Assembly (NCBI RefSeq): GCF_001514065.1
Contig: NZ_KQ948423.1
Coordinates: forward strand, 62,001-126,000
Reading direction: 5' to 3'
From: Streptomyces antibioticus
Lineage (GTDB): Bacteria; Actinomycetota; Actinomycetes; Streptomycetales; Streptomycetaceae
DNA length: 64,000 nt
The translations under genes were made by a program, and so were the position numbers. This document shows positions 1 through 64,000 of this stretch, piece by piece (the first letter of the stretch is position 1; the number at the start of each line of letters is the position of its first letter). A model generated the notes under the pieces. The model was not told where the DNA came from and searched no databases. It saw nothing but the letters and a program-made list of their open reading frames with translations.

Positions 1-722
1 TCCTCGGTGCTCGCAATCCGCGGGCGCGGGCCGCCGGGGTCACCGCGTTGCGGCGGGCCGGGATGCCCGAGCGGGCCGCGGGGTTTCTCGGGGACCGGGC
101 GGGGCGGGTGCGGGCCTGTGCGCGGTATGTGGTGCGGCAGTACGGGGGTGATCCGGCGGCCTGGTACCGGGAGCGGTGCGCCGGTGCGGAGGTGTCCCCT
201 GGAGCCGTCGGCGGGCTCGCGGAGTGCGGGGAGCGGGGGGACGCGGACGTGTTGTGGGCACTGACCTCGCACCCGGTGGCGGCGGTGCGGACGCGGGCCG
301 TGGCGGGCCTGCGGAGCCTGGACGTGACGGACGTACCGCGGTTCACGGCGCTGCTCGACGACCCCGATCCGGGAGTGGTGCGGGAGGCGACCTCGGCCCT
401 GGTGCCCTCGGCGCGGTCGTTGGACGCGGAGTGGCTGCTGGGGCGGCTCGCGGCGGGGCGGCCGCGGGCGGTGCGGGTCTCCGCGTTCCGGCTGCTTCAG
501 CGGCACAGCGGGCTCGTGCGGCTGCGGGCCGCGGTCGCGCTCATCGACGACCCGGACGACAGGCTGCGGCACGCGGCCCGGCAGGCCGTGCAGCGCTGGC
601 ACCCGACCGAGGACGTGCCCCTCGGGGTCGCCGAGGTGGGTGAGCTGCTGGACCGGGGGCGGGAGCTGTTCAGTGAGTACGTGCTGAAGCGGCGCAAGTT
701 GGAGGCGGGGCTTCCGGCTTGA
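1..722 (+). CDS. HEAT-repeat-like protein, 5' end outside the window
   Basis: The reading frame is open from position 3 with no stop, so the true start lies before the window; a TTG at 48 is an unlikely start because the repeat-like text runs through it. The visible part is about 239 residues of alpha-helical repeats, with recurring units such as DDPDPGVVREATSAL and DDPDDRLRHAARQA, typical of HEAT or PBS-lyase-like scaffolds. Such repeats mediate protein-protein contacts, but no catalytic motif is visible and the partner is unknown. It is followed 96 bases later by the htpX-like gene on the same strand. The protein class is well supported; the specific role is not. Confidence 0.7.
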   Translation, partial: LGARNPRARAAGVTALRRAGMPERAAGFLGDRAGRVRACARYVVRQYGGDPAAWYRERCAGAEVSPGAVGGLAECGERGDADVLWALTSHPVAAVRTRAVAGLRSLDVTDVPRFTALLDDPDPGVVREATSALVPSARSLDAEWLLGRLAAGRPRAVRVSAFRLLQRHSGLVRLRAAVALIDDPDDRLRHAARQAVQRWHPTEDVPLGVAEVGELLDRGRELFSEYVLKRRKLEAGLPA

Positions 723-818
723 GCCTTTGCCCGTCCCAGAGCTGATCGGGACCGCTTCATGGTGGGGCCGGGTGCACACTGGGCAGTGGGACGAGTGCCT
801 GACTGCGGGGTGATGCAG

Positions 819-1736
819 ATGCAGAGCCGCTTCCGGAGCGACCGGCGCCTGACCGTGCGGATGACGGTCACGCTGTTCCTGCTCGGGCTGTTGTACGTCG
901 TCTTCGTGGGCGCGTTGATCGTGCTGCTGAAGTCCTGGGTGCTGGTCGTGGTCGTGGTGGCCGCGATGCTCGTCGCGCAGTACTGGTTCTCCGACCGGGT
1001 CGCGCTGTTCGCGATGCGAGGCCGGGTCGTGGAGCGGGAGGAGTATCCCGAGCTGCACGGGGTCGTCGACCGGCTGTGCGCCATCGCGGACATGCCCAAG
1101 CCCGTCGTCGCCGTCTCTCACATGGACATGCCCAACGCGTTCGCCACCGGGCGCAACCCCGAGCACGCCGTGGTGTGCGTGACCGACGGGCTGCTGCGGC
1201 GGCTGGAGAAGGACGAGCTGGAGGGTGTCCTCGCGCACGAGCTGTCGCATGTGGCGCACAAGGACGTCGCCGTGATCACGGTCGCCTCGTTCCTCGGGGT
1301 CATCGCGGGGCTCATCGTGCGGTTCGCGTTCTACTCGCAGGTCTTCGGCGGGCGGAAGGACCAGAACACCGCCGTGATCTTCGCCGCCGTCCTGGGCGTC
1401 TCCGCGGCCGTGTACGCCCTGAGCTTCCTGCTCATCAGGGCCCTGTCCCGGTACCGGGAGCTGGCCGCCGACCGGGCCGCGGCGCAGCTGACGGGGCGGC
1501 CCTCGGCACTCGCCTCCGCGCTGACCAAGGTGTCCGGGGAGATCGCCCGGATCCCCACCAAGGACCTGCGGACCGCGCAGGCCTTCAACGCCTTCTACTT
1601 CACCCCGGCCACCGGCAAGGAGCCCGGCATCGAGCGGTTCTTCTCCACCCACCCGACCCTGGAACAGCGCCTTGAGCAACTGGGGCGGATCTCCGCCGAG
1701 TTGGGCGAGGCCGCCCGCCCCGGGAAGCCGGAGTAG
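819..1736 (+). CDS. htpX: HtpX-like membrane zinc metalloprotease (M48)
   Basis: This is an integral-membrane M48 peptidase, a family that degrades misfolded membrane proteins. The zinc motif HELSH is at residues 140-144 and the third ligand fits E214 in RELAADR. Two hydrophobic helices lie before the protease core (about 15-52) and two more after the zinc motif, as in HtpX. The 305-residue length is typical. ATG 819 was chosen because GGGGTG sits 9 bases upstream; ATG 813 would leave almost no spacing. The next gene starts 3 bases after the stop and encodes a PspAB-type protein, so a membrane-stress operon is likely. This pairing is known from actinobacteria; function here is inferred. Confidence 0.85.
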   Translation: MQSRFRSDRRLTVRMTVTLFLLGLLYVVFVGALIVLLKSWVLVVVVVAAMLVAQYWFSDRVALFAMRGRVVEREEYPELHGVVDRLCAIADMPKPVVAVSHMDMPNAFATGRNPEHAVVCVTDGLLRRLEKDELEGVLAHELSHVAHKDVAVITVASFLGVIAGLIVRFAFYSQVFGGRKDQNTAVIFAAVLGVSAAVYALSFLLIRALSRYRELAADRAAAQLTGRPSALASALTKVSGEIARIPTKDLRTAQAFNAFYFTPATGKEPGIERFFSTHPTLEQRLEQLGRISAELGEAARPGKPE

Positions 1737-1739
1737 CGG

Positions 1740-2324
1740 ATGGGGCTGCTGGACATCCTGCTCGGGCGCACCAAGCCGGTCGCGCCCGATCTCGACCGGC
1801 TCTTCGCCCTGCCGTCCGCGGCCGTGACGTTGGAGGCCGCGGCGGGGTTCACCCCGTCCGGGAGCGGTGCGGTGTGCTTCGCGACCGTCGAGGGCGCGGC
1901 GTTCGAGCAGACGCACCGCGAGGTGCAGGCGCTGCTGGACGCGGACACCGACCGCGACGGCCCTCCGGTCGAGCTGCGGCGGGACGACTACGGCTACTCC
2001 TGGCTGGTGTCACAGCGCGCCCCCGACCAGCTGCATCTGCTGGTCAACGACCTGCACGCGGTGAACTCCTCGATGGAGGTCAACGGCTTCGGCCCGCAAC
2101 TGCTGTGCTCGCTCGCGGGCTTCCGGGACGACGTCGGCCGCACGCTCGCGCTGGTCTACCTCTACAAGCGCGGCACGTTCTACCCGTTCGCGCCGCTGCC
2201 CGGTGACGGGCAGCGGCGGGACAACGCCCTGGAGCTGCGGGTGAAGGCCGCGCTCGCGGATGATCTGCGGCTCGAACAGGATCTGAGCCGCTGGTTCCCG
2301 GTGTGGGGTGCCCCCGGTCTGTGA
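1740..2324 (+). CDS. pspAB: PspA-associated protein PspAB
   Basis: A 194-residue soluble protein whose start (MGLLDILLGRTKP) and the LDRLFALPSAAVTLE stretch match, by recall, the actinobacterial family named PspAB, which occurs near PspA or HtpX genes. The family's biochemical role is not established; a part in phage-shock-type membrane stress is assumed from context. The GGAG ribosome site lies inside the end of htpX with a 6-base spacer, so the two genes are probably translated from one message. No membrane segment or signal peptide is visible. Confidence 0.75.
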   Translation: MGLLDILLGRTKPVAPDLDRLFALPSAAVTLEAAAGFTPSGSGAVCFATVEGAAFEQTHREVQALLDADTDRDGPPVELRRDDYGYSWLVSQRAPDQLHLLVNDLHAVNSSMEVNGFGPQLLCSLAGFRDDVGRTLALVYLYKRGTFYPFAPLPGDGQRRDNALELRVKAALADDLRLEQDLSRWFPVWGAPGL

Positions 2325-2355
2325 CCTCGCCGACCAGGGGCTACCCGTACCGGTC

Positions 2356-2637
2356 TCACTTGCTCTTCTCGCGCTCCTGGCGGCGGGACTCGAAGGGGCG
2401 CTCGCGACGGTAGCGGCGCTCCCACTTGGCCTGCTTGTCCCGGCGGTCGCGGTAGGAGCGGTAGTCGCTGGGCAACGTCCCGGACGACGAGCCGCCGCCC
2501 TTGGACGGGGTGGCGGACGTACCGCGCCCGTACTGCATGTACAGGAACAGCACGGCGACGGCGGCGAGCCAGTAGATGTGGTTCCCGAATCCTAAGACGA
2601 CCAGAACTGCGGTCCCGGCCATGACGATGGTGCCCAT
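2356..2637 (-). CDS. Small membrane protein with charged tail
   Basis: A 93-residue protein with a hydrophobic N-terminal half (about residues 1-35, likely one or two transmembrane helices) followed by a Gly/Ser linker and a strongly basic, Arg/Lys-rich tail (SYRDRRDKQAKWERRYRRER). The frame is open further upstream, but ATG at 2637 has GGAGG 8 bases before it and the first hydrophobic residues follow at once, so this start is preferred. It converges on pspAB. No family is recognised; the basic tail would lie in the cytoplasm or contact nucleic acid or lipid head groups, which is only a guess. Confidence 0.65.
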   Translation of the reverse strand: MGTIVMAGTAVLVVLGFGNHIYWLAAVAVLFLYMQYGRGTSATPSKGGGSSSGTLPSDYRSYRDRRDKQAKWERRYRRERPFESRRQEREKSK

Positions 2638-2847
2638 CGGTGGCCTCCGTGTGCGTGGGTGGGTGAGCAGCAGAGTAGTGCTGAATGCGCAGAGTGACGC
2701 CCGCCCTGCGGAAAGCAGAGGTGACGGCTCCGCAACGGGTGTCCAGCGTAGGGAGTCCGTCACTCGGCGTGCATCTCCTTTTCCCGCGGCCTAGAGTCGG
2801 GCGAAACGCAGAATTCTATCTGTTTCGCGACATAAGGGGTGCCCGGG

Positions 2848-3348
2848 ATGAGTGATCTCTTCGTCATCGCCTACGACGACCTCGCGACCGCCCGTCAGGT
2901 CCGCGAGAAGGTCGTCGAGCTGACCAAGCAGCATCTGGTCGAGCTGGAGGACATCGTGGTCGTCGAGCGGCGTGACGACGGCAGGATCAAGCTGCATCAG
3001 GCCGTCAACCACACCGGCGCGGGCGCGGCCGGCGGTGCCCTGTGGGGCGGGGTGATCGGGCTGCTGTTCCTCGCCCCGCTGCTCGGCGCGGCGGTGGGTG
3101 CGGCGGCCGGCGCGGCCGGGGGTGCGATCACCGACACCGGCATCAACGACACCTTCGTGAAGGAGCTGAGCCAGAATCTGCGCCCGGGCGCCGCGGCTCT
3201 GTTCGTCCTGGTCAAACAGGCCGCGCAGGACAAGGTGATCCCTCAACTCACGCCGTTCGGGGGGCAGTTGGTGCAGACCTCGCTGAGCCAGGCCGACGAG
3301 GACCATCTGCGCGAGGCGATCAGGGCGGCGCAGAAGACGACTGCCTGA
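2848..3348 (+). CDS. DUF1269-type membrane protein
   Basis: A 166-residue protein with an N-terminal alpha/beta region ([20 protein letters not shown]), a Gly/Ala-rich hydrophobic hairpin at about residues 62-96, and a C-terminal region with [18 protein letters not shown]. This arrangement matches the DUF1269 family, common in actinobacteria and of unknown function. ATG 2848 is preferred over GTG 2839 because AAGGGG lies 8 bases before the ATG and would overlap the GTG. Gene context (divergent from a small membrane protein, before a hydrolase-kinase gene) does not reveal a role. Confidence 0.75.
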
Positions 3349-3376
3349 GGCCCGTCCGCCGTGATCGAATGAGGGC

Positions 3377-4978
3377 ATGCTCTCCTCCTTCACCCTCGGT
3401 CATGACGGCGAACGGCTCAGCGGGGTGCAGGGCGGCGGTGGTCCGGGCCGGGCCACCGCCGTCGTGCTGCACGGGGCGGGCAACGGCAGCAAGGAGCGGC
3501 TGACGCCGGTACTGGAGGAGTTCGCCGGCCGGGGCTGCGGTGTGCTCGCCCTGGACTTCTCCGGGCATGGGGAAAGCAGTGGCGAGCCGGCGGAGTTGAG
3601 CCTGCGCCGCCGGTTCGAGCAGGCCACCGCGGTGATCGACGCGCGCGTCCCGACCGGCGATCCGCTGATCCTGGTCGGGTTCAGCATGAGCGGGCAGACG
3701 GTCGCGGATCTCGTACGGCACTACGGGCGGCGCGTGTCGGCGGTCGGCCTGTGCGCGCCCGCGGTGTACGCGGCCGAGGCGTGGGACGTGCCCTTCGGGG
3801 ACGGCGACGGGCCGTTCAGCGCGATCATCCGCACCCCGGACAGCTGGCGCGGGGCGCCCGCGCTCGACGCGCTGCGGGCCTACGAGGGCCGGGCGGTGCT
3901 GGCGGTGCCGGGCCATGACGTGGTGATCCCGGCCGCTGTGACCGAGGCCGTGCAGGACGCGCTGGCCGCGCGGTCGCAGTTCACCCGTATCGAATTCCCG
4001 GACGCCGAGCACCGGCTGGGGTTCTGGTTCCACGACCACCCGGACGACCTGCGGGAGTTCGCCGACGCGCTGTTCGTCGACGGCTGGACCGCGACCCGCG
4101 CCTGGCTGGCCAAGCAGCTCCCCGAGGGCCGTACGGTCGCCACCACCCGTTTCCTGGCGGGCGGTTGGAGTTCGCAGATGCGCGGGCTCACCCTCGACGA
4201 CGGCACGGAGCTGGTGCTGCGGTCCTTCGTGAAGCCCTTCTTCCGGCACCACGCCCCCGGGCTCCTCGCCCGCGAGGCGGCGATCCTCACGCTGCTCGCC
4301 GGACCGGACGGCATCCCGGCCCCCGAGCTGCTCGCCGTGGACGCCACCGCCGAACTCGCCGATCATCCCAGCCTGTTGATGTCCCGGCTGCCGGGCCGGG
4401 TGCGGGTGGACGAGGAGGATCTCGTACGGCGCCTCGACCTGCTGGCGGGGCAGCTCGCCCGTGTCCATGCGGTCGTACCGGCGGAACGGCCGCGGACGTA
4501 TCAGGCGTGGACGTCTCCCGAGCGGGTGCGGGTGCCGGAGGGAGCGATGTGGGAGCGGGCCGTGGACGTCATCCGGCGCGAGCCGCCGGCGTACGAAGGG
4601 GTCTTCCTGCACCGGGACTTCCACCCGGGGAACGTGCTCTTCGCCGAGGGGCGGATCAGCGGGGTCGTCGACTGGGTGGAGACCTCGTGGGGACCGGCCG
4701 ACCTGGACGTGGCCCACTGCTCGACGGCGCTCGCCCTGCTGCACGGCCCGGAGCACGGGCTGGCCTTCCGGGAACGGTACGAGGCGGAGGGCGGGCGGCA
4801 ACTCGCCGACGGGGCCGACCACTTGTACTGGCGGCTGCTCGACGCCCTCGGTTACGCCCCCGACGCCGCGAAGCTGGCCGGGCCGTGGCGCGAACTGGGC
4901 CGGAGCGATCTGACGCCGGAGGTGCTGGGCGGGCGGCTGGAGGCTTATGTGGGCGGGCTGTTGGAGCGGTACGCCTGA
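3377..4978 (+). CDS. Alpha/beta-hydrolase fused to an aminoglycoside-phosphotransferase-like kinase
   Basis: A 533-residue two-domain protein. Residues 1-230 form an alpha/beta-hydrolase: LHGAGNG near 31-37, nucleophile S103 in GFSMSG, likely acid D181 and H212. Residues about 250-533 form an APH-family kinase: catalytic loop HRDFHPGN (412-419, D414) and Mg-binding D432 in VVDW. Both catalytic sets look intact, so the protein could hydrolyse an ester or thioester and phosphorylate a small hydroxylated molecule. No frameshift separates the halves and there is no stop or internal ribosome site at the junction. Substrates are unknown; drug inactivation, metabolite repair or a biosynthetic step are all possible. 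Confidence 0.8.
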   Translation: MLSSFTLGHDGERLSGVQGGGGPGRATAVVLHGAGNGSKERLTPVLEEFAGRGCGVLALDFSGHGESSGEPAELSLRRRFEQATAVIDARVPTGDPLILVGFSMSGQTVADLVRHYGRRVSAVGLCAPAVYAAEAWDVPFGDGDGPFSAIIRTPDSWRGAPALDALRAYEGRAVLAVPGHDVVIPAAVTEAVQDALAARSQFTRIEFPDAEHRLGFWFHDHPDDLREFADALFVDGWTATRAWLAKQLPEGRTVATTRFLAGGWSSQMRGLTLDDGTELVLRSFVKPFFRHHAPGLLAREAAILTLLAGPDGIPAPELLAVDATAELADHPSLLMSRLPGRVRVDEEDLVRRLDLLAGQLARVHAVVPAERPRTYQAWTSPERVRVPEGAMWERAVDVIRREPPAYEGVFLHRDFHPGNVLFAEGRISGVVDWVETSWGPADLDVAHCSTALALLHGPEHGLAFRERYEAEGGRQLADGADHLYWRLLDALGYAPDAAKLAGPWRELGRSDLTPEVLGGRLEAYVGGLLERYA

Positions 4979-5012
4979 GGAGCATCCCGCGCTGCCCGGC
5001 TGAGGCCCCTGT

Positions 5013-5891
5013 TCAACCGAGGCGCAGCTCCCCCCGGAGTATCCGCGCCGCCACGGACTGCGCGGAGGAACCCTCCGTGAACGCGTGGGCCCTGATCAGT
5101 TCCAGCGCGTCGGCCACCGGGCGGTCGAGCCGTACGGCGAGCATGCCGGCCGCCTGGTGCACCCCGGCCCGCACGTCCAGGCCGCCGTAGAGGCCGGGTT
5201 CGCCGTCCGGACTCAAGATCTCCGGACTCAGGATCATCGAGCGGGTGAGCGCCTCGGCGACCTCGGTGAGGGCGGCGGAGCCGATGACGCCCGGCGCGGG
5301 GTCGAAGACGGCGAGGGCGCCCACGCAGGTGTCCGGCAGGCGCAACGGCACCGCGGCCACCTCGGCCATGCCCAGCTCGGCGAGAGCGGGGCCGTAGCCG
5401 GGCCACAGGGCCGTGATCAGTGCCCCGGACGCCGACACCGGGCGGGCCTGCCGGGTGGCGTCCCGGGCCGGGCCCTCGCCGAGCAGGAACTCCAACTCCT
5501 GGGCGGCGCGCGCCGGTTCGTCGGAGGCGGCCAGGGCCAGCTGGTCCGGCGTGGCACCGACCAGGGTGAGCGCCACGCTGCCGGTGCCGCAGGCCGCCGC
5601 GACGCCGGCCATGAACAGCGGCTGCGGGGTGTCCCGTCGGCGTGTCCAGGTGGTCAGCCGGGAGACGTGGTCGTCGTGCAGCCGGGCCGCGGTCAGATGA
5701 CAGGCCGCGGTCGCCCGGTGGAGTGCCGCGACCCGCGCGTGGACCTCTCGGAGGGGCTGGGTGGGCGCCTCGTCGGCGAGGGCCGTGTGCCGTTCGGCAC
5801 AGTGGGTCTCGTGCGCCGAGCGGGCGTGCGCCACAACCGCTCTGCGCTCGGCGGAAGCCAGCAGCTCCCGGGCCCCTCCTCCGGTGGGCAT
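5013..5891 (-). CDS. GAF-ANTAR RNA-binding regulator
   Basis: A 292-residue regulator. A GAF-like sensor domain spans about residues 85-215 (for example VSASGALITALWPGYG and VPLRLPDTCVGALAVFD). The C-terminal 55 residues have the ANTAR pattern (GLDVRAGVHQAAGMLAVRL, then EGSSAQSVAARIL). ANTAR proteins bind two-hexaloop RNA and act as antiterminators; the signal read by the GAF domain is unknown. The frame is open upstream into the next gene, so ATG 5891 was chosen as the first good start after that gene's stop; it has only a weak ribosome site. It converges on the hydrolase-kinase gene. Confidence 0.8.
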   Translation of the reverse strand: MPTGGGARELLASAERRAVVAHARSAHETHCAERHTALADEAPTQPLREVHARVAALHRATAACHLTAARLHDDHVSRLTTWTRRRDTPQPLFMAGVAAACGTGSVALTLVGATPDQLALAASDEPARAAQELEFLLGEGPARDATRQARPVSASGALITALWPGYGPALAELGMAEVAAVPLRLPDTCVGALAVFDPAPGVIGSAALTEVAEALTRSMILSPEILSPDGEPGLYGGLDVRAGVHQAAGMLAVRLDRPVADALELIRAHAFTEGSSAQSVAARILRGELRLG

Positions 5892-5932
5892 ACCGGAAGC
5901 GTACGCCCGGCCCGGCCGGCGGGCCCGGGGGG

Positions 5933-7327
5933 TCACACCTCCGGTGCCGCCGTCACGACGCCCGCGGCGATCGCGGCGCCCAGGGTGGTGTGGTCGGTGG
6001 TGGTCTGGACGGCGTAGGAGCGGGCGAACTCGGCGATCGCGTGGTCGAAGGTGTCGCCTTCGCCCAGATAGGCGGCGATGGCGATGCGGTCGCCGGAACG
6101 GGCGTGGGCGCGGGCCAGAGCGGTGCCGCACAGGCGAGCGTACGTGGTGAGCTCCGCGGGGCTCATCCCCGCGACCTCCGCCGAGCCCTTCATGTCACGC
6201 AGCTGCCGCCAGTAGTAGGCGCGCCCCTGCGGTCCGCTCATCCAGCCCAGGAAGATGTCACTGGCGGCCTGGAGCAGCCGCTGGCCGGCGACGACCCGGT
6301 GCCCGGGGTGGACGTACGGCCCGCTCGGCAGATGCTCCTCCAGTACGGACTTGCGCGCCTCCTTGATCTGCAGGAACAGCGGGTCGTCCGCGTCCCGGCC
6401 GGCCAGCAGCACGATGAAGCAGCGGGTGCCGACGCTGCCGACACCGACGACCTTGCGGGCGGCGTCGACGAAGCGGTAGCGGTCGAGGAGGAGGCGGCGC
6501 TCCTCGGAGAGGGTGGAGCGGTAGTCGCTGAAGATCTTGCGCAGGGCGGCCATGTCGGGGACACCGGCGCGTTCGAGGAGCGGCGGGTCCTCGATGATCC
6601 GGCGGCGCCCGTCGACGACCTCGGTCAGCTTGCCGAGGGCCTGGAGGCTGGTGCGGCGGCGGGCCCGGGTGAGGGTCGACTGGGCGCGGCGGCGGTGGCG
6701 GGTGGAGCGGACGAGCGGGAGCAGGGTGTCGGCGTCCAGGCGCTCGTACCAGACGGCGAGTTCGCCGAGCCGGGAGAGCCGGCGCATCGAGGTGCGGTAC
6801 GCGGCGGTCGCCTCCACGGCCGCCCGGTGCGCCTTGGCCTCGCTGTGGCCGTTCTCGCGGGCGGCCACGACGACGCTCGCGGCGAGGCGTTTGACGTCCC
6901 ACTCGAAGGGGCCGGGGAACGTCTCGTCGAAGTCGTTGAGGTCGAAGAGGAGGGTGCGTTCCGGGGAGGCGTAGAGGCCGAAGTTGAGGAGGTGGGCATC
7001 GCCGCAGAGCTGCACGGTGAGGCCGGTGTGGGGCTGGGAGGCGAGGTCGGTGGCCATCACGGCGGCGGCGCCGCGCAGGAAGGCGAACGGGGAGGCCGAC
7101 ATCCTGCCGTATCTGATCGGCAGGAGTTCCGGGAGGCGGTCACGGCCCTGGCGTTCCAGGACGGCCACGGGGTCGGGGCGGTCGAGGGAGGGGACCCAGC
7201 CCGCGTGGGCAGAGCGGGGGACGCGTTTGCGGGCGGATCGTCCTTGGGCGGCGCGGTCGCCGGGACCGGCGGAGGTTCCGGTCACGCCGGGGGCTCCGGG
7301 GGGACTGGGGGTACTGGGGGCGCTCAT
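5933..7327 (-). CDS. DUF2252 domain protein
   Basis: A 464-residue cytoplasmic protein of the DUF2252 family, which is distantly kinase-like. Recognisable family stretches are QLCGDAHLLNFGLYASPERT, LLFDLNDFDETFPGPFEWD and VVGVGSVGTRCFIVLLAGRD. The GDAHxxN and DFD patterns resemble the catalytic and metal loops of the protein-kinase/APH fold, but no activity is established for the family to my knowledge. The N-terminal 35 residues are Pro/Ser/Gly-rich and probably disordered. It lies upstream of the GAF-ANTAR gene on the same strand with 41 bases between them, so the two may be cotranscribed. Confidence 0.85.
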   Translation of the reverse strand: MSAPSTPSPPGAPGVTGTSAGPGDRAAQGRSARKRVPRSAHAGWVPSLDRPDPVAVLERQGRDRLPELLPIRYGRMSASPFAFLRGAAAVMATDLASQPHTGLTVQLCGDAHLLNFGLYASPERTLLFDLNDFDETFPGPFEWDVKRLAASVVVAARENGHSEAKAHRAAVEATAAYRTSMRRLSRLGELAVWYERLDADTLLPLVRSTRHRRRAQSTLTRARRRTSLQALGKLTEVVDGRRRIIEDPPLLERAGVPDMAALRKIFSDYRSTLSEERRLLLDRYRFVDAARKVVGVGSVGTRCFIVLLAGRDADDPLFLQIKEARKSVLEEHLPSGPYVHPGHRVVAGQRLLQAASDIFLGWMSGPQGRAYYWRQLRDMKGSAEVAGMSPAELTTYARLCGTALARAHARSGDRIAIAAYLGEGDTFDHAIAEFARSYAVQTTTDHTTLGAAIAAGVVTAAPEV

Positions 7328-7490
7328 CCGCCGTGCCTCTGCATCGCGCCTCCCGATTTCGCCGTGCCGGGTGGTCCCTGGTGTCGGACACCTCCTGATC
7401 GCAGGGAAGCGTGCGACGGGGGCGCGCGCATGCGGAGTACGGCGATCGGGTGACAGGGGAGCCTGCGCGGGGGTTCGCGTCGAGGCGTCG

Positions 7491-7513
7491 TTGTCAGTGG
7501 GGTTCGGCAGGAT
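7491..7513 (+). promoter_or_regulatory. PafBC-type (RecA-independent DNA-damage) promoter
   Basis: TTGTCAGTG at 7491-7499 is followed after exactly 8 bases by CAGGAT (7508-7513). The known consensus of the mycobacterial RecA-independent damage promoter, later tied to PafBC, is TTGTCRGTG-N8-TANNNT; only the first base of the -10 differs. It lies 38 bases before the winged-helix gene at 7552. Regulation is inferred from the motif. Confidence 0.7.
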
Positions 7514-7551
7514 GGGGGCGTCGGCGGTGTGGTGCGCGGAGGGCAGGTCGG

Positions 7552-8736
7552 ATGCGGTACATCGGGGTGGCGGAGCGGCGGGGGCGGCTGGGCGTGCGGC
7601 ATCGGCTGGCGGCGGGCTCGCGAGCAGGGCGGCCCGAGGAGGTCGCCGAGGCTCTCGTCGCCTTGCACGGGAGCGATCCGGCGACCGTGCATCTGGCCGT
7701 CGGGGCCCGGCTGGCGGAGTCCGGCAAGACCGTCGCGGAGACCGAGCGCGCGTTGTACGAGGACCGGACCCTGGTGCGGATGCACGGCATGCGGCACACG
7801 GTGTTCGTGTTCCCCGCGGAGCTGACCGCGGTCGTGCACGCCTCCACCGGGCTGGTCGTGGCGGGGCGTGAACGGGCCTCGCTGGTCAAGGACATGGCCA
7901 AGGCGGGGGCGCCGGATGCCGCCTGGCTGGCGGACGTCGAGGCGTCGACGCTGGCCGCCCTGGAGCGGCGTGGCCAGGCGACCGCGGCCGAACTCGCCCA
8001 GGACGAGCCCCGGTTGCGGGAGCAGTTCGTGTACGCCGCCGGGAAGAGCTACGAGGGTGTCCACACCGTCTCGACCCGGCTGCTGAGGGTGTTGGGCGTG
8101 GAGGGGAAGGTCGTGCGAGGGCGGCCGTTGGGGTCCTGGACCTCAAGTCAGTTCCGGTGGGCCGCCGCTCCCCCGCATCCCGAACTCGACGTGGCCGGGG
8201 CCCAGGCGTCCCTGCTCCGCCACTGGCTCACGGCCTGCGGACCGGCCACGGAGGACGACCTCAAGTGGTGGACCGGCTGGAAGGTGACGGACGTCCGGCG
8301 GGCGCTCGCGGCGATCGGCGCGGAGGCCGTGGCGCTCGACGAGGGCACCGGGTATGTCACGCAGGGGGACGCCGAGCCCGTGGACGGGGGTGACCGGCCC
8401 TGGGCCGCTCTGCTGCCCGCGCTCGATCCGACCGCCATGGGCTGGCAGCAGCGGGACTGGTTCCTGGCGCCCCATCTGCGGCCCCCGCTGTTCGACAGAA
8501 GCGGCAATGTCGGGCCCACCGTGTGGTGGAACGGCCGGGTGGTGGGCGGCTGGGCGCAGCGGCCCGACGGGGAGATCGTCTGGCGGCTGCTGGACGAGGA
8601 CGGGGTCGGGCGGGAGGCGAGGGCAGCCATCGCCGCGGAGGCGGAGCGGCTGCGCGGTTGGGTGGGGGCGACCCGGGTGACGCCTCGCTTCCGGACGCCG
8701 CTGGAGCGGGAGTTGGCGGGGCGGGGCGGGACCTGA
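7552..8736 (+). CDS. AlkZ-superfamily winged-helix DNA-binding protein
   Basis: A 394-residue member of the HTH_42 (AlkZ/YcaQ-like) family of winged-helix proteins, some of which are DNA glycosylases that unhook crosslinks or remove alkylated bases. Family stretches include LLPALDPTAMGWQQRDWFL and SSQFRWAAAPP. At the place where the glycosylases carry a QxQ or QxD motif, this protein has LVALHGSDPATVHL (H39, S41, D42), so catalytic glycosylase activity is uncertain. ATG 7552 has GGAGG 11 bases upstream. A PafBC-type promoter lies just before it, supporting a DNA-damage role. A perfect terminator hairpin follows the stop. Confidence 0.8.
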   Translation: MRYIGVAERRGRLGVRHRLAAGSRAGRPEEVAEALVALHGSDPATVHLAVGARLAESGKTVAETERALYEDRTLVRMHGMRHTVFVFPAELTAVVHASTGLVVAGRERASLVKDMAKAGAPDAAWLADVEASTLAALERRGQATAAELAQDEPRLREQFVYAAGKSYEGVHTVSTRLLRVLGVEGKVVRGRPLGSWTSSQFRWAAAPPHPELDVAGAQASLLRHWLTACGPATEDDLKWWTGWKVTDVRRALAAIGAEAVALDEGTGYVTQGDAEPVDGGDRPWAALLPALDPTAMGWQQRDWFLAPHLRPPLFDRSGNVGPTVWWNGRVVGGWAQRPDGEIVWRLLDEDGVGREARAAIAAEAERLRGWVGATRVTPRFRTPLERELAGRGGT

Positions 8737-8741
8737 GCGAC

Positions 8742-8780
8742 GGGTGCCGGGTGCCGTGCGGGACACGGCACCCGGCACCC
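8742..8780. terminator. Perfect 17-bp hairpin between convergent genes
   Basis: The arms 8742-8758 and 8764-8780 are perfectly complementary with a 5-base loop. It follows the stop at 8736 and faces the stop of the leftward gene at 8787, so it can serve both. There is no T tract, as is common for Streptomyces terminators. Confidence 0.85.
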
Positions 8781-8786
8781 CACGGC

Positions 8787-9095
8787 TCACCGCGCGTAAC
8801 GCATCAGCGCCCGCACCATGTGGCACGTCGTGTCCGACGGCGGGTGTACGCCAATCGTCTCCGCCGTGCTCCGTATCTTCTCGTTGCGCGCCTGGTTCGG
8901 CACGTACACGCCCGAGTCGAGTAGGGCGATGGCGAGCCGCATCGCCTTCAGGCGGCGGTTGTGCGTGATGTACCACTCGCGTGGCCGGCCCGGCGGCAGC
9001 GGGCGCTTCTCCACGGGGGCGTAGGGCAGGTCGAGCAACACCGGGTGCTGGACGGTCGACTGGGTGGGCAACGGCTTCAGAGCGGCAGCGGGCAC
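8787..9095 (-). CDS. Small conserved-looking protein under a DNA-damage-type promoter
   Basis: A 102-residue protein of unknown function, rich in Pro and basic residues, with the stretch PREWYITHNRRLKAMRLAIA and a helical C-terminus ending MVRALMRYAR. No signal peptide, membrane helix or known motif is visible. The start is decided by the ribosome site: AGGAGG directly abuts an ATG at 9101 but stands 6 bases before a GTG at 9095, which is the proper spacing, so GTG 9095 is preferred. A perfect PafBC-type promoter lies about 75 bases upstream (9172-9194). The role is not known; a part in the DNA-damage response is inferred from that promoter alone. Confidence 0.7.
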   Translation of the reverse strand: MPAAALKPLPTQSTVQHPVLLDLPYAPVEKRPLPPGRPREWYITHNRRLKAMRLAIALLDSGVYVPNQARNEKIRSTAETIGVHPPSDTTCHMVRALMRYAR

Positions 9096-9171
9096 AGGCA
9101 TCCTCCTGTCGCGGTCAGGGTGTCGGAACGGAGGGTTCGGCAGCCCCCCAACACCCTCGAACACTTCTTCT

Positions 9172-9194
9172 AGTGTACCGCCCGGCACTGACAA
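9172..9194 (-). promoter_or_regulatory. Perfect PafBC-type DNA-damage promoter
   Basis: Read on the minus strand, TTGTCAGTG (9194-9186) is followed by 8 bases and then TACACT (9177-9172). This fits TTGTCRGTG-N8-TANNNT at every specified position. It points to the small gene starting at 9095 and would give a 5' leader of roughly 70 bases. Confidence 0.8.
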
Positions 9195-9246
9195 AAGGCC
9201 CTGGCCACAGGGGCTTTGAGGGGACCTCAGAGGTACCTTTGACCCC

Positions 9247-9606
9247 ATGGAGATCTGGATCAACCCGGCTTGTTCCAAGTGCCGCAGTGCCATCAGCCTG
9301 CTCGATGCCGAGGGGGCCGACTACACCGTCCGCCGCTATCTGGAGGACGTGCCGAGCGAGGGCGAGATCAGGGCCGTACTCGACCGGCTCGGCCTCGAAC
9401 CGTGGGACATCACCCGCACCCAGGAGGCCGTCGCCAAGGAGCTCGGGCTCAAGGAGTGGGCGCGGGACGAGACGTCGCGGGACCAGTGGGTCAAGGCGCT
9501 CGCCGAGCATCCCAGGCTGATCCAGCGGCCGATCATCACGGCGGACGACGGCACGGCGGTGGTCGGCCGCAGCGAGGAGGCCGTTCGGGACGCTCTGTCC
9601 CGGTAG
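9247..9606 (+). CDS. ArsC/Spx-family thioredoxin-fold reductase
   Basis: A 119-residue ArsC-family protein, close to the full length for the family. The active-site loop is NPACSKCRS (C9 and C12), followed by the typical family order of LDxxGADYTVRRYLED and a late RPIITADDGTAVVGR loop carrying the conserved Arg-Pro. The family includes glutaredoxin-linked arsenate reductases and YffB-like proteins of unknown substrate. No arsenic-resistance genes are nearby, so arsenate reduction is uncertain. The ATG at 9247 has no strong ribosome site; it follows a short AGAGGTACC stretch. It stands alone, divergent from the small gene at 9095. Confidence 0.8.
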   Translation: MEIWINPACSKCRSAISLLDAEGADYTVRRYLEDVPSEGEIRAVLDRLGLEPWDITRTQEAVAKELGLKEWARDETSRDQWVKALAEHPRLIQRPIITADDGTAVVGRSEEAVRDALSR

Positions 9607-9664
9607 GCAACCGCTTGTCCGGCGGCGGGAGTTCAGGGCCCTCACCCTGTTACCCTCCGCCGCC

Positions 9665-10483
9665 ATGACCTTCGGTGATCAAGGAATGCCGTACGGGGCC
9701 CCGGACCCGTACACCCAGTGGGTGGTCGAGCAGGAGCGGATACGCCGGCGTCGGCGCACCCGGCGGGCGGTGGCCGCGGGGACGGGTGTCGTGCTCGTCG
9801 CGGCGATCACCGCGGGCGCCGTGCTGTACGCGGACGGCGGCGGGGACGGCGGGGCCGCCGCCTCGTCCTCGGCCGCCCCCTCCACCACCGCGCCGTCCCC
9901 GGCCGTGCCGTCCGTCGCCGTCTCCCTCCCCACCGACGCCCCGTCCGCGCTGCCCTCGTTGCTCTCCCGGCCGATCATCCGCCCGGAGCAGGCCTTCCCG
10001 GCGAAGAGCGTGCGGCTGTCCGACGGCTCCCGGTACGAGCGTGTCGACCTGGCCACCACCGCCGACTGCGCCAGGGGCATGTCGCCGGAGTTGGCCGCGC
10101 TGATCGCCCAGGGCCAGGGGTGCGAGCGGCTGACCGCCGCGCTGTTCACGGACGCCGACCGGCGCTCGCAGGTGACGGTGACCGTGCTGAGCTTCCGGCG
10201 CGTCGAGGACGCCTCGTCGGTGTTCGCGATGGCCTCGATGGACCCGGTGACCTATCAGGTCGTGTCGCTCGATCCGCCGCCCGAGGCCGGGCTGCCGACG
10301 GTGCCGCCCGGGTCGGCGGGGGTGTTCCGGCGGCTGATGACCGTGCGGTCCGTGGTGTTCGCCAACGGGCAGTGGGGCGACGGTTCGGAGCAGGACGAGG
10401 CCGCGATCACCGAGCAGACCGAGGACCTTCTCCAGTACGCCGACGACAACGTCGTCGCGTACGAGGATCCGGATTCGGTGTGA
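9665..10483 (+). CDS. Membrane-anchored extracytoplasmic protein
   Basis: A 272-residue type II membrane protein: a basic cytoplasmic N-terminus with RIRRRRRTRRA, a transmembrane helix at about residues 35-56, a Ser/Thr/Pro/Ala linker (about 65-105), and an extracellular domain of about 165 residues containing two Cys (in TTADCARGMS and QGQGCERLTA) likely to form a disulfide. The domain is not recognised; its layout resembles actinobacterial cell-surface proteins of unknown role. It is followed 97 bases later by a second secreted-protein gene on the same strand. Confidence 0.7.
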   Translation: MTFGDQGMPYGAPDPYTQWVVEQERIRRRRRTRRAVAAGTGVVLVAAITAGAVLYADGGGDGGAAASSSAAPSTTAPSPAVPSVAVSLPTDAPSALPSLLSRPIIRPEQAFPAKSVRLSDGSRYERVDLATTADCARGMSPELAALIAQGQGCERLTAALFTDADRRSQVTVTVLSFRRVEDASSVFAMASMDPVTYQVVSLDPPPEAGLPTVPPGSAGVFRRLMTVRSVVFANGQWGDGSEQDEAAITEQTEDLLQYADDNVVAYEDPDSV

Positions 10484-10580
10484 CGTACGTTACTTCAGTG
10501 ACTCCTGTAACCGCTGAGTAACCTCGTTCGGTATCTCGTACATAGCGGCGTACGCTCCCCTACCTCTTCAGGAGGCGCGC

Positions 10581-11267
10581 ATGTCGCGTAGGAGAACTCT
10601 CAGCACAGGCAAGAAGATCGCGCTGTTCGTGGGCGCGGCGTCGGTGGCGGGCGGTGGGGCCTTCGTCATGGCGAGCACGTCGAGTGCCTCCCAGGCGCAG
10701 CAGCCACAGACGAAGGCGGCCGACTCGGGCGTCTGCCAGGGGCTCGCCACCGCCCTCGGCAACAACCAGAAGTTCATCGACGGCCAACGGGCCAATCCGG
10801 ACGCGCAGTCGGCGGCCCGGATCGCCAACCGCGAGGCGGTCATCGAGCAGATCAAGGTGCAGCAGAAGGCGTCCGGGTGCGCCGTTGGGGAGTCGGCTCA
10901 GGGCTCCCAGGCGGCACAGCCGGCGGCTCCCGCCGCACCGAGCGCGGCGCCCAGTGCCGCCGCGAGCGCACCGGCCGCGGCTACGGGAAACACCGGAAAC
11001 GGCGGTGCCGCCGCCTCCGGGCAGCAGGTCTGCAAGGGCTCCACCGTCACCCTCTCCGGTGAGGGCGGTGCGCCCGCCGCGTCCAGCAACCAGTTCCCGG
11101 CGGGGACGACGCTGAAGGTCACCAACCTGGACAACAACAAGTCCACGACGGTCAAGGTCACTTCGGTCTCGGGCAGCTGTGCCCTGCTGAACAACGCCGC
11201 CTTCGAGCAGGTCCGGGAACCGGGCAAGTTCCTGATCCGGCGAGCCGTGATCGAGAAGGTGGGGTGA
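10581..11267 (+). CDS. Secreted protein with helical Cys domain and DPBB-like C-terminus
   Basis: A 228-residue secreted protein. A signal peptide covers about residues 1-37. A helical domain bounded by two Cys follows (VCQGLATALGNNQKF to KASGC, about 50-96), then an Ala/Pro/Ser linker, then a C-terminal domain of about 80 residues (SSNQFPAGTTLKVTNLDNNK and PGKFLIRRAVIEKVG) that resembles a double-psi beta-barrel of the RlpA/expansin type. Such domains bind or cut cell-wall glycans, though no catalytic Asp can be assigned. Ribosome site CAGGAGG precedes the ATG. It shares its N-terminal layout with the DUF1996 protein at 18146. Confidence 0.75.
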   Translation: MSRRRTLSTGKKIALFVGAASVAGGGAFVMASTSSASQAQQPQTKAADSGVCQGLATALGNNQKFIDGQRANPDAQSAARIANREAVIEQIKVQQKASGCAVGESAQGSQAAQPAAPAAPSAAPSAAASAPAAATGNTGNGGAAASGQQVCKGSTVTLSGEGGAPAASSNQFPAGTTLKVTNLDNNKSTTVKVTSVSGSCALLNNAAFEQVREPGKFLIRRAVIEKVG

Positions 11268-11270
11268 GGT

Positions 11271-12137
11271 TCAACGACATAGGAACTGCGTGAGGCGGCG
11301 GCCCAGTTCGGCGGGTGCCGACTGCGGCAGCGCGTGATGCGAGACACCGGGAACCACCACCGTCTCGACGCGCGGCAGCAGTTCACCCGCCCTGGCCGTC
11401 ACCTTGTACGTGTCATGCGTCCTGCTGTTCGCGGCCACGAACAGCAGGACCGGCATGTCCAGCCCGCGCAGGGCGTCGACGGACGGGCGCGGGCCGGTCA
11501 CCGGCTTCGTCACGGAGGGGAAGCCGGCGGCCGCCTCCTGGAGGCGGAGCCAGTCGGGGTCGAGCGGCACTCCCCCGGTCTCCCACTCCAGGAAGGCCCG
11601 GACGCGGTGGGGCGCGGGCCGCAGCAGCATCGGCAGGGCGTGCAGCAGATACGCCGGGCGGTATCCGGCGAAGCACTGGGTGGGGTCCAGCAGGAACAGG
11701 CTGCGCACACGCGCCGGTTCACGCACGCGCGCGTGCAGGGCGTGCTGCAGGGCGACGAAGGCGCCGTACGAGTGCCCGCCCAGGTCCGTCTCCTCGATGC
11801 CGAGGCCGTCGAGGACCGCGTCCAGCCATGCAGCCAGGTCGGCGACCGTACGGGGGTGACGGTCGGCGGCCGGGACGCTGCGGCCCGCGTCGCCGATCAG
11901 GTCGACTGCGTGGACGCGGTGGGTGCGGGCCAGGTCGGGGGCCTGGGCGTACCAGGACGCGGAGGTCGCGCCCCCGCCGGGCAGCAGGACGAGCGGGGGC
12001 GCGCCGGCCGGCCCGCACACGGTGACGTGGGTCGTGCCGAAGGGCGTGGGGACCCGGACCACCTCCCGCTCCGCCGGCCACTTGGCCATGACCTTGTCGT
12101 AGGCCGCCTGGAAAGCGTCGTCGTCGTACGTGCTCAT
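11271..12137 (-). CDS. Alpha/beta-fold hydrolase
   Basis: A 288-residue alpha/beta-hydrolase with the oxyanion loop LLPGGGATSASW, nucleophile in GGHSYGAF, and a late VPGVSHHALP carrying the catalytic His. The long open frame continues upstream across the MarR gene, but ATG 12137 has a GGGGAGGG ribosome site and directly starts the conserved text (MSTYDDDAFQAAYDKV). It is transcribed divergently from a MarR gene with a shared 66-bp gap that contains a strong inverted repeat, so MarR repression released by a small ligand is likely. The substrate is unknown. The stop lies only 3 bases from the stop of the secreted-protein gene. Confidence 0.85.
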   Translation of the reverse strand: MSTYDDDAFQAAYDKVMAKWPAEREVVRVPTPFGTTHVTVCGPAGAPPLVLLPGGGATSASWYAQAPDLARTHRVHAVDLIGDAGRSVPAADRHPRTVADLAAWLDAVLDGLGIEETDLGGHSYGAFVALQHALHARVREPARVRSLFLLDPTQCFAGYRPAYLLHALPMLLRPAPHRVRAFLEWETGGVPLDPDWLRLQEAAAGFPSVTKPVTGPRPSVDALRGLDMPVLLFVAANSRTHDTYKVTARAGELLPRVETVVVPGVSHHALPQSAPAELGRRLTQFLCR

Positions 12138-12149
12138 CGAGCCCTCCCC

Positions 12150-12190
12150 TATTATCTCGTTGAGCGAGATGTTCGACGAGCGAGACAATA
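12150..12190. promoter_or_regulatory. MarR-type operator between hydrolase and marR genes
   Basis: An inner palindrome has arms ATCTCG (12154-12159) and CGAGAT (12165-12170). An outer inverted repeat has arms TATTATCTCG (12150-12159) and CGAGACAATA (12181-12190), with one mismatch. Both lie in the 66-bp gap of a divergent gene pair, the usual place for a MarR autoregulatory operator. Confidence 0.75.
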
Positions 12191-12203
12191 GCCGAGGAGC
12201 GGC

Positions 12204-12674
12204 ATGAACGGCATGGCACCCCGAGGGTCCGAGATGGAGATCGTCCATCTGCTGCGCGCAGTCACCGTCGAACTCGGCCTGCACAGCGCCCGGTTCGCGC
12301 AGCGCCACGCCATGCACCCGACGGATGTGCGGGCCCTGATCGCCCTCATGGACGCCGCACGCGCGCGTGAGGAGATGACGGCAGGGCGGCTCGGGGCGGC
12401 GCTCGGGCTGAACTCGGCGGGCACGACCGCGCTGGTCGACCGGCTGGAGCGGGCGGGCCATGTCCGGCGGGTGCGCGGGGAGCGGGACCGGCGCAAGGTC
12501 GTGATCGAGGTGAGCGAGGGGGCGGTCGAGCTCGGGTGGGCCTTCTTCGGGCCGCTGATCGACCGGACCGTGGTGCTGCTGGAGACGTACGACGAGCGGG
12601 AGAGGGCCGCGATCCGGGGGTTCCTCACGGGGGTGCGGGACGCGGTGGCCGAGGAGGACGGAGGGGAGGCCTGA
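12204..12674 (+). CDS. MarR-family transcriptional regulator
   Basis: A 156-residue MarR protein. The winged-helix core is visible as MTAGRLGAALGLNSAGTTAL (recognition helix), then LVDRLERAGHVRRVRGERDR with the conserved wing pattern DRRKVVIEVSE. Helices at both ends would form the dimer interface. Ribosome site GAGGAG precedes the ATG. It is divergent from the alpha/beta-hydrolase gene and very probably represses both that gene and itself through the inverted repeats at 12150-12190. No Cys positioned for redox sensing is evident, so a small-molecule ligand is more likely than an oxidant. Confidence 0.85.
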   Translation: MNGMAPRGSEMEIVHLLRAVTVELGLHSARFAQRHAMHPTDVRALIALMDAARAREEMTAGRLGAALGLNSAGTTALVDRLERAGHVRRVRGERDRRKVVIEVSEGAVELGWAFFGPLIDRTVVLLETYDERERAAIRGFLTGVRDAVAEEDGGEA

Positions 12675-12775
12675 GGGGAGGACTGAGCCCCCAACCCCAT
12701 CGCATACGAGGCGGCGCCACCGGCCCCGCGGCCGGCCACCGGGGCCGCTCTCCGGTCGCCGCGGCCCCTCACAGC

Positions 12776-12816
12776 GTGAAACTCGCCACAGAACGAGCAG
12801 GTAACACGGGGTTCAC
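12776..12816 (+). promoter_or_regulatory. GlnR-type binding boxes upstream of glnII
   Basis: GTGAAAC (12776-12782), AGAAC (12790-12794), GTAAC (12801-12805) and TTCAC (12812-12816) recur about every 11 bases. This fits the actinobacterial GlnR pattern of alternating GTnAC and GAAAC sites separated by 6 bases. GlnR control of glnII is known in S. coelicolor; the assignment here is by motif and position, 136 bases before the start. Confidence 0.75.
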
Positions 12817-12951
12817 ATTCGAGCAATGGCCGGGAAATCGCCTGTTGACAGGCTCGCGCACACCAAGCGCGGCGTTTCAGTGCCGCAGCGCCGCAGCAGC
12901 CAGCAGCACCCGCAAGCGCGCCTAGAGACCCACCCCCGAAGGATGTGGCCC

Positions 12952-13980
12952 GTGACCTTCAAGGCTGAGTACATCTGGATCGACGGCACCGAGCCGACGG
13001 CCAAGCTCCGTTCCAAGACGAAGATCCTGGCGGACGACGCCAAGGGCGCGGAGCTGCCGATCTGGGGCTTCGACGGGTCGTCCACGAACCAGGCCGAGGG
13101 GCACTCCTCGGACCGCGTGCTCAAGCCGGTGTTCTCCTGCCCGGACCCGATCCGCGGCGGCGACGACATCCTGGTCCTGTGTGAGGTCCTCGACATCGAC
13201 TTCACGCCGCACTCCTCCAACACCCGTGCCGCGCTGGCCGACGTCGCCGAGAAGTTCGCCTCCCAGGAGCCGATCTTCGGCATCGAGCAGGAGTACACCT
13301 TCTTCAAGGACGGCTACCCGCTCGGCTTCCCCAAGGGCGGCTTCCCGGCCCCGCAGGGCGGCTACTACTGCGGTGTCGGCGCCGACGAGATCTTCGGCCG
13401 TGACGTCGTCGAGGCGCACCTGGAGAACTGCCTGAAGGCGGGTCTGGCGATCTCCGGCATCAACGCCGAGGTCATGCCCGGCCAGTGGGAGTTCCAGGTC
13501 GGCCCGGTCTCCCCGCTCGAGGTCTCGGACCACATGTGGGTGGCCCGCTGGCTGCTCTACCGCACCGCCGAGGACTTCGGCATCTCCGCGACCCTGGACC
13601 CGAAGCCGGTCAAGGGCGACTGGAACGGCGCCGGTGCGCACACCAACTTCTCCACGAAGGCGATGCGCGAGGGCTACGACGCGATCATCACCGCGTGCGA
13701 GGCCCTCGGTGAGGGCTCGAAGCCGCTCGACCACGTCAAGAACTACGGCGCCGGCATCGACGACCGCCTCACCGGTCTGCACGAGACCGCACCGTGGAAC
13801 GAGTACTCCTACGGTGTCTCCAACCGTGGCGCCTCGGTCCGTATCCCGTGGCAGGTCGAGAAGGACGGCAAGGGCTACATCGAGGACCGCCGCCCCAACG
13901 CCAACGTCGACCCCTACGTCGTGACGCGCCTGATCGTCGACACCTGCTGCACCGCGCTCGAGAAGGCCGGCCAGATCTGA
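12952..13980 (+). CDS. glnII: Glutamine synthetase type II
   Basis: A 342-residue eukaryote-type (GSII) glutamine synthetase, which makes glutamine from glutamate, ammonia and ATP and is not controlled by adenylylation. Active-site stretches include LPIWGFDGSSTNQA, FGIEQEYTFF (metal ligands E112 and E114), MPGQWEFQVGP and GDWNGAGAHTNFST. The start is the GTG at 12952, with AAGGA 8 bases upstream; the codons before it are not part of the family. GlnR-type boxes upstream point to induction by nitrogen limitation. A strong hairpin terminator follows. Its GSI regulator glnE and a GlnA-like enzyme lie further on in the window. Confidence 0.97.
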   Translation: MTFKAEYIWIDGTEPTAKLRSKTKILADDAKGAELPIWGFDGSSTNQAEGHSSDRVLKPVFSCPDPIRGGDDILVLCEVLDIDFTPHSSNTRAALADVAEKFASQEPIFGIEQEYTFFKDGYPLGFPKGGFPAPQGGYYCGVGADEIFGRDVVEAHLENCLKAGLAISGINAEVMPGQWEFQVGPVSPLEVSDHMWVARWLLYRTAEDFGISATLDPKPVKGDWNGAGAHTNFSTKAMREGYDAIITACEALGEGSKPLDHVKNYGAGIDDRLTGLHETAPWNEYSYGVSNRGASVRIPWQVEKDGKGYIEDRRPNANVDPYVVTRLIVDTCCTALEKAGQI

Positions 13981-13996
13981 TCCCCGCAACAGCTTC

Positions 13997-14031
13997 CCGA
14001 GGGGCGTCCACCGATGGTGGGCGCCCCTCGG
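13997..14031 (+). terminator. Terminator hairpin after glnII
   Basis: Arms 13997-14006 (CCGAGGGGCG) and 14022-14031 (CGCCCCTCGG) are perfect and extend inward through TCCACC/GGTGGG with one G-T pair, giving a stem of about 16 pairs 16 bases after the glnII stop. Confidence 0.85.
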
Positions 14032-14035
14032 CGCG

Positions 14036-14058
14036 TTGTCAGTGGGGTCTGCCAGGGT
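14036..14058 (+). promoter_or_regulatory. PafBC-type promoter, nearly leaderless
   Basis: TTGTCAGTG (14036-14044), an 8-base spacer, then CAGGGT (14053-14058). The match to TTGTCRGTG-N8-TANNNT is complete except the first -10 base, the same deviation as at 7491. The ATG at 14065 is only 6 bases after the -10, so the transcript would begin at or next to the start codon. Confidence 0.7.
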
Positions 14059-14064
14059 GGGGGC

Positions 14065-14991
14065 ATGGAGATCGACGGGGGTCTGGCCGCCAAGGTCATG
14101 ACCGAGTACGGGGAGACGCTCACCGGTGTGAGCGAGCGGGAGTTGCGGGAGCTGGTGCACCGCATCGGGGAGAGCGGCGACCGCTGGCTGGTGATCCAGC
14201 GCGTCCCCGATCTGCCGGACGTCTTCGCGCAGGTGTGGCATCAGAGCGGCGGTGCCTACGAGGTGGAGCACCGGACGAGCCGCACCGCCTTCTTCCGTAC
14301 GGAGCTCACCGACCCGGCTGCCGTCGCCGACGTCCTGGTGGGCTGGGCCCGGGAGGAGAACGGCTGGGACAGGGGGGTCTCCTGGGCGCCGATCGACTTC
14401 GACACGGAGCAGGAGGACGTGCCCGAACTCCCCGACGAGGTCCGCACGGACGTCGAGACGCGGGTGCGCGAGCTGCTGCGGTGCGGATACGACGACCGCC
14501 GCAGGCTGACCGAGGACGCCGAGGAGTGGCTCGTCGACGGCGACGACCGTCCGGTCTCCCCCGCGCAGGCGCGCCTGCTCGTGGACCGGCTGTGGCTGGA
14601 GCGGGTGGCCGAACAGCGCACCTGGGAGGGCACCACCGACCCGGAGCGCATCGCCCTGGCCTTCAAGGCCCTGAACTCCACCGGCATCACCGCCCGGGAG
14701 AACTTCACCTGCTGCCGCACCTGCGGCACCGCCGAGATAGCCGCCGAGCGCGCCGAGGGCGACCGCGGCTTCGTCTACTTCCACTCCCAGTGCACCGAGA
14801 GCGCCGCCGCCGGACACGGACTGACGCTGCTCTACGGCGGCTTCGACGGCTCGACCGCGACCACCGCCGACGTCGGACGTGAGGTCGTCGCAGCCCTCGA
14901 CTCCGCGGGACTGTCCACCCAGTGGGACGGCGATCCGTCCAGGGCCATCGACGTCACGCCCCTGAACTGGCGCAAACGCCTGGTGGGGTGA
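14065..14991 (+). CDS. DUF6891-type protein
   Basis: A 308-residue cytoplasmic protein. The C-terminal half carries the pattern FTCCRTCGTAEIAAE, then RGFVYFHSQCTESAA and GLTLLYGGFDGS, which I recall as the DUF6891 family; function unknown. The Cys-Cys-x-x-Cys cluster followed by His and a later Cys could bind metal. The N-terminal half is acidic and unassigned. ATG 14065 was chosen because the frame upstream reads through the promoter; no Shine-Dalgarno site is present, in line with a leaderless transcript from the PafBC-type promoter directly before it. A DNA-damage link is inferred from that promoter only. Confidence 0.7.
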   Translation: MEIDGGLAAKVMTEYGETLTGVSERELRELVHRIGESGDRWLVIQRVPDLPDVFAQVWHQSGGAYEVEHRTSRTAFFRTELTDPAAVADVLVGWAREENGWDRGVSWAPIDFDTEQEDVPELPDEVRTDVETRVRELLRCGYDDRRRLTEDAEEWLVDGDDRPVSPAQARLLVDRLWLERVAEQRTWEGTTDPERIALAFKALNSTGITARENFTCCRTCGTAEIAAERAEGDRGFVYFHSQCTESAAAGHGLTLLYGGFDGSTATTADVGREVVAALDSAGLSTQWDGDPSRAIDVTPLNWRKRLVG

Positions 14992-15049
14992 CGTACGCAA
15001 CGTCAGTTTCTCGTCAAGGAAGCGTCCAAGCTGTGAGAGGAGGGTCCTG

Positions 15050-15202
15050 TTGCGGGCGTGTGTCTGCTTCAATGTGGGCATGGCCAGTTTCCAGAACCCC
15101 AGCGCGACAGGTCGCCATGACCTCGAGCCGTTCTGGCCTTCCCGTCAGCACCATGACTTCGACCGGGTGTGTTGCCGCGCGATGAACGCGCTGGCCCTCT
15201 AA
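15050..15202 (+). CDS. Possible 50-residue Cys-containing small ORF
   Basis: GAGGAGGG at 15037-15044 stands 5 bases before a TTG at 15050 that opens a 50-codon frame ending at TAA 15200-15202. An in-frame ATG at 15080 would give 40 residues but lacks a ribosome site. The peptide has Cys at positions 4 and 6 and a Cys-Cys pair near its end in DFDRVCCRAMNALAL. It lies 103 bases before an orphan winged-helix regulator. Actinobacterial Cys-rich leader peptides work by attenuation of sulfur genes; this could be a leader of that general type, but no terminator/antiterminator pair is evident. It may also be non-coding. Confidence 0.4.
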   Translation: MRACVCFNVGMASFQNPSATGRHDLEPFWPSRQHHDFDRVCCRAMNALAL

Positions 15203-15305
15203 AGCCGTACACACCCCGTCCGGCCTTCGGCCAGCGCGCAGTCGATCCACGTCTTGGGACGACCCGTCCCCTGGACGACCTCCTCGCGCGAAAGAGCTGA
15301 CCCTC

Positions 15306-15908
15306 ATGGCGACCACTCGTTCCCTGTCCCCCGCCCCCTTCGGCACCGCCCCGGCCGAGTCCGGCCCGCGGCACCGGCTCAGGGCCGTCGGCCCCGACGA
15401 CGTACTGCACGTGGCGGACTTCCTGCCGCCGGGTGCCACCTGGCTGCCCGCCCCGCAGCACGCGCTGCCCACGCTGCCGGGCCAGCCGCCGATGATCGGC
15501 TACCTGGTGCTCGTCCCGGCCGACCAGCAGCCGCTGCTGCCGACCGAGCCGACCACAGCCGGTGCGCCCGGCGCCCTGGGTGCCCCGGGTGCCCTGGATG
15601 CCGACAGCGACGACGACCCGCTCGTCCGCATCGACACCGTGCAGCGCACCGCCGAGGTGAACGGCGTGGAACTCGACCTCACGTACCTGGAGTTCGAGCT
15701 TCTCGCCCACCTCGTCGCCAACCCGCACCGGGTGCACACCCGCGACCAGCTGGTCACCACCGTGTGGGGCTACGGCCACGTGGGCGACGGCCGCACCGTC
15801 GACGTCCACATCGCCCGGCTCCGCCGCAAGCTGGGCGCCCAGCACCGGCAGGCGATCCAGACGATCCGCCGGGTGGGCTACAAGTACGCGCCGCCGACCG
15901 GGCGTTGA
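15306..15908 (+). CDS. Orphan OmpR/PhoB-type winged-helix regulator
   Basis: A 200-residue protein with a C-terminal OmpR-type DNA-binding domain at about residues 105-197: LTYLEFELLAHLVANPHRVH, RDQLVTTVWGYGHVGDGRTV, DVHIARLRRKLG and TIRRVGYKYAPP. The N-terminal 100 residues contain no receiver domain: there is no phospho-acceptor pattern, and the region is Pro/Ala-rich with a GAPGALGAPGALDADSDDD linker. It is therefore an orphan regulator not driven by phosphorylation in the usual way. Ligand and targets are unknown. It is followed by a perfect UUCG-loop terminator and then by a two-component pair with its own promoter. Confidence 0.85.
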   Translation: MATTRSLSPAPFGTAPAESGPRHRLRAVGPDDVLHVADFLPPGATWLPAPQHALPTLPGQPPMIGYLVLVPADQQPLLPTEPTTAGAPGALGAPGALDADSDDDPLVRIDTVQRTAEVNGVELDLTYLEFELLAHLVANPHRVHTRDQLVTTVWGYGHVGDGRTVDVHIARLRRKLGAQHRQAIQTIRRVGYKYAPPTGR

Positions 15909-15946
15909 CGTCGACGGCTGTCCGCTGACGGCAGGCACCCGTTCCG

Positions 15947-15976
15947 CACCCCGTCGCCCTTCGGGGCGACGGGGTG
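15947..15976 (+). terminator. 13-bp perfect stem with TTCG loop
   Basis: Arms 15947-15959 and 15964-15976 are perfectly complementary around a TTCG tetraloop (15960-15963), 38 bases after the winged-helix stop. This is a very stable RNA hairpin and separates that gene from the kinase gene. Confidence 0.85.
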
Positions 15977-16048
15977 TACCTGGCACCACCCCCTGACCGG
16001 GTGGCCAGGCCCCGTGACCCGGCACCGGGCCTCGGCGAGACTGCTGCC

Positions 16049-17326
16049 ATGAGCATCGAGACACAGAACAGCAGCGCCCGCGGCGATGGGCTCACTTGGG
16101 CACGGACCTCGGGTCTGGCGGCGGTACGGGGGTTGGGGCTGGCGTTGGTCGCGCTGCCGGGTGCCGTCCTGTGCCTCGTGCTGTCGCTGGTGTCGATCGC
16201 GCTCATTCCGATCGGCGTCGGGATCGTCACCACCCCGTGGGTGCTGACCGGGGTACGGGCGTTCGCCGACTGGCGCCGGGTCGTCGCCGCCGAGTGGGGC
16301 GGGGTGCGGATCCCGTCGGCGTACCGGCCGCTCCCGGCGAACGCCAACCCCTGGGGGCGCACCTTCGGCATGCTGGGTGACCCGGCGACCTGGCGGGACC
16401 TCAGGTGGCTGCCGGTCGACATGACGGCGGGGTTCCTGACCGCGCTGCTGCCGGCCGTGCTGCTGCTCTACCCGGTCGAGGGGCTCGCGCTAGCCGCCGG
16501 GCTGTGGCGGGCCTTCCCGGACGGGTACTGGTACGCCTTCGTACCGGTCACCGGGCAGGCCTCCGCGTTCGGCGCCGGTGCGCTCGCGCTGGTCTTCCTG
16601 CTGCTGTTCCGGCTGCTCCCCGCGCCCGTGCTGCGCGCCCACTTCCGCCTCACCCGCGCCCTCCTCACCCCCAGCCAGGCCGAACTCGCCGAGCGGGTCC
16701 GGGTGCTGACGGAGACCCGGCAGGACGCCGTGGACACCTCCGCCGCCGAACTGCGGCGCATCGAACGGGACCTGCACGACGGGGCGCAGGCCCGGCTGGT
16801 CGCCATGGGCATGGATCTCGGCACCATCGAGCTGCTCCTCGACAAGGACCCGCAGAAAGCGAAGGAGTTGATCGCGCAGGCCCGCAAGTCCTCCGTCGAC
16901 GCCCTCGCCGAACTGCGCGACCTGGTGCGCGGCATTCATCCGCCGGTGCTCGCCGAGCGGGGACTCGGGGACGCCGTAAGGGCGTTGGCGCTGCGGCTGC
17001 CCTTGCCCGCCGAGGTGACGGTGGAGCTGAGCGGCCGGGCCGACGCACCCGTCGAGTCGGCGGCGTACTTCGCGGTGAGCGAGGTCCTCACCAACGCCGT
17101 GAAGCACGCGGACGCCGAGCGGCTCTGGATCGACCTGCACCACGAGGACGGCACCCTGCGGATCAGCGTCACCGACGACGGCAAGGGCGGCGCGGTGATC
17201 GGAGCCGGGTCGGGACTGGCCGGGGTCGAGCGGCGGCTCGGTACATTCGACGGCGTCCTGGCCGTCAGCAGCCCCGCCGGCGGTCCCACCATGGTCACCA
17301 TGGAGATCCCTTGCGCGTTGTCCTAG
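16049..17326 (+). CDS. NarL-type sensor histidine kinase
   Basis: A 425-residue membrane kinase. Hydrophobic segments at about 24-63 and 125-190 form the sensor part, a layout typical of actinobacterial sensors that read the membrane. The dimerisation/phosphoacceptor helix has ERDLHDGAQARLVAM with H243. The ATPase domain shows VSEVLTNAVKHADA (N box), SVTDDGKGG (G1) and GSGLAGVERRLG (G2). It phosphorylates the response regulator encoded next; the two frames overlap by 16 bases, so translation is coupled. The signal is unknown. ATG 16049 starts just before the first hydrophobic region; the ribosome site is weak. Confidence 0.9.
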   Translation: MSIETQNSSARGDGLTWARTSGLAAVRGLGLALVALPGAVLCLVLSLVSIALIPIGVGIVTTPWVLTGVRAFADWRRVVAAEWGGVRIPSAYRPLPANANPWGRTFGMLGDPATWRDLRWLPVDMTAGFLTALLPAVLLLYPVEGLALAAGLWRAFPDGYWYAFVPVTGQASAFGAGALALVFLLLFRLLPAPVLRAHFRLTRALLTPSQAELAERVRVLTETRQDAVDTSAAELRRIERDLHDGAQARLVAMGMDLGTIELLLDKDPQKAKELIAQARKSSVDALAELRDLVRGIHPPVLAERGLGDAVRALALRLPLPAEVTVELSGRADAPVESAAYFAVSEVLTNAVKHADAERLWIDLHHEDGTLRISVTDDGKGGAVIGAGSGLAGVERRLGTFDGVLAVSSPAGGPTMVTMEIPCALS

Positions 17327-17964
17327 CCGAAGACCTGTTCCTCCTGCGGGACGGACTGGTCCGGCTGCTGGAAGCCCATGACTTCGAGATCGCCGCCGCC
17401 GTCGAGTCCGGCCCCGAGCTCACCCGCGCGCTGGCCGAGCTGGAGCCGGACGTCGCCGTGGTCGACGTACGGCTGCCGCCCACGCACACCGACGAGGGAT
17501 TGCAGTGCGCGCTGGCGGCCCGGCGGGCCAGGCCGGGGCTGCCCGTGCTGGTGCTCTCGCAGCATGTGGAGCAGCTCTACGCGCGCGAGCTGCTCGCCGA
17601 CGGCACGGGCGGGGTGGGCTATCTGCTGAAGGACCGGGTGTTCGACGCGGCGCAGTTCGTGGACGCGGTGCACCGGGTGGCGGCGGGCGGCACCGCGATG
17701 GACCCGCAGGTGATCCAGCAGCTGCTGACCCGGCGGGCGGCCGCCGACCAGCCGCTGGGCCGGCTGACCCCGCGCGAGCTGGAGGTGCTGGAGCTGATGG
17801 CGCAGGGCCGGTCCAACGCGGCGATCGCGGGTCAGCTCGTCGTCACAGAACGGGCCATTGCCAAACACACCTCCAACATCTTCGCCAAACTGGACCTTGA
17901 GGTGTCGGACGACGACAATCGGCGCGTTCTCGCGGTCCTCGCCTATCTGGACCAGGGCCGGTGA
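17311..17964 (+). CDS. NarL/FixJ-type response regulator
   Basis: A 217-residue regulator with an intact receiver domain (acid pair E7/D8, phospho-acceptor D52 in VVDVRLP, S83, K107 in LLKD) and a C-terminal LuxR-type helix-turn-helix (LTPRELEVLELMAQGRSNAA, then VTERAIAKHTSNIFAKLDL). It starts with TTG 17311, with GGAG 5 bases upstream inside the kinase gene; this start gives the normal MRVVLAED beginning. It is the partner of the kinase whose frame it overlaps. Targets cannot be read from the sequence. Confidence 0.92.
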   Translation: MRVVLAEDLFLLRDGLVRLLEAHDFEIAAAVESGPELTRALAELEPDVAVVDVRLPPTHTDEGLQCALAARRARPGLPVLVLSQHVEQLYARELLADGTGGVGYLLKDRVFDAAQFVDAVHRVAAGGTAMDPQVIQQLLTRRAAADQPLGRLTPRELEVLELMAQGRSNAAIAGQLVVTERAIAKHTSNIFAKLDLEVSDDDNRRVLAVLAYLDQGR

Positions 17965-18145
17965 GCGGCCGCTGATTTTCCGTAACTTCTGCTGCTCAAG
18001 CGGCTGTTGAGGCGGGACTGCCGAGTAATCCTCTGATTTTTATGAGAGACGTGTGAACACCCGTGGGACCACGTCCGTATGGAACGACGCCGCTTCACTC
18101 CTGTCGGGCGCCTCGATAGCCCCGCAAGGAAGTCAGAGGAGTTCC

Positions 18146-19678
18146 ATGGGACGCAACAATCGCAAACGCCGTACGTCGATGACCACCAAGGTCGTGGCCG
18201 GATCGGCAGCCCTAGCGCTCGGTGGGGGCGGGCTTGTCTGGGCGAACTTCTACGCATCGGCTCACGAGTCGAACTCGGGCCAGAACCAGGTGAAGGCCGC
18301 CGCGGCACAGATCGCCACGATCCAGTGCCCGGACGTCGGCCAGAAGCTGACGAACGTCCCGAACGGCGCCCGGAACGGCGTGAGTACGGAGCTGGCGAAC
18401 CTCGACAAGCAGATCACCGAGGCGTACGCCCGGCTGGCGTCCACCCGCCAGGCCCAGGCAGGGGACCCCGGGTTCGTGCAGAACGCGATCCTCGGCCCGC
18501 TGAAGGAAAAGCGGGGCGCCACTCTGGACCGCATCCGGATCAACATCCAGCGGGCCGGCGGACAGGTCGCCGACCTGTCGCAGCTCGCCGCCTGCACCGG
18601 GGTCCAGGCTCAGCCGCAGACCAACGCCGGCCAGGGCGGCCAGCAGCAGAACGGCGGCCAGCAGCAGGGTGGCCAGCAGCAGAACGGCGGTCAGCAGCAG
18701 GGCGGCCAGCAGAACGGCGGCCAGCAGCAGAACGGCCAGGGCGGTAACGGCCCGACGGCCGCCGACTTCGTGGACATCACGAAGGTGCAGGGCAACGCGC
18801 AGCTGGGCGTCGGCCAGAACGGCCTCAAGGCGAACGGCGGTTCCGGCTCGCGGGGCGTGTTCATCACCAAGTGCGGCACCAACGGCAACAAGAACCACAA
18901 CACGGACAACGTGATCGTGGCGCCCGGTGTCAGCAACGGCGCCCACCACCTGCACGACTACGTCGGCAACCAGAGCAACGACGCTTTCGCGAGCGACCAG
19001 GAGCTGGCGGGGGCCCAGAGCACCTGCCAGAACCAGGGCGACAAGTCCTCGTACTTCTGGCCGGTGCTGCGCCTCCAGAACGGCACGCAGGACTTCGACC
19101 AGAACAAGGACGGCGGTGGCAAGGAAGGCAACGTCGGCAAGATCCTTCAGGCCTCCCAGGCGCAGATCAAGTTCGTCGGCAACAAGAAGGGCAACGTCGT
19201 CGCGATGCCGACGGCCCTGCGCATCATCACCGGTGACGCGAAGGCCTTCGTCAACGGCAACGCCAACGCCAACGTGAACTGGTCCTGCACCGGCTTCGAG
19301 AACAAGGTCCAGCTGCACGACAAGTACCCGATCTGCCCGCAGGGCAGCCAGGTGGTGCGCACGACCAACTTCCAGAGCTGCTGGGACGGCAAGAACATCG
19401 ACAGCGCCAACCACCGCACGCACGTGGCGTTCGTCCAGGCCGACGGCTCCTGCGCCAACGGCTTCAAGGCGATCCCGCAGCTCCAGGTCCGGCTGGTCTA
19501 CAACGTCCCGGCCCCGAAGCTCCAGAACGGCCAGGTGATCCAGCCGTACGCGGTGGACACCTTCCCGGAGAACATCCACAAGCCGATCACCGACCACAAC
19601 GACTTCATCAACTTCTTCTCCACGAACCTGATGAACAAGATGGTCAAGTGCATCAACACCGGCCAGCGGTGCCAGTGA
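18146..19678 (+). CDS. Secreted DUF1996 protein with Gln/Gly-rich repeat linker
   Basis: A 510-residue secreted protein. The basic start ([11 protein letters not shown]) plus hydrophobic stretch forms a signal peptide to about residue 42. A helical domain bounded by Cys follows ([12 protein letters not shown] to SQLAACTG), then a Gln/Gly/Asn repeat linker (about 160-200), then a DUF1996 domain (about 205-505) with [17 protein letters not shown] and [22 protein letters not shown]1996 is known mainly from fungi and actinobacteria with no settled function; its clustered His/Asp could bind metal or sugar. Ribosome site AGAGGAG precedes the ATG. A very strong hairpin follows the gene. Confidence 0.85.
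18634..18747 (+). repeat. Tandem repeat encoding [12 protein letters not shown] linker
   Basis: Repeats of about 18-24 bases encode alternating [12 protein letters not shown] and shorter units in the linker of the DUF1996 protein. Such arrays vary in copy number by slippage, so linker length may differ between strains. Confidence 0.85.
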
Positions 19679-19695
19679 GCTAGCTAGCACATGAG

Positions 19696-19728
19696 AGAGC
19701 CGGCGGTGGGAATCCCACCGCCGGCTCT
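19696..19728. terminator. 16-bp perfect hairpin with T run
   Basis: Arms 19696-19711 and 19713-19728 are perfect inverted repeats (the closest pairs would open into the loop), followed by TT. It lies 17 bases after the DUF1996 stop and before the stop of the convergent lipoprotein gene, and can end transcription from both sides. Confidence 0.9.
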
Positions 19729-19762
19729 TTCGTGTTCTTCGCGTTCTTCGTGTTCTTGGGCT

Positions 19763-20188
19763 TCAGTGACCGGCGTGCGCGCTGTGGTCCTGGCCTTCCT
19801 CGATGTTCCCGCCGAGCGTCTTGCGCAGCGTCGCGGTCACGTTCTTCGTCTCACCGACGGCCACCCACTTGCGGCCGACGAGGTAGTGACCGCCGTAGTC
19901 CTTGGCGCCGTCGATCCACTCGCGCTGGCCGCGGTCGGTGGCGAAGGTCGCCAGCAGGAACTTGCCGTCAGCCTTGCTCTTGCGGCACGAGGCCTGGCGG
20001 AGTTCGTCGGCGTCGATCTGGATGGTCGGCTTGCAGCCCACCTCCGCGGCCAGGTGCTCAAGGCTGCCGCTCGCCGTCTCCGGCACGGCGGCCTTGCCGG
20101 CACCGTCGCCGTCGCCGGAGCCGCAGCCCGCCAGTGCGAGGACCGCCGCGGCTGCCGTCGCCGCGAGCATCGGTCGGGTCAACCTCAT
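19763..20188 (-). CDS. Small lipoprotein
   Basis: A 141-residue lipoprotein. The signal peptide ends in the lipobox LALAGC, so the mature protein is anchored at the outer face of the membrane. The mature part has two further Cys (in AAEVGCKPTI and QASCRKSK), which may form a disulfide, and a His-rich C-terminus (DHSAHAGH) that could bind metal. No family is recognised. ATG 20188 with GGAGG upstream starts exactly at the signal peptide; the frame upstream is open but does not encode a signal. It is divergent from the TPR gene. Confidence 0.8.
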   Translation of the reverse strand: MRLTRPMLAATAAAAVLALAGCGSGDGDGAGKAAVPETASGSLEHLAAEVGCKPTIQIDADELRQASCRKSKADGKFLLATFATDRGQREWIDGAKDYGGHYLVGRKWVAVGETKNVTATLRKTLGGNIEEGQDHSAHAGH

Positions 20189-20304
20189 CTGTTCCTCCGG
20201 AACCTTCCCGTGGGCCTGGGTGCCCGTCCCCTTCCATACGGCCGGGGAGCTCGGCGCGCTCAAATCGTGTGTCCCCGTGGGCACGCCTGTGCGAAAGTGT
20301 GCCG

Positions 20305-20805
20305 GTGAACGAGAACTGGGAACAGCGTGTGACGGCCGCCTGGGCCACCTTCGACGACTATCCGGAGGAGCGAGCCGCCGAATTCCGGGCGGTGATCGAC
20401 ACCCTCGTCACCGAACTCCCCGAGGACAGTCCGCTCGGTCCCTTCGAACAGGCCTGCGCCTGGGACTCGACCGGCCACTCGGACAAGGCGGCCCCGCTGT
20501 ACCGGGAGGCGCTGGCGCGCGGGCTGTCCGGCTACAAGGGGCGCCGCGCGAAGATCCAGCTCTCCAGCTCGCTCCGGAACATCGGCCAGGCCGAAGAGGG
20601 CGTCAAGCTCCTGACACCCGAACTGGACGCCCCCTCCGACGAGTTGGACGACGCCGTACGAGCCTGTCTCGCCCTGTGCCTGTCCAGCCTCGGCCGCGAC
20701 CGCGAGGGCCTCTCCCTGGTCCTCGGCGCCCTGGCTCCCCATCTGCCGCGCTACCAGCGCTCGATGGCCAACTACGCGCGCGCCCTGGTCGACCCCGACG
20801 ACTGA
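20305..20805 (+). CDS. Tetratricopeptide-repeat protein
   Basis: A 166-residue cytoplasmic protein starting at GTG 20305. It has helical pairs such as DSTGHSDKAAPLYREALARG, YKGRRAKIQLSSSLRNIGQA and DDAVRACLALCLSSLGRDRE, matching the short TPR_5-type tetratricopeptide family. Such proteins serve as interaction scaffolds; no partner is evident. No strong ribosome site precedes the GTG. It is divergent from the lipoprotein gene and 49 bases before the sigma-like membrane protein gene. Confidence 0.8.
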   Translation: MNENWEQRVTAAWATFDDYPEERAAEFRAVIDTLVTELPEDSPLGPFEQACAWDSTGHSDKAAPLYREALARGLSGYKGRRAKIQLSSSLRNIGQAEEGVKLLTPELDAPSDELDDAVRACLALCLSSLGRDREGLSLVLGALAPHLPRYQRSMANYARALVDPDD

Positions 20806-20854
20806 GTCGCCCGGATGGCGGTGACCAACGCACGATTCGCTCGTTCTGCTGAAC

Positions 20855-22777
20855 GTGCAGTCACAGGATGTCGCCCCGCGCCCCGCACCGTCCGCCTCCG
20901 CCGAGCCGTTCGTCGATGTCGAACAGGCCGAGGCCGCGCTCGTCGAGCACTACCCACGGCTGGTCCGGCTGGCCTACCTGGTGCTGCCGCCGGGGCTCGG
21001 CCGCAACCGGCGGGTCCTGACCGCGCACGCTCTCACGCAGCGCGCCCTGCCGCGCGGCCGGGCCTCGACACCGGTCATCCCGGCCCAGTCGACCGGCCGC
21101 GACGGCGACCCCGGGTACGCCTTCGTCCGCCTCCAGGTGCTGCGTACGGCGCTGGAGGCGGGCCTGCCGCTGACCTTCCGGGCCTGGCCCAAGCGCTCCC
21201 AACTCCCGCCGCTGCTCCCCCAGGTGTGGGGTCTCAGGCTCTTCCCGCGCTCGGGCGGCGCCGATGAACTCGCCCTGGACCAGCGGCTGTCCGCGCTGTC
21301 CGGCGAGGGCCGCGCCGCCTATGTCCTGCGCGGTCTGGAGCGGCTCCCGGACGACGACGTCCGCCGGGTGCTGACCGAGGCCGGGGTGGCGGACCCGGAC
21401 GAGGCGCTGGACGAGGCCGACGAGGTGCCCGCGCAGTACGCCCTGCTCGACTCTCCCGAGTTCGACGCCTGCTCGCTCCAGGCCCGCCCCACCGACCTGA
21501 TGCGGCGCAGGCAGCACCTGAAGGCCGCGCTCGCCGCCGCGGCGGCGGTCGCCGTGTGCGGGGCGCTGCTCGGTCTGCCGGGCGACGGCTGGGGCCCCGA
21601 CGGCGCCGCCGCGCCCGCGTACGCGCAGAACCCGTCCGCGCAGGCCGCCCTCGACCCCGCCCAGCTGACCCGGGTCCCGGCCACCGCCTGGCAGGCCGCC
21701 TCCCGCAACGACTTCTCCGTCTGGCCCGCCCGCGGCGAACTCGCCGACGACACCGCGCTGCTGCGCCGCGCCCTCGCCGTCTGGGCCCGCCCCGGCGAGA
21801 CCGTCCAGGTCTCCGCGACCCCCGGCACCCCGTCCGGCGGCCCCGCAGGCCCGCCGCAGCTGCTGTACGCGGGGCTCGTCGACAACGCGCGCGTGGTGAT
21901 CCTCTACGACGGTCTGCGCATCGCCCGCTACGCCGAGCCGAAGGACGGCACCAAGGGCGCCGCCCTCGACTTCGCGCGCGTCGACGGGGCCACCCCGGGC
22001 GAGGCGAGCGCGGTCGTGCTGGGCCGGGCCGACGGCAACGTCCGCTATCTGCTGGCGCCCTGGGTGAAGAAGGCCGCCGAGCGCGACCTGCTCAAGCCCA
22101 ACTCCGGTGCGATGGACCTGACCCTGACCGAGGGCGTCACCTCGCCGCTGGCGGGTCCGGCCCAGCAGAACGGCGGCTGCACGTCCTGGAACGTGCTCCA
22201 GCTGACGGACCGCTCGGGCACCCGCCTGATGAGCGACCTCGGCGAACTGGTCCCGGCCCGCCTCACCACGGGCCGCCCCGGCGCGGCGCACGAGGCGTCC
22301 GGCGCGGAGGCGCTGCGCACCTGGGCGCCGTACGCCTGCTCGCTGGGCGCGATGCGCTCGGCCGGCGTACGGACGGTGAACGCATGGTCGTACGCCGAGC
22401 AGCAGCTGCCCGAGGCGGGCGGGGCGGCGGACTGGGTGTGCACGCGCGCGGAGACCTGGCGCGGCGGCGGTACGCGGGTGCTGGCGCAGTTCCGCACCCC
22501 GGGTTCGGCCTACGGGGCGGTCGCGGCGCAGGCCGAGAACGTCCCGGCGTGCGGCCCGCGCGACCCGAACGTGCTGGCGGGTGTGCTGTGGAAGTCGGGG
22601 TCGGGCTCCTGGTACCTGCTGGCGGCGGGCGGCAAGAACACCGCGTCGATCAGCTCGACGGGGGCCGTGCGCGGCTCGGGCCGGGGGAACCTGCTGGCCG
22701 TGAAGGCGAAGGAAGGGGCACAGGCCGGGCTGAAGGGGACGCTGGCCGACGGGCGGGCGATCAACGGGCTGCGCTGA
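20855..22777 (+). CDS. Membrane protein with degenerate sigma-factor-like N-terminus
   Basis: A 640-residue protein. The N-terminal 200 residues recall an ECF sigma factor that has decayed: ALVEHYPRLVRLAYLVLPPG at the region-2 position and a region-4-like helix set around 145-190 (GRAAYVLRGLERLPDDDVRR). A transmembrane helix spans about 222-241, and the remaining 400 residues, with scattered Cys, would be outside the cell. GTG 20855 is the first possible start after a stop at 20822; there is no clear Shine-Dalgarno site. The RNA-polymerase-binding resemblance is by eye only. A transmembrane sigma-like sensor is one idea; a membrane protein with an unrelated helical head is the alternative. 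Confidence 0.65.
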   Translation: MQSQDVAPRPAPSASAEPFVDVEQAEAALVEHYPRLVRLAYLVLPPGLGRNRRVLTAHALTQRALPRGRASTPVIPAQSTGRDGDPGYAFVRLQVLRTALEAGLPLTFRAWPKRSQLPPLLPQVWGLRLFPRSGGADELALDQRLSALSGEGRAAYVLRGLERLPDDDVRRVLTEAGVADPDEALDEADEVPAQYALLDSPEFDACSLQARPTDLMRRRQHLKAALAAAAAVAVCGALLGLPGDGWGPDGAAAPAYAQNPSAQAALDPAQLTRVPATAWQAASRNDFSVWPARGELADDTALLRRALAVWARPGETVQVSATPGTPSGGPAGPPQLLYAGLVDNARVVILYDGLRIARYAEPKDGTKGAALDFARVDGATPGEASAVVLGRADGNVRYLLAPWVKKAAERDLLKPNSGAMDLTLTEGVTSPLAGPAQQNGGCTSWNVLQLTDRSGTRLMSDLGELVPARLTTGRPGAAHEASGAEALRTWAPYACSLGAMRSAGVRTVNAWSYAEQQLPEAGGAADWVCTRAETWRGGGTRVLAQFRTPGSAYGAVAAQAENVPACGPRDPNVLAGVLWKSGSGSWYLLAAGGKNTASISSTGAVRGSGRGNLLAVKAKEGAQAGLKGTLADGRAINGLR

Positions 22778-22856
22778 CACCCGCTTGCTGACGCTGGTGT
22801 AAATAACAGGGTGCACAGGGGTTCCCGCCCGCCCTACCCGTCAGTACATTGACGCC

Positions 22857-23735
22857 ATGTCTAACACGCAGGACCGGGTGCACCTCCAGGCCCGCAAGGT
22901 GTCCTTCTCCTGGGACGACACCCCGCTGCACTGGGTGCCCGGTGATCCCTTCGCCGCCCACACCATCAACGTGCTCCACCTGCTGCTGCCGGCCGGCGAG
23001 CGCTGGTTCGTGCACGTCTACCGGCAGGTGCTCCCCCTCATCCGGGACGAGCGGCTGCGCGAGGACGTCATCGGGTTCATCGGCCAGGAGGCCATGCACT
23101 CCCAGGCGCACGACGAGGTCCTGCCGCATCTGAAGGAGCTGGGCCTCGATCCGACGCCGTACACCGCGCAGATCGACTGGTTCTTCGAGAAGCTGCTCGG
23201 CGACCGGACGCTGCCGCCGGGCCGGGCGCGCCGATGGTGGCTGATGGAGCGGGTGGCGACCATCGCGGCCATCGAGCACTACACCGCCTTCCTCGGCAAC
23301 TGGGTGCTGAACGCCGAGGAGTTGGACCGGCGGGGCGCCGATCCGACCATGCTGGACCTGCTGCGCTGGCACGGCGCCGAGGAGGTCGAGCACCGGTCGG
23401 TCGCCTTCGAGCTCTTCATGCATGTGGACGGCGGCTACCGGCGCCGGGTGCGGACCTGGGCGCTGGCCTTCGCGACGCTGGTGTTCCTGTGGCAGCGCGG
23501 GGCGCGGTTCTTCATGGAGAACGACCCGACGCTCGTCGACGGCAGGGCGAGCTTCAAGGACTTCTACGTCCGCGGGCGGCGGGGTGTGCTGCCCGGGACC
23601 GGCGACATGCTGCGGTCGATACCCCGCTATCTGAGCCGCTCCTACCACCCCTCCCAGGAGGGCTGCACCGAGCAGGCGGTCGCCTATCTCGCCCAGTCCC
23701 CCGCCGCACTGGCCGCCGAGAAGGGTGCCGCCTGA
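22857..23735 (+). CDS. PF10118-type putative diiron enzyme ('metal-dependent hydrolase')
   Basis: A 292-residue soluble protein of the family usually labelled predicted metal-dependent hydrolase. The sequence shows a ferritin-like diiron set: E48, E78-x-x-H81, E140 and E176-x-x-H179 (IGQEAMHSQAH, AAIEHYTA, GAEEVEHRS). This suggests an O2-activating diiron oxidase or oxygenase rather than a hydrolase. Its stop overlaps the start of a flavo-ferredoxin reductase (TGATG), which would supply electrons, and a TetR gene follows. The substrate is unknown; hydrophobic compounds such as lipids or xenobiotics are plausible. No Shine-Dalgarno site is visible before the ATG. Confidence 0.8.
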   Translation: MSNTQDRVHLQARKVSFSWDDTPLHWVPGDPFAAHTINVLHLLLPAGERWFVHVYRQVLPLIRDERLREDVIGFIGQEAMHSQAHDEVLPHLKELGLDPTPYTAQIDWFFEKLLGDRTLPPGRARRWWLMERVATIAAIEHYTAFLGNWVLNAEELDRRGADPTMLDLLRWHGAEEVEHRSVAFELFMHVDGGYRRRVRTWALAFATLVFLWQRGARFFMENDPTLVDGRASFKDFYVRGRRGVLPGTGDMLRSIPRYLSRSYHPSQEGCTEQAVAYLAQSPAALAAEKGAA

Positions 23736-24748
23736 TGCCGAAGCCGCTGACCGTCGCGGTCGTCGCGGGGGCCGCGCTGCTCGCCCGGCGGGCGATGCGC
23801 CGCCGTATCCGGATCTCGCCGCTGTGGCCGATGCCCGCCCTGGAGGAGCCGGTCTCCGGGCGGCCCCGGTCGCGGGCGCTGCGGCTGCTGGTGGCCGGGC
23901 GCGCGGAGGTCGCCGAGGGGGTCGTCCAACTGCGCCTGGAGGGACGGGACCTGCCCCGCTGGGAGCCCGGTGCGCATCTCGACCTGGTGCTGCCGTCGGG
24001 ACTCGTACGCCAGTACTCGCTGTGCGGGGACCCGGCGGACACTTCCTCGTACACCGTGGCGACCCGGCTCGTCGAGGACGGGCGGGGCGGCTCGCGCGAG
24101 GTGCACGAGCAGCTGGCCGAGGGCATGGAGATCGAGGTGCGCGGGCCGCGCAACCGTTTCCCGCTGGTCGAGGCGGAGTCGTACGTCTTCGTCGCGGGCG
24201 GCATCGGGATCACCCCCGTTCTGCCGATGCTGCGGGCCCTGCCGGCGAGCGCCGACTGGCGGCTGCTGTACTGCGGGCGGTCGCGGGAGTCGATGCCGTT
24301 CGTGGCGGAGCTGGAGAAGCTGGACCGGGTGACCGTCGTGGCCGGGATGCCCGACCTCGACGCGCTGGAGGTGCCCGAGGGCGCCGCCGTGTACTGCTGC
24401 GGACCGGAAGGGCTGATGGCGGCGGTCGAGGAGCGCTTCCCCCAGGTGCGGCTGGAGCGGTTCACCCCGCGGGCCGCCGCGCCGGGCGGCGCCTTCGAGC
24501 TCGAACTCCGGCGCAGTGGGCGGACGTTGACGGTCCCGGCGGACTCCACCGTCCTCGCGGCTGTGCGGGCGGAGCTGCCGAACACCCTCTACTCCTGCGA
24601 GCAGGGCTTCTGTGGCACCTGCCAACAGCGGGTGCTGGAGGGCGAGGTGGACCACCGGGACGAACTGCTGACGGACGGCGAGCGCGGCGACTCGATGCTG
24701 ATCTGTGTGTCGCGGGCACGAAGTGAGCGGCTCGTACTGGACATGTGA
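23735..24748 (+). CDS. Ferredoxin-fused flavin reductase (PDR/VanB type)
   Basis: A 337-residue reductase translationally coupled to the diiron gene (TGATG). Order: an N-terminal hydrophobic/basic stretch (about 1-27) that may touch the membrane, a flavin-binding barrel with RQYSLCG (about 89-95), an NAD(P)H domain with AGGIGITPVLPM (about 153-164) and YCCGPEGLM, and a C-terminal [2Fe-2S] ferredoxin domain with CEQGFCGTC and a final Cys in LICVS. Such proteins pass electrons from NAD(P)H through flavin to the iron-sulfur centre and on to an oxygenase. The partner is most likely the neighbouring diiron protein. Confidence 0.9.
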   Translation: MPKPLTVAVVAGAALLARRAMRRRIRISPLWPMPALEEPVSGRPRSRALRLLVAGRAEVAEGVVQLRLEGRDLPRWEPGAHLDLVLPSGLVRQYSLCGDPADTSSYTVATRLVEDGRGGSREVHEQLAEGMEIEVRGPRNRFPLVEAESYVFVAGGIGITPVLPMLRALPASADWRLLYCGRSRESMPFVAELEKLDRVTVVAGMPDLDALEVPEGAAVYCCGPEGLMAAVEERFPQVRLERFTPRAAAPGGAFELELRRSGRTLTVPADSTVLAAVRAELPNTLYSCEQGFCGTCQQRVLEGEVDHRDELLTDGERGDSMLICVSRARSERLVLDM

Positions 24749-24764
24749 GCAGGAAGTGCGCGGA

Positions 24765-24795
24765 AACGGTGAACACCGTTGGCCGGACCGGTCCG
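24765..24795. promoter_or_regulatory. Two palindromes before the TetR gene
   Basis: AACGGTG-AA-CACCGTT (24765-24780) is a perfect 16-bp inverted repeat, and CGGACCGGTCCG (24784-24795) is a second perfect palindrome, both 34-64 bases before the TetR start. They are the best candidates for its autoregulatory operator. Confidence 0.6.
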
Positions 24796-24828
24796 TTCCG
24801 GGCCGGATCCGATCGGTAAGGTGTTCGC

Positions 24829-25518
24829 ATGACTACCGGGGTACGGCGAAGAATGGGAGTCGAGGAGCGGCGGCAGCAGTTGATCGGCGTCGCCCTCGAA
24901 CTGTTCAGCCAGCGCTCACCCGATGACGTGTCCATCGACGAGATAGCGGCCGCCGCGGGCATCTCGCGCCCGTTGGTCTACCACTACTTCCCCGGCAAAC
25001 TCAGCCTGTACGAGGCCGCGTTGAAGCGCGCGGCGGACGATCTGGCGGGCCGGTTCGTCGAGCCGCAGGAAGGGCCGCTGGGGCTCCGGCTGCTCCGGGT
25101 CATGCGGCGCTTCTTCGACTTCGTCGACGAGCACGGGCCCGGTTTCGCGGCCCTGATGCGCGGCGGCCCGGCGGTCGGCTCCTCGGCGACCAACGCGCTC
25201 ATCGACTCCGTACGGCAGGCCGCATACGACCAGATCCTGTCGCATCTGGGCATCACCGACCCGCCCGCACGACTGGAACTGGTCGTCCGCTCCTGGATCT
25301 CGCTCGCCGAGTCGACGGCACTGATCTGGCTGGACGGCCGGCGCATCCCGCGCGGCGAGCTGGAGGCGCAGCTCGTGCGCGACTTCGCGGCGCTCGCCGC
25401 GGTCAGCGCCGCGTACGACGAGGAGATGGGGGCGCTGATGCGCGTCATGCTCCGCAACGAGCCGCCCGACGGCCCGTTCGCCGACCTGGTGGGCCGGCTG
25501 ATCGCGCTGGCGTCCTAG
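24829..25518 (+). CDS. TetR-family regulator
   Basis: A 229-residue TetR protein. The N-terminal helix-turn-helix is clear (ALELFSQRSPDDVSIDEIAA, then AGISRPLVYHYFPGKLSLYE). The C-terminal ligand domain, with RFFDFVDEHGPGFAALMRGG, fits the TetR_C class of regulators of lipid or hydrophobic-compound genes. It follows the diiron/reductase operon by 80 bases on the same strand and probably controls that operon and itself; two palindromes lie between. The stop is 7 bases from the convergent tautomerase gene. Confidence 0.9.
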   Translation: MTTGVRRRMGVEERRQQLIGVALELFSQRSPDDVSIDEIAAAAGISRPLVYHYFPGKLSLYEAALKRAADDLAGRFVEPQEGPLGLRLLRVMRRFFDFVDEHGPGFAALMRGGPAVGSSATNALIDSVRQAAYDQILSHLGITDPPARLELVVRSWISLAESTALIWLDGRRIPRGELEAQLVRDFAALAAVSAAYDEEMGALMRVMLRNEPPDGPFADLVGRLIALAS

Positions 25519-25525
25519 GTCTGCC

Positions 25526-25885
25526 CTAGAACTTGCGGTAGGAGGCGTCGAGTTCGCGGACCTCGGCGGAGGCGTGGAGCACGGTGTCCGGGTCGACCTC
25601 GATGTGCTTGCGCAGCAGTTCGAGGACCGCTTCCGTCAGCTTGGCCTTGGTCTCCTCGGTGCGTCCGGTGAGCAGGCCGAGAGTGACATGGACGACCGCG
25701 TGGCCGAGCTCATCGGGGTCCTCGTATCCGAAGGCCGTGTCCTCGCTCGCCCGGAACTGCGTCTTGCACGCCTCCGGCTTCGCCGCCGCGATCTCGACCG
25801 TCGCCTCGTGCAGCGCCCGGGCGAAACCGGCCCGGTCGAAAACGGCGGAGATCGTCCGGGAGTAGTCGACGGTGATCTGCGGCAT
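25526..25885 (-). CDS. Tautomerase-fold protein, CHMI-like
   Basis: A 119-residue protein like 5-carboxymethyl-2-hydroxymuconate isomerase of the tautomerase superfamily. It begins Met-Pro-Gln-Ile, so removal of Met leaves the catalytic N-terminal Pro; this fixes ATG 25885 over GTG 25891, and AGGAG lies 5 bases upstream of it. Family stretches include HAVVHVTLGLLTGRTEETKA. The fold catalyses keto-enol isomerisation in aromatic degradation, but no homoprotocatechuate genes are nearby, so the real substrate is open. It converges on the TetR gene. Confidence 0.85.
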   Translation of the reverse strand: MPQITVDYSRTISAVFDRAGFARALHEATVEIAAAKPEACKTQFRASEDTAFGYEDPDELGHAVVHVTLGLLTGRTEETKAKLTEAVLELLRKHIEVDPDTVLHASAEVRELDASYRKF

Positions 25886-25912
25886 GGGCACTCCTGTTCT
25901 AGGCCAAGGGCC

Positions 25913-27535
25913 TCAGCCTAGCCGCAGCGCCAGCATCGCGATGTCGTCCTCGCGGTCGTGGCCGAAGGAGGCCAGCAGGGTGTCGCACAGGGCGTCCAGG
26001 CCGGGCAGGGAGCCGACGGCGGCCGCACGGAGCTGTTCCATGGAGACCGAGAGGTCGGTGCCGCGGGTCTCGATCAGGCCGTCGGTGACCATGAGGAGCC
26101 GGTCGGTGGGTTCGAGGAAGAGCTCGGTGACGGGCGGGTGGGGCAGACCGATGCCGAGCAGCGGTCCGGTCGCCTTGACGTAGTCGGCGCTGCCGTTGTC
26201 ACGGACGATCAGCGGCGGGATGTGGCCCGCGTTGGCCACCTGGGTGCGCCCGGTGGCGGGGTCGACGAGGGCCAGGCAGACGGTGGCCGTGAGGTCGGGG
26301 TGGTAGCGCTGGAGCATCCGGTCGAGGCGCTCGGCGAGCACACACGGGTCGCTCTCCTCGACGGCGTAGGCGCGCAGCGCGTGCCGGATCTCCACCATGA
26401 CGGTCGCCGCGTCCAGCGAGTGCCCGACGACGTCACCGACCGCGGTGAGGACGCCCTCCGACGTAGGCAGCGCGGCGTAGAAGTCGCCGCCGATCTCGGT
26501 CTCCGTGGACGCGGGCACATAGCGGACCACGACGTTCACGCCGGGCAGCTCGGGCAGCCGGTGCGGCTGGGGCAGGAAGCTGTGCTGGAGGGTGAGGGCG
26601 ACATGCCGCTCCACCTGGTACATGAGCAGGGGTTCGGCGGCGTACGCGGTGGCCTGGGTCAGCTGGGCCAGCAAGCTCTCGCGCTCGGGGCCCATCCGCC
26701 GCATCCCGCGCGCGGGCGCGGCCAGGCACACCGTGGCCCTGCCGTCCTGTGTGTGGACGAGCGCCAGCCGGGCGTCGTGCTCGACCCCGGGCCGGAAGTA
26801 CCCGGCCGGCCACAGCGGCGCGGGCACCGTCGTGAGCTGCACCCCGCCGCCCTGCCCCCGGGTGAGCCGCCGCAGCAGTGCGGCCACCCTCCGATCGGCC
26901 CCGCCGTCCGGCAGGGCGACCGGAACGCGGTCCCGGGACAGGCCCCGGTACAGCCGGTCCCCCTGGTCCAGGACGAAGACGACGGCGGGCGTGCCGGTGA
27001 CCCGCGAGATGCCCTCGGCGGCCGCGTCGGTGAGTTCCTGCAAGGAGCGCGCCGCCTGGATGGTGACGATCGTCTCCGACAGCAGGGTCAGCCGTCGTAC
27101 CAGCGCCCGGTCGTCGGCCCGCACCCGTGCGTTGCGCACGGCGGCCCGGACCACCGCCTCGATCTCCAGGGGCTCGGCGGGCACCCGCAGATAGGACTCG
27201 GATCCCGCGTCCAGGCCCTCGCAGCAGTCGACCGGCGCCACCTGGGCGGCGGAGAAGTGCACGACGGGCAGCCCGGCCGTGTACGGCCGCTCCTTGAAGG
27301 CGCGGCACAGGTCGAAGCCGCTCATGTCCGGCAGCCCCACGTCGACGAGGGCCACGTCCGGCAGGGTGCCCTTGCGTCGCCGTACGTCGAGTTCGGCAAG
27401 CGCTTCGCCACCGCTGGCGACCGACACGACGCGGTGCCCCGCCCGGCTCAGCAGGGTGCCCATCGCGTAGCGGCTTGCTTCCGCATCGTCCACGACCATG
27501 ACGGTCGTGCCTGTCAGGTTTCCGTCGACGTCCAT
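25913..27535 (-). CDS. Receiver-GAF-SpoIIE (PP2C) phosphatase
   Basis: A 540-residue signalling protein. A receiver domain covers about residues 8-130 (D16/D17, phospho-acceptor D65 in VDVGLPD). A GAF-like middle (about 150-310) follows, then a SpoIIE-type PP2C phosphatase (about 320-540) with GGDFYAALP, GDVVGHSLDAATVM, VTDGLIETR and REDDIAMLAL, all metal ligands present. Such proteins dephosphorylate anti-sigma antagonists. In the receiver, the usual Lys-Pro of strand 5 reads RVPAEP (Val for Lys), which may alter switching. The start ATG 27535 has only a weak ribosome site. No anti-sigma gene is adjacent. Confidence 0.88.
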   Translation of the reverse strand: MDVDGNLTGTTVMVVDDAEASRYAMGTLLSRAGHRVVSVASGGEALAELDVRRRKGTLPDVALVDVGLPDMSGFDLCRAFKERPYTAGLPVVHFSAAQVAPVDCCEGLDAGSESYLRVPAEPLEIEAVVRAAVRNARVRADDRALVRRLTLLSETIVTIQAARSLQELTDAAAEGISRVTGTPAVVFVLDQGDRLYRGLSRDRVPVALPDGGADRRVAALLRRLTRGQGGGVQLTTVPAPLWPAGYFRPGVEHDARLALVHTQDGRATVCLAAPARGMRRMGPERESLLAQLTQATAYAAEPLLMYQVERHVALTLQHSFLPQPHRLPELPGVNVVVRYVPASTETEIGGDFYAALPTSEGVLTAVGDVVGHSLDAATVMVEIRHALRAYAVEESDPCVLAERLDRMLQRYHPDLTATVCLALVDPATGRTQVANAGHIPPLIVRDNGSADYVKATGPLLGIGLPHPPVTELFLEPTDRLLMVTDGLIETRGTDLSVSMEQLRAAAVGSLPGLDALCDTLLASFGHDREDDIAMLALRLG

Positions 27536-27607
27536 GTGTGCAGAGCCCTCGGACAACACAGTGGGGCAGACCCGGATCGAGTCTGCCCCACCAAGGTAAT
27601 GCCCTTG

Positions 27608-30600
27608 TCAGGACTTGCGGGTGAATACCGCCACAGTGCGTCCCGGAACGGCGAAGGTGCCCGAAACCCGCTCGTACGAAGACCGCTTGACGGTAGAGTC
27701 CGCGCCCGTCGCCTGGACCTCGTGGAGCGCGTACGCGGTCCCCGCCAGCGCGGCCACCCGCTGCTCCTGCGCCTGTGGCGTGGCGTTGAACACCACGACC
27801 AGGTCACCGAGTCGCATGGTGATCACGCCCGGCGTCTCGTCCTTCCCGGACAGCGGGAAGGACAGCTTCGACTGCACCTGTGCGGCCGTGTCCAGGGAGA
27901 AATCGGCCTCCGTCGAACGGATCTTCAACAGATCCCGGTACGCCGCCGAGGTCCCCTCGATCTGCTCGCAGCCGACCTTCACCTGGCCCAGCAGAGGCTT
28001 TGCGTACGACCACTTGGACTCGTTGTCGGCCGCCATCGGCAGACCCCGGCCGAAGCCGTTGCCGTCCGCGCAGTTCCAGTGGATGGCGTTGAACCAGTCG
28101 CCGCTGTCGTAGGAGTTGCGGTCCAGGGACTTGGAGCGCAGCAGGTCGGTGCCCGCCTGGGAGAGGGCCGGGCCCTGCGAGAGGGTGGCCGTCGCCAGGG
28201 CGAGGACCTGCATCCGGGCGCGGTCGTCGGCGCTGGTCGTGGCGGGCAGCTTGTACGTCAGCGCGTCGAACAGGGACTCGTTGTCGTGCGCGTCGGCGTA
28301 GGCGAGGGCGTCGCCGGGCGCGTCCGCGTACCCGGCGGGCTGACCGTTGTAGTCGACCTGGGCGCCGGTGACCTGCTTGCCGTCGGTGTCGGTGAAGGCG
28401 TACTTCGCGAGGTTGCCGCTCAGCCCCACCTTGATGAGGTCCTGGTAGTGCAGAAGCCGGGCCTTCTGCTCGGCCGAGGTGCCGTTGCTCTTCGAGGAGT
28501 TGGGGTCGGTGTAGAGACCGGACGCGAAGCCCTGGACGCTCGGGTCCTCGTCGAAGGGCCCGCCGCCGCGCACCGCGTCACGGGCCCGGTCGGAGAAGGT
28601 GGCGATGCCGGTGCCGGCCATGTTCTTCTGCGTGGCCTGCACGAAGCGGGCGTCGTCGGCGACCTCGCCGAAGTTCCAGCCCTCGCCGTACAGGATGATC
28701 TTCTTGCCGTCGACGCCGTCCTTGGCGAGGGTCAGCCCGTCGAGGGCCTTCCTGACCGCCAGGATGTTGGCCTTCGGGTGGTGGCCCATGAGATCGAAGC
28801 GGAAGCCGTCGACCTTGTACTCCTTGGCCCAGGTGACGATCGAGTCGACGACCAGCTTGCCCATCATCGCGTTCTCGGTCGCGGTGTTGGCGCAGCAGGT
28901 GCTGTTGGCGACCGAACCGTCGGCGAGGAGCCGCTGGTAGTAGCCGGGGACGATCCGGTCGAGGACGGAGGTGTCCGCCTGCCCGCTCGCCGCCGTGTGG
29001 TTGTAGACGACGTCCATGACGACCCGCAGACCGTCACCGTTGAGCGCCTTGACCATCTTGCGGAACTCGACCGTGCGCCCGGTGCCGTCCGGGTCGGTGG
29101 CGTAGGAACCCTCGGGGACCGTGTAGTGGTACGGGTCGTAGCCCCAGTTGAAGGCGTCCTTCGCGGCGGTCTTCGCGACGCACTCCTGCTGCTTGTCGGA
29201 GTCGGCCGGGTAGGAGGCGAGATCGCAGTCGGGGGTCGCCTGGTCGGACTTCTTCTCGGGGATCGTCGCGATGTCGAAGGCGGGCAGCAGATGCACGTAC
29301 GACGTGCCCGACTTCGCCAGCTCCCGCAGGTGCCGGGAGCCGTCGCTGTTCTTGTCGGTGAAGGCGAGGTACGTGCCCTTGTCCTTCGCGGCCACCGTCT
29401 TGTCGGCGATCGAGAAGTCCCGGATGTGCAGCTCCTGGATCTGCGCGTCCTTGAGCGGGGTGGCCTTCGGCTTGGTGTACGACCTCCAGCCCGCCGGGGC
29501 CAGCGACTTGTCGTCGAGGTCGACGACGAGGCTGCGCGCGGAGTCGGTGGTCAGGGCGACCGAGTAGGGGTCGGTGACCTTGTTGGTGACGACCTTCCGG
29601 ACGCTGGGCGCCCAGACCCTGACGACGTACCGGTACTCCTTGCCCTTCCAGGACTTGGGGCCGGTGACGGACCAGACGCCCGTCTTCGTGTCGCGCTTCA
29701 TGGCGACGGTGGAGCCGTCGAGTTCCAGCTTCACGGACTGCGCGGTCGGCGCCCAGACCGAGAGCGTCGGACGGCCCTTGCTGAACGTCGGCCCGAGATT
29801 CGCCTTCGTCGCCGCGTCCGCGTACAGGTCGTCGAGGACGCCGGCGATCTGGACGCCGGTCGCCGCGAGGACGGCACCGTTCGCGGCCCGCTGGGAGGCG
29901 ACGACCTGACCGCTGAGGGCCTCACGGACCCGGTCGCGGTCACGGGGGTCGACGGTCCACGCGGTGTACGCCTTCAGATGCGGGAACTTCCCCTTCTGGA
30001 CGTCGGTGAGGCTCGTCTTCGTCAGCCGCAGCCAGCGCTCGTCGTCGCTGGTCAGCGCACCGTCCTTGACCGTGATCGAACCGTCGCGGCTGTAGAGGAG
30101 CTGGGTGGAGGCGGCGGCGTCGGAGCCGTTCCAGGCGACCGTGTTCCGGTCGATCCAGACCGCCTTGGAGGTGGTCAGGTCGAGGGCGGCCGCGGAGCCC
30201 GCGAGCTGCGGGAGCAGGTACTTCTCCTGGCCGTTCAACAGCCACACCTCATGACCGTTGGCCGTGAGGTCGAGCGACTGGTCGGACGGAAGGTCCTTGT
30301 CGTCGCCCTTGTGGATGATGTAACTGAGGCTGGTGGCACCGTCGGTGAGCGGTACCTCGAAAACCGCACCATAGGCGTCAGTCTTCACCGGCTTCAGCGG
30401 GTTCGACCAGTCGGTGGGGTTCGCGGCACCCGTCCAGACGTGCAGCCCCCAGCCGTCGTAGTTCCCGTCGGCGCGGTGGTAGTGGAGGACGGCCTTGGTC
30501 TTGTCCTGCGCCGGATAGTCCGGCTTCTCGGTCAGGACGTCCGTCTTGCCCTGCTCGATCCAGACCTCGCCGGTCTTGGTGACGTCGATCGTGCGGTCGG

Positions 30601-33013
30601 CGGCGACGTCCTTGTTGCCGTCCTTGTCGATGACGAGGAACCCGACGCTGGAGGCGCCGGTCTTCAGCTTGACGTAGGCGAAGGCGCCGTAGGCGTCCCG
30701 GCCGGTGAACGGGTGGCTGGCGGGCCAGTTGGTGGCCTCGCCGTCCGCGAGGTCGCCCCAGGCGTACAGGCCCCAGTCGGCGTAGTCGCCGTCCGCGCGC
30801 TTGTAGTGGACGATCGCGTAGTCGCGGGAGGAGGCGGTGGGGACCTCCTCGGCGGGCGGGGTGCCGGTGGTGGACGCGGCGAGGGCACTCGCGGTGCGTC
30901 CCTGAGAGTCGACGACAACCGCCTTGTAGCGCAGGGCGGTTCCGGCCGGTACGTCCTTGCCGATCACCTGCGTCACCTTGTACGGGGCGTGGTCGGCGGA
31001 GCCGAGCGTCTTCCACGTGCCGTTGCCGACCTGGGCGGCGAAGACGACGCGGTTGAGCTGACCGCCGTCGACGTCGGCGCCGATCTCGACGGTGCCGGTG
31101 GCACCGGCGGCCGGGGCCTTGAGGGTGAGCGTCGGCGCGGTGGCCGACTTGGCGGGCTTGGCCGCCGCCTTGAGGACGATCGCGGAGCCGGCCGGGACGG
31201 TGACGGTGAGCTTCTTGCCGGCGTCGGACTTCACGGAGGCGTCGCCGCCGTAGATGCCCTGGTACGCCATGGCGGCCGAACCGACCCCGAACGTCGCCGA
31301 CTTGGCCTCGCCCGCGTTGTTGAAGGCGACCACGTACTCCTGGCCGGTCTTCGCGTCGGTGCGGGAGAACGCGTACACGCCCGCCCCGTCGGCCGCGTAG
31401 CGCTCGGTCTGGATGCCGTCGGTGAGGGCCGGGTCGGCCTTGCGGAGCTTGGCGAGCGCGCTGATCTGCCGGTACAGCGGTGCGCTCGTGTCGTAGGCGC
31501 TGCTCGCGTGGGTGCGGTCGGTGCCGATCTCGTCGTCGTCGAGGTAGTCGGCGGTCTTCGACGCGAACATCGTCTGGCGGGCGTCCTTGTCGCCGCCGGA
31601 GCCGGTGAAGCCCTGCTCGTCGCCGTAGTAGACGACCGGGTTGCCGCGGCTGAGGAACATCAGCTCGTTGGCGAGCTTGTCCTTGGCGAGCAGTTCGGCG
31701 TCGGTGGCCTTCGGGTTGTCCTGGTTCAGGAAGTACCCGATGCGGCCCATGTCGTGGTTGCCGAGGAAGGTGACCTGCTCGTACGCGTTGGCCTTGTCCG
31801 TCGTGTACTTGTAGTCGTCGCCGAAGACGCTTGCCAGCTTCTGCGCGCTGCCGCCCTGGGAGGCGTACTGCCGTGCCGCCTCCTGGAACGGGAAGTCGAG
31901 CGTGGCGTCGAGGCGGCCCTGGGTGACGTACGGCGAGGTGATCGACGTGTCGGCGGAGTAGACCTCGCCGAACATGAAGAAGTCGTCGCGGCCGTGCCGG
32001 GCGGCGTAGGAGTCGAGGGCGGTGGCCCACTGGGTCCAGAAGTCCATGTCGACGTGCTTCACGGTGTCGATCCGGAAGCCGTCGATGTCGAAGTCCCTGA
32101 CCCACCGCTGGTAGATCTTCTCCATACCGCTGACGACCTCGGGACGCTCGGTCCACAGGTCGTCGAGGCCGGAGAAGTCGCCGTAGGTGGTGGATTCGCC
32201 CGCGTAGGTCGAGTCACCGCGGTTGTGGTACATCGTCGGGTCGTTGAGCCACGACGGGACTTTGTTGTCCTTGGCGGCCTTCGGGGTGCGCGGGAAGGAG
32301 TCGGCGTCGACCTCGGGGAAGTCCCGGGTGCCGCCCGCGTAGTCGGCGTCGTCGAAGGGCTCGCCGTCCTTGGTCAGGTACGGGAACGCGCCTTTGGAGA
32401 GGTAGTCGTAGGACTTCTCTTCATAGTCGACGACGTCGGCGGTGTGGTTGGTGATGACGTCGAAGAAGACCTTCATGCCCTTGGCGTGCGCCTTGGAGAT
32501 GAGGGTTTCGAGGTCCTTGTTGGTCCCGAAGTGCGGGTCGACCTGGGTGAAGTCCGTTATCCAGTAACCGTGGTAACCGGCCGAGGCGTTGGCCCCGGTG
32601 CCCTGCACGGGCTGGTTCTTGAAGATCGGGGCCATCCAGATGGCGGTGGTGCCGAGCCCCTTGATGTAGTCGAGCTTCTTCGTCAGGCCCTTGAGATCGC
32701 CGCCCTGGTAGAAGCCCTTGTCGGTGGGGTCGTAGCCGGTGCTGAGGCGGCTTCCCGTCAGGCCGCCCTTGTCGTTGCCGGTGTCGCCGTTGGCGAAACG
32801 GTCCGGCAGGACGAAGTAGAACTGCTCGCGCGTGGAGTCGTGCCGGGCGGGCTCGGCGGCGAGCTTGGCGTCGGACGGTGGCGGGGGCGGGGTGTCCGCC
32901 CGCGCCGCGAGGGGTTGGACGAGCGCTGCGGCCAGCGCGGTGACGGTGACCGCGGCGACCCGTCCGGCATGGGTGGTACGGCGCCTAGACGGCGTCGGCC
33001 ATCTCGGTATCAC
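27608..33013 (-). CDS. Secreted bifunctional alpha-amylase/pullulanase
   Basis: An 1801-residue secreted enzyme. Order: signal peptide (1-39, ending AARA), GH13 alpha-amylase (about 60-610; nucleophile D316 in DGFRIDT, acid E350, H420-D421), two CBM41-type pullulanase-associated modules (about 730-830 and 838-935, each with HYxRADGxY and WGLxxW), a CBM48-like domain (about 1080-1160), and a second GH13 domain of pullulanase type (about 1180-1800; D1407 in VDGFRFD, E1444 in YGEGWNF, H1576-D1577). Both catalytic sets are intact, so one chain can cut alpha-1,4 and alpha-1,6 bonds of starch or pullulan. Its promoter shares a 45-bp block with the next amylase gene. I recall a similar fused protein as SCO2226. 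Confidence 0.95.
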
Positions 33014-33077
33014 AGATGGACTCCTTGCGATTACGGCTCCAGGTGGGTCCGACCCCGCGCGACCGTATCGCCGCCGT

Positions 33078-33122
33078 AAGGCTTACAGCAAGAGTCGTGA
33101 AAGTAACGGAAAGACCTTTCAC
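33078..33122 (-). promoter_or_regulatory. 45-bp conserved promoter/operator block, amylase-pullulanase
   Basis: This block matches 37 of 45 positions with 34598-34642 before the alpha-amylase gene and sits at the same distance from the start (65 versus 66 bases). It contains GAAAGACCTT, also found before malE (40701-40710). The rest of the 136-bp gap shows nothing further. Confidence 0.7.
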
Positions 33123-33149
33123 ATGACTTCTTCAGCCGTCTCGGGATGT

Positions 33150-34532
33150 TCAGCAGCTGGACTTGCCGCTGTAGATCGCGAGGGCGGTGTTGGCGCCGAG
33201 GGTGGCGGTGAACTGTCCGCTGGAGTTCACGGTGACGGTCGTGTTGTTCTGGACGTTGCAGTATGTGCCCGCGGCGAGCGAGGTCTGGTACGTCCGGCTC
33301 AGGCTGCCCGACTCGTGGTTGATCGCCACGAACCCCTTGCTGCCCCGCCCGAACGCGATCGCGTCGCCGCCGTTGTCCCACCAGTTGGTGACGGCCGTGC
33401 CGCGTACGGCGTTGCGGAAGGCGACCATGCGGATGATCTCCGGCCAGGCGTGCTGGCACTTCCAGCCGTCCTGCCAACAGGCGTTCACCGTGCCGCCGTT
33501 GGGCGGACCGGCGTCCGTGTCCGACCACTCGTAGCCGGAGTTGATGTCCGGGGCGCCGTACGGGTAGGCGAGCATGAAGACGTTGGCGAGGGTGTAGTTC
33601 GCGCCGTCCTTGTAGTTGAGGGTCGAGCCGTTGCGCTCGGTGTCGTGGTTGTCGACGAAGACGCCGGCGACCGAGCTGCTCATGTACCCCCAGCCCTCGC
33701 CGTAGTTCTTCAGATAGGCGAGGTTCTCGTTGTTGAAGACCCGCTTGAGGTCGTAGGCGTAACGGAACTCCTGGACGTCCCCGTTGCCCGTGTACTCGGT
33801 GGGTTGGACGGCCTCGCCGCTGCCGTAGATGACCTCCTGCTTCCAGTACACGGAGGTGTTGGACAGGCGCGACTTGATGTTGGCGAGGTCGGTCGCCGGG
33901 ATGTGCTTCGCCGCGTCGATGCGGAAGCCGTCGACGCCGTAGCCGAGCAGGGAGTTCATGTAGCCGGCGATGGCGGAACGGACGTACTCCTCACCGGTGT
34001 CCAGGTCGGCGAGGCCGACGAGTTCGCAGTTCTGGACGTTGGCGCGGTTGGTGTAGTCGGTGATGGTGGCTGTGCAGTCGTCGAAGTCGTAGGAGGAGTA
34101 CAGCCCGGGGTAGTTGTACTTGCTGTACGACGACCCGCCCGTGCCGGTGCCGCTGCCCGCCGACATGTGGTTGACGACGGTGTCCACGACGACCTTCACC
34201 CCGGCCGCGTGACACGTGTCCACCATGTTCTTGAAGGCGGTGGCGTCACCGAGGCGACCGGCGATCTTGTAGCTGACGGGCTGGTACGACGTCCACCACT
34301 GCGAGCCCTGGATGTGCTCGGCGGGCGGGGAGACCTGGACATAGCCGTATCCGGCGGGGCCGAGGGTGTTGGTGCACTCCTTGGCGACCGAGGCGAACTT
34401 CCACTCGAACAGGACGGCGGTCACGTCCTTGGTGCCGGGCGGGGAGGCGACGGCGGGAGTGGCGGGGGCGACGAGGGCCGCGGCTGCGGCGAGCGCGGTG
34501 AGGGATGCGCTGGCTGGCCATCTCGATATCAC
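33150..34532 (-). CDS. aml: Secreted alpha-amylase (GH13), no starch-binding domain
   Basis: A 460-residue secreted alpha-amylase. The signal peptide ends near residue 30 (PAVAS). The catalytic barrel shows [10 protein letters not shown] (region I), [12 protein letters not shown] with nucleophile D206, acid E233 in WKQEVIYG, and FVDNHDTER with H296-D297. An all-beta C domain ends at the stop. Many Streptomyces amylases carry a further CBM20 starch-binding domain of about 100 residues; this one lacks it, so raw-starch binding may rely on the neighbouring pullulanase fusion with its CBM41 modules. It is transcribed alone, with a promoter block shared with the amylase-pullulanase gene, pointing to control by MalR. 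Confidence 0.95.
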
Positions 34533-34597
34533 GTGGGGCTCCTTGCGGGACGGCCGGGCGTCTTTGCCCGGCGCCGGCGTGAAGGTACCCCTAACGC

Positions 34598-34642
34598 AAG
34601 GTTTACAGCAAGGGACTTGAAACTCACGGCAAGAACTTTCAC
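34598..34642 (-). promoter_or_regulatory. 45-bp conserved promoter/operator block, alpha-amylase
   Basis: Second copy of the block at 33078-33122 (37 of 45 identical), 66 bases before the amylase start. On the gene strand it carries GTGAAAG, TTTCAAG and CTTGCTGTAAACCTT elements. It is a likely binding region for the LacI-type MalR and for RNA polymerase. Confidence 0.7.
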
Positions 34643-34675
34643 AAGCTCTGCCGGCGTGCGCTGCCCCTCCCGGGC

Positions 34676-35242
34676 TCAGCGCTGGCTGGCCGGCCTGCCC
34701 GGCAGGTCGGCACGGGTGCCCGCACAGTCGTAGACGATCTCCACCGAGCCGCCGGGCAGCGCCCGTTGGCTGCGGAAGGTCAGCCCGGTGTCGGCGTCGA
34801 GCGCGGGTGTCAGCCGGGTGCCGCTGCCGAACAGCAGGGGCACGACGACCAGTTCGAGGCGGTCGAGGGCGCCGAGGGCGTGGAAGGTGCCGATCGTGCG
34901 CGGGCCGCCGACGAGGTGGACGTCGCCGCCTTTGTTGGCCGCGCGGATCTTCTCCAGCAGTCGTACCGGATCGCTGTCGGTGGTGACATGGTCCGGGGTG
35001 CCTTCCGGGCGGTGCGAGCCGAGGACGAACACGTCGAGGTCCGGCCAGGGCCAGCGGTCGTTGTTCAGCGCCGGCTCGAAGGTGGTGCGGCCCATGAGCG
35101 CGGCCTCGCAGCCCTCCAGGAACTCCCGGATGCCGTGGCTCTCGCCGGAGACGAAGGCGGGGTCGGCGGTGTGGGCGGGCCAGCCGTGCGGCGTGGTGAC
35201 ATAGCCGTCGGCACTCGTGCTCTGGCGGGCGCGGATCTGCAT
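34676..35242 (-). CDS. Dihydrofolate-reductase-family protein (RibD C-like)
   Basis: A 188-residue protein of the RibD C-terminal/DHFR-like fold: [17 protein letters not shown] at the start, [28 protein letters not shown] and [13 protein letters not shown]. Such small NAD(P)H reductases are widespread in actinobacteria; few have known substrates and this one is probably not a true DHFR, because those are shorter and have other active-site residues. ATG 35242 has GAGGAG upstream; the frame beyond it is open but not conserved-looking. It interrupts the starch locus and shows no link to sugar use. Confidence 0.85.
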
Positions 35243-35363
35243 GATCTCTCCTCGGGACGGGGGCGCCGGTCGCGCCCTTCTACCCAAGCGTCGATCGAGG
35301 AGCGGGCCCATCGACACGCCAACGGAATAGCCGACGGAAGGATCTTCGGTCACCCGGGAAAAT

Positions 35364-35403
35364 CACCGGGCCCCCGCTGCCCGAAGGCGGCGGGGGCCCG
35401 GTG
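35364..35403 (-). terminator. Terminator of the malEFG-aglA operon
   Basis: Arms 35364-35377 and 35390-35403 form a perfect 14-bp stem with a 12-base loop, starting 15 bases after the aglA stop in the direction of transcription. Confidence 0.85.
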
Positions 35404-35418
35404 CGGGTGTGGGCGTGG

Positions 35419-37098
35419 TCAGGTCGTCGTCCACCACACCGTGGTGTCCGCCGGGAGCTTCGCGTCGCCGTCGGCCTCGGCGATCTCGCCGCTCGCGAGC
35501 AGGACACGGCCGTATGCCGGGGTCGTGACCGATTCGCCGGTGGTGTTCGCCACGCAGACGAACTCGCCCCGGCGGAAGGCCAGTACGCCCTCCGGGGCGC
35601 GGAGCCATTCCACCGCGTCGCCGGCGCCCAGGTCGGGTTCGGCGCGGCGGACGGCGAGGGCAGTGCGGTAGAGCTCCAGGGTGGAGTCCGCGACGCCGGT
35701 CTGGGCCTCCACGCTCAGGTCCGCCCACTCCGCCGGCTGCGGAAGCCAGCTGCCGCCGGTGCCGAAGCCGTACGACGAACCCTGGCGCGTCCACGGGATC
35801 GGGACGCGGCAGCCGTCGCGGAAGCCGTCCTGGCCGGCGCCGCGGAAGTAGGCGGGGTCCTGGCGGACTTCGTCCGGGAGGTCGACGACGTCCGGCAGGC
35901 CCAGCTCCTCGCCCTGGTAGATGTACGCCGAGCCGGGCAGCGCCAGCATGAGGAGGGTGGCCGCGCGAGCGCGCCGCAGGCCGAGCGCGCGGTCGCCCGC
36001 CGTGCGGATCTGGGTGCCGAGACCCGCCGGGTTCGCGAAGCGGGTCGCGTGGCGGGTGACGTCGTGGTTGGAGAGGACCCAGGTGGCCGGGGCGCCGACC
36101 GGGCGCATCGCCTCCAGGGTCAGGTCCACCACCTTGCGCAGCTCCTCCGCGTCCCAATGGGTGCCCAGGTACTGGAAGTTGAAGGCCTGGTGGAGTTCAT
36201 CCGGGCGGACGTAGTTGGCGGTGCGGGCGACCGTCGGGGTCCAGGCCTCGGCGACGAAGATGCGCTCGCCGGCGTACTCGTCGAGGATGAGCCGCCACTG
36301 GCGGTAGATGTCGTGGACACCGTCCTGGTCGAAGAACGGCATGACATCGTTGCCCAGCAACTTGAGCTGATCGCCGTCGCCCCCGAGGTCCGGCAGACCT
36401 TCCGCCTTGACCATGCCGTGGGCCACGTCGATGCGGAAGCCGTCCACGCCCATGTCCAGCCAGAAGCGCAGGATGGAGCGGAACTCGTCGCCGACCGCGG
36501 GGTGTTCCCAGTTGAAGTCGGGCTGCTCGGGGGCGAAGAGGTGGAGGTACCACTCGCCGGGGGTGCCGTCGGGCTCGGTGACCCGGGTCCACGCCGGGCC
36601 GCCGAAGATGGACTCCCAGTTGTTCGGGGGGAGTTCGCCGTGCTCGCCCTTGCCGGGGCGGAAGTAGTAGCGGTCGCGGAGCGGGGACCCCGGGCCCTCG
36701 CGCAGGGCGCGCTTGAACCACTCGTGCTGGTCGGAGGAGTGGTTGGGGACCAGGTCGACGATGATCCGCAGGCTCAGTTCGTGCGCGTCGCGGATCAGCG
36801 CGTCCGCGTCCAGCAGGTTGCCGAACATCGGGTCCACGGCCCGGTAGTCGGCGACGTCGTAGCCGGCGTCGGCCTGCGGGGAGGCGTAGAAGGGGCTGAG
36901 CCACACGGCGTCCACGCCCAGGTCGCGCAGGTACGGCAGTCGGGAGCGGATGCCCTCCAGGTCGCCCATGCCGTCGCCGTTGCTGTCGGCGAAGCTGCGC
37001 GGATAGACCTGGTAGATCACCGCGTCCCGCCACCAGTCGCCGCGCTTGGCTTGGGCGGGGGTCGGGGCCGAGGCGAGGGCGGAGTGCTGCTGGCTCAT
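35419..37098 (-). CDS. aglA: Cytoplasmic alpha-glucosidase (GH13)
   Basis: A 559-residue GH13 alpha-glucosidase without a signal peptide, so it acts on imported maltose and maltodextrins. Motifs: [23 protein letters not shown] with nucleophile D224, acid E284 in FVAEAW, and VLSNHDVTRH with H345-D346. The frame is open far upstream into malG, but ATG 37098 has AAGGA 5 bases before it and starts the normal family N-terminus (WWRDAVIYQVYPRSF follows at residue 22). It is the last gene of the leftward malEFG operon, 119 bases after malG with an intervening hairpin, and is followed by a terminator. Confidence 0.95.
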   Translation of the reverse strand: MSQQHSALASAPTPAQAKRGDWWRDAVIYQVYPRSFADSNGDGMGDLEGIRSRLPYLRDLGVDAVWLSPFYASPQADAGYDVADYRAVDPMFGNLLDADALIRDAHELSLRIIVDLVPNHSSDQHEWFKRALREGPGSPLRDRYYFRPGKGEHGELPPNNWESIFGGPAWTRVTEPDGTPGEWYLHLFAPEQPDFNWEHPAVGDEFRSILRFWLDMGVDGFRIDVAHGMVKAEGLPDLGGDGDQLKLLGNDVMPFFDQDGVHDIYRQWRLILDEYAGERIFVAEAWTPTVARTANYVRPDELHQAFNFQYLGTHWDAEELRKVVDLTLEAMRPVGAPATWVLSNHDVTRHATRFANPAGLGTQIRTAGDRALGLRRARAATLLMLALPGSAYIYQGEELGLPDVVDLPDEVRQDPAYFRGAGQDGFRDGCRVPIPWTRQGSSYGFGTGGSWLPQPAEWADLSVEAQTGVADSTLELYRTALAVRRAEPDLGAGDAVEWLRAPEGVLAFRRGEFVCVANTTGESVTTPAYGRVLLASGEIAEADGDAKLPADTTVWWTTT

Positions 37099-37154
37099 GG
37101 CGTCCTTGATACGTAACGGGGTCATGGGGTCAGGTGTGCAGACGACGGTGATGC

Positions 37155-37202
37155 GAGGCGGCCGCGGTGACAGCGGGGTCGGATGGACACCGCGACCGCC
37201 TC
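37155..37202 (-). other. Hairpin between malG and aglA
   Basis: Arms 37155-37169 and 37188-37202 form a 15-bp stem with one mismatch and an 18-base loop in the 119-bp gap. It may partly terminate or protect the upstream message and so set the malEFG to aglA ratio. Confidence 0.55.
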
Positions 37203-37217
37203 GGGTCGGTGGGGGCG

Positions 37218-38138
37218 TCAGCCCTTGGTGCCGCCGGCCGTGAGGCCGGTCACGAGGTTCTTCTGCACGAGGTAGAAGAACGCGGACACCGGTATGGCGA
37301 TGAGCACCGCGGTCGCGGCCATCAGGTTGCGCTGGGCGTCGTGTTCGCTGACGAAGCTCTGCAGGCCGACGGCGAAGGTGTACTTGTCGTCGCTGAGCAT
37401 GAACGTCGAGGCGAAGGCGACCTCGCCGAAGGCGGTGATGAAGTTGTAGAAGGCGGCCACCGCGAGGCCCGGCTTGGCGAGCGGCAGGATCAGCCGGAAG
37501 AACGTGCCGAAGGGGGTCAGTCCGTCGACGCGGCCGGCCTCGTCGATCTCGAAGGGGATCGTGTCGAAGTAGCCCTTGAGCAGCCAGGCGCTGTAGGGGA
37601 CCGCGGTCGCGCAGTACACGAGGACGAGGCCGAGGTAGCTGTCGACCAGCTGGAGGTCCACGAGGATCTGGTACATCGGCACGATGAGGACGGCGATCGG
37701 GAACATCTGGGTGACCAGGAGCACCCACATGAGCTTCTTGTAGCCGGGGAACCGCATGCGGGAGACGGCGTAGCCGGTGGTGGCCGCCGCGAACACGCCG
37801 ATGACGGTGGTGCCGAGGGAGACGATCAGCGAACTCTTCAGCCAGTCGAAGAAGTTGGTGTGCTGAAGGACGAACGAGTAGTTGTCCAGCGTCATCTTGT
37901 CCCAGATGCCGCCGGGGTGGAGGTAGTCGTCCTTGTCCGGGCCGAGGGACAGATAGACCAGCCAGGCGATCGGGAACAGCGCGATCAGGCTCGCGACGAT
38001 CAGGATGCCGTGGGAGGCGAGGGCGGCGGCGCGGCCGCGCTCCTCACGGCCGCGGACCTTGCGCGGCCGGGAGGCTTCGAGGACCTGGGGGGTCACCGGG
38101 CGGTCCGCCTTGATCTCGGAGGGGGTTGAGGTGCTCAT
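37218..38138 (-). CDS. malG: Maltose/maltodextrin ABC permease MalG
   Basis: A 306-residue inner-membrane permease with about six transmembrane helices (first at about 40-62). The coupling loop that contacts the ATPase is visible as the EAA-type motif EIDEAGRVDGLTPFGTFFRL. ATG 38138 has AGGAG 5 bases upstream. It follows malF by 13 bases and pairs with it to form the channel. No ATPase gene is in the operon; in Streptomyces the shared ATPase MsiK, encoded elsewhere, energises such importers. Confidence 0.93.
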   Translation of the reverse strand: MSTSTPSEIKADRPVTPQVLEASRPRKVRGREERGRAAALASHGILIVASLIALFPIAWLVYLSLGPDKDDYLHPGGIWDKMTLDNYSFVLQHTNFFDWLKSSLIVSLGTTVIGVFAAATTGYAVSRMRFPGYKKLMWVLLVTQMFPIAVLIVPMYQILVDLQLVDSYLGLVLVYCATAVPYSAWLLKGYFDTIPFEIDEAGRVDGLTPFGTFFRLILPLAKPGLAVAAFYNFITAFGEVAFASTFMLSDDKYTFAVGLQSFVSEHDAQRNLMAATAVLIAIPVSAFFYLVQKNLVTGLTAGGTKG

Positions 38139-38151
38139 GGTGACTCCTGCC

Positions 38152-39156
38152 TCAGATCGCGAGCTGCTGGTCATTGCGGTTCAGCCAGCGGCGGTAGAAG
38201 GAGGTGAAGACGATCAGGATGGCCAGCAGCAGGATGCCGTAGGCCGCCGACTGGGCGAAGTCACGTGGCTGCTGTCCGAAGCCGAGGTAGTACGCCCAGG
38301 TGACGAGGATCTGCGCGTCGGGGGCGGTGTTGCCGAACAGCAGGAAGATGATGGCGAACTGGTTGAAGGTCCAGATGACACCGAGGAGTACGACGGTGGA
38401 GCTGACGGACCGCAGGCCCGGCAGGGTGACGTACCGGAAGCGCTGCCAGGCGTTGGCGCCGTCCATCTCGGCGGCCTCGTAGAGCGAGGAGTCGATGGAC
38501 TGGAGTCCGCCGAGCAGCGAGACCATCATGAACGGCACACCGCACCAGGTGTTGACCATGATCGCGGCGAACCGCTGCCAGAAGGTGTCCTCCAGCCACG
38601 ACGGTTGCGGCAGGTGGAGCGTGCCCAGGAAGTTGTTGATGATGCCGCTGTCGGCGAGCATGAACCGCCAGCCGAAGACAGTGACGAAGGTCGGCACGGC
38701 CCACGGCAGGATCAGGATCAGCCGGTAGAAGGTGCGGCCGCGCAGCTTCTGGTTGAGCAGCAGGGCGAGGCCGAGTCCGATGCCGTAGTGCAGGGCCACA
38801 CAGGCGGCCGTCCACACGATCGTCCAGATGAAGTGCGACCAGAAGCGGTCGTAGGCGGTGTCGCCCCAGAGGATGTCGGCGTAGTTGTCGAGGCCGATGA
38901 ACTTGTACGTGGCGTCGATGTGGTTGACGCCGATCGTCCGCGCCGTGTTGAGGCTGTTGGCGTCGGTGAGCGTGAGGTAGAGGCCGTACACCAGCGGGTA
39001 CAGCACGAGGACGCCGAGGACGATCGCCACCGGGGCGATCATCGCGTAGGCGTACCAGTGCTTCTGGTATCCGCGCCTCAGGCGCTGGCCCAGCCCGGGC
39101 CGGGGCCCGCGGTCACCGCGGCGCTTGCCGGTCGCGCGGTCGATGGCGACTGTCAT
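38152..39156 (-). CDS. malF: Maltose/maltodextrin ABC permease MalF
   Basis: A 334-residue permease with a basic N-terminal tail and about six to eight transmembrane helices, starting at about residue 35. The EAA-type coupling loop reads YEAAEMDGANAWQRFRYVTL. ATG 39156 has GAAGGTG upstream and starts the family text; longer starts lack a ribosome site. It lies 114 bases after malE, a gap filled by a large hairpin, and 13 bases before malG. It lacks the long periplasmic loop of the E. coli protein, as usual in Gram-positive bacteria. Confidence 0.93.
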   Translation of the reverse strand: MTVAIDRATGKRRGDRGPRPGLGQRLRRGYQKHWYAYAMIAPVAIVLGVLVLYPLVYGLYLTLTDANSLNTARTIGVNHIDATYKFIGLDNYADILWGDTAYDRFWSHFIWTIVWTAACVALHYGIGLGLALLLNQKLRGRTFYRLILILPWAVPTFVTVFGWRFMLADSGIINNFLGTLHLPQPSWLEDTFWQRFAAIMVNTWCGVPFMMVSLLGGLQSIDSSLYEAAEMDGANAWQRFRYVTLPGLRSVSSTVVLLGVIWTFNQFAIIFLLFGNTAPDAQILVTWAYYLGFGQQPRDFAQSAAYGILLLAILIVFTSFYRRWLNRNDQQLAI

Positions 39157-39217
39157 GGTTCGACACCTTCTGGGAGGTTCAAGGGGTGTACGGCTCGTGT
39201 ACGGCTCACAGGCCGAT

Positions 39218-39261
39218 GGCCGCCGGATCCCTCCCCCCATGCTTCGGGGGATCCGGCGGCC
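39218..39261 (-). other. Large hairpin between malE and malF
   Basis: Arms 39218-39231 and 39248-39261 are a perfect 14-bp stem (core GCCGCCGGATCCC), extended inward by a CCCCC/GGGGG pairing around ATGCTTC. It starts 9 bases after the malE stop. Hairpins here are expected to stop exonuclease or part of the transcription so that malE is made in excess over the permeases. Confidence 0.8.
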
Positions 39262-39270
39262 GCTCGGGGC

Positions 39271-40539
39271 TTACTTGCTGAAGTCCGGGACCAGCTTGGC
39301 GATGGCGGTCTCGGCGTTGCTCAGCCCCTTGTCGAGGGACTCCTTGCCGCCGGCGATCTTCGGCAGCTCGGTGTCCAGCGGGCCCCACAGGGAGCTGTAC
39401 TCGGGCAGGGCCGGGCGCGGCTGGGCGGCGGCGAGGACCGTGCCGTAGCCGGCGATGCCCGGGTCGGCCTTGACCTGGTCGGTGTAGGCGTCGTCGCGGG
39501 TGGGCAGCGTGGAGTTCTTCAGCGCGATGGTCGCCTGGGACTTCGCGGAGGTCATGAAGTTGACGAACTTCAGCGCGGCCTTCTGGTGGGCGGCGTCGGA
39601 GCCGGCGTAGACCGAGAGGTTGTGGCCGCCGGTCGGGGCGCCCGCCTTGCCGGTGGAGCCGGCCGGGACGGTGGCGATGCCGAGGTTGGCCTTGTCCTTG
39701 AACGCGGAGCCCTTGTAGAAGTTGGTGATCTCCCACGGGCCCTGGATGATCGCGGCGACCTTGCCGTTGACGAACGCGTCCTGGATGTGGGCGTAGGCGT
39801 CGGCGGTGGTGTCGGCCTTGTGCAGGCCCTTGCCGGAGAAGAGGCTCAGCCAGGTGCCGTACGCCTTCTTCGCGGCGTCCGAGTTGACCGTGATCTTCTT
39901 GGCGGCGGCGTCGACGGTGTCGGTGCCCTCGCCGTAGAGGAAGGACTGGGCGTAGTAGGCCTGGGTGGAGCCCCAGTAGCCGTCGACGCCGGTCTTGGCC
40001 TTGATGGTGGCGGCGGCCTTCTTCAGGTCGTCCCAGGTCTTGGGGGCCTCGACGCCGGCCTTCTCGAAGAGGGCCTTGTTGTAGACGAGGGCGAGGGTGT
40101 CGGTGACCAGCGGGACGCCGTAGGTCTTGCCCTCGTACTTGGCCTGCTCGATCAGGTTCGGCTTGAACTTGGCCTGGTCGGCGAGGGCCTCGGTGCCGTC
40201 GAGGGGCAGCAGGTAGCTCTTCTTGGCGAAGGCCGGGGTCCAGCCGACCTCGGAGCGCAGCACGTCCGGGGCGCCCTTGGAGCCGGCGGCGGTGTCGAAC
40301 TTGTTCTGCGCCTGGTCGAACTGGACGTTGACGTACTTGACCTTGACGTCCTTGTTCGCGGCCTCGAACTCCTTGATGAGGGCCTTGTACGTCGGCGCCT
40401 CGTTGGTGGCGTTGGAGGTGTCCCACCAGGTGATGGTGACCGGACCGCTCGAGTCGCTGCTGCTGTCGTCTCCGTTGCAGGCCGTCGCCGCGAGGGCGAG
40501 GGACGCCACCAGCGCAGTGGCCGCTATGCCACGCCGCAT
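39271..40539 (-). CDS. malE: Maltose/maltodextrin-binding lipoprotein MalE
   Basis: A 422-residue solute-binding lipoprotein. The signal peptide ends in a lipobox (LAATAC, Cys at residue 21), so the protein is tethered outside the cell. Binding-protein family stretches include VTITWWDTSNATNEAP, FEKAGVEAPKTWDDLKKAA, FVNGKVAAIIQGPWEITNF and AHQKAALKFVNFMTS. It captures maltodextrins made by the secreted amylases and delivers them to MalF/MalG. It is the first gene of the operon, divergent from malR; the 321-bp gap carries repeated TGCAAG-type operator candidates. Confidence 0.95.
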   Translation of the reverse strand: MRRGIAATALVASLALAATACNGDDSSSDSSGPVTITWWDTSNATNEAPTYKALIKEFEAANKDVKVKYVNVQFDQAQNKFDTAAGSKGAPDVLRSEVGWTPAFAKKSYLLPLDGTEALADQAKFKPNLIEQAKYEGKTYGVPLVTDTLALVYNKALFEKAGVEAPKTWDDLKKAAATIKAKTGVDGYWGSTQAYYAQSFLYGEGTDTVDAAAKKITVNSDAAKKAYGTWLSLFSGKGLHKADTTADAYAHIQDAFVNGKVAAIIQGPWEITNFYKGSAFKDKANLGIATVPAGSTGKAGAPTGGHNLSVYAGSDAAHQKAALKFVNFMTSAKSQATIALKNSTLPTRDDAYTDQVKADPGIAGYGTVLAAAQPRPALPEYSSLWGPLDTELPKIAGGKESLDKGLSNAETAIAKLVPDFSK

Positions 40540-40860
40540 GAGTTCTCCTTGAGGGTGAAAGCCCGTGTGGTGCGAGAGGCGGTCCCGCCCGCTTCCCGCG
40601 TGATGCGAGGGCCGGCCCCGTCAGCCGCCCTCACCGTCTTGCCGACCGCGCCATTGCCGCCGCCGGGCGTCGCCGAACGTAACAGCGATGTAAGCGTTGC
40701 GAAAGACCTTGCAGCAAAAAAGTGCAAGACGTCATTGAAGTTATCCGGGCGTGACCTCGTGGCTACCGTCGTGAGACGCTTGTTTCCAGGGGTGGAGCGG
40801 TGAAGAGCGCCCTGTGCAAGACTCTGCAAGCTCTTGCCATCACTTTCACGAGGGAGCGCG
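40540..40860. promoter_or_regulatory. malE-malR divergent control region
   Basis: This 321-bp gene-free gap holds several related elements: GAAAGACCTT (40701-40710), an inverted repeat CTTGCA-N9-TGCAAG (40708-40728), and TGCAAG twice 10 bases apart (40815-40820, 40825-40830) running into the near-palindrome GCAAGCTCTTGC (40826-40837), followed by CTTTCAC. These resemble the amylase promoter blocks and are the likely MalR operators and promoters for both directions. The part from 40540 to 40690 shows nothing further. Confidence 0.7.
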
Positions 40861-42000
40861 ATGACCCAGCAACTCGGCGCGGGACGGTCAACAGGTCGCC
40901 CACGGCGTCCGATTGGTGTGCAAGGGCAGGGTCGGCCGGTACAGTCCAACCCTGTGACCACACGGCTTGCCGACATCGCTGCTCAAGCGGGGGTCAGCGA
41001 AGCGACCGTCAGCCGCGTCCTCAACGGGAAGCCGGGCGTCGCCGCCACCACCCGCCAGTCCGTGCTGGCCGCTCTAGACGTCCTGGGCTACGAGCGCCCG
41101 GTGCGCCTGCGGCAGCGCAGTGAGGGCCTGGTGGGCCTGATAACCCCGGAGCTGGAGAACCCGATATTCCCGGCGCTGGCCCAGGTGATCGGGCAGGCAC
41201 TGACGCGGCAGGGGTACACCCCGGTGCTGGCCACCCAGACCCCGGGCGGTTCCACGGAGGACGAGCTCACGGAGATGCTCGTCGACCGGGGCGTGGCGGG
41301 CATCATCTTCGTCTCCGGACTGCACGCGGACACCTCCGCCGACATGCAGCGCTACGAGCAGCTGCGCGGCCAGGGCGTGCCGTTCGTGCTGGTGGACGGT
41401 TTCTCGCCGAAGGTGCAGGCGCCGTTCATCTCCCCCGACGACCGCGCCGCGATGACGCTTGCGGTCACGCATCTCGCCTCGCTCGGTCACACCCGGATCG
41501 GCCTCGCGCTCGGCCCGAAGCGGTTCGTGCCGGTGCAGCGCAAGATCGAGGGGTTCGTGCGGGCGATGCAGGACCAGCTGGGGCTGTCGGCGGAGGCCGT
41601 CGAGGCGGAGCTGGTCCAGCACTCGCTGTACACCCTGGAGGGCGGTCAGGCCGCGGCCACCGCGTTGATCGGCCGCGGCTGTACGGCGGTGGTGTGCGCG
41701 AGCGACATGATGGCGCTGGGTGCCATACGGGCCGCCCGGCAGCTCGGTCTCGAAGTGCCGCAGGACGTCTCCGTGGTGGGCTTCGACGACTCCCCCTTGA
41801 TCGCGTTCACCGACCCGCCGCTGACGACGGTCCGCAAGCCGGTTCCGGCGATGGGCCAGGCCGCGGTGCGGACGCTGCTGGAGGAGATCGGCGGGACGCC
41901 CGCGCCGCACAGTGAGTTCGTGTTCATGCCGGAGCTGGTGGTGCGCGGTTCGACGGCCTCGGCGCCTGTTTCGTCCCGTGCGGACCGTTCTCGTTCCTGA
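40861..42000 (+). CDS. malR: LacI-family maltose regulator MalR
   Basis: A 379-residue LacI-type repressor. After a 31-residue extension the helix-turn-helix reads TTRLADIAAQAGVSEATVSR with the hinge VLNGKPGV, then a periplasmic-binding-like sugar domain (LITPELENPIFPALAQVIGQ, GCTAVVCASDMMALGAIRAA, DVSVVGFDDSPL). ATG 40861 with GAGGGAG upstream was chosen; a GTG at 40954 would start right at the DNA-binding domain but has no ribosome site. By known S. coelicolor biology MalR represses malEFG and is relieved by maltose; here it probably also controls aglA and the two secreted amylases. Confidence 0.93.
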   Translation: MTQQLGAGRSTGRPRRPIGVQGQGRPVQSNPVTTRLADIAAQAGVSEATVSRVLNGKPGVAATTRQSVLAALDVLGYERPVRLRQRSEGLVGLITPELENPIFPALAQVIGQALTRQGYTPVLATQTPGGSTEDELTEMLVDRGVAGIIFVSGLHADTSADMQRYEQLRGQGVPFVLVDGFSPKVQAPFISPDDRAAMTLAVTHLASLGHTRIGLALGPKRFVPVQRKIEGFVRAMQDQLGLSAEAVEAELVQHSLYTLEGGQAAATALIGRGCTAVVCASDMMALGAIRAARQLGLEVPQDVSVVGFDDSPLIAFTDPPLTTVRKPVPAMGQAAVRTLLEEIGGTPAPHSEFVFMPELVVRGSTASAPVSSRADRSRS

Positions 42001-42131
42001 GGGGGAGAACACGGGGTTTCGGGCCGTGCGCTGGTAGGAGACGAGGGCCTCGTCCCGCCGTAGAACATGCGTCCTGAACCCGCCCGAGGGATGATCTGGG
42101 GGCAAGGGCTTTTCTGGCAGACTCTGTGTCC

Positions 42132-42965
42132 ATGGGTGATTCGACCGTGACGACAGTGGAAGGCCGCGAAGAGGCCGTTCTGCACCCTGTCTCGGACGAC
42201 TCGGGCAGGAGCCTCCTCCGCCGCCTGCGCACCCCGCGCCGCCCCCGCCTCTGGTTCGAGATCCTGCTGATCGCGGTGAGTTACTGGACCTACTCACTGA
42301 TCCGCAACGCGGTCCCCGAGCAGAAGGCCGAGGCGCTGCGCAACGCCGACTGGATCTGGCGGGTCGAGCACGACCTGGGGATCGCGGTCGAGGAGTCGGT
42401 CAACCACGCCGTGAACTCGGTGACTTGGCTGATCGTGGGCATGAACTACTACTACGCGACGCTGCACTTCGTGGTGACGCTGGGTGTGCTGGTGTGGCTG
42501 TTCCGTTACCACCCCGGCCGCTACGCGGCGACCCGCACGGTCCTCTTCGCCACCACCGCCGTCGCCCTCGTCGGTTACTACCTGTATCCGCTGGCCCCGC
42601 CCCGGCTGATGAACGGCGGCGACTTCGTCGACACCGTCGTCTTCCACCAGACCTGGGGTTCGATGGCGTCCGGCGACCTGAAGAGCATGTCCAACCAGTA
42701 CGCCGCGATGCCGTCGATGCACATCGGCTGGTCGCTGTGGTGCGGTCTGACGATCTTCGCGCTGGCCCGGGTGCCCTGGGTGCGGGTGCTGGGCCTCCTC
42801 TACCCGGCGGCCACCCTGATCGTCATCGTCGCCACCGCCAACCACTTCTGGCTGGACGCGGTGGGCGGCATCCTCTGCCTGGCCTTCGGTTTCACGGTGG
42901 CGCGGCTCTGGTACGGCCGGCTGCCGTACGCCCTGCCACAGACGGTGCCGCCACGGGGAGCCTGA
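42132..42965 (+). CDS. PAP2-family membrane phosphatase
   Basis: A 277-residue membrane protein with about six transmembrane helices after a basic N-terminal tail of about 40 residues. Phosphatase signature parts are AAMPSMHIGWSLW and ANHFWLDAVGG, which carry the catalytic His residues of the PAP2 (inositolphosphotransferase-like) fold; the first KxxxxxxRP motif is weak (APPRLM). It likely removes phosphate from, or transfers, a lipid head group. ATG 42132 is preceded by a GTG six bases earlier; no strong ribosome site is seen. It follows malR by 131 bases but has no evident link to sugar use. Confidence 0.82.
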   Translation: MGDSTVTTVEGREEAVLHPVSDDSGRSLLRRLRTPRRPRLWFEILLIAVSYWTYSLIRNAVPEQKAEALRNADWIWRVEHDLGIAVEESVNHAVNSVTWLIVGMNYYYATLHFVVTLGVLVWLFRYHPGRYAATRTVLFATTAVALVGYYLYPLAPPRLMNGGDFVDTVVFHQTWGSMASGDLKSMSNQYAAMPSMHIGWSLWCGLTIFALARVPWVRVLGLLYPAATLIVIVATANHFWLDAVGGILCLAFGFTVARLWYGRLPYALPQTVPPRGA

Positions 42966-42984
42966 TCCTCGGGCCCGAGCCGCC

Positions 42985-44556
42985 TCACTCCGCCCGGTGC
43001 ACCACGTGCCCCCCGGTCACCGTCAGCCGTACCGGCGCCTGAGCCAGCTCGTCCGCCGGAGCCTGAACCGGATCCAGTGCCAAGGCCGTGAGGTCGGCGC
43101 GGTAACCGACGGCGATACGGCCCGCCACCTCGCTCTCCCCCGCCGCCCGCGCCGCGTGCGACGTCACGCCCTCCAGGGCTTCGAGGCCGGTCAGCCCCGC
43201 CCGCGCCGAGGCCGCGCCCCGCGGTGCGCGTGCCGTCGCCAGTACCGCCCGGGCGTCGTAGTGGGCGATGGGCCAGTCCGAGCCCAGGGCGACCGTCGCG
43301 CCCGCGTCGCGCAGGTCGCGCAGGCGCCAGGCGTGCCCGGCGCGGGCGGCGCCCAGCCGACGTGACCACTCGTCCGTGCCGTCGGCCCGTGTGTACGCGG
43401 TGTGCGGGGGCTGCATCGACGCCGCCACCCCCAGCTCGGCGAACCGGGGCAGCAGCTCGTCCGGGGCGGTCTCGATGTGCTCGATGCGGTGCCGGTCCCG
43501 GCCGCTCGGTCCGAGCCCGGCCACCACGTCCAGGACGTGCCGTACCGCCGCGTCCCCGATGGCGTGGGTGGCGGTGCGGACGCCGGCCGCGTGCAGGTGC
43601 CGTACGGCGGCCGCGTAGGCCTTGGGGTCCGGCCAGAACGCCTCGGTGCCCTGGCCATGACAGTCGGCGTGCTCCAGCCAGGCCGTGCCGCCCTCGACGG
43701 TGCCGTCCATGAAGAACTTGACCCCGCCGACCCGCCAGTGCCGGCCCCCGCTCCCCTGCAGGCCGATCAGCTCCGCAAGGCCCGCCTCGTCCACGCCCGG
43801 CATGCACCACGGCGCGAACCGCAGCCGCACCGGCAGCACCGTCTCGCGGGCCACGGACCCGACCAGCTCCGCATCCCCCGCGTCCATGACGTGGGCCCCG
43901 GTCAGGCCGGTCGCCGCCATCGCCGAGAGCAGTTCGACGAGGCGGGTGCGACGGGCCGCGTAGGACGGGCGGGGCATGACCTCCGCCAGCAGGTCCATGG
44001 CCGCGTGCTCGACGAGGTGCCCCGTCGGCCGCCCCTCGCCGTCGCAGACCACCTGCGAGCGCTGGGCGAAGGCCCGCGGTCCCGTCACGCCCGCCGCGGC
44101 GAGCGCCGCGCCGGTCGCGAGGGCCGAGTGGCCGTCGTAGAGGCGGAGGAAGGCGGGGGCTCCGGCGAGTACGTCCTCGACGAGGGCGCGGTCGATCGGG
44201 CGGCCCTCGAAGGCGTTGTGGTCGAGGCCGTGGCCGATGACCCATCCGTCGATGCGTGCGGCGGTGGCGAGAGCGGCCTTCAGGCCCGCCAGGTCCGTCA
44301 CCCCCGACAGTTCGACTCCGGTCGCCATGTCCAGCCCCCACACCGGGTGGCTGTGCGCGTCCACGAGCCCGGGCACGAGGTGCGCCCCCTCCAGCGCCAC
44401 GACCTCGGTGCCCGGCCCCCGCCATGCGCGTACGTCGCCTTCGTCTCCGACCGCCGCGATCACCCCGTCGCGTACGGCGACGGCGGTGGCGTGCGGCCGG
44501 GCGGGGTCGAGGGTGCGGATCTTCGCGCCGGTGAGGATCAGATCGGGGGTGGGCAT
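42985..44556 (-). CDS. Amidohydrolase (YtcJ-like, Amidohydro_3)
   Basis: A 523-residue metal-dependent amidohydrolase. Metal-site stretches are LVDAHSHPVW (HxH), GHGLDHNAFEG, then HAIGDAAVRHVLD, HRIEHIETA and LGSDWPIAHYDARAV with the last catalytic Asp. This matches the N-substituted formamide deformylase/YtcJ group, which cleaves amide or formyl bonds. The frame is open over a further 2 kb upstream, but ATG 44556 begins the family N-terminus (DLILTGAKIRTLDP). It follows an APC permease by 29 bases on the same strand, so the permease probably imports its substrate or an amine; both likely answer to the divergent TetR. Confidence 0.9.
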   Translation of the reverse strand: MPTPDLILTGAKIRTLDPARPHATAVAVRDGVIAAVGDEGDVRAWRGPGTEVVALEGAHLVPGLVDAHSHPVWGLDMATGVELSGVTDLAGLKAALATAARIDGWVIGHGLDHNAFEGRPIDRALVEDVLAGAPAFLRLYDGHSALATGAALAAAGVTGPRAFAQRSQVVCDGEGRPTGHLVEHAAMDLLAEVMPRPSYAARRTRLVELLSAMAATGLTGAHVMDAGDAELVGSVARETVLPVRLRFAPWCMPGVDEAGLAELIGLQGSGGRHWRVGGVKFFMDGTVEGGTAWLEHADCHGQGTEAFWPDPKAYAAAVRHLHAAGVRTATHAIGDAAVRHVLDVVAGLGPSGRDRHRIEHIETAPDELLPRFAELGVAASMQPPHTAYTRADGTDEWSRRLGAARAGHAWRLRDLRDAGATVALGSDWPIAHYDARAVLATARAPRGAASARAGLTGLEALEGVTSHAARAAGESEVAGRIAVGYRADLTALALDPVQAPADELAQAPVRLTVTGGHVVHRAE

Positions 44557-44585
44557 GAGGGGGTGAACTCCCTTGTTCTGTCGGG

Positions 44586-46046
44586 TTATTCGGCGGGTTC
44601 GGCGGCGAAGTCGGCGTACACCTGCGGTCGTTCGCGGCGCAGCCACCAGGCCAGGACCAGGCCGGCCAGGAAGACCGCGGGCGCCGTGCCGATCAGCACG
44701 GTGTTGACGGTGGTGGAGGCGCCGGTGAACAGGTCGATGTGGCTGATGACGAGCCCTATCGCCGTGGCGAGCAGCACCGCGGCGGCGGTGGGTGCGACGA
44801 CCGTGCGCAGGGTGCCCTCCTGGTGGCTCACCCGGCGGAAGTAGCAGGGCACGGCGACCGCGGCGAGCAGCTGGAGGACGAACAGGCCGAGCATGCCCGG
44901 GGTGTTCACCCACAGCAGCAGCTGCTGGTAGGGGTCGGCTCCGGCCGCCCAGAAGGCGAGCACCACGACCGCGCCGAGAGCGGTCTGGGCGATTCCGGCG
45001 ACGTACGGGGAGCGGTGGCGGGGGTGGATGCGGCCCAGCGACCTGGGCAGCACGCCCTCCTCGGCGAGCGCGAGTCCGTAGCGGTTGATCGCGTTGTGGA
45101 AGGCGAGGAGGGAGGCGATGATGCTGGTCACCATGAAGATGTGCATCAGGTCGGCCGCCCAGCCGCCGACGTAGGTGGTGATGGCGGAGAAGAACAGGCC
45201 GCCGGGGTCCTTGGCGGCCGCCGCGATGACCTCGCCGTTGCCGAAGGCCTGGATGACGATCCAGACGATGAAGGCGTAGAAGAGGCCGAGGAAGCCGACG
45301 GCGACGTAGGTCGCGCGGGGGACCGTGCGCTCGGGGTCGCGGGCCTCGCGCCGGTAGATGACGGTCGACTCGAAGCCGGTGAACGCGGCGAAGGCGAAGG
45401 CCAGGACGACCGCCGTCCCGGAGACGAGGACGTTGTCCGGGGCGAAGGAGGCACCGGACAGTCCGTGCGCGCCGCCCTTGACCAGCACTCCGCCCGCGAG
45501 GAGCACCAGGATGCCGGTCTCGGCCAGGAGCAGGACGCCCAGCACCTTCGCGCCGAAGTCGATGGAGCGGAAGCCGCCGTAGCCGATGAGGAGCAGACCG
45601 GCGAGGGAGATCGGCAGCCAGGGGACGTCGGCGCCGAACAGGGCGTGCAGGCTGTCCTTGGTGGCGGAGGCGAGGAGGCCGTAGACGCCGATCTCCATGC
45701 CGTTGTAGCCGACGAGGGCGAGCAGGGCGGCACCGATGCCGACCGGGCGGCCCAGTCCGCGGGTGATGTACGCGTAGAACGCGCCGCCGCTCTTGACGTG
45801 GCGGCTCATCGTGGTGAAGCCGATGGCGAAGACGGCGAGGGTGATGCCGGCGATGAGGTATCCGGCCGGGGCGCCGATGCCGCCGAGCAGGATCGCGAGC
45901 GGGGCGACGCCGGCCATGACGGTGAGCGGGGCGGCGGCGGACACCACGAAGAAGGCGATGTCGGCGGTGCCGAGGGAGCCGGAGCGGAGGGTCGCCGCGG
46001 CGGGCGGCGTGCTCTCCTCGGAGGCATCGGGGGTGGTGACGGACAT
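44586..46046 (-). CDS. APC-family amino acid/amine permease
   Basis: A 486-residue transporter with about 12 transmembrane helices. The family start SADIAFFVV-like segment (GTADIAFFVVSAAAPLTVMA) and GGIGAPAGYLIAGITLAVFA, then FAFAAFTGFESTVIYRREAR, are typical of APC permeases for amino acids or amines. ATG 46046 has GAAGGGC upstream; the longer frame lacks a ribosome site. It is the first gene of a two-gene leftward unit with the amidohydrolase and is divergent from a TetR gene. The substrate is unknown; an amide- or formyl-amine compound would fit its partner. Confidence 0.9.
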   Translation of the reverse strand: MSVTTPDASEESTPPAAATLRSGSLGTADIAFFVVSAAAPLTVMAGVAPLAILLGGIGAPAGYLIAGITLAVFAIGFTTMSRHVKSGGAFYAYITRGLGRPVGIGAALLALVGYNGMEIGVYGLLASATKDSLHALFGADVPWLPISLAGLLLIGYGGFRSIDFGAKVLGVLLLAETGILVLLAGGVLVKGGAHGLSGASFAPDNVLVSGTAVVLAFAFAAFTGFESTVIYRREARDPERTVPRATYVAVGFLGLFYAFIVWIVIQAFGNGEVIAAAAKDPGGLFFSAITTYVGGWAADLMHIFMVTSIIASLLAFHNAINRYGLALAEEGVLPRSLGRIHPRHRSPYVAGIAQTALGAVVVLAFWAAGADPYQQLLLWVNTPGMLGLFVLQLLAAVAVPCYFRRVSHQEGTLRTVVAPTAAAVLLATAIGLVISHIDLFTGASTTVNTVLIGTAPAVFLAGLVLAWWLRRERPQVYADFAAEPAE

Positions 46047-46233
46047 GGGCGAAGCCCTTCGGGCGCGGCGGACGGGGAGGATTCCGGGCGTGCGGGAGGC
46101 CGGCGTTCCCGGGGGCACGTGAGGGTGCGCGGCGCCCCGGGCCCGTAAATCTAAAGGCTTTCGGTTTCGGCAATGTAGCCTCCTCATGGGCATCCGGGAA
46201 GCCCCATCTCGCACCTCCAGGGGGACCACACGC

Positions 46234-46866
46234 ATGGGACGGCCGCGCACACCGCTCCTCGACCGTGAGCGCATCACGGAGACCGCGCTGCAACTCGTCG
46301 ACGAACAGGGCGACTTCAGCGTGCCGCAGATCGCCAAGCGGCTCGGGGCGCAGACCGGCTCGGTGTATCACCATGTGGACGGCCGGGACGGCATCGTGGA
46401 GCTGCTGCGCGAGCGGGTCGCGGCCGCGATCGAGCCGGGGACGCTGGATGTGACGCCGTGGGACGCGGCCCTGGAGGCGTGGGCGCGCTCGTACCGGGCC
46501 GCGTTCGCCGCGCATCCGAAGGCGGTCCCGCTGCTGATGACCTCACCGGTGCGGGCGCCGCGTGTGCTGGAGCAGTACGAGCGGGTGGTGACGCTGCTGC
46601 TCGACGCGGGCTTCGCCACGGCCGAGGTGATGCCCCTGCTCATGGCCCTGGAGAACCTGGTGCTGGGATCGGCACTGGACCTGTCGGCACCGGAGGCCAT
46701 GTGGGAGCTGACCGAGGAGGCGCCGACGCCCCGGCTGGCCGAGGTGCTGGCGGCGGTGGGCGAGGGCCGGGCGGACCGGGCGTTCGAGGTGGGGCTGGCG
46801 GGGTATCTCGCTCACGCCCGGGCCTTGCGGTCCGGTGCGCCGGCCCGCGAGGACACGGCCCGCTGA
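46234..46866 (+). CDS. TetR-family regulator (TetR_C, two-helix class)
   Basis: A 210-residue regulator. The DNA-binding helices read ALQLVDEQGDFSVPQIAKRL and GAQTGSVYHHVDGRDGIVEL. Its wing-free, short N-terminus and the C-terminal domain (WARSYRAAFAAHPKAVPLLM) resemble the class that includes the original TetR. ATG 46234 has GGGGGA about 9 bases upstream and begins the usual MGRPRTPL text. It is divergent from the permease gene across a 187-bp gap with a relatively A/T-rich stretch (46146-46175) that probably holds its operator, though no perfect palindrome was found. Confidence 0.88.
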   Translation: MGRPRTPLLDRERITETALQLVDEQGDFSVPQIAKRLGAQTGSVYHHVDGRDGIVELLRERVAAAIEPGTLDVTPWDAALEAWARSYRAAFAAHPKAVPLLMTSPVRAPRVLEQYERVVTLLLDAGFATAEVMPLLMALENLVLGSALDLSAPEAMWELTEEAPTPRLAEVLAAVGEGRADRAFEVGLAGYLAHARALRSGAPAREDTAR

Positions 46867-46870
46867 TGGC

Positions 46871-47794
46871 TCACCTGACGGCCTCCTGGTCACCCGGCGC
46901 CCCCACCGCCGCCGCAGCCCGCATCGCCGCGATGAACGCCCGCAGCGCGGGCTGCGGCGGCGCGGTCTCGCGTACGGCCGCGTGGATCGACCGCGAAGGC
47001 TGCGGACCGCGCAGCTCGCGTACGACCACGCCCGGCCGGACGCCCGCTCCCAGCCCCAGCCTCGGGATCAGGCTCACCCCCAGCCCGGCCGCGACGAACC
47101 CCTGCGCGGTGACGTAGTCCTCGCTCTCGACGACGAACCTCGGCCGGAAGCCGGCGGCCTCGCAGGCGGCCAGCTGGGCGTCGAGGCAGGGGCCGGGCCA
47201 TTCGCTGCCCACCCAGGCCTCGTCCGCGAGGTCCGACAGCGCCAGGTCGGGGACGTCCGCGAGCCGGTGCCCGGCGGGCAGTACGGCCAGGTACGGATCG
47301 TCCAGAAGATGCAGGAGCCGTACTCCGTCGTGGGCCGGCGTCCGTGGCCCCACCACCAGCGCCAGGTCGGCCCGTCCCTCACGGACGTCCGGCAGCGGGT
47401 CCTCCGGGTCGATCAGCTTCAGATCGATCTGCACACCGGGGTGTTCCGCCCGCAGCCGCGCCACCGCCGGGGCGACGAGAGAGCCGCCCGCCGTGGCGAA
47501 GTACCGCACCGCCAGCCGCCCGGTACGGCCGGCGAGCAGGTCGGCCAGCGCCGTCTCCGCCTCGGCGACCTGGCGGCTGATGGTGTCGGCGTACTCGGTG
47601 AGCAGCAGCCCGGCCGCCGTCGGCCGCACCCCCCGCCCGACCCTCTCCAGCAGCTCGGTCCGCGCCTCCTTCTCCAGCGCGGCGATCTGCTGACTCACGG
47701 CCGACGGCGTGTACCCGAGGACCGCCGCCGCCCCCGTCACCGACCCGCTGCTCACCACGGCCCGCAGCACCTGCATCCGACGCACATCCAGCAT
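46871..47794 (-). CDS. LysR-family regulator
   Basis: A 307-residue LysR protein with the N-terminal winged helix (MQVLRAVVSSGSVTGAAAVL, then GYTPSAVSQQIAALEKE) and an effector-binding domain of the usual length (GRLAVRYFATAGGSLVAPAV through ADLALVVGPRTP and VAAGLGVSLIPRLGL). It is divergent from a DMT exporter across a 71-bp gap and most likely activates or represses that gene in response to the exported metabolite or an analogue. Its stop is 5 bases from the stop of the TetR gene. Confidence 0.92.
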   Translation of the reverse strand: MLDVRRMQVLRAVVSSGSVTGAAAVLGYTPSAVSQQIAALEKEARTELLERVGRGVRPTAAGLLLTEYADTISRQVAEAETALADLLAGRTGRLAVRYFATAGGSLVAPAVARLRAEHPGVQIDLKLIDPEDPLPDVREGRADLALVVGPRTPAHDGVRLLHLLDDPYLAVLPAGHRLADVPDLALSDLADEAWVGSEWPGPCLDAQLAACEAAGFRPRFVVESEDYVTAQGFVAAGLGVSLIPRLGLGAGVRPGVVVRELRGPQPSRSIHAAVRETAPPQPALRAFIAAMRAAAAVGAPGDQEAVR

Positions 47795-47865
47795 GTAGCA
47801 CAGCTTAACGACTCATCCAGAACTCTTCACTTGTCCTCACGCGTCCGCTCCCTGACCGTAGAGGC
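47795..47865. promoter_or_regulatory. LysR/exporter divergent promoter region
   Basis: A 71-bp gap that is clearly less GC-rich than its surroundings, with TTAACGACTCATCCAGAAC-type sequence and several T-N11-A candidates. It is the expected LysR binding site. No clean dyad can be assigned. Confidence 0.5.
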
Positions 47866-48789
47866 ATGTCTCCCACCTCCACCCTGCGCATGGCCGCCCT
47901 AGCCCTCCTGTGGGGCTCGGGGTTCCTCTGGATCAAGCTGGCCCTCGACCACGGCCTCTCCCCCGCCCAGATCACGATCGTCCGCTGCGCGCTGGGGACG
48001 GCGACCCTGCTGGTGCTGGCCCGCTCGGCCGGTCAGCGGCTCCCCCGCTCCCGTGCCACCTGGGGGCACCTGGTGATCGCCGCGCTGTTCTGCAACGCGA
48101 TCCCGTTCGCCCTCTTCGCGATCGGCGAGCAGCATCTCGACTCGGGCATCGCGGGCGTCCTGAACGCCACGACCCCGCTCTGGTCGCTCCTGATCGGCCT
48201 GCTGCTGGGCACCGACCGCGGACTGCGTCCGCTGCGCCTGACCGGGCTGGTCGTCGGCTTCGCCGGTACGGTGCTGATCTTCGCGCCGTGGCAGCGCTCG
48301 GGCCTGCTGAGCTGGAGCGCGCTGGCCCTGTTGGGCGCGGCGGCGAGCTACGCGGTGGCGTTCGCGTACATGGCCCGCAAGCTGACCGACAAGCGGGCGC
48401 CGATGGCGATGTCGGCGGCGCAGATGCTGATGGCGACGGGGTGGGCGACGTTGTCGGCGCCGGTGGCGGGGCCGGTGGACGCGGACCTGGTAGCGCTGGG
48501 GGCGGTCACGGCGCTGGGCGTCCTGGGAACGGGGATCACCTTCTACCTCAACTACCGCTTGATAGCGGACGAAGGCCCGACGGCAGCGGCGACGGTGGGC
48601 TACTTGCTGCCGGTGGTGTCGGTGACCCTGGGAGCGGTACTGCTGGACGAGACGGTGGGGTTGCGGGTGCTGAGCGGCATGGCGGTGGTGCTCATGGGCG
48701 TCGCCATGACGCGGGTGAAAGGGGCGCGGGGAACTGCGCGACCAGCCCCCACCGCGCCGCCCCCGAGAACGAAACTTCACGCCCCGTAG
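47866..48789 (+). CDS. EamA/DMT-family exporter
   Basis: A 307-residue transporter with ten predicted transmembrane helices in two EamA halves (start LALLWGSGFLWIKLALDHG; second half ALALLGAAASYAVAFAYMAR). Such proteins export amino acids or other metabolites. It is controlled most likely by the divergent LysR gene. The last 20 or so residues after the final helix are encoded by a dispersed Streptomyces intergenic repeat (48719-48750), so the C-terminal tail looks acquired. The stop overlaps the convergent glnE gene by 13 bases. Confidence 0.9.
   Translation: MSPTSTLRMAALALLWGSGFLWIKLALDHGLSPAQITIVRCALGTATLLVLARSAGQRLPRSRATWGHLVIAALFCNAIPFALFAIGEQHLDSGIAGVLNATTPLWSLLIGLLLGTDRGLRPLRLTGLVVGFAGTVLIFAPWQRSGLLSWSALALLGAAASYAVAFAYMARKLTDKRAPMAMSAAQMLMATGWATLSAPVAGPVDADLVALGAVTALGVLGTGITFYLNYRLIADEGPTAAATVGYLLPVVSVTLGAVLLDETVGLRVLSGMAVVLMGVAMTRVKGARGTARPAPTAPPPRTKLHAP
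48719..48750. repeat. Dispersed Streptomyces intergenic repeat inside the exporter 3' end
   Basis: The sequence GGGGCGCGGGGAACTGCGCG followed by ACCAGCCCCC matches, by recall, a palindromic element found in very many Streptomyces intergenic regions. Its outer GGGGC and GCCCC arms and the inner GCGCGG/CTGCGCG parts can form a hairpin. Here it lies within codons for the exporter tail and just before the glnE stop, possibly as a convergent terminator. Confidence 0.75.
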
Positions 48790-51755
48790 AACAACGTCTC
48801 CACCACACCACGAGCCCGCCGCGCGGTCCTCCGATACGCATCCAGCATGTCCCCCGCATGCCCCGGCCCGTACCCCAAGTACCGCCCCACAGCAGCCAGT
48901 TCACGAGACTCGGTGGGAAACGTGTCCCCCGCCCGCCCCCGCACCAGCATCACCGCGTTCCGCACCCGCGTGGCCAACACCCAGGCCTCGTCCAGGATCT
49001 CGGCATCCTCACCCGAGATGAGCCCGGCAGCACACGCGGCGGCGAGCGCCTCGCGCGTACGGGTCGTACGGAGCCCCGGCTCGGCCCACCCGTGCTGCAA
49101 CTGAAGCAACTGCACGGTCCATTCGACGTCGGACAGACCCCCCGGCCCGAGCTTCGTGTGCAGCTTGGGGTCCGCGCCGCGGGGCAACCGCTCGGACTCC
49201 ATCCGCGCCTTCAGCCGCCGGATCTCCCGTACGGCGTCCTCCCCGAGCCCCTCCGTCGGGTACCGCAGCGGGTCGATGAGCTCGATGAAACGCCGCCCCA
49301 ACTCCTCGTCACCGGCGACGGGTTCGGCCCGCAGCAGCGCCTGCGACTCCCAGACCAGGGACCACCGGCGGTAGTACGCCTCGTAGGACTTCAACGTCCG
49401 TACGAGCGGCCCGGACTTGCCCTCCGGGCGCAGGTCGGCGTCGATCAGCAGCGGCGGGTCGGCGCTCGGGATCTGGAGCAGGCGGCGCATCTCGGAGACG
49501 ACCTTGTTGGCTGCCTCGGCGGCGGACTGCTCGGGGACGCCGTTGCGCGGCTCGTGGACGAAGAGGACGTCCGCGTCGGAGCCGTAGCCGAGTTCGTGGC
49601 CGCCGAAGCGGCCCATGCCGATGATGGCGAACCGGGTGGGCAGGGTGTCGCCCCAGGTGGCGCGGACGACCGCGCGCAGGGTGCCCGCGAGGGTCGCGGC
49701 GTTGAGGTCGGAGACGGCGCCGCCGACGCGGTCGACGAGGGCGCCCTGGTCGGCCTCGACGGACCGGGTCTCGGTGCCGTAGGAGCCGATGATGTCGGCG
49801 GCGGCGGTGCGGAACAGCTCGCGGCGGCGTACGCCCCGGGCCGCGGTGACAGCCTGCTCGGCGCTGTCCGCGCGGCTGACGGCGGCGAGGACCTCCGGTT
49901 CCAGCGAGGCCCGGTCGCGGGGCGCGAGACCTTCCTCGTCGCCGAGGAGCGCGACCGCCTCGGGGGCGCGCATCAGCAGGTCGGGGGCGAGGCGGCCGGC
50001 GGACAGGACGCGGGCGAGGTTCTCGGCGGCGGCGCCCTCGTCGCGCAACAGCCGCAGATACCAAGGGGTCTTGCCCAACGCGTCCGACACCTTGCGGAAG
50101 TTGAGCAGTCCGGCGTCCGGGTCGGCGGAGTCGGCGAACCAACCCAGCAGCACGGGCAGGAGGGTTCGCTGGATGGCGGCCTTGCGGGTGACGCCGGAGG
50201 CGAGGGCCTCCAGGTGGCGCAGGGCGGAGGCGGGGTCGGCGTACCCCAGCGCCACCAGCCGCTCCCGGGCCGCCTCCGGGCTCAACCTGGCCTCTCCCGG
50301 CGCCAGTTGGGCCACGGCGTCGAGCAGCGGCCGGTAGAAGAGCTTCTCGTGCAGACGTCGTACGACACTGGTGTGCCGTTTCCATTCGCGGTTCAGCTCG
50401 GCGACCGGGTCGGTGCGCAGGCCCAGTGAGCGGCCGATGCGGCGCAGGTCGGCCTCGTCCTCGGGGACGAGGTGGGTGCGGCGCAGCCGGAACAGCTGGA
50501 TGTGGTGTTCCATGGAGCGCAGGAAGCGGTAGGCGTCGTCGAGCTGGACGGCGTCGTCGCGGCCGACGTAGCCGCCGGCGGCGAGGGCCTGGAGGGCGTC
50601 GAGGGTGGTGCCGCTGCGCAGCGAGGCGTCGGCGCGGCCGTGCACCAACTGGAGCAGCTGGACGGCGAATTCGACGTCACGGAGTCCGCCCGGGCCCAGC
50701 TTCAGCTCCCGCTCGATCTCCGCCACGGGGATGTTCTCGACGACCCTGCGGCGCATCTTCTGCACGTCGGCGACGAAGTTCTCGCGCTCGGCGGCCTTCC
50801 AGACGAGGGGCTCGAGGGCGGCGACGTACTCCTCGCCGAGCTCGATGTCCCCGGCGACCGGGCGGGCCTTGAGGAGGGCCTGGAACTCCCAGGTCTTGGC
50901 CCAGCGCTGGTAGTAGGCGAGATGGGAGGAGAGCGTGCGGACCAGCGGACCGTTTCTGCCCTCGGGGCGGAGGTTGGCGTCGACGGGCCAGATGGAACCC
51001 TCGACGGTGGTCTCGGAGCAGACCCGCATCATGTGCGAGGCGAGCTTGGTGGCGGCGCGCAGGGCCTTGCCCTCGTCGGCGCCGTCGACCGCCTCCCCCA
51101 CGAAGATGACATCGACATCGGAGACGTAATTGAGCTCGTGGCCCCCGCACTTGCCCATCGCGATGACCGCGAGCCGGCACAGGGCGGCGTCCTCGGGGGC
51201 GGCGGCGCGGGCGATCGCGAGGGCGGCACGCAGGGTGGCGGTGGCGAGGTCGGCGAGCTCGGCGGCGGTCTCGGCGACGTCGGTGGTGCCGCACACGTCA
51301 CGGGCGGCGATGGACAGCAGGCAGCGGCGGTAGGCGACGCGCAGGGAGACGGGGTCGTCGGCCTCGGCGAGCCCGCGCTCGAACTCCTCCACCCCGGGGT
51401 GCAGATCGCGCGGCTCGTACGTGACGAGCGCCTGCCAGTCCCCGGCGTGCCGGGCGAGGTGCTCGCCGAGCGCGGCGGAGGCGCCGAGCACCCCGAGGAG
51501 ACGGTCGCGCAGCGGCTTGGCCGCTATGACCGTGTCGAGCAGCTCGCGGTCGGTCTGCGCCTCCAGGAGCCGGACGAGACCGTGCAGCGCGAGATCGGGA
51601 TCGGCGGTGGCCCCGAGAGCTTCGAGCAGCACCGGATCATTGCGTACGCCGCTCAGCTCCGGCCCGTCCAGCAGCCGCTCGGCGGCGGAGGGATCGGTGA
51701 ACCCGTGCCGCAGCAGCCTGCTGAACGTACTGCTCCTGCGCCCCGGCGCCGTCAT
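48777..51755 (-). CDS. glnE: Glutamine synthetase adenylyltransferase/adenylyl-removing enzyme
   Basis: A 992-residue two-headed enzyme that adds AMP to, and removes it from, type I glutamine synthetase. Two nucleotidyltransferase domains are visible: GKCGGHELNYVSDVDVIFV at residues 201-219 (D213, D215; adenylyl removal) and GMGRFGGHELGYGSDADVLF at about 711-735 (adenylylation), each followed by helical regulatory parts. ATG 51755 has GGGAGGG upstream. Length is normal for the family. GlnII is not a target, and the GlnA-like protein at 52878 lacks the Tyr motif, so the real substrate is a GlnA encoded outside this window. Confidence 0.96.
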   Translation of the reverse strand: MTAPGRRSSTFSRLLRHGFTDPSAAERLLDGPELSGVRNDPVLLEALGATADPDLALHGLVRLLEAQTDRELLDTVIAAKPLRDRLLGVLGASAALGEHLARHAGDWQALVTYEPRDLHPGVEEFERGLAEADDPVSLRVAYRRCLLSIAARDVCGTTDVAETAAELADLATATLRAALAIARAAAPEDAALCRLAVIAMGKCGGHELNYVSDVDVIFVGEAVDGADEGKALRAATKLASHMMRVCSETTVEGSIWPVDANLRPEGRNGPLVRTLSSHLAYYQRWAKTWEFQALLKARPVAGDIELGEEYVAALEPLVWKAAERENFVADVQKMRRRVVENIPVAEIERELKLGPGGLRDVEFAVQLLQLVHGRADASLRSGTTLDALQALAAGGYVGRDDAVQLDDAYRFLRSMEHHIQLFRLRRTHLVPEDEADLRRIGRSLGLRTDPVAELNREWKRHTSVVRRLHEKLFYRPLLDAVAQLAPGEARLSPEAARERLVALGYADPASALRHLEALASGVTRKAAIQRTLLPVLLGWFADSADPDAGLLNFRKVSDALGKTPWYLRLLRDEGAAAENLARVLSAGRLAPDLLMRAPEAVALLGDEEGLAPRDRASLEPEVLAAVSRADSAEQAVTAARGVRRRELFRTAAADIIGSYGTETRSVEADQGALVDRVGGAVSDLNAATLAGTLRAVVRATWGDTLPTRFAIIGMGRFGGHELGYGSDADVLFVHEPRNGVPEQSAAEAANKVVSEMRRLLQIPSADPPLLIDADLRPEGKSGPLVRTLKSYEAYYRRWSLVWESQALLRAEPVAGDEELGRRFIELIDPLRYPTEGLGEDAVREIRRLKARMESERLPRGADPKLHTKLGPGGLSDVEWTVQLLQLQHGWAEPGLRTTRTREALAAACAAGLISGEDAEILDEAWVLATRVRNAVMLVRGRAGDTFPTESRELAAVGRYLGYGPGHAGDMLDAYRRTARRARGVVETLFYGA

Positions 51756-51894
51756 CCCCGGCCCTCCCGTCGGATCAAGGTCGTACGCGACCCGCGTGAT
51801 CTGCGTGATGTGCGTGATCTCCCGCGATCGAGCCTAACCGCAGAGCCTGCGGGAAGCGCCGATGAGTTCCGGGCCACGACAGGGTCTGCCCTGT

Positions 51895-52419
51895 ATGACT
51901 CACGACATGACTCGCGACGAACCCGAGACCCGGCTGGACGAGCGCTACAGCGACCCGACCGCCACGGCGGTGCCGTGGCCGCAGGCCGTGGAGCTGCTGG
52001 AATCGGCCGAACTGTTCTGGATCTCGACGGTACGGCCGGACGGGCGGCCGCATGTGACACCGCTGCCCGCGGTCTGGTCGGAGGACGCCCTGCACTTCTG
52101 CACCGGCCCGGAGGAGCGCAAGGCCCTGAACCTCGCGGCGAACCCGCAGGTGGTGCTGACGACCGGGACGAACACCTGGGACAAGGGGTACGACCTGGTC
52201 GTGGAGGGCGAGGCGGTGCGCGTCACCGACGACGGCCGGCTGCGCGCGCTGGCGGCCGCGTGGGAGGCGAAGTACGGCGAGTTCTGGCACTTCGAGGTGC
52301 GCGACGGGAGCTTCCAGCACGGCGGGGGAAGCGCTCTGGTCTTTTCGGTGGCGCCCCGCACCGTTTTCGGCTTCGGTAAGGGGGAGCCGTTCAGCCAGAC
52401 GCGATGGCGATTCACCTGA
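51895..52419 (+). CDS. Pyridoxamine-phosphate-oxidase-like (flavin/F420 split-barrel) protein
   Basis: A 174-residue protein with the split-barrel FMN/F420-binding fold: LFWISTVRPDGRPHVTPLPA, DALHFCTGPEERKALNLAAN and VVEGEAVRVTDDGR are family text. Actinobacterial members often use F420 or heme rather than pyridoxamine phosphate; the substrate cannot be told. ATG 51895 is preferred; an ATG at 51907 is also possible. It is divergent from glnE and 12 bases before a glyoxalase-fold gene, with which it is probably cotranscribed. Confidence 0.85.
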   Translation: MTHDMTRDEPETRLDERYSDPTATAVPWPQAVELLESAELFWISTVRPDGRPHVTPLPAVWSEDALHFCTGPEERKALNLAANPQVVLTTGTNTWDKGYDLVVEGEAVRVTDDGRLRALAAAWEAKYGEFWHFEVRDGSFQHGGGSALVFSVAPRTVFGFGKGEPFSQTRWRFT

Positions 52420-52431
52420 GGGAGCCTTGCC

Positions 52432-52866
52432 GTGAACATGAGCCTCGAAGTGATCCTGATGCCGGTCACCGACGTGGACCGAGCCAAGGAGTTCTACCGG
52501 GACAAGGTCGGTTTCCATGTGGACCTCGACGGCGAGGTGATGCCCGGCGTCCGGATCGTCCAGCTGACCCCGCCGGGCTCGGGCTGTTCGATCGCGCTCG
52601 TGGACGGCCTCCAGGTCCCGACCGGAACCCCGCAGCCGGGCACGTACCACGGCATGCAACTGTGCGTGACGGACGCGAAGGCGGCGTACGAGGAGCTGAC
52701 CGCGCGCGGTCTGGAGATCAGCGAGCCGGTGCAGTTCGCCCCGCAGGACGGCGCCACGTTCATGTACTTCAAGGACCCGGACGGGAACGGCTGGGCGATC
52801 CAGGAGTACCGCCGCAGGGCCACGGAACCCCTCCACCAGGTGCTGGCGCAACTGGCAGAGGGGTAG
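52432..52866 (+). CDS. VOC (glyoxalase/bleomycin-resistance fold) protein
   Basis: A 144-residue vicinal-oxygen-chelate protein with two beta-alpha-beta-beta-beta halves (VILMPVTDVDRAKEFYRDKV; YHGMQLCVTDAKAAYEELTA) and the C-terminal FKDPDGNGWAIQEY typical of the family. Metal ligands expected at the fold's His/Glu sites are only partly present (Gln and Glu in the C-terminal strand), so binding rather than catalysis is possible. GTG 52432 follows GGGAG. It is the second gene of a short operon and converges on glnA2. Confidence 0.88.
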   Translation: MNMSLEVILMPVTDVDRAKEFYRDKVGFHVDLDGEVMPGVRIVQLTPPGSGCSIALVDGLQVPTGTPQPGTYHGMQLCVTDAKAAYEELTARGLEISEPVQFAPQDGATFMYFKDPDGNGWAIQEYRRRATEPLHQVLAQLAEG

Positions 52867-52877
52867 CCGACCGGCGC

Positions 52878-54239
52878 CTACAGCACCGGCAGGTTCTTCC
52901 GCAGCTCGAAGGCCGTCACCTCGGAGCGGTACTCCTCCCACTCCTGGCGCTTGTTGCGGAGGAAGAAGTCGAAGACGTGCTCGCCGAGCGTCTCGGCGAC
53001 CAGGTCGCTGCGCTCCATCAGGGTCAGGGCCTCGCCGAGGTTCTGCGGGAGGGGCTCGATGCCCATCGCGCGGCGCTCGGCGTCCGAGAGCGCCCAGACG
53101 TCGTCCTCGGCGCCCGGCGGGAGCTCGTAGCCCTCCTCGATGCCCTTGAGGCCGGCCGCCAGCAGGATGGCGTAGGCCAGGTAGGGGTTGGCGCCGGAGT
53201 CGATCGAGCGGACCTCGATACGGGCCGAGCCGGTCTTGCCGGGCTTGTACATCGGGACACGGACCAGGGCGCTGCGGTTGTTGTGGCCCCAGCAGATGTA
53301 CGAGGGGGCCTCGCCGCCCGCGCCGGCCGTGCGCTCGGAGCCGCCCCAGATGCGCTTGTAGGAGTTCACCCACTGGTTGGTGATCGCGGAGATCTCGGCC
53401 GAGTGCTTCAGCAGGCCCGCGATGAAGGAGCGGCCGACCTTGGAGAGCTGGTACTCGGCGCCCGACTCGTAGAACGCGTTGCGGTCGCCCTCGAAGAGGG
53501 AGAGGTGGGTGTGCATGCCCGAGCCCGGGTGCTCCGAGAACGGCTTCGGCATGAACGTCGCCTGGACGCCCTGCTCCAGCGCCACCTGCTTCATGACCAG
53601 GCGGAACGTCATGATGTTGTCCGCCGTGGAGAGGGCGTCGGCGTAGCGGAGATCGATCTCCTGCTGGCCGGGGGCGCCCTCGTGGTGGGAGAACTCGACC
53701 GAGATGCCCATCGACTCCAGCATGGTGATCGCCTGGCGGCGGAAGTCCATGCCGATGTTCTGCGGGGTGTGGTCGAAGTAACCCGAGTTGTCGGCCGGGG
53801 TGGGGCGCGAGCCGTCGAGAGGCTTGTCCTTCAGGAGGAAGAACTCGATCTCGGGGTGGGTGTAGAACGTGAAGCCCAGGTCGGAGGTGCGGGCCAGGGC
53901 GCGCTTGAGGACGTAGCGCGGGTCCGCGAAGGACGGGGAGCCGTCCGGCATCAGGATGTCGCAGAACATCCGGGCCGTGCCGGGGGCCTCGGCGCGCCAG
54001 GGCAGGATCTGGAACGTCGACGGGTCCGGCTTGGCGATCATGTCGGACTCGTAGACCCGGGCGAAGCCCTCGATCGCGGAGCCGTCGAAGCCGATGCCCT
54101 CGTCGAAGGCCTGCTCCAGCTCGGCCGGGGCCACGGCGACGGACTTGAGGAAGCCCAGCACGTCCGTGAACCACAGGCGTACGAACCGGATGTCGCGCTC
54201 CTCCAACGTCCGGAGCACGAACTCCTGCTGCTTGTCCAT
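52878..54239 (-). CDS. glnA2: GlnA-like enzyme GlnA2 (probable gamma-glutamylpolyamine synthetase)
   Basis: A 453-residue type-I-like glutamine-synthetase-fold enzyme. Metal and ATP parts are intact: THPEIEFFLL (E130, E132), HHEGAPGQQEI (185-195), PKPFSEHPGSGMHTHLS (231-247) and AGANPYLAY-like SGANPYLAY. The Tyr adenylylation loop (NLYDLP-type) of true GlnA is absent; that stretch reads LMERSDLVAETLGEHVFDFF, so GlnE should not act on it. The S. coelicolor counterpart (SCO2241 as I recall) glutamylates polyamines and supports growth on putrescine or cadaverine. Assignment rests on position and sequence type. Ribosome site GGGGAAG precedes the ATG. Confidence 0.85.
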   Translation of the reverse strand: MDKQQEFVLRTLEERDIRFVRLWFTDVLGFLKSVAVAPAELEQAFDEGIGFDGSAIEGFARVYESDMIAKPDPSTFQILPWRAEAPGTARMFCDILMPDGSPSFADPRYVLKRALARTSDLGFTFYTHPEIEFFLLKDKPLDGSRPTPADNSGYFDHTPQNIGMDFRRQAITMLESMGISVEFSHHEGAPGQQEIDLRYADALSTADNIMTFRLVMKQVALEQGVQATFMPKPFSEHPGSGMHTHLSLFEGDRNAFYESGAEYQLSKVGRSFIAGLLKHSAEISAITNQWVNSYKRIWGGSERTAGAGGEAPSYICWGHNNRSALVRVPMYKPGKTGSARIEVRSIDSGANPYLAYAILLAAGLKGIEEGYELPPGAEDDVWALSDAERRAMGIEPLPQNLGEALTLMERSDLVAETLGEHVFDFFLRNKRQEWEEYRSEVTAFELRKNLPVL

Positions 54240-54586
54240 CTAGCTTCCCCATCCTTGCTGGTCAGGCCGCCTGCCTCCAGTCCCGAGAGAGACGGTCGGG
54301 CACCTGAGCATCCCACCACAACACCATTTCATCCGTGTTGCGGACCATGATCGGCAGGCCGACGCCCGGTTGAACGCCTCACGTCCGACAGGTGTACTGT
54401 TCTGCCGCCCATCTTGCCTGCTCGGACCCGTATACGTAATGCCGGGCAGGCCGTGAGCTGCCACGCCCCGGTCACCGGCGGAACCCGGTCTTCGGCCATT
54501 CCTGTGCCCGCGCTACGAGAGACCACGCCTTCCCCATTACGATCAGCGGACCCGACCGGCCCCTTTTCCCCAAAGGACACAACCCC
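54240..54586. other. 347-bp gap between glnA2 and the DUF3105 gene
   Basis: Both flanking genes read away from this gap, so it must hold two promoters. A TTGAAC (54371-54376) and TACTGT, 19 bases later, could be a rightward promoter, but the spacing is long. No GlnR-type box or strong palindrome was found. Confidence 0.4.
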
Positions 54587-55249
54587 ATGGGCTCCGCCAA
54601 GAAGAAGGAATCCGCCGCGCGGCAGGCGCGCATAGCCGAGATGCGGCGTGCCGAGCAGGCTCGCGAGCGCCGCAACCGGATCCTCACGATCGGTGCGAGC
54701 GTCGCGGTCGTGGCCGCTCTCGTCGTCGGCGCCGTCGTCATCGTCCAGTCACGCGACGACGACAGCAGCACCGCCTCCGACTCGAAGAACCCGGGCCACT
54801 GGACCACGGGCAAGGACGGCGTGAAGACGTGGTCGGCCAAGCTCAGCCAGACCCACGTCACCAAGAGGGTGAAGTACCCGATGACGCCCCCGGCCGGCGG
54901 TGACCACAACGCGGTCTGGCAGAACTGCAACGGCGACGTCTACACCAAGGCCCTCGACGACATGAACGCGGTGCACTCGCTGGAGCACGGCGCGGTCTGG
55001 GTGACGTACACCGACAAGGCCAAGAAGTCCGACGTGGACGCGCTCGCGGCGAAGGTGAAGGCGACGCCGTACACGCTGATGAGCCCGTACGAGGGCCAGG
55101 CCGCCCCGATCATGCTGACGGCGTGGGGCCACCAGCGGACGGTGACCGGCGCGGACGACCCGAACGTGGCGAAGTTCTTCGAGAAGTACGTCCAGGGCGA
55201 GCAGACGCCCGAGAAGGGCGCGGTCTGCACGGGCGGTAAGGCGCAGTGA
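54587..55249 (+). CDS. DUF3105 membrane-anchored protein
   Basis: A 220-residue type II membrane protein: charged cytoplasmic head (MGSAKKKESAARQARIAEMR), transmembrane helix at about 32-53, short Ser/Asp linker, and an extracellular DUF3105 domain with VHSLEHGAVWVTY and MTPPAGGDHNAVWQNC (His residues and two Cys). The domain's function is unknown; clustered His could bind metal. Its stop overlaps the start of the DUF305 gene by 4 bases (GTGA), so the two are translationally coupled and probably work together. Confidence 0.88.
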   Translation: MGSAKKKESAARQARIAEMRRAEQARERRNRILTIGASVAVVAALVVGAVVIVQSRDDDSSTASDSKNPGHWTTGKDGVKTWSAKLSQTHVTKRVKYPMTPPAGGDHNAVWQNCNGDVYTKALDDMNAVHSLEHGAVWVTYTDKAKKSDVDALAAKVKATPYTLMSPYEGQAAPIMLTAWGHQRTVTGADDPNVAKFFEKYVQGEQTPEKGAVCTGGKAQ

Positions 55250-55866
55250 GGCAGATCGGCTGGATCGCGGGGACCGCGGCGGCCGTGCTCGTCGCGGCCG
55301 GCGCGGTCACCTACGCGGTCGCGGACGGCGACGACACCACGGCCACGCCCACCGCCGACTCCGCGGACGCGGGCTTCGCGCGGGACATGGCGGTGCACCA
55401 CCAGCAGGCGGTGGAGATGTCGTTCATCGTGCGCGACCGCACCAAGGACGAGGACGTGCGCCGGCTCGCCTTCGACATCGCGCAGACGCAGGCCAACCAG
55501 CGCGGCATGCTGCTGGGCTGGCTCGATCTGTGGGAGCTGCCGAAGGTGTCCTCGGACCCGCCGATGACCTGGATGGACATGGGCGGCATGGCCGACGGCA
55601 AGGACGGCGCGCTGATGCCCGGCATGGCGACCAACACCGAGCTGGACGAACTCCGCAAGCTCAGCGGAAAGCAGGCCGAGATCTTCTATCTGCAGCTGAT
55701 GACCGACCATCACAAGGGCGGCATCCACATGGCCGAGGGCTGTGTCGCGCGCTGCACGGTGAAGGTGGAGAAGGACATCGCGCAGGGCATGGTGAACGCG
55801 CAGGAGTCCGAGATCGATCTGATGACGGACATGCTCAAGGAGCGGGGCGCCAAGCCGCGTTCCTAG
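55246..55866 (+). CDS. DUF305 (CopM-like) extracytoplasmic protein
   Basis: A 206-residue exported or membrane-anchored protein (N-terminal hydrophobic segment about 4-25). It carries two copies of the DUF305 core: FARDMAVHHQQAVEMSFIV and LMTDHHKGGIHMAEG, separated by a Met-rich stretch (MTWMDMGGMADG). DUF305 proteins such as cyanobacterial CopM bind copper through such His/Met sites, so metal handling at the cell surface is likely. Start GTG 55246 lies inside the DUF3105 stop codon region. No copper transporter or sensor gene is adjacent. Confidence 0.88.
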   Translation: MRQIGWIAGTAAAVLVAAGAVTYAVADGDDTTATPTADSADAGFARDMAVHHQQAVEMSFIVRDRTKDEDVRRLAFDIAQTQANQRGMLLGWLDLWELPKVSSDPPMTWMDMGGMADGKDGALMPGMATNTELDELRKLSGKQAEIFYLQLMTDHHKGGIHMAEGCVARCTVKVEKDIAQGMVNAQESEIDLMTDMLKERGAKPRS

Positions 55867-56060
55867 GGGGTTTCCAGGGAAACGCGGCGGTCCATAGAGG
55901 GTTTCCCCTCGGTCCTCATAGCCCGTTAACACTCAAATGGCTTTGTCATTAGGTTAATTGGGTTCTTCTTGGGTTTCGTATTCCCCTGGCATGAACGGTT
56001 CGCCGAAAGAGTTGCCCCGGCGAGTGATCCACTCGCGACGAACCGCAACCAGGGGGTTCC

Positions 56061-58007
56061 ATGAGATCCAACCGCGCCAGAACGCGCGCCGGAGTGAGCA
56101 TGGCAGCGACACTGCCCATGATCGCCGGCGCGCTGGCGCTCGGCATACCCGCGGCGCACGCCTCGGACTCCCCGGCCCGTGACACGCTGGCCGGGACCAA
56201 GCCCGCGTGGGCCACCGCGAAGGCCGACAAGGGTGCGACCGCCGACAGTTCGCGGGTCTCGGCCCGCGTCTATCTGGCGGGCAAGGACGCGGCCGGCCTC
56301 GCCGAGTACGCGAAGTCGGTGTCCGACCCGTCCTCGGCGGCGTACGGCAAGTACCTGAGCGCCGGCCAGGCGCAGTCCCGCTTCGGCGCGACGAAGGCCC
56401 AGGTCGCCGCCGTCAAGTCGTGGCTGACGTCGGCCGGCCTGAAGGTCACCGGCGTCACGCAGCACTACGTCTCCGTCACCGGTGACGTGGCCGCCGCCGA
56501 GAAGGCGTTCGGCACCCAGCTGCACAACTACGCCAAGGGCACGAAGACCTACCGCGCGCCGTCGAAGACGGCATCCGCGCCGGAGAGCCTGAACGGCGCC
56601 GTCCTGACCGTCACCGGCCTGGACTCCGCCCCGCACAAGGCGACCCACGCCGACCAACTGCCGGGTCCCGGCGCCGTGTTCAAGAACTCCGGACCGTTCT
56701 CCTCGTACTACGGCTCCAACATCGCGAGCACGCTGCCGGACGCGTACGGCACGAAGATCCCGTACGCCGTGAAGGGTTACACCGGCAAGCAGCTGCGCGC
56801 CGCCTACGGTGCCGGCAAGTACACGGGCAAGAAGGTGCGCGTCGCCATCACGGACGCGTTCGCCTCGCCGACCATCGCCTACGACGCGGCCACCTACGCG
56901 AAGAAGCACGGCGACGCGGCCTACAAGACGAGCCAGTTGAAGCAGGTCCTGCCGAACAACTACACCCACACCGGCGCCGACGAGTGCGACGCCTCCGGGT
57001 GGTACGGCGAGGAGACTCTCGACGTCGAGGCCGTGCACGCGGTCGCGCCGGACGCGAACATCACGTACGTGGGTGCCGCGTCCTGCTTCGACGACGACCT
57101 GCTGGACTCGCTCAGCAAGATCGTCGACGACCACCTCGCCGACATCGTCTCCAACTCCTGGGGCGACATCGAGGCCAACGAGACGCCGGACGTCGCGGCC
57201 GCCTACGACCAGGTCTTCCAGTTCGGCGCGGTCGAGGGCATCGGCTTCTACTTCTCCTCCGGCGACAACGGCGACGAGGTCGCCAACACCGGCACGAAGC
57301 AGGTCGACACCCCGGCCAACTCGGCGTGGGTGACGGCGGTCGGCGGTACCTCCCTCGCCGTCGGCAAGGGCGACAAGTACCTGTGGGAGACCGGCTGGGG
57401 CACCGAGAAGGCCAAGCTGTCCGCGGACGGCAAGAGCTGGACCGACTTCCCCGGCGCGTTCACCTCCGGTGCGGGCGGCGGCACCAGCAAGACGGTCGCC
57501 GAGCCTGCGTACCAGAAGGGTGTCGTCCCGGACGCGCTGGCGAAGGCCAACAACGCGACCGGCAACCGCGTGGTCCCGGACATCTCCGCGATCGCCGACC
57601 CGAACACCGGTTTCAAGGTCGGCCAGACGCAGACCTTCCCGGACGGCTCGGAGAAGTACAGCGAGTACCGCATCGGCGGCACCTCGCTGGCGGCGCCGGT
57701 GATCGCGGCGGTGCAGGCGCTCGCCACGGAGGCGCGCGGCGGCAAGGCGATCGGTTTCGCCAACCCGTCGATCTACGCCAAGTACGGGTCGAAGGTCTAC
57801 CACGACGTCACCGACACCCCGACGGGGTCGGAGCTCGCGGTGGCGCGCGTCGACTTCGTGAACGGCGTTGACGCGGCGGACGGTCTGGCCACCTCGGTGC
57901 GGTCGCTGGGCAAGGACAGCTCGCTGATCGCGGTGAAGGGGTACGACCCGGTGACCGGTGTGGGTACGCCCGCGAACGGCTATGTGGAGTCGTACAAGCT
58001 GCACTGA
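56061..58007 (+). CDS. Secreted S53 (sedolisin-type) serine-carboxyl peptidase
   Basis: A 648-residue secreted protease. Signal peptide to about residue 35 (IPAAHAS). A pro-domain (Pro-kumamolisin type, about 60-210: SSAAYGKYLSAGQAQSRFGA) is followed by the catalytic domain with the S53 triad E317 and D321 (GEETLDVE) and S542 in GGTSLAAPV, plus oxyanion Asp D369 in SNSWGD. C-terminal GVGTPANG fits the calcium-site end. Such enzymes mature themselves at acidic pH and degrade protein or peptides outside the cell. The 194-bp upstream region is AT-rich (55915-55990), likely the promoter. A strong hairpin follows. Confidence 0.94.
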   Translation: MRSNRARTRAGVSMAATLPMIAGALALGIPAAHASDSPARDTLAGTKPAWATAKADKGATADSSRVSARVYLAGKDAAGLAEYAKSVSDPSSAAYGKYLSAGQAQSRFGATKAQVAAVKSWLTSAGLKVTGVTQHYVSVTGDVAAAEKAFGTQLHNYAKGTKTYRAPSKTASAPESLNGAVLTVTGLDSAPHKATHADQLPGPGAVFKNSGPFSSYYGSNIASTLPDAYGTKIPYAVKGYTGKQLRAAYGAGKYTGKKVRVAITDAFASPTIAYDAATYAKKHGDAAYKTSQLKQVLPNNYTHTGADECDASGWYGEETLDVEAVHAVAPDANITYVGAASCFDDDLLDSLSKIVDDHLADIVSNSWGDIEANETPDVAAAYDQVFQFGAVEGIGFYFSSGDNGDEVANTGTKQVDTPANSAWVTAVGGTSLAVGKGDKYLWETGWGTEKAKLSADGKSWTDFPGAFTSGAGGGTSKTVAEPAYQKGVVPDALAKANNATGNRVVPDISAIADPNTGFKVGQTQTFPDGSEKYSEYRIGGTSLAAPVIAAVQALATEARGGKAIGFANPSIYAKYGSKVYHDVTDTPTGSELAVARVDFVNGVDAADGLATSVRSLGKDSSLIAVKGYDPVTGVGTPANGYVESYKLH

Positions 58008-58021
58008 CCGGCACAGCAGCC

Positions 58022-58055
58022 ATGGGGCGCGGGACGATCATGTCCCGCGCCCCAT
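58022..58055 (+). terminator. 14-bp perfect hairpin after the S53 protease
   Basis: Arms 58022-58035 and 58042-58055 are perfect with a 6-base loop, 15 bases after the protease stop and before nadE. Confidence 0.88.
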
Positions 58056-58094
58056 CGCGTCGCTCTGACGATTAAACGGATTACACTGGACGCC

Positions 58095-60161
58095 GTGCCT
58101 CCGACTCCGCTGAACTTCCGGTCGATCTACCAGCACGGCTTCGCGCGTGTCGCCGCCTGTACGGGCCACACCGTCATCGCCGATCCGCCCGCCAACGCCG
58201 AGGCGGTGCTGCGCCACGCGCGGCGCTGCTCGGACGAAGGGGTCGCGGTCGCGGTCTTTCCCGAGATGGTGCTGTGCGGGTACTCGATCGAGGACCTGCT
58301 GCTCCAGGACGCGCTGCTCGACGAGGTCGAGGCGGCGCTCGCGACCGTGGTGGAGGGGTCCGCGGGGCTCCTGCCGGTGCTGGTCGTCGGGGCGCCGCTG
58401 CGGCATCGCAACCGGGTCTACAACTGCGCGGTGATCGTGCACCGCGGCCGGATCCTCGGGGTCGTGCCGAAGTCGTACCCGCCGAACTACCGCGAGTTCT
58501 ACGAGCGCCGGCAGATCGGCGACGGCGCCGACGAGCGCGGCGGTGCGATCCGGGTGGGCGGGGTCGAGGTTCCGTTCGGCGTGGACCTGCTCTTCGCGGC
58601 GTCCGACGTCCCCGGTCTCGTCCTGCACGCCGAGATCTGCGAGGACATGTGGGTGCCGGTGCCGCCGAGCGCGGAGGCGGCCCTCGCCGGGGCGACCGTG
58701 CTGGCCAACCTGTCCGGCAGCCCGATCACGGTCGGGCGGGCCGAGGACCGCAAGCTGCTGTGCCGTTCGGCGTCCTCGCGCTGTCTCGCGGCGTACGTCT
58801 ACGCGGCGGCCGGTCTGGGCGAGTCGACGACCGACCTGTCCTGGGACGGGCAGACGATGATCTACGAGAACGGCGTGCTGCTCGCCGAGACCGAGCGGTT
58901 CCCGCTCGGAGACGAGTACGCCGTCGCCGACGTCGACCTCGACCTGCTGCGCCAGGAGCGGCTGCGGATGGGCACGTTCGACGACAACCGCCGTACGCAC
59001 GCGGCCCGCACGGGCGACTTCCGTACGGTCGGCTTCGAGCTGGAGCCGCCGCTGACGGACCTGGGACTGCGGCGGCGTCTGGAGCGCTTCCCGTTCGTGC
59101 CCGCCGACGCGGACCGGCTCGCCCAGGACTGCTTCGAGGCGTACAACATCCAGGTCCAGGGCCTCCAGCAGCGGCTCGCCTCGATCGGCGGCTCGAAGGT
59201 CGTCATCGGTGTCTCCGGCGGCCTCGACTCCACCCACGCGCTCATCGTCGCCGCCCGCGCGATGGACCGCGCCGGGCGCCCGCGCAGCGACATCCTGGCC
59301 TGGACCCTGCCCGGCTTCGCCACCAGCGACCACACCAAGGACAACGCGCACAAGCTGATGAACTCCCTCGGCGTCACCGCGGCCGAGCTGGACATCACGC
59401 CGACCGCGCGGCTGATGCTGGCGGAGATGGGGCATCCGTTCGCGTCCGGTGAGCCGGTGTACGACGTCACCTTCGAGAACGTCCAGGCGGGCCTGCGCAC
59501 CGACTACCTCTTCCGGCTGGCCAACCAGCGCGGTGGCATCGTGCTCGGCACCGGTGACCTCTCCGAGCTGGCGCTCGGCTGGTCGACGTACGGCGTGGGC
59601 GACCAGATGAGCCACTACAACGTCAACGGCGGCGTCCCGAAGACCCTGATCCAGCACCTCATCCGGTGGGTCGTCAGCAGCGGCCAGTTCGGCGACGAGA
59701 CCGGCAAGACGCTCACCGCGATCCTCGACACGGAGATCAGCCCGGAGCTGGTGCCCGGCGAGGAGATGCAGTCGACGGAGTCGAAGATCGGGCCGTACGC
59801 ACTGCACGACTTCACGCTCTTCCACGTCCTGCGCTACGGCTTCCGCCCGTCGAAGATCGCCTTCCTCGCCTGGCACGCCTGGCGGGACGCGGAGGCCGGC
59901 GCGTGGCCGCCGGGGTTCCCGGAGGCCAAGCGGGTGGCGTACGACCTGCCGGAGATCGCCAAGTGGCTGGGGGTCTTCTGCCGCCGCTACTTCGGCTTCG
60001 CCCAGTTCAAGCGCTCGGCCATGCCGAACGGCCCGAAGGTGTCGGCGGGCGGCTCCCTGTCGCCCCGCGGCGACTGGCGCGCACCGTCGGACAGTTCGGC
60101 GCGGGCGTGGCTGCGGGAACTGGAACGGTTCGAGGAACTGCGGGCGGCGGTCTCGTCGTAG
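58095..60161 (+). CDS. nadE: Glutamine-dependent NAD+ synthetase
   Basis: A 688-residue enzyme that makes NAD+ from deamido-NAD, ATP and glutamine. The N-terminal nitrilase-type glutaminase has the triad E57 (FPEMVLCGY), K126 and C182 (ICEDMW); the C-terminal synthetase has the PP-loop SGGLDS at 374-379 and [16 protein letters not shown]. The long two-domain form is usual in actinobacteria. GTG 58095 was chosen because it starts the family text directly; the ribosome site is weak. It stands alone, followed by a gene-free repeat-rich region. Confidence 0.96.
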
Positions 60162-60511
60162 AGCCGGTACGGCCCCCCTCGGACTCAGGGCCCGGTACGA
60201 CAGCCTCGTCGCAGGGCCCACGCGGTCGCCCCGCCGGCGAGCCGGTATCGCGAGGCCCGCGCGGTCGCCCCGTCGGCGAGCCAGTACGACCGCCTCACCG
60301 ACGATCCGGCACGGTAGCCCGCGCTCAGGGCTCAGTTCGGCCGCTGCACGGTGGGCCGGGAACGACCGCCCGCGCTCAAGGCCCAGTGCGGCGGCCGCGT
60401 CATAGAGCCCGCGCGACCGCCTAACCAACAAGCCGGTACGGCCGCCCGCGCTCAGGACCCAGTACGGCCGCTGCACGGTAGGCCGGGAACGGCCGCCGTG
60501 CAGGGCCCGGA
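60162..60511. repeat. 350-bp gene-free region of degenerate repeats
   Basis: Two 50-bp copies at 60321-60370 and 60448-60497 agree at 45 of 50 positions. A 39-bp tandem pair at 60214-60252 and 60253-60291 agrees at 31 of 39. GCCGGTACGGCC-type and CGCTCAGG-type cores recur elsewhere in the stretch. No convincing gene, promoter or clear terminator was found. It lies between convergent nadE and the MFS gene. Confidence 0.75.
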
Positions 60512-61738
60512 TCAGCGGCTGAGGCTCGCCTTCAGCCCGTCCGGTACGTGCCCGGCGACGACGCGTTCCCGTGCGGACACCGGCACCGTCGCCCGCCTCC
60601 GGTCCACCACCGCCGCCGTGCCCGCCACGCCGAGACCGAGCACGGCGAGTGCCGCTCCTGCCAGGGCCGGGGAGGTGACCCCGAAGCCCGCGGCCAGTGC
60701 CAGGCCGCCGATCCACGCACCCCCGGCGTTCGCCAGGTTGAAGGCGGCCTGGTTGGCGGAGGAGGCCAGTGAGGGGGCCGAGGGGGCCTTCTCCATGACC
60801 ATCAGCTGGAGCGGGGAGCCGGTGACGAAGGCGGCGACGCCGAGCAGGACGACCGCCACGGCCGCGCTCACCGGCGTGCTCATCAGCAGCGGGAACATGC
60901 CGAGGACCACGACCAGCGAGACCAGGCCGCCGAACAGGGTCGCCCGCATCGCGTGGTCGGCCAGCCGCCCGCCGACCAGGTTGCCGACCGTCGCGCCCAC
61001 GCCGAACAGCGCGAGCAGCAGCGTGACGCTGGTGTCGGCGTACCCGGCGGAGTCGGTGAGCATCGGCGTGATGTAGCTGTACGCGGCGAAGAGCGCGCCG
61101 AACCCGGCGACGGTCGTGCCGAGGGCCAGCCAGACGGGGAGGGACTTCAGGGCCGCGAGCTCGCCGCGCAGACCGCCGGGCGCCGGCGCCACCCGGTCGT
61201 GCGGGATCAGGGCGGCCAGGGCCGCGATCGCGGCGAGGCCGATGGCGCTCACCCCGAGGAAGGTGGCCCGCCAGCCCAGGTGCTGGCCCATGAGCGTGGC
61301 GACCGGCACGCCAGCGATGTTGGCGACGGTCAGCCCGAGGAACATCAGCGACACGGACCGGGCCTTGCGCTCGGGCGCGACCATGGTCGTGGCGACGACC
61401 GCGCCGACACCGAAGAAGGCGCCGTGCGGCAGGCCGCTGAGGAAGCGGGCGGCCAGCAGCCAGTGGTGGTCCGGCGCGAAGGCGGAGGCCGCGTTGCCGG
61501 CCACGAACAGCGCCATCAGCGCGATGAGGACCGTACGGCGGGACATGCGCGCGGTGACCGCGGCGAGCAGCGGGGCGCCGATGACGACGCCGAGTGCGTA
61601 CGCCGAGACCAGGTGGCCGGCGGTCGGGAGGGAGATGTGCAGGTCGTCCGCGACCTCGGGCAGCAGGCCCATCATGACGAACTCGGTGGTGCCGATGCCG
61701 AATGCGCCCACGGCGAGGGCGAGCAGGGCGAGGGGCAT
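60512..61738 (-). CDS. MFS transporter, DHA1 type (AraJ/CmlR-like)
   Basis: A 408-residue membrane transporter with 12 predicted helices. The start GAFGIGTTEFVMMGLLPEVA and the loop GLVSAYALGVVIGAPLLAAV-like text (HLVSAYALGVVIGAPLLAAV) mark the AraJ/Cml drug-exporter group of the DHA1 family. It probably exports a drug or sugar-like compound. A long perfect inverted repeat stands 17-51 bases before the start, a likely repressor site, but no regulator gene is adjacent. Confidence 0.92.
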   Translation of the reverse strand: MPLALLALAVGAFGIGTTEFVMMGLLPEVADDLHISLPTAGHLVSAYALGVVIGAPLLAAVTARMSRRTVLIALMALFVAGNAASAFAPDHHWLLAARFLSGLPHGAFFGVGAVVATTMVAPERKARSVSLMFLGLTVANIAGVPVATLMGQHLGWRATFLGVSAIGLAAIAALAALIPHDRVAPAPGGLRGELAALKSLPVWLALGTTVAGFGALFAAYSYITPMLTDSAGYADTSVTLLLALFGVGATVGNLVGGRLADHAMRATLFGGLVSLVVVLGMFPLLMSTPVSAAVAVVLLGVAAFVTGSPLQLMVMEKAPSAPSLASSANQAAFNLANAGGAWIGGLALAAGFGVTSPALAGAALAVLGLGVAGTAAVVDRRRATVPVSARERVVAGHVPDGLKASLSR

Positions 61739-61754
61739 GAAGGGCCTTTCGGGG

Positions 61755-61789
61755 TTGTTCCGGAGCGCTTATGTTCAGCTACGGAACAA
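61755..61789 (-). promoter_or_regulatory. Inverted repeat operator before the MFS gene
   Basis: TTGTTCCG (61755-61762) and CGGAACAA (61782-61789) are perfect 8-bp arms with a 19-bp spacer, all in the 79-bp gap before the MFS start. Arm centres are 27 bases apart, close to two and a half helical turns. A dimeric repressor site overlapping the promoter is likely. Confidence 0.65.
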
Positions 61790-61817
61790 AGCCTGGCAGG
61801 CCCAGTATTCCAGACGG

Positions 61818-62867
61818 TTACGACGAGGTGTCCACCTGCAGCCTGGCGGCCACGGGGAGGTGATCGCTGCCCGTCTCCGGCAGGGTCCACGAGCTCTCCG
61901 GCTCGACGCCCTTGACCAGGATCTGGTCGATCCGCGCCATCGGGAACGAGGTCGGCCAGCTGAACCCGAACCCGCTGCCGGCCGCGCCCTGTGTGGAGCG
62001 CAGCTGGGAGGTGACGGCGTTGAGGGCGCGGTCGTTCATGGTGCCGTTGAGGTCGCCGAGCAGCACGACCCGCTCCAGCGGCTCGTGGGCGATGGCCTCG
62101 CCCAGGGCGTCGGCGCTCTTGTCGCGCTGCCGGGCGGTGAACCCGGCCTCCATCTTCACGCGGACCGAGGGCAGATGGGCGACGTAGAACGCGACCTGCC
62201 CCTCGGGCGTGGCCACCGTGGCCCGCATGGCACGGATCCAGCCCAGCTTGATGTCGACGGGCTTGACCCCGCTCAGCGGATACTTGCTCCACAGCCCGAC
62301 GGTGCCCTGCACCGAGTGGTACTTGTACGTCCCCGCCAGCGCCTTCTCGTACGTCGGCACCGCAGCGGCGGTCAGCTCCTCCAGGGCGACGACGTCCGCG
62401 CCGGAGGCCGCCACGTCACGGGCGGTCTCGGAGGGGTCGGGGTTGTCGGCGTTGACGTTGTGCGTGGCCACCATGAGGTCGCCGCCGGCGCCGGCCTTGT
62501 CGGTGAGCAGCCCGCCGAAGAGGTTGAGCCAGACGACCGCCGGGAGGATCACCGCGATCAGGGCGGTCGCCGACTTCCTTACGAAGGCGAGGACCAGCAG
62601 CACCGGCACCAAGAGGCCCAGCCAGGGCAGGAAGGTCTCCGTGAGGCTGCCGAGGTTGCCGATGGCGTTGGGGATGCGGGAGTGCATCAGCATGATCAGC
62701 GCGAGGACCAGGGCCAGGGCGGCGAGCACGAGGCCGCGCCGCCAGATCCGCGGGTCGCCGCGCCAGGGGCCGGTCAGTCTGTCCAGCAGGCGTCGGAACC
62801 TGGAGCCCCGGCGCTCGGGACCCGAGCCGCCGTTGTCCGTCTCCTCCATGTACGCCTGCTGCGCCAT
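61818..62867 (-). CDS. Membrane-anchored endonuclease/exonuclease/phosphatase-family protein
   Basis: A 349-residue protein. Three transmembrane helices lie at about residues 44-65, 75-95 and 96-120, followed by an extracellular EEP domain: ATHNVNADN, ALEELTAAAV (catalytic Glu), VAHLPSVR, LLGDLNGTMND and TGSDHLPVAARL (final Asp-His). All expected metal and catalytic residues are present. Such exported EEP proteins may degrade DNA or lipid-phosphate outside the cell. ATG 62867 has GAGGCG upstream; ATG 62849 is possible but has no ribosome site. Confidence 0.88.
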   Translation of the reverse strand: MAQQAYMEETDNGGSGPERRGSRFRRLLDRLTGPWRGDPRIWRRGLVLAALALVLALIMLMHSRIPNAIGNLGSLTETFLPWLGLLVPVLLVLAFVRKSATALIAVILPAVVWLNLFGGLLTDKAGAGGDLMVATHNVNADNPDPSETARDVAASGADVVALEELTAAAVPTYEKALAGTYKYHSVQGTVGLWSKYPLSGVKPVDIKLGWIRAMRATVATPEGQVAFYVAHLPSVRVKMEAGFTARQRDKSADALGEAIAHEPLERVVLLGDLNGTMNDRALNAVTSQLRSTQGAAGSGFGFSWPTSFPMARIDQILVKGVEPESSWTLPETGSDHLPVAARLQVDTSS

Positions 62868-63056
62868 ACCGCGTCGCCTCACTGCCTGCCGTGCATCCGT
62901 CCGTCCCCCGACGTAACTCAAGACCCTAGGGGATGATCGGTTCCGATCCTGCCGTCCCATGACGGCCGTACCCGCACGAGGACGTACAAGTCGCCGTTCG
63001 AGGTTCCGGACACGGCCGCGGAAAGCGCCCTCTGTGACGAAACGCGCACATCGGGG

Positions 63057-63710
63057 TTACGGGGTCGGCGAACTGACGGAAGGTGAGCTGACGGGGCGTA
63101 GACCCTCCAGGACGGCGTCGACTATCTGCTCGGACAGGCCCTCGGGCAGGTCGTCGTCCGGGCGCATGATGGCGCGCACCAGCATCGGGCCGACGAACAG
63201 GTCGTTGACGAGTTCCAGGTCGAGGTCGGTGCGGAGTTCGCCGTTCTCCAGGCCGCGCCGCAGGACCTCGAGGCCGACGCGGCGCCGGGGGGCGATGACG
63301 GCCTCGTGGTAGGAGGCCCAGAGCTTCGGGCTCTGCTTCATCTGGGCGTGGACGTTGTGCAGGATCGCCGAGGTACGGGTGACCAGCCCGCGCTGCCGCA
63401 GCGACTCCAGCAGGACGACGATGTCGTCGCGCATGGAGGTGCCGGGCAGCGGCGGGTCCGGCGGCTCGGCGGTCCGGACGACGTCGACGAACAGCTCTTC
63501 CTTGCCGCTCCACCGCCGATAGATGGCGGCCTTGCCGACACCGGCGGTACGGGCGATCCGCTCGATGGACAGCTCCGCGAGCGGGACCCCGTCCTCCAGC
63601 AGCTTCATCACCCCTTCGACGATGGCCCGCTCGACGGCTTCGCTGCGGGGGCGGCCGCGGGCGGGGGTGGCGGGGCGGAGGGTGCCTCCGGCTTTGGCGA
63701 GGCTGGTCAC
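63057..63710 (-). CDS. TetR-family regulator
   Basis: A 217-residue TetR protein. DNA-binding helices read LAELSIERIARTAGVGKAAI and YRRWSGKEELFVDVV. The C-terminal domain (SILHNVHAQMKQSPK-type text) fits the TetR_C group that regulates exporters. GTG 63710 follows AAGGGA with a 9-base spacer and begins VTSLAKAG; the open frame beyond it is low-complexity Gly/Arg. It lies 59 bases downstream of an MFS exporter gene on the same strand and likely represses that operon. Confidence 0.9.
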   Translation of the reverse strand: MTSLAKAGGTLRPATPARGRPRSEAVERAIVEGVMKLLEDGVPLAELSIERIARTAGVGKAAIYRRWSGKEELFVDVVRTAEPPDPPLPGTSMRDDIVVLLESLRQRGLVTRTSAILHNVHAQMKQSPKLWASYHEAVIAPRRRVGLEVLRRGLENGELRTDLDLELVNDLFVGPMLVRAIMRPDDDLPEGLSEQIVDAVLEGLRPVSSPSVSSPTP

Positions 63711-63769
63711 GTCACTGCGTCCCTTCTGTGGTCCGAGGTGATTGTCCCCCCTCTGGCACCGGCGCCCGG

Positions 63770-64000
63770 CTACTCCGCCGCCGTCACCAACTCCCGCCCC
63801 TGCTCGTCCTTCTCGGCGGCCGGCGGGCGGCCCGGCAGGAACACGGCGCACACCACCGCGCCGAGCACCGCGACGCCCGCGCCCCACAGTGCGGTGACGT
63901 GCATGGCGTGCAGGAAGGCGTCGTGGGCCGGGGCGATGAGCGCCTGGCCCCGGGGGCCGAGCTTCTCGGCGACGCCGAGGGTGGCCTCGATGGACTCGCC
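63770..64000 (-). CDS. MFS drug exporter, C-terminal end only (cut by the window edge)
   Basis: Only the last 76 codons are present; the frame runs open to the window end. The text has a final transmembrane helix ([20 protein letters not shown]) and a charged tail ending [15 protein letters not shown], preceded by [12 protein letters not shown], as in the last helix of DHA2-type (14-helix) drug exporters. It lies upstream of the TetR gene, which probably regulates it. Confidence 0.75.

Follow-up and report, generated by a model that had tools for sequence, protein, structure and literature searches.

The locus described here raises the question of which regulators control a small gene lying behind a sequence that resembles a damage-inducible promoter, and of what its product might do. 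The finding made in the first-pass annotation is real, and stronger than first stated; its reading of the promoter is well supported but incomplete.

The gene and its PafBC-type promoter

Within the window (the whole 64-kb stretch of DNA that was analysed), ORF calling and the choice of start define a coding sequence of 102 codons plus stop at 8787..9095 on the minus strand, with a GTG start. A Shine-Dalgarno sequence, AGGAGG (9102..9107, minus strand), lies 6 nt 5′ of GTG 9095, and the AGGAGG itself overlaps the alternative start, ATG 9101. The first-pass annotation had moved the start to GTG 9095, and this move is borne out by the conservation of start codon and AGGAGG in orthologues. A script that by design favours in-frame starts with a good Shine-Dalgarno sequence was run on 80 close orthologues: it chose GTG for 79 and TTG for the remaining one, all with a perfect AGGAGG upstream, and the gap was 6 nt in 78 of the 80. 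For 18 diverged Streptomyces orthologues the same script chose ATG 17 times and GTG once, at the 6-nt gap. In a second genus, read as Nocardia, starts were mixed (18 GTG, 13 ATG and 1 TTG among 32), and some are clearly misplaced.

Read on the minus strand, positions 9194-9172 are TTGTCAGTG-CCGGGCGG-TACACT. The PafBC (RecA-NDp) upstream box TTGTCAGTG (9186..9194, minus strand) was assigned by its match to the consensus and its conservation upstream of orthologues, and the -10 hexamer TACACT occupies 9172..9177 (minus strand), where relatives often have TAGAAT, TAAAAT or TAAACT. Excerpts of PMC5656591 give the published RecA-NDp consensus as tTGTCRgtg-8nt-TannnT, and the minus-strand reading confirms the earlier claim that TTGTCAGTG-N8-TACACT fits it at every specified base. 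The window contains no other strict match, and shuffled sequences gave 0.

Whether the motif is conserved upstream of homologues was the test that had been set beforehand, and conservation was found in both Streptomyces and Nocardia. Of the close orthologues (the best 80 of 300 relatives), 69 are preceded by a strict motif; the remaining 11 differ from it at one or two bases, and nine of these read ATGTCAGTG. Among 20 further relatives (L131-L150), the motif is strict in 16 and has one mismatch in 4, while all 20 diverged Streptomyces loci keep it, 17 of them strictly. For Nocardia, 16 of 33 rows have a strict motif and 30 have at most one mismatch; with two mismatches allowed, a site is found in 34 of 34 rows. 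The loose form of the motif is absent from the loci of the plasmid relatives L238, L239 and L255, and from L204. PafBC control of the gene, taken by itself, is very probable. ClgR, too, is reported to recognise this type of promoter (PMC5656591, in excerpt).

The surroundings of the gene are less constant than its promoter. Convergent with it is a gene for an AlkZ-like DNA glycosylase (PF06224 by Pfam match; 7411..8736, plus strand, with an ORF start that is probably too far upstream), an arrangement seen in 62 of 80 close loci, and divergent from it is a gene for an ArsC-family protein (PF03960 by Pfam match; 9247..9606, plus strand), found on the opposite strand in 76 of the 80. Neither neighbour was found at the four Nocardia rows that the neighbour search covered; for diverged loci the search extended to about 1 kb in all or to short flanks. 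Since the PafBC motif is kept while the neighbouring genes change, the promoter belongs to the 102-aa gene. Between the two convergent stop codons lies a perfect 17-bp inverted repeat with a 5-bp loop (8742..8780, on neither strand in particular). To judge by its sequence it is possibly a bidirectional terminator lacking a T run; a terminator search did not report a terminator there.

Across the genome (Streptomyces, 10.1 Mb) there are 45 strict motif matches, versus 0 for the reversed pattern. A simple script could call the downstream gene at 43 of these 45 sites, the 102-aa gene included. Of the 42 other genes, we scanned 25, with proteins cut at 330 aa, and 14 of the 25 match families of DNA repair, recombination or replication, a proportion to be read in the light of a choice made by eye that favoured recognisable repair genes. 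Behind strict sites lie recA, uvrA, uvrB, ruvC, nth, ung and ogt, further family matches to RadA, DnaX, a RarA-like protein, a Hel308-type helicase and a DinG/YoaA-type helicase, genes for an AlkZ-like glycosylase and a RecD2-HHH protein, and likewise those for ribosomal S6, ThyX and RimO; the RadA, UvrA, UvrB, RarA-like, RimO, Hel308-type and DinG/YoaA-type matches fall below the NCBIfam curated cut-offs, and the DinG/YoaA-type protein had no Pfam match at 1e-4. The genome also contains two adjacent WYL-domain genes, a candidate pafB-pafC-like pair named by the WYL domain and by gene order. From these genome counts Streptomyces seems to make use of the motif, S. venezuelae not being among the genomes examined by name. 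According to excerpts of PMC9380542, an initial search did not recover the M. smegmatis PafBC motif as conserved in S. venezuelae, and a RecA/LexA-independent damage response in Streptomyces is said there to remain to be shown.

A predicted overlapping LexA box and a third element

The promoter contains a further candidate regulatory site. A predicted LexA (SOS) box, TAGAAGAAGTGTTCGA (plus strand TCGAACACTTCTTCTA; 9157..9172, on the minus strand), agrees with TCGAACNNNNGTTCGA at 10 of 12 positions and begins on the last T of the -10 hexamer, a base that the two elements share. Scored with a matrix built from the 17 S. venezuelae boxes in Table 1 of PMC9380542, this box reaches 17.9 and ranks 1 of 127974 14-mers in the window. 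The same matrix gives 17.4-17.9 for the validated S. venezuelae recA and dnaE2 boxes, 15.5 for the commonest form in close orthologues, 17.2 and 18.2 for two Nocardia forms, and 12.5 for the N. farcinica form. In shuffled sequences a score of 10/12 was reached in 0.1% and one of 9/12 in 1.25%.

The box recurs in a fixed register. We recounted distinct sites in each group, with 2 mismatches allowed in the 9-base PafBC box (an earlier LexA scan of 138 rows includes repeats of one locus under two ids). Out of 12, the scores were 10 in 57, 9 in 22 and 8 in 1 of 80 close loci; 10 in 22, 9 in 7 and 7 in 1 of 30 further Streptomyces loci; and 11 in 29 and 10 in 3 of 32 distinct Nocardia sites. Boxes of at least 9/12 share one offset in 79 of the 80 close loci, 29 of the 30 further Streptomyces loci and 32 of 32 Nocardia sites. 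None of the 20 diverged Streptomyces loci has a box of at least 9 at the shared offset (best scores 5-9, the single 9 at another offset); all the loci compared come from related species, and ‘diverged’ denotes a grouping by protein identity, not a proven clade. Within the genome, only this one of the 45 strict PafBC sites has a LexA box of at least 10 within 60 nt from the -10; at the recA PafBC site a 10/12 box lies farther off, 115 nt from the start of the motif. Two LexA-family genes are present (G000:C15:72774-73400 and G000:C4:696702-697307), both above the curated cut-off.

The position of the LexA box, across the -10 and start region, predicts control by RecA/LexA as well, so that the promoter would not be simply RecA-independent. 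We therefore retain only part of the first-pass description of a RecA-independent damage promoter: the promoter is of PafBC type, but the LexA box at the -10 and start, with the control predicted from it, had been missed. LexA control in addition to PafBC control is likely, judging from the score and register of the box. It is not essential to the gene everywhere, since the box is gone in the 20 diverged Streptomyces loci. A GTG within the LexA box, in frame in the window, was considered as a leaderless start and rejected, because the distance from motif to start in relatives spans all three frames.

A third upstream element is conserved and specific to this gene: TGGCCAG, at 9201..9207 (longer form 9201-9218) on the minus strand, which starts 13 nt before TTGTC. 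In the 45 nt upstream, 48 of the 79 close loci, 9 of the 18 diverged ones and 8 of the 29 Nocardia ones have the exact heptamer, which is missing from 31, 9 and 21, respectively. It stands 13 nt before TTGTC in 48 close, 8 diverged (the ninth at 12) and 7 Nocardia loci (the eighth at 14). The group consensus lengthens it to gAAA..cC.TtGtGgcCAG. None of the genome's other 44 strict PafBC sites has TGGCCAG, and a loose genome search for the element gave 6 matches, this gene's own included, versus 8 for the reversed pattern, hence no excess. That the gene might regulate itself through this element is a guess.

The protein and its family

The product had been described as a 102-residue protein with no known domain, and sequence searches agree: Pfam gave 0 families, NCBIfam a single match at E 0.13, PHROGs a best E of 0.027, and the PDB 0 matches by sequence. 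No HTH model passed threshold, with weak HTH_IclR matches in 3 of 19 members (best E 0.062), and no model of the SulA/DivS/ChiZ type of division inhibitor appeared in the Pfam, NCBIfam or PDB sequence results.

The protein is basic (pI 10.4). In a full-length structure model, aa 1-27 form a tail of very low confidence, followed by a better core, and the core model (pLDDT 91, pTM 0.77) has three helices at about aa 39-61, 71-81 and 88-101 (core residues 12-33, 44-54 and 61-74). Among the features invariant across 19 sequences are W41, Y42, H45, R47, K50, R53 and a signature PS-x2-TC-x2-VR, and R47, K50 and R53 fall in the first helix. Foldseek searches with the two models returned no significant match (best E 0.89 and 0.47, none below 0.001). 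The top row, the Rv0543c orthologue (3ol3/3ol4; 22-23% identity), was rejected as not a real match, at E 0.47-0.89 and an rmsd near 8 Å.

From topology and charge we judge the modelled core to be HTH-like. Small HTH domains such as the TetR N-terminal and IclR HTH domains likewise consist of three helices, are basic and have a similar order of helices, and the TetR-type chains 3mvp and SCO3201 are among the weak Foldseek rows (TMq 0.46-0.49). In contrast to TetR and IclR proteins, the 102-aa protein has no ligand domain and a longer turn before its third helix, and no E-value is significant. As no HTH model or fold match reaches significance, it is topology and charge that would point to DNA binding, and we regard the chances that this is a small DNA-binding protein as evenly balanced.

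Of 199 Streptomyces genomes 190 have an orthologue, which is the sole match in 185 of these; in the second genus 51 of 59 genomes have one, as the sole match in 50. In a family-level sample it was present in 71 of 150 genomes and 6 of 17 genera, and in a wider class sample in 40 of 394 genomes and 2 of 137 genera. The gene is under purifying selection (dN 0.04-0.09 vs dS 0.33-0.71 in 8 pairs). Distant relatives occur on one Streptomyces plasmid (L238:5818-6333, plus strand, directly before a ParB-domain gene) and on one Kitasatospora plasmid, and a closer relative on a 1.5-Mb Streptomyces plasmid. Another distant relative, L204:2893-3200 (plus strand), lies near a contig end. The weak match G377 was rejected as a family member, as its locus lacks the family signature. 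Searches of phage and viral-contig collections turned up no relative of the protein.

Proposed mechanism and comparison with known systems

Taking promoter and protein together, we lean slightly towards reading the locus as a doubly gated gene, activated by PafBC and repressed by LexA, for a small, probably DNA-binding protein. PafBC, once activated by single-stranded DNA, would bring the housekeeping RNA polymerase to TTGTCAGTG-N8-TACACT, where a LexA dimer sitting on 9157-9172, across the end of the -10 and the start region, would block the polymerase until RecA filaments trigger LexA cleavage. Since its box covers the end of the -10 and the start, LexA is expected to shut the same promoter that PafBC switches on. 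An AND gate is thus predicted, in which both sensors would be needed, so that background would stay low and expression would be strong only when damage is real. The protein, which would have a flexible N-terminal tail followed by a compact, HTH-like core of three helices, would most likely bind DNA or DNA-bound machinery and in this way serve the damage response as a regulator or a checkpoint factor. That PafBC and LexA occupy their sites, that they form AND logic, that the protein binds DNA and that it has a checkpoint role are all inferred.

The LexA part of this reading could be wrong if PafBC drives the promoter alone and the LexA-like palindrome is initially transcribed sequence that is kept for another reason. 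The loss of the palindrome in the 20 diverged Streptomyces loci, all of which keep the PafBC motif (17 of them strictly), is what this would lead one to expect, and the Streptomyces consensus has only one box half that is perfect. However, Nocardia matches both halves, with 29 of 32 sites at 11/12 and in the same register despite different flanks; an independent matrix ranks the box first among the LexA-type 14-mers in the window; and the same composite stands on other genes in the class. We consider PafBC acting alone improbable. Still further from the evidence is the idea of a chance motif in front of a spurious ORF, in favour of which we found nothing and which we reject, with scarcely any reservation, because gene, start codon and motif are all conserved; this conservation has already refuted it.

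Where the product is concerned, the strongest competitor holds that it acts through proteins, as a small checkpoint protein of the SulA/DivS kind, without homology to these, that inhibits replication, RNA polymerase or sporulation division. The strong conservation of the 22-residue first helix and the lack of a significant HTH match would suit such a role, as would the inhibition of S. venezuelae sporulation by mitomycin C that is reported in excerpts of PMC9380542, but the high pI and the HTH-like order of helices speak against it, and we treat it as a serious though minority possibility. The gene could also derive from a mobile element, its product being a DNA-binding protein from plasmids that was domesticated and placed under the host's damage control. 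The distant relatives on Streptomyces (before a ParB-domain gene) and Kitasatospora plasmids, the closer one on the 1.5-Mb plasmid and the lack of the loose motif in these three plasmid loci would fit such an origin, whereas the single copy in 185 of 190 positive Streptomyces and 50 of 51 positive Nocardia genomes, and the lack of a relative among the phage and viral contigs searched, do not; moreover, origin and present function are different questions. On balance this origin seems rather unlikely.

Under the preferred reading, a doubly gated gene for a probable DNA-binding protein, the 102-aa gene appears to be a promising candidate for a new factor of the DNA-damage response, as the first-pass annotation had proposed and as we, too, would hypothesise on sequence evidence. 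As the gene is nearly universal in Streptomyces, common in Nocardia and of no known function, much could probably be learnt from a knockout. Streptomyces gains a candidate PafBC regulon and, with it, a sharp test gene, which offers a way to ask whether two sensors of single-stranded DNA, PafBC and RecA/LexA, form an AND gate at one promoter.

A search of the class for the composite pattern, with at most 2 mismatches, found it in 70 of 296 genomes, and the reversed pattern was not among the matches listed; part of the matches in the 70 genomes will be chance or partial ones. Genes for DUF222 proteins (PF02720) in several Actinomycetes are preceded by the PafBC-type boxes and a LexA box in the register seen here (e.g. 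L306:126-163, plus strand, L309, L317 and L319), and all 10 composite-locus genes that were scanned are DUF222, the 10 having been picked from 40 loci for a start near the box, with L294 and L325 being the same site. Of the 40 composite loci (L286-L325), 29 have their called start within the LexA box, 7 nt downstream of the -10, and the protein usually begins MFE or MFD. Given a start at this place, the DUF222 mRNA is probably leaderless. One genome (G815) has 13 PafBC/LexA composite sites. In the titles and abstracts of the open-licence PMC literature we found nothing linking DUF222 or 13E12 with the PafBC/LexA register, nor anything on the 102-aa gene or on a superimposed register. More speculatively, and in our view doubtfully, the 102-aa protein could be the founding member of a family of checkpoint proteins in filamentous actinomycetes that bind DNA and are induced by damage, behind a triple-input promoter that combines PafBC, LexA in fixed register and a self-regulating, gene-specific site (GAAA..CC.TTGTGGCCAG), with the composite of PafBC -10 and LexA box being a portable AND-gate module, at work on DUF222 genes across Actinomycetes as well.

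The locus can be set beside several known systems. In the model drawn from excerpts of PMC11804915, single-stranded DNA activates PafBC, and SigA polymerase then uses promoters with a -26 motif (sigma adaptation). RecA-NDp/PafBC promoters, in the mycobacterial regulon and at Streptomyces recA and SCO6735, have the same boxes and 8-nt spacing as the 102-aa gene, and S. coelicolor SCO6735, with its promoter of RecA-NDp type, is reported to rise 5-fold after UV (PMC5087735, in excerpt). In the S. venezuelae LexA/SOS regulon, as far as excerpts of PMC9380542 describe it, the validated recA and dnaE2 boxes are matched in score by the box at 9157-9172; the 102-aa gene was not identified among the genes of Table 1 in these excerpts, and it differs from that regulon in that its LexA box is combined with an activator-dependent promoter. 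The DUF222 composites have their start codon inside the LexA box, whereas the 102-aa gene has a Shine-Dalgarno-led GTG downstream. Dual PafBC/LexA control as such is already known: excerpts of a review (PMC8223512) state that several genes carry both motifs, and mycobacterial recA is served by P1, a PafBC promoter, and P2, which LexA controls (PMC11804915 and PMC5656591, in excerpt). The difference at the 102-aa gene is superposition: P1 and P2 of mycobacterial recA are separate units, while here the LexA box is superimposed on the PafBC -10 and start.
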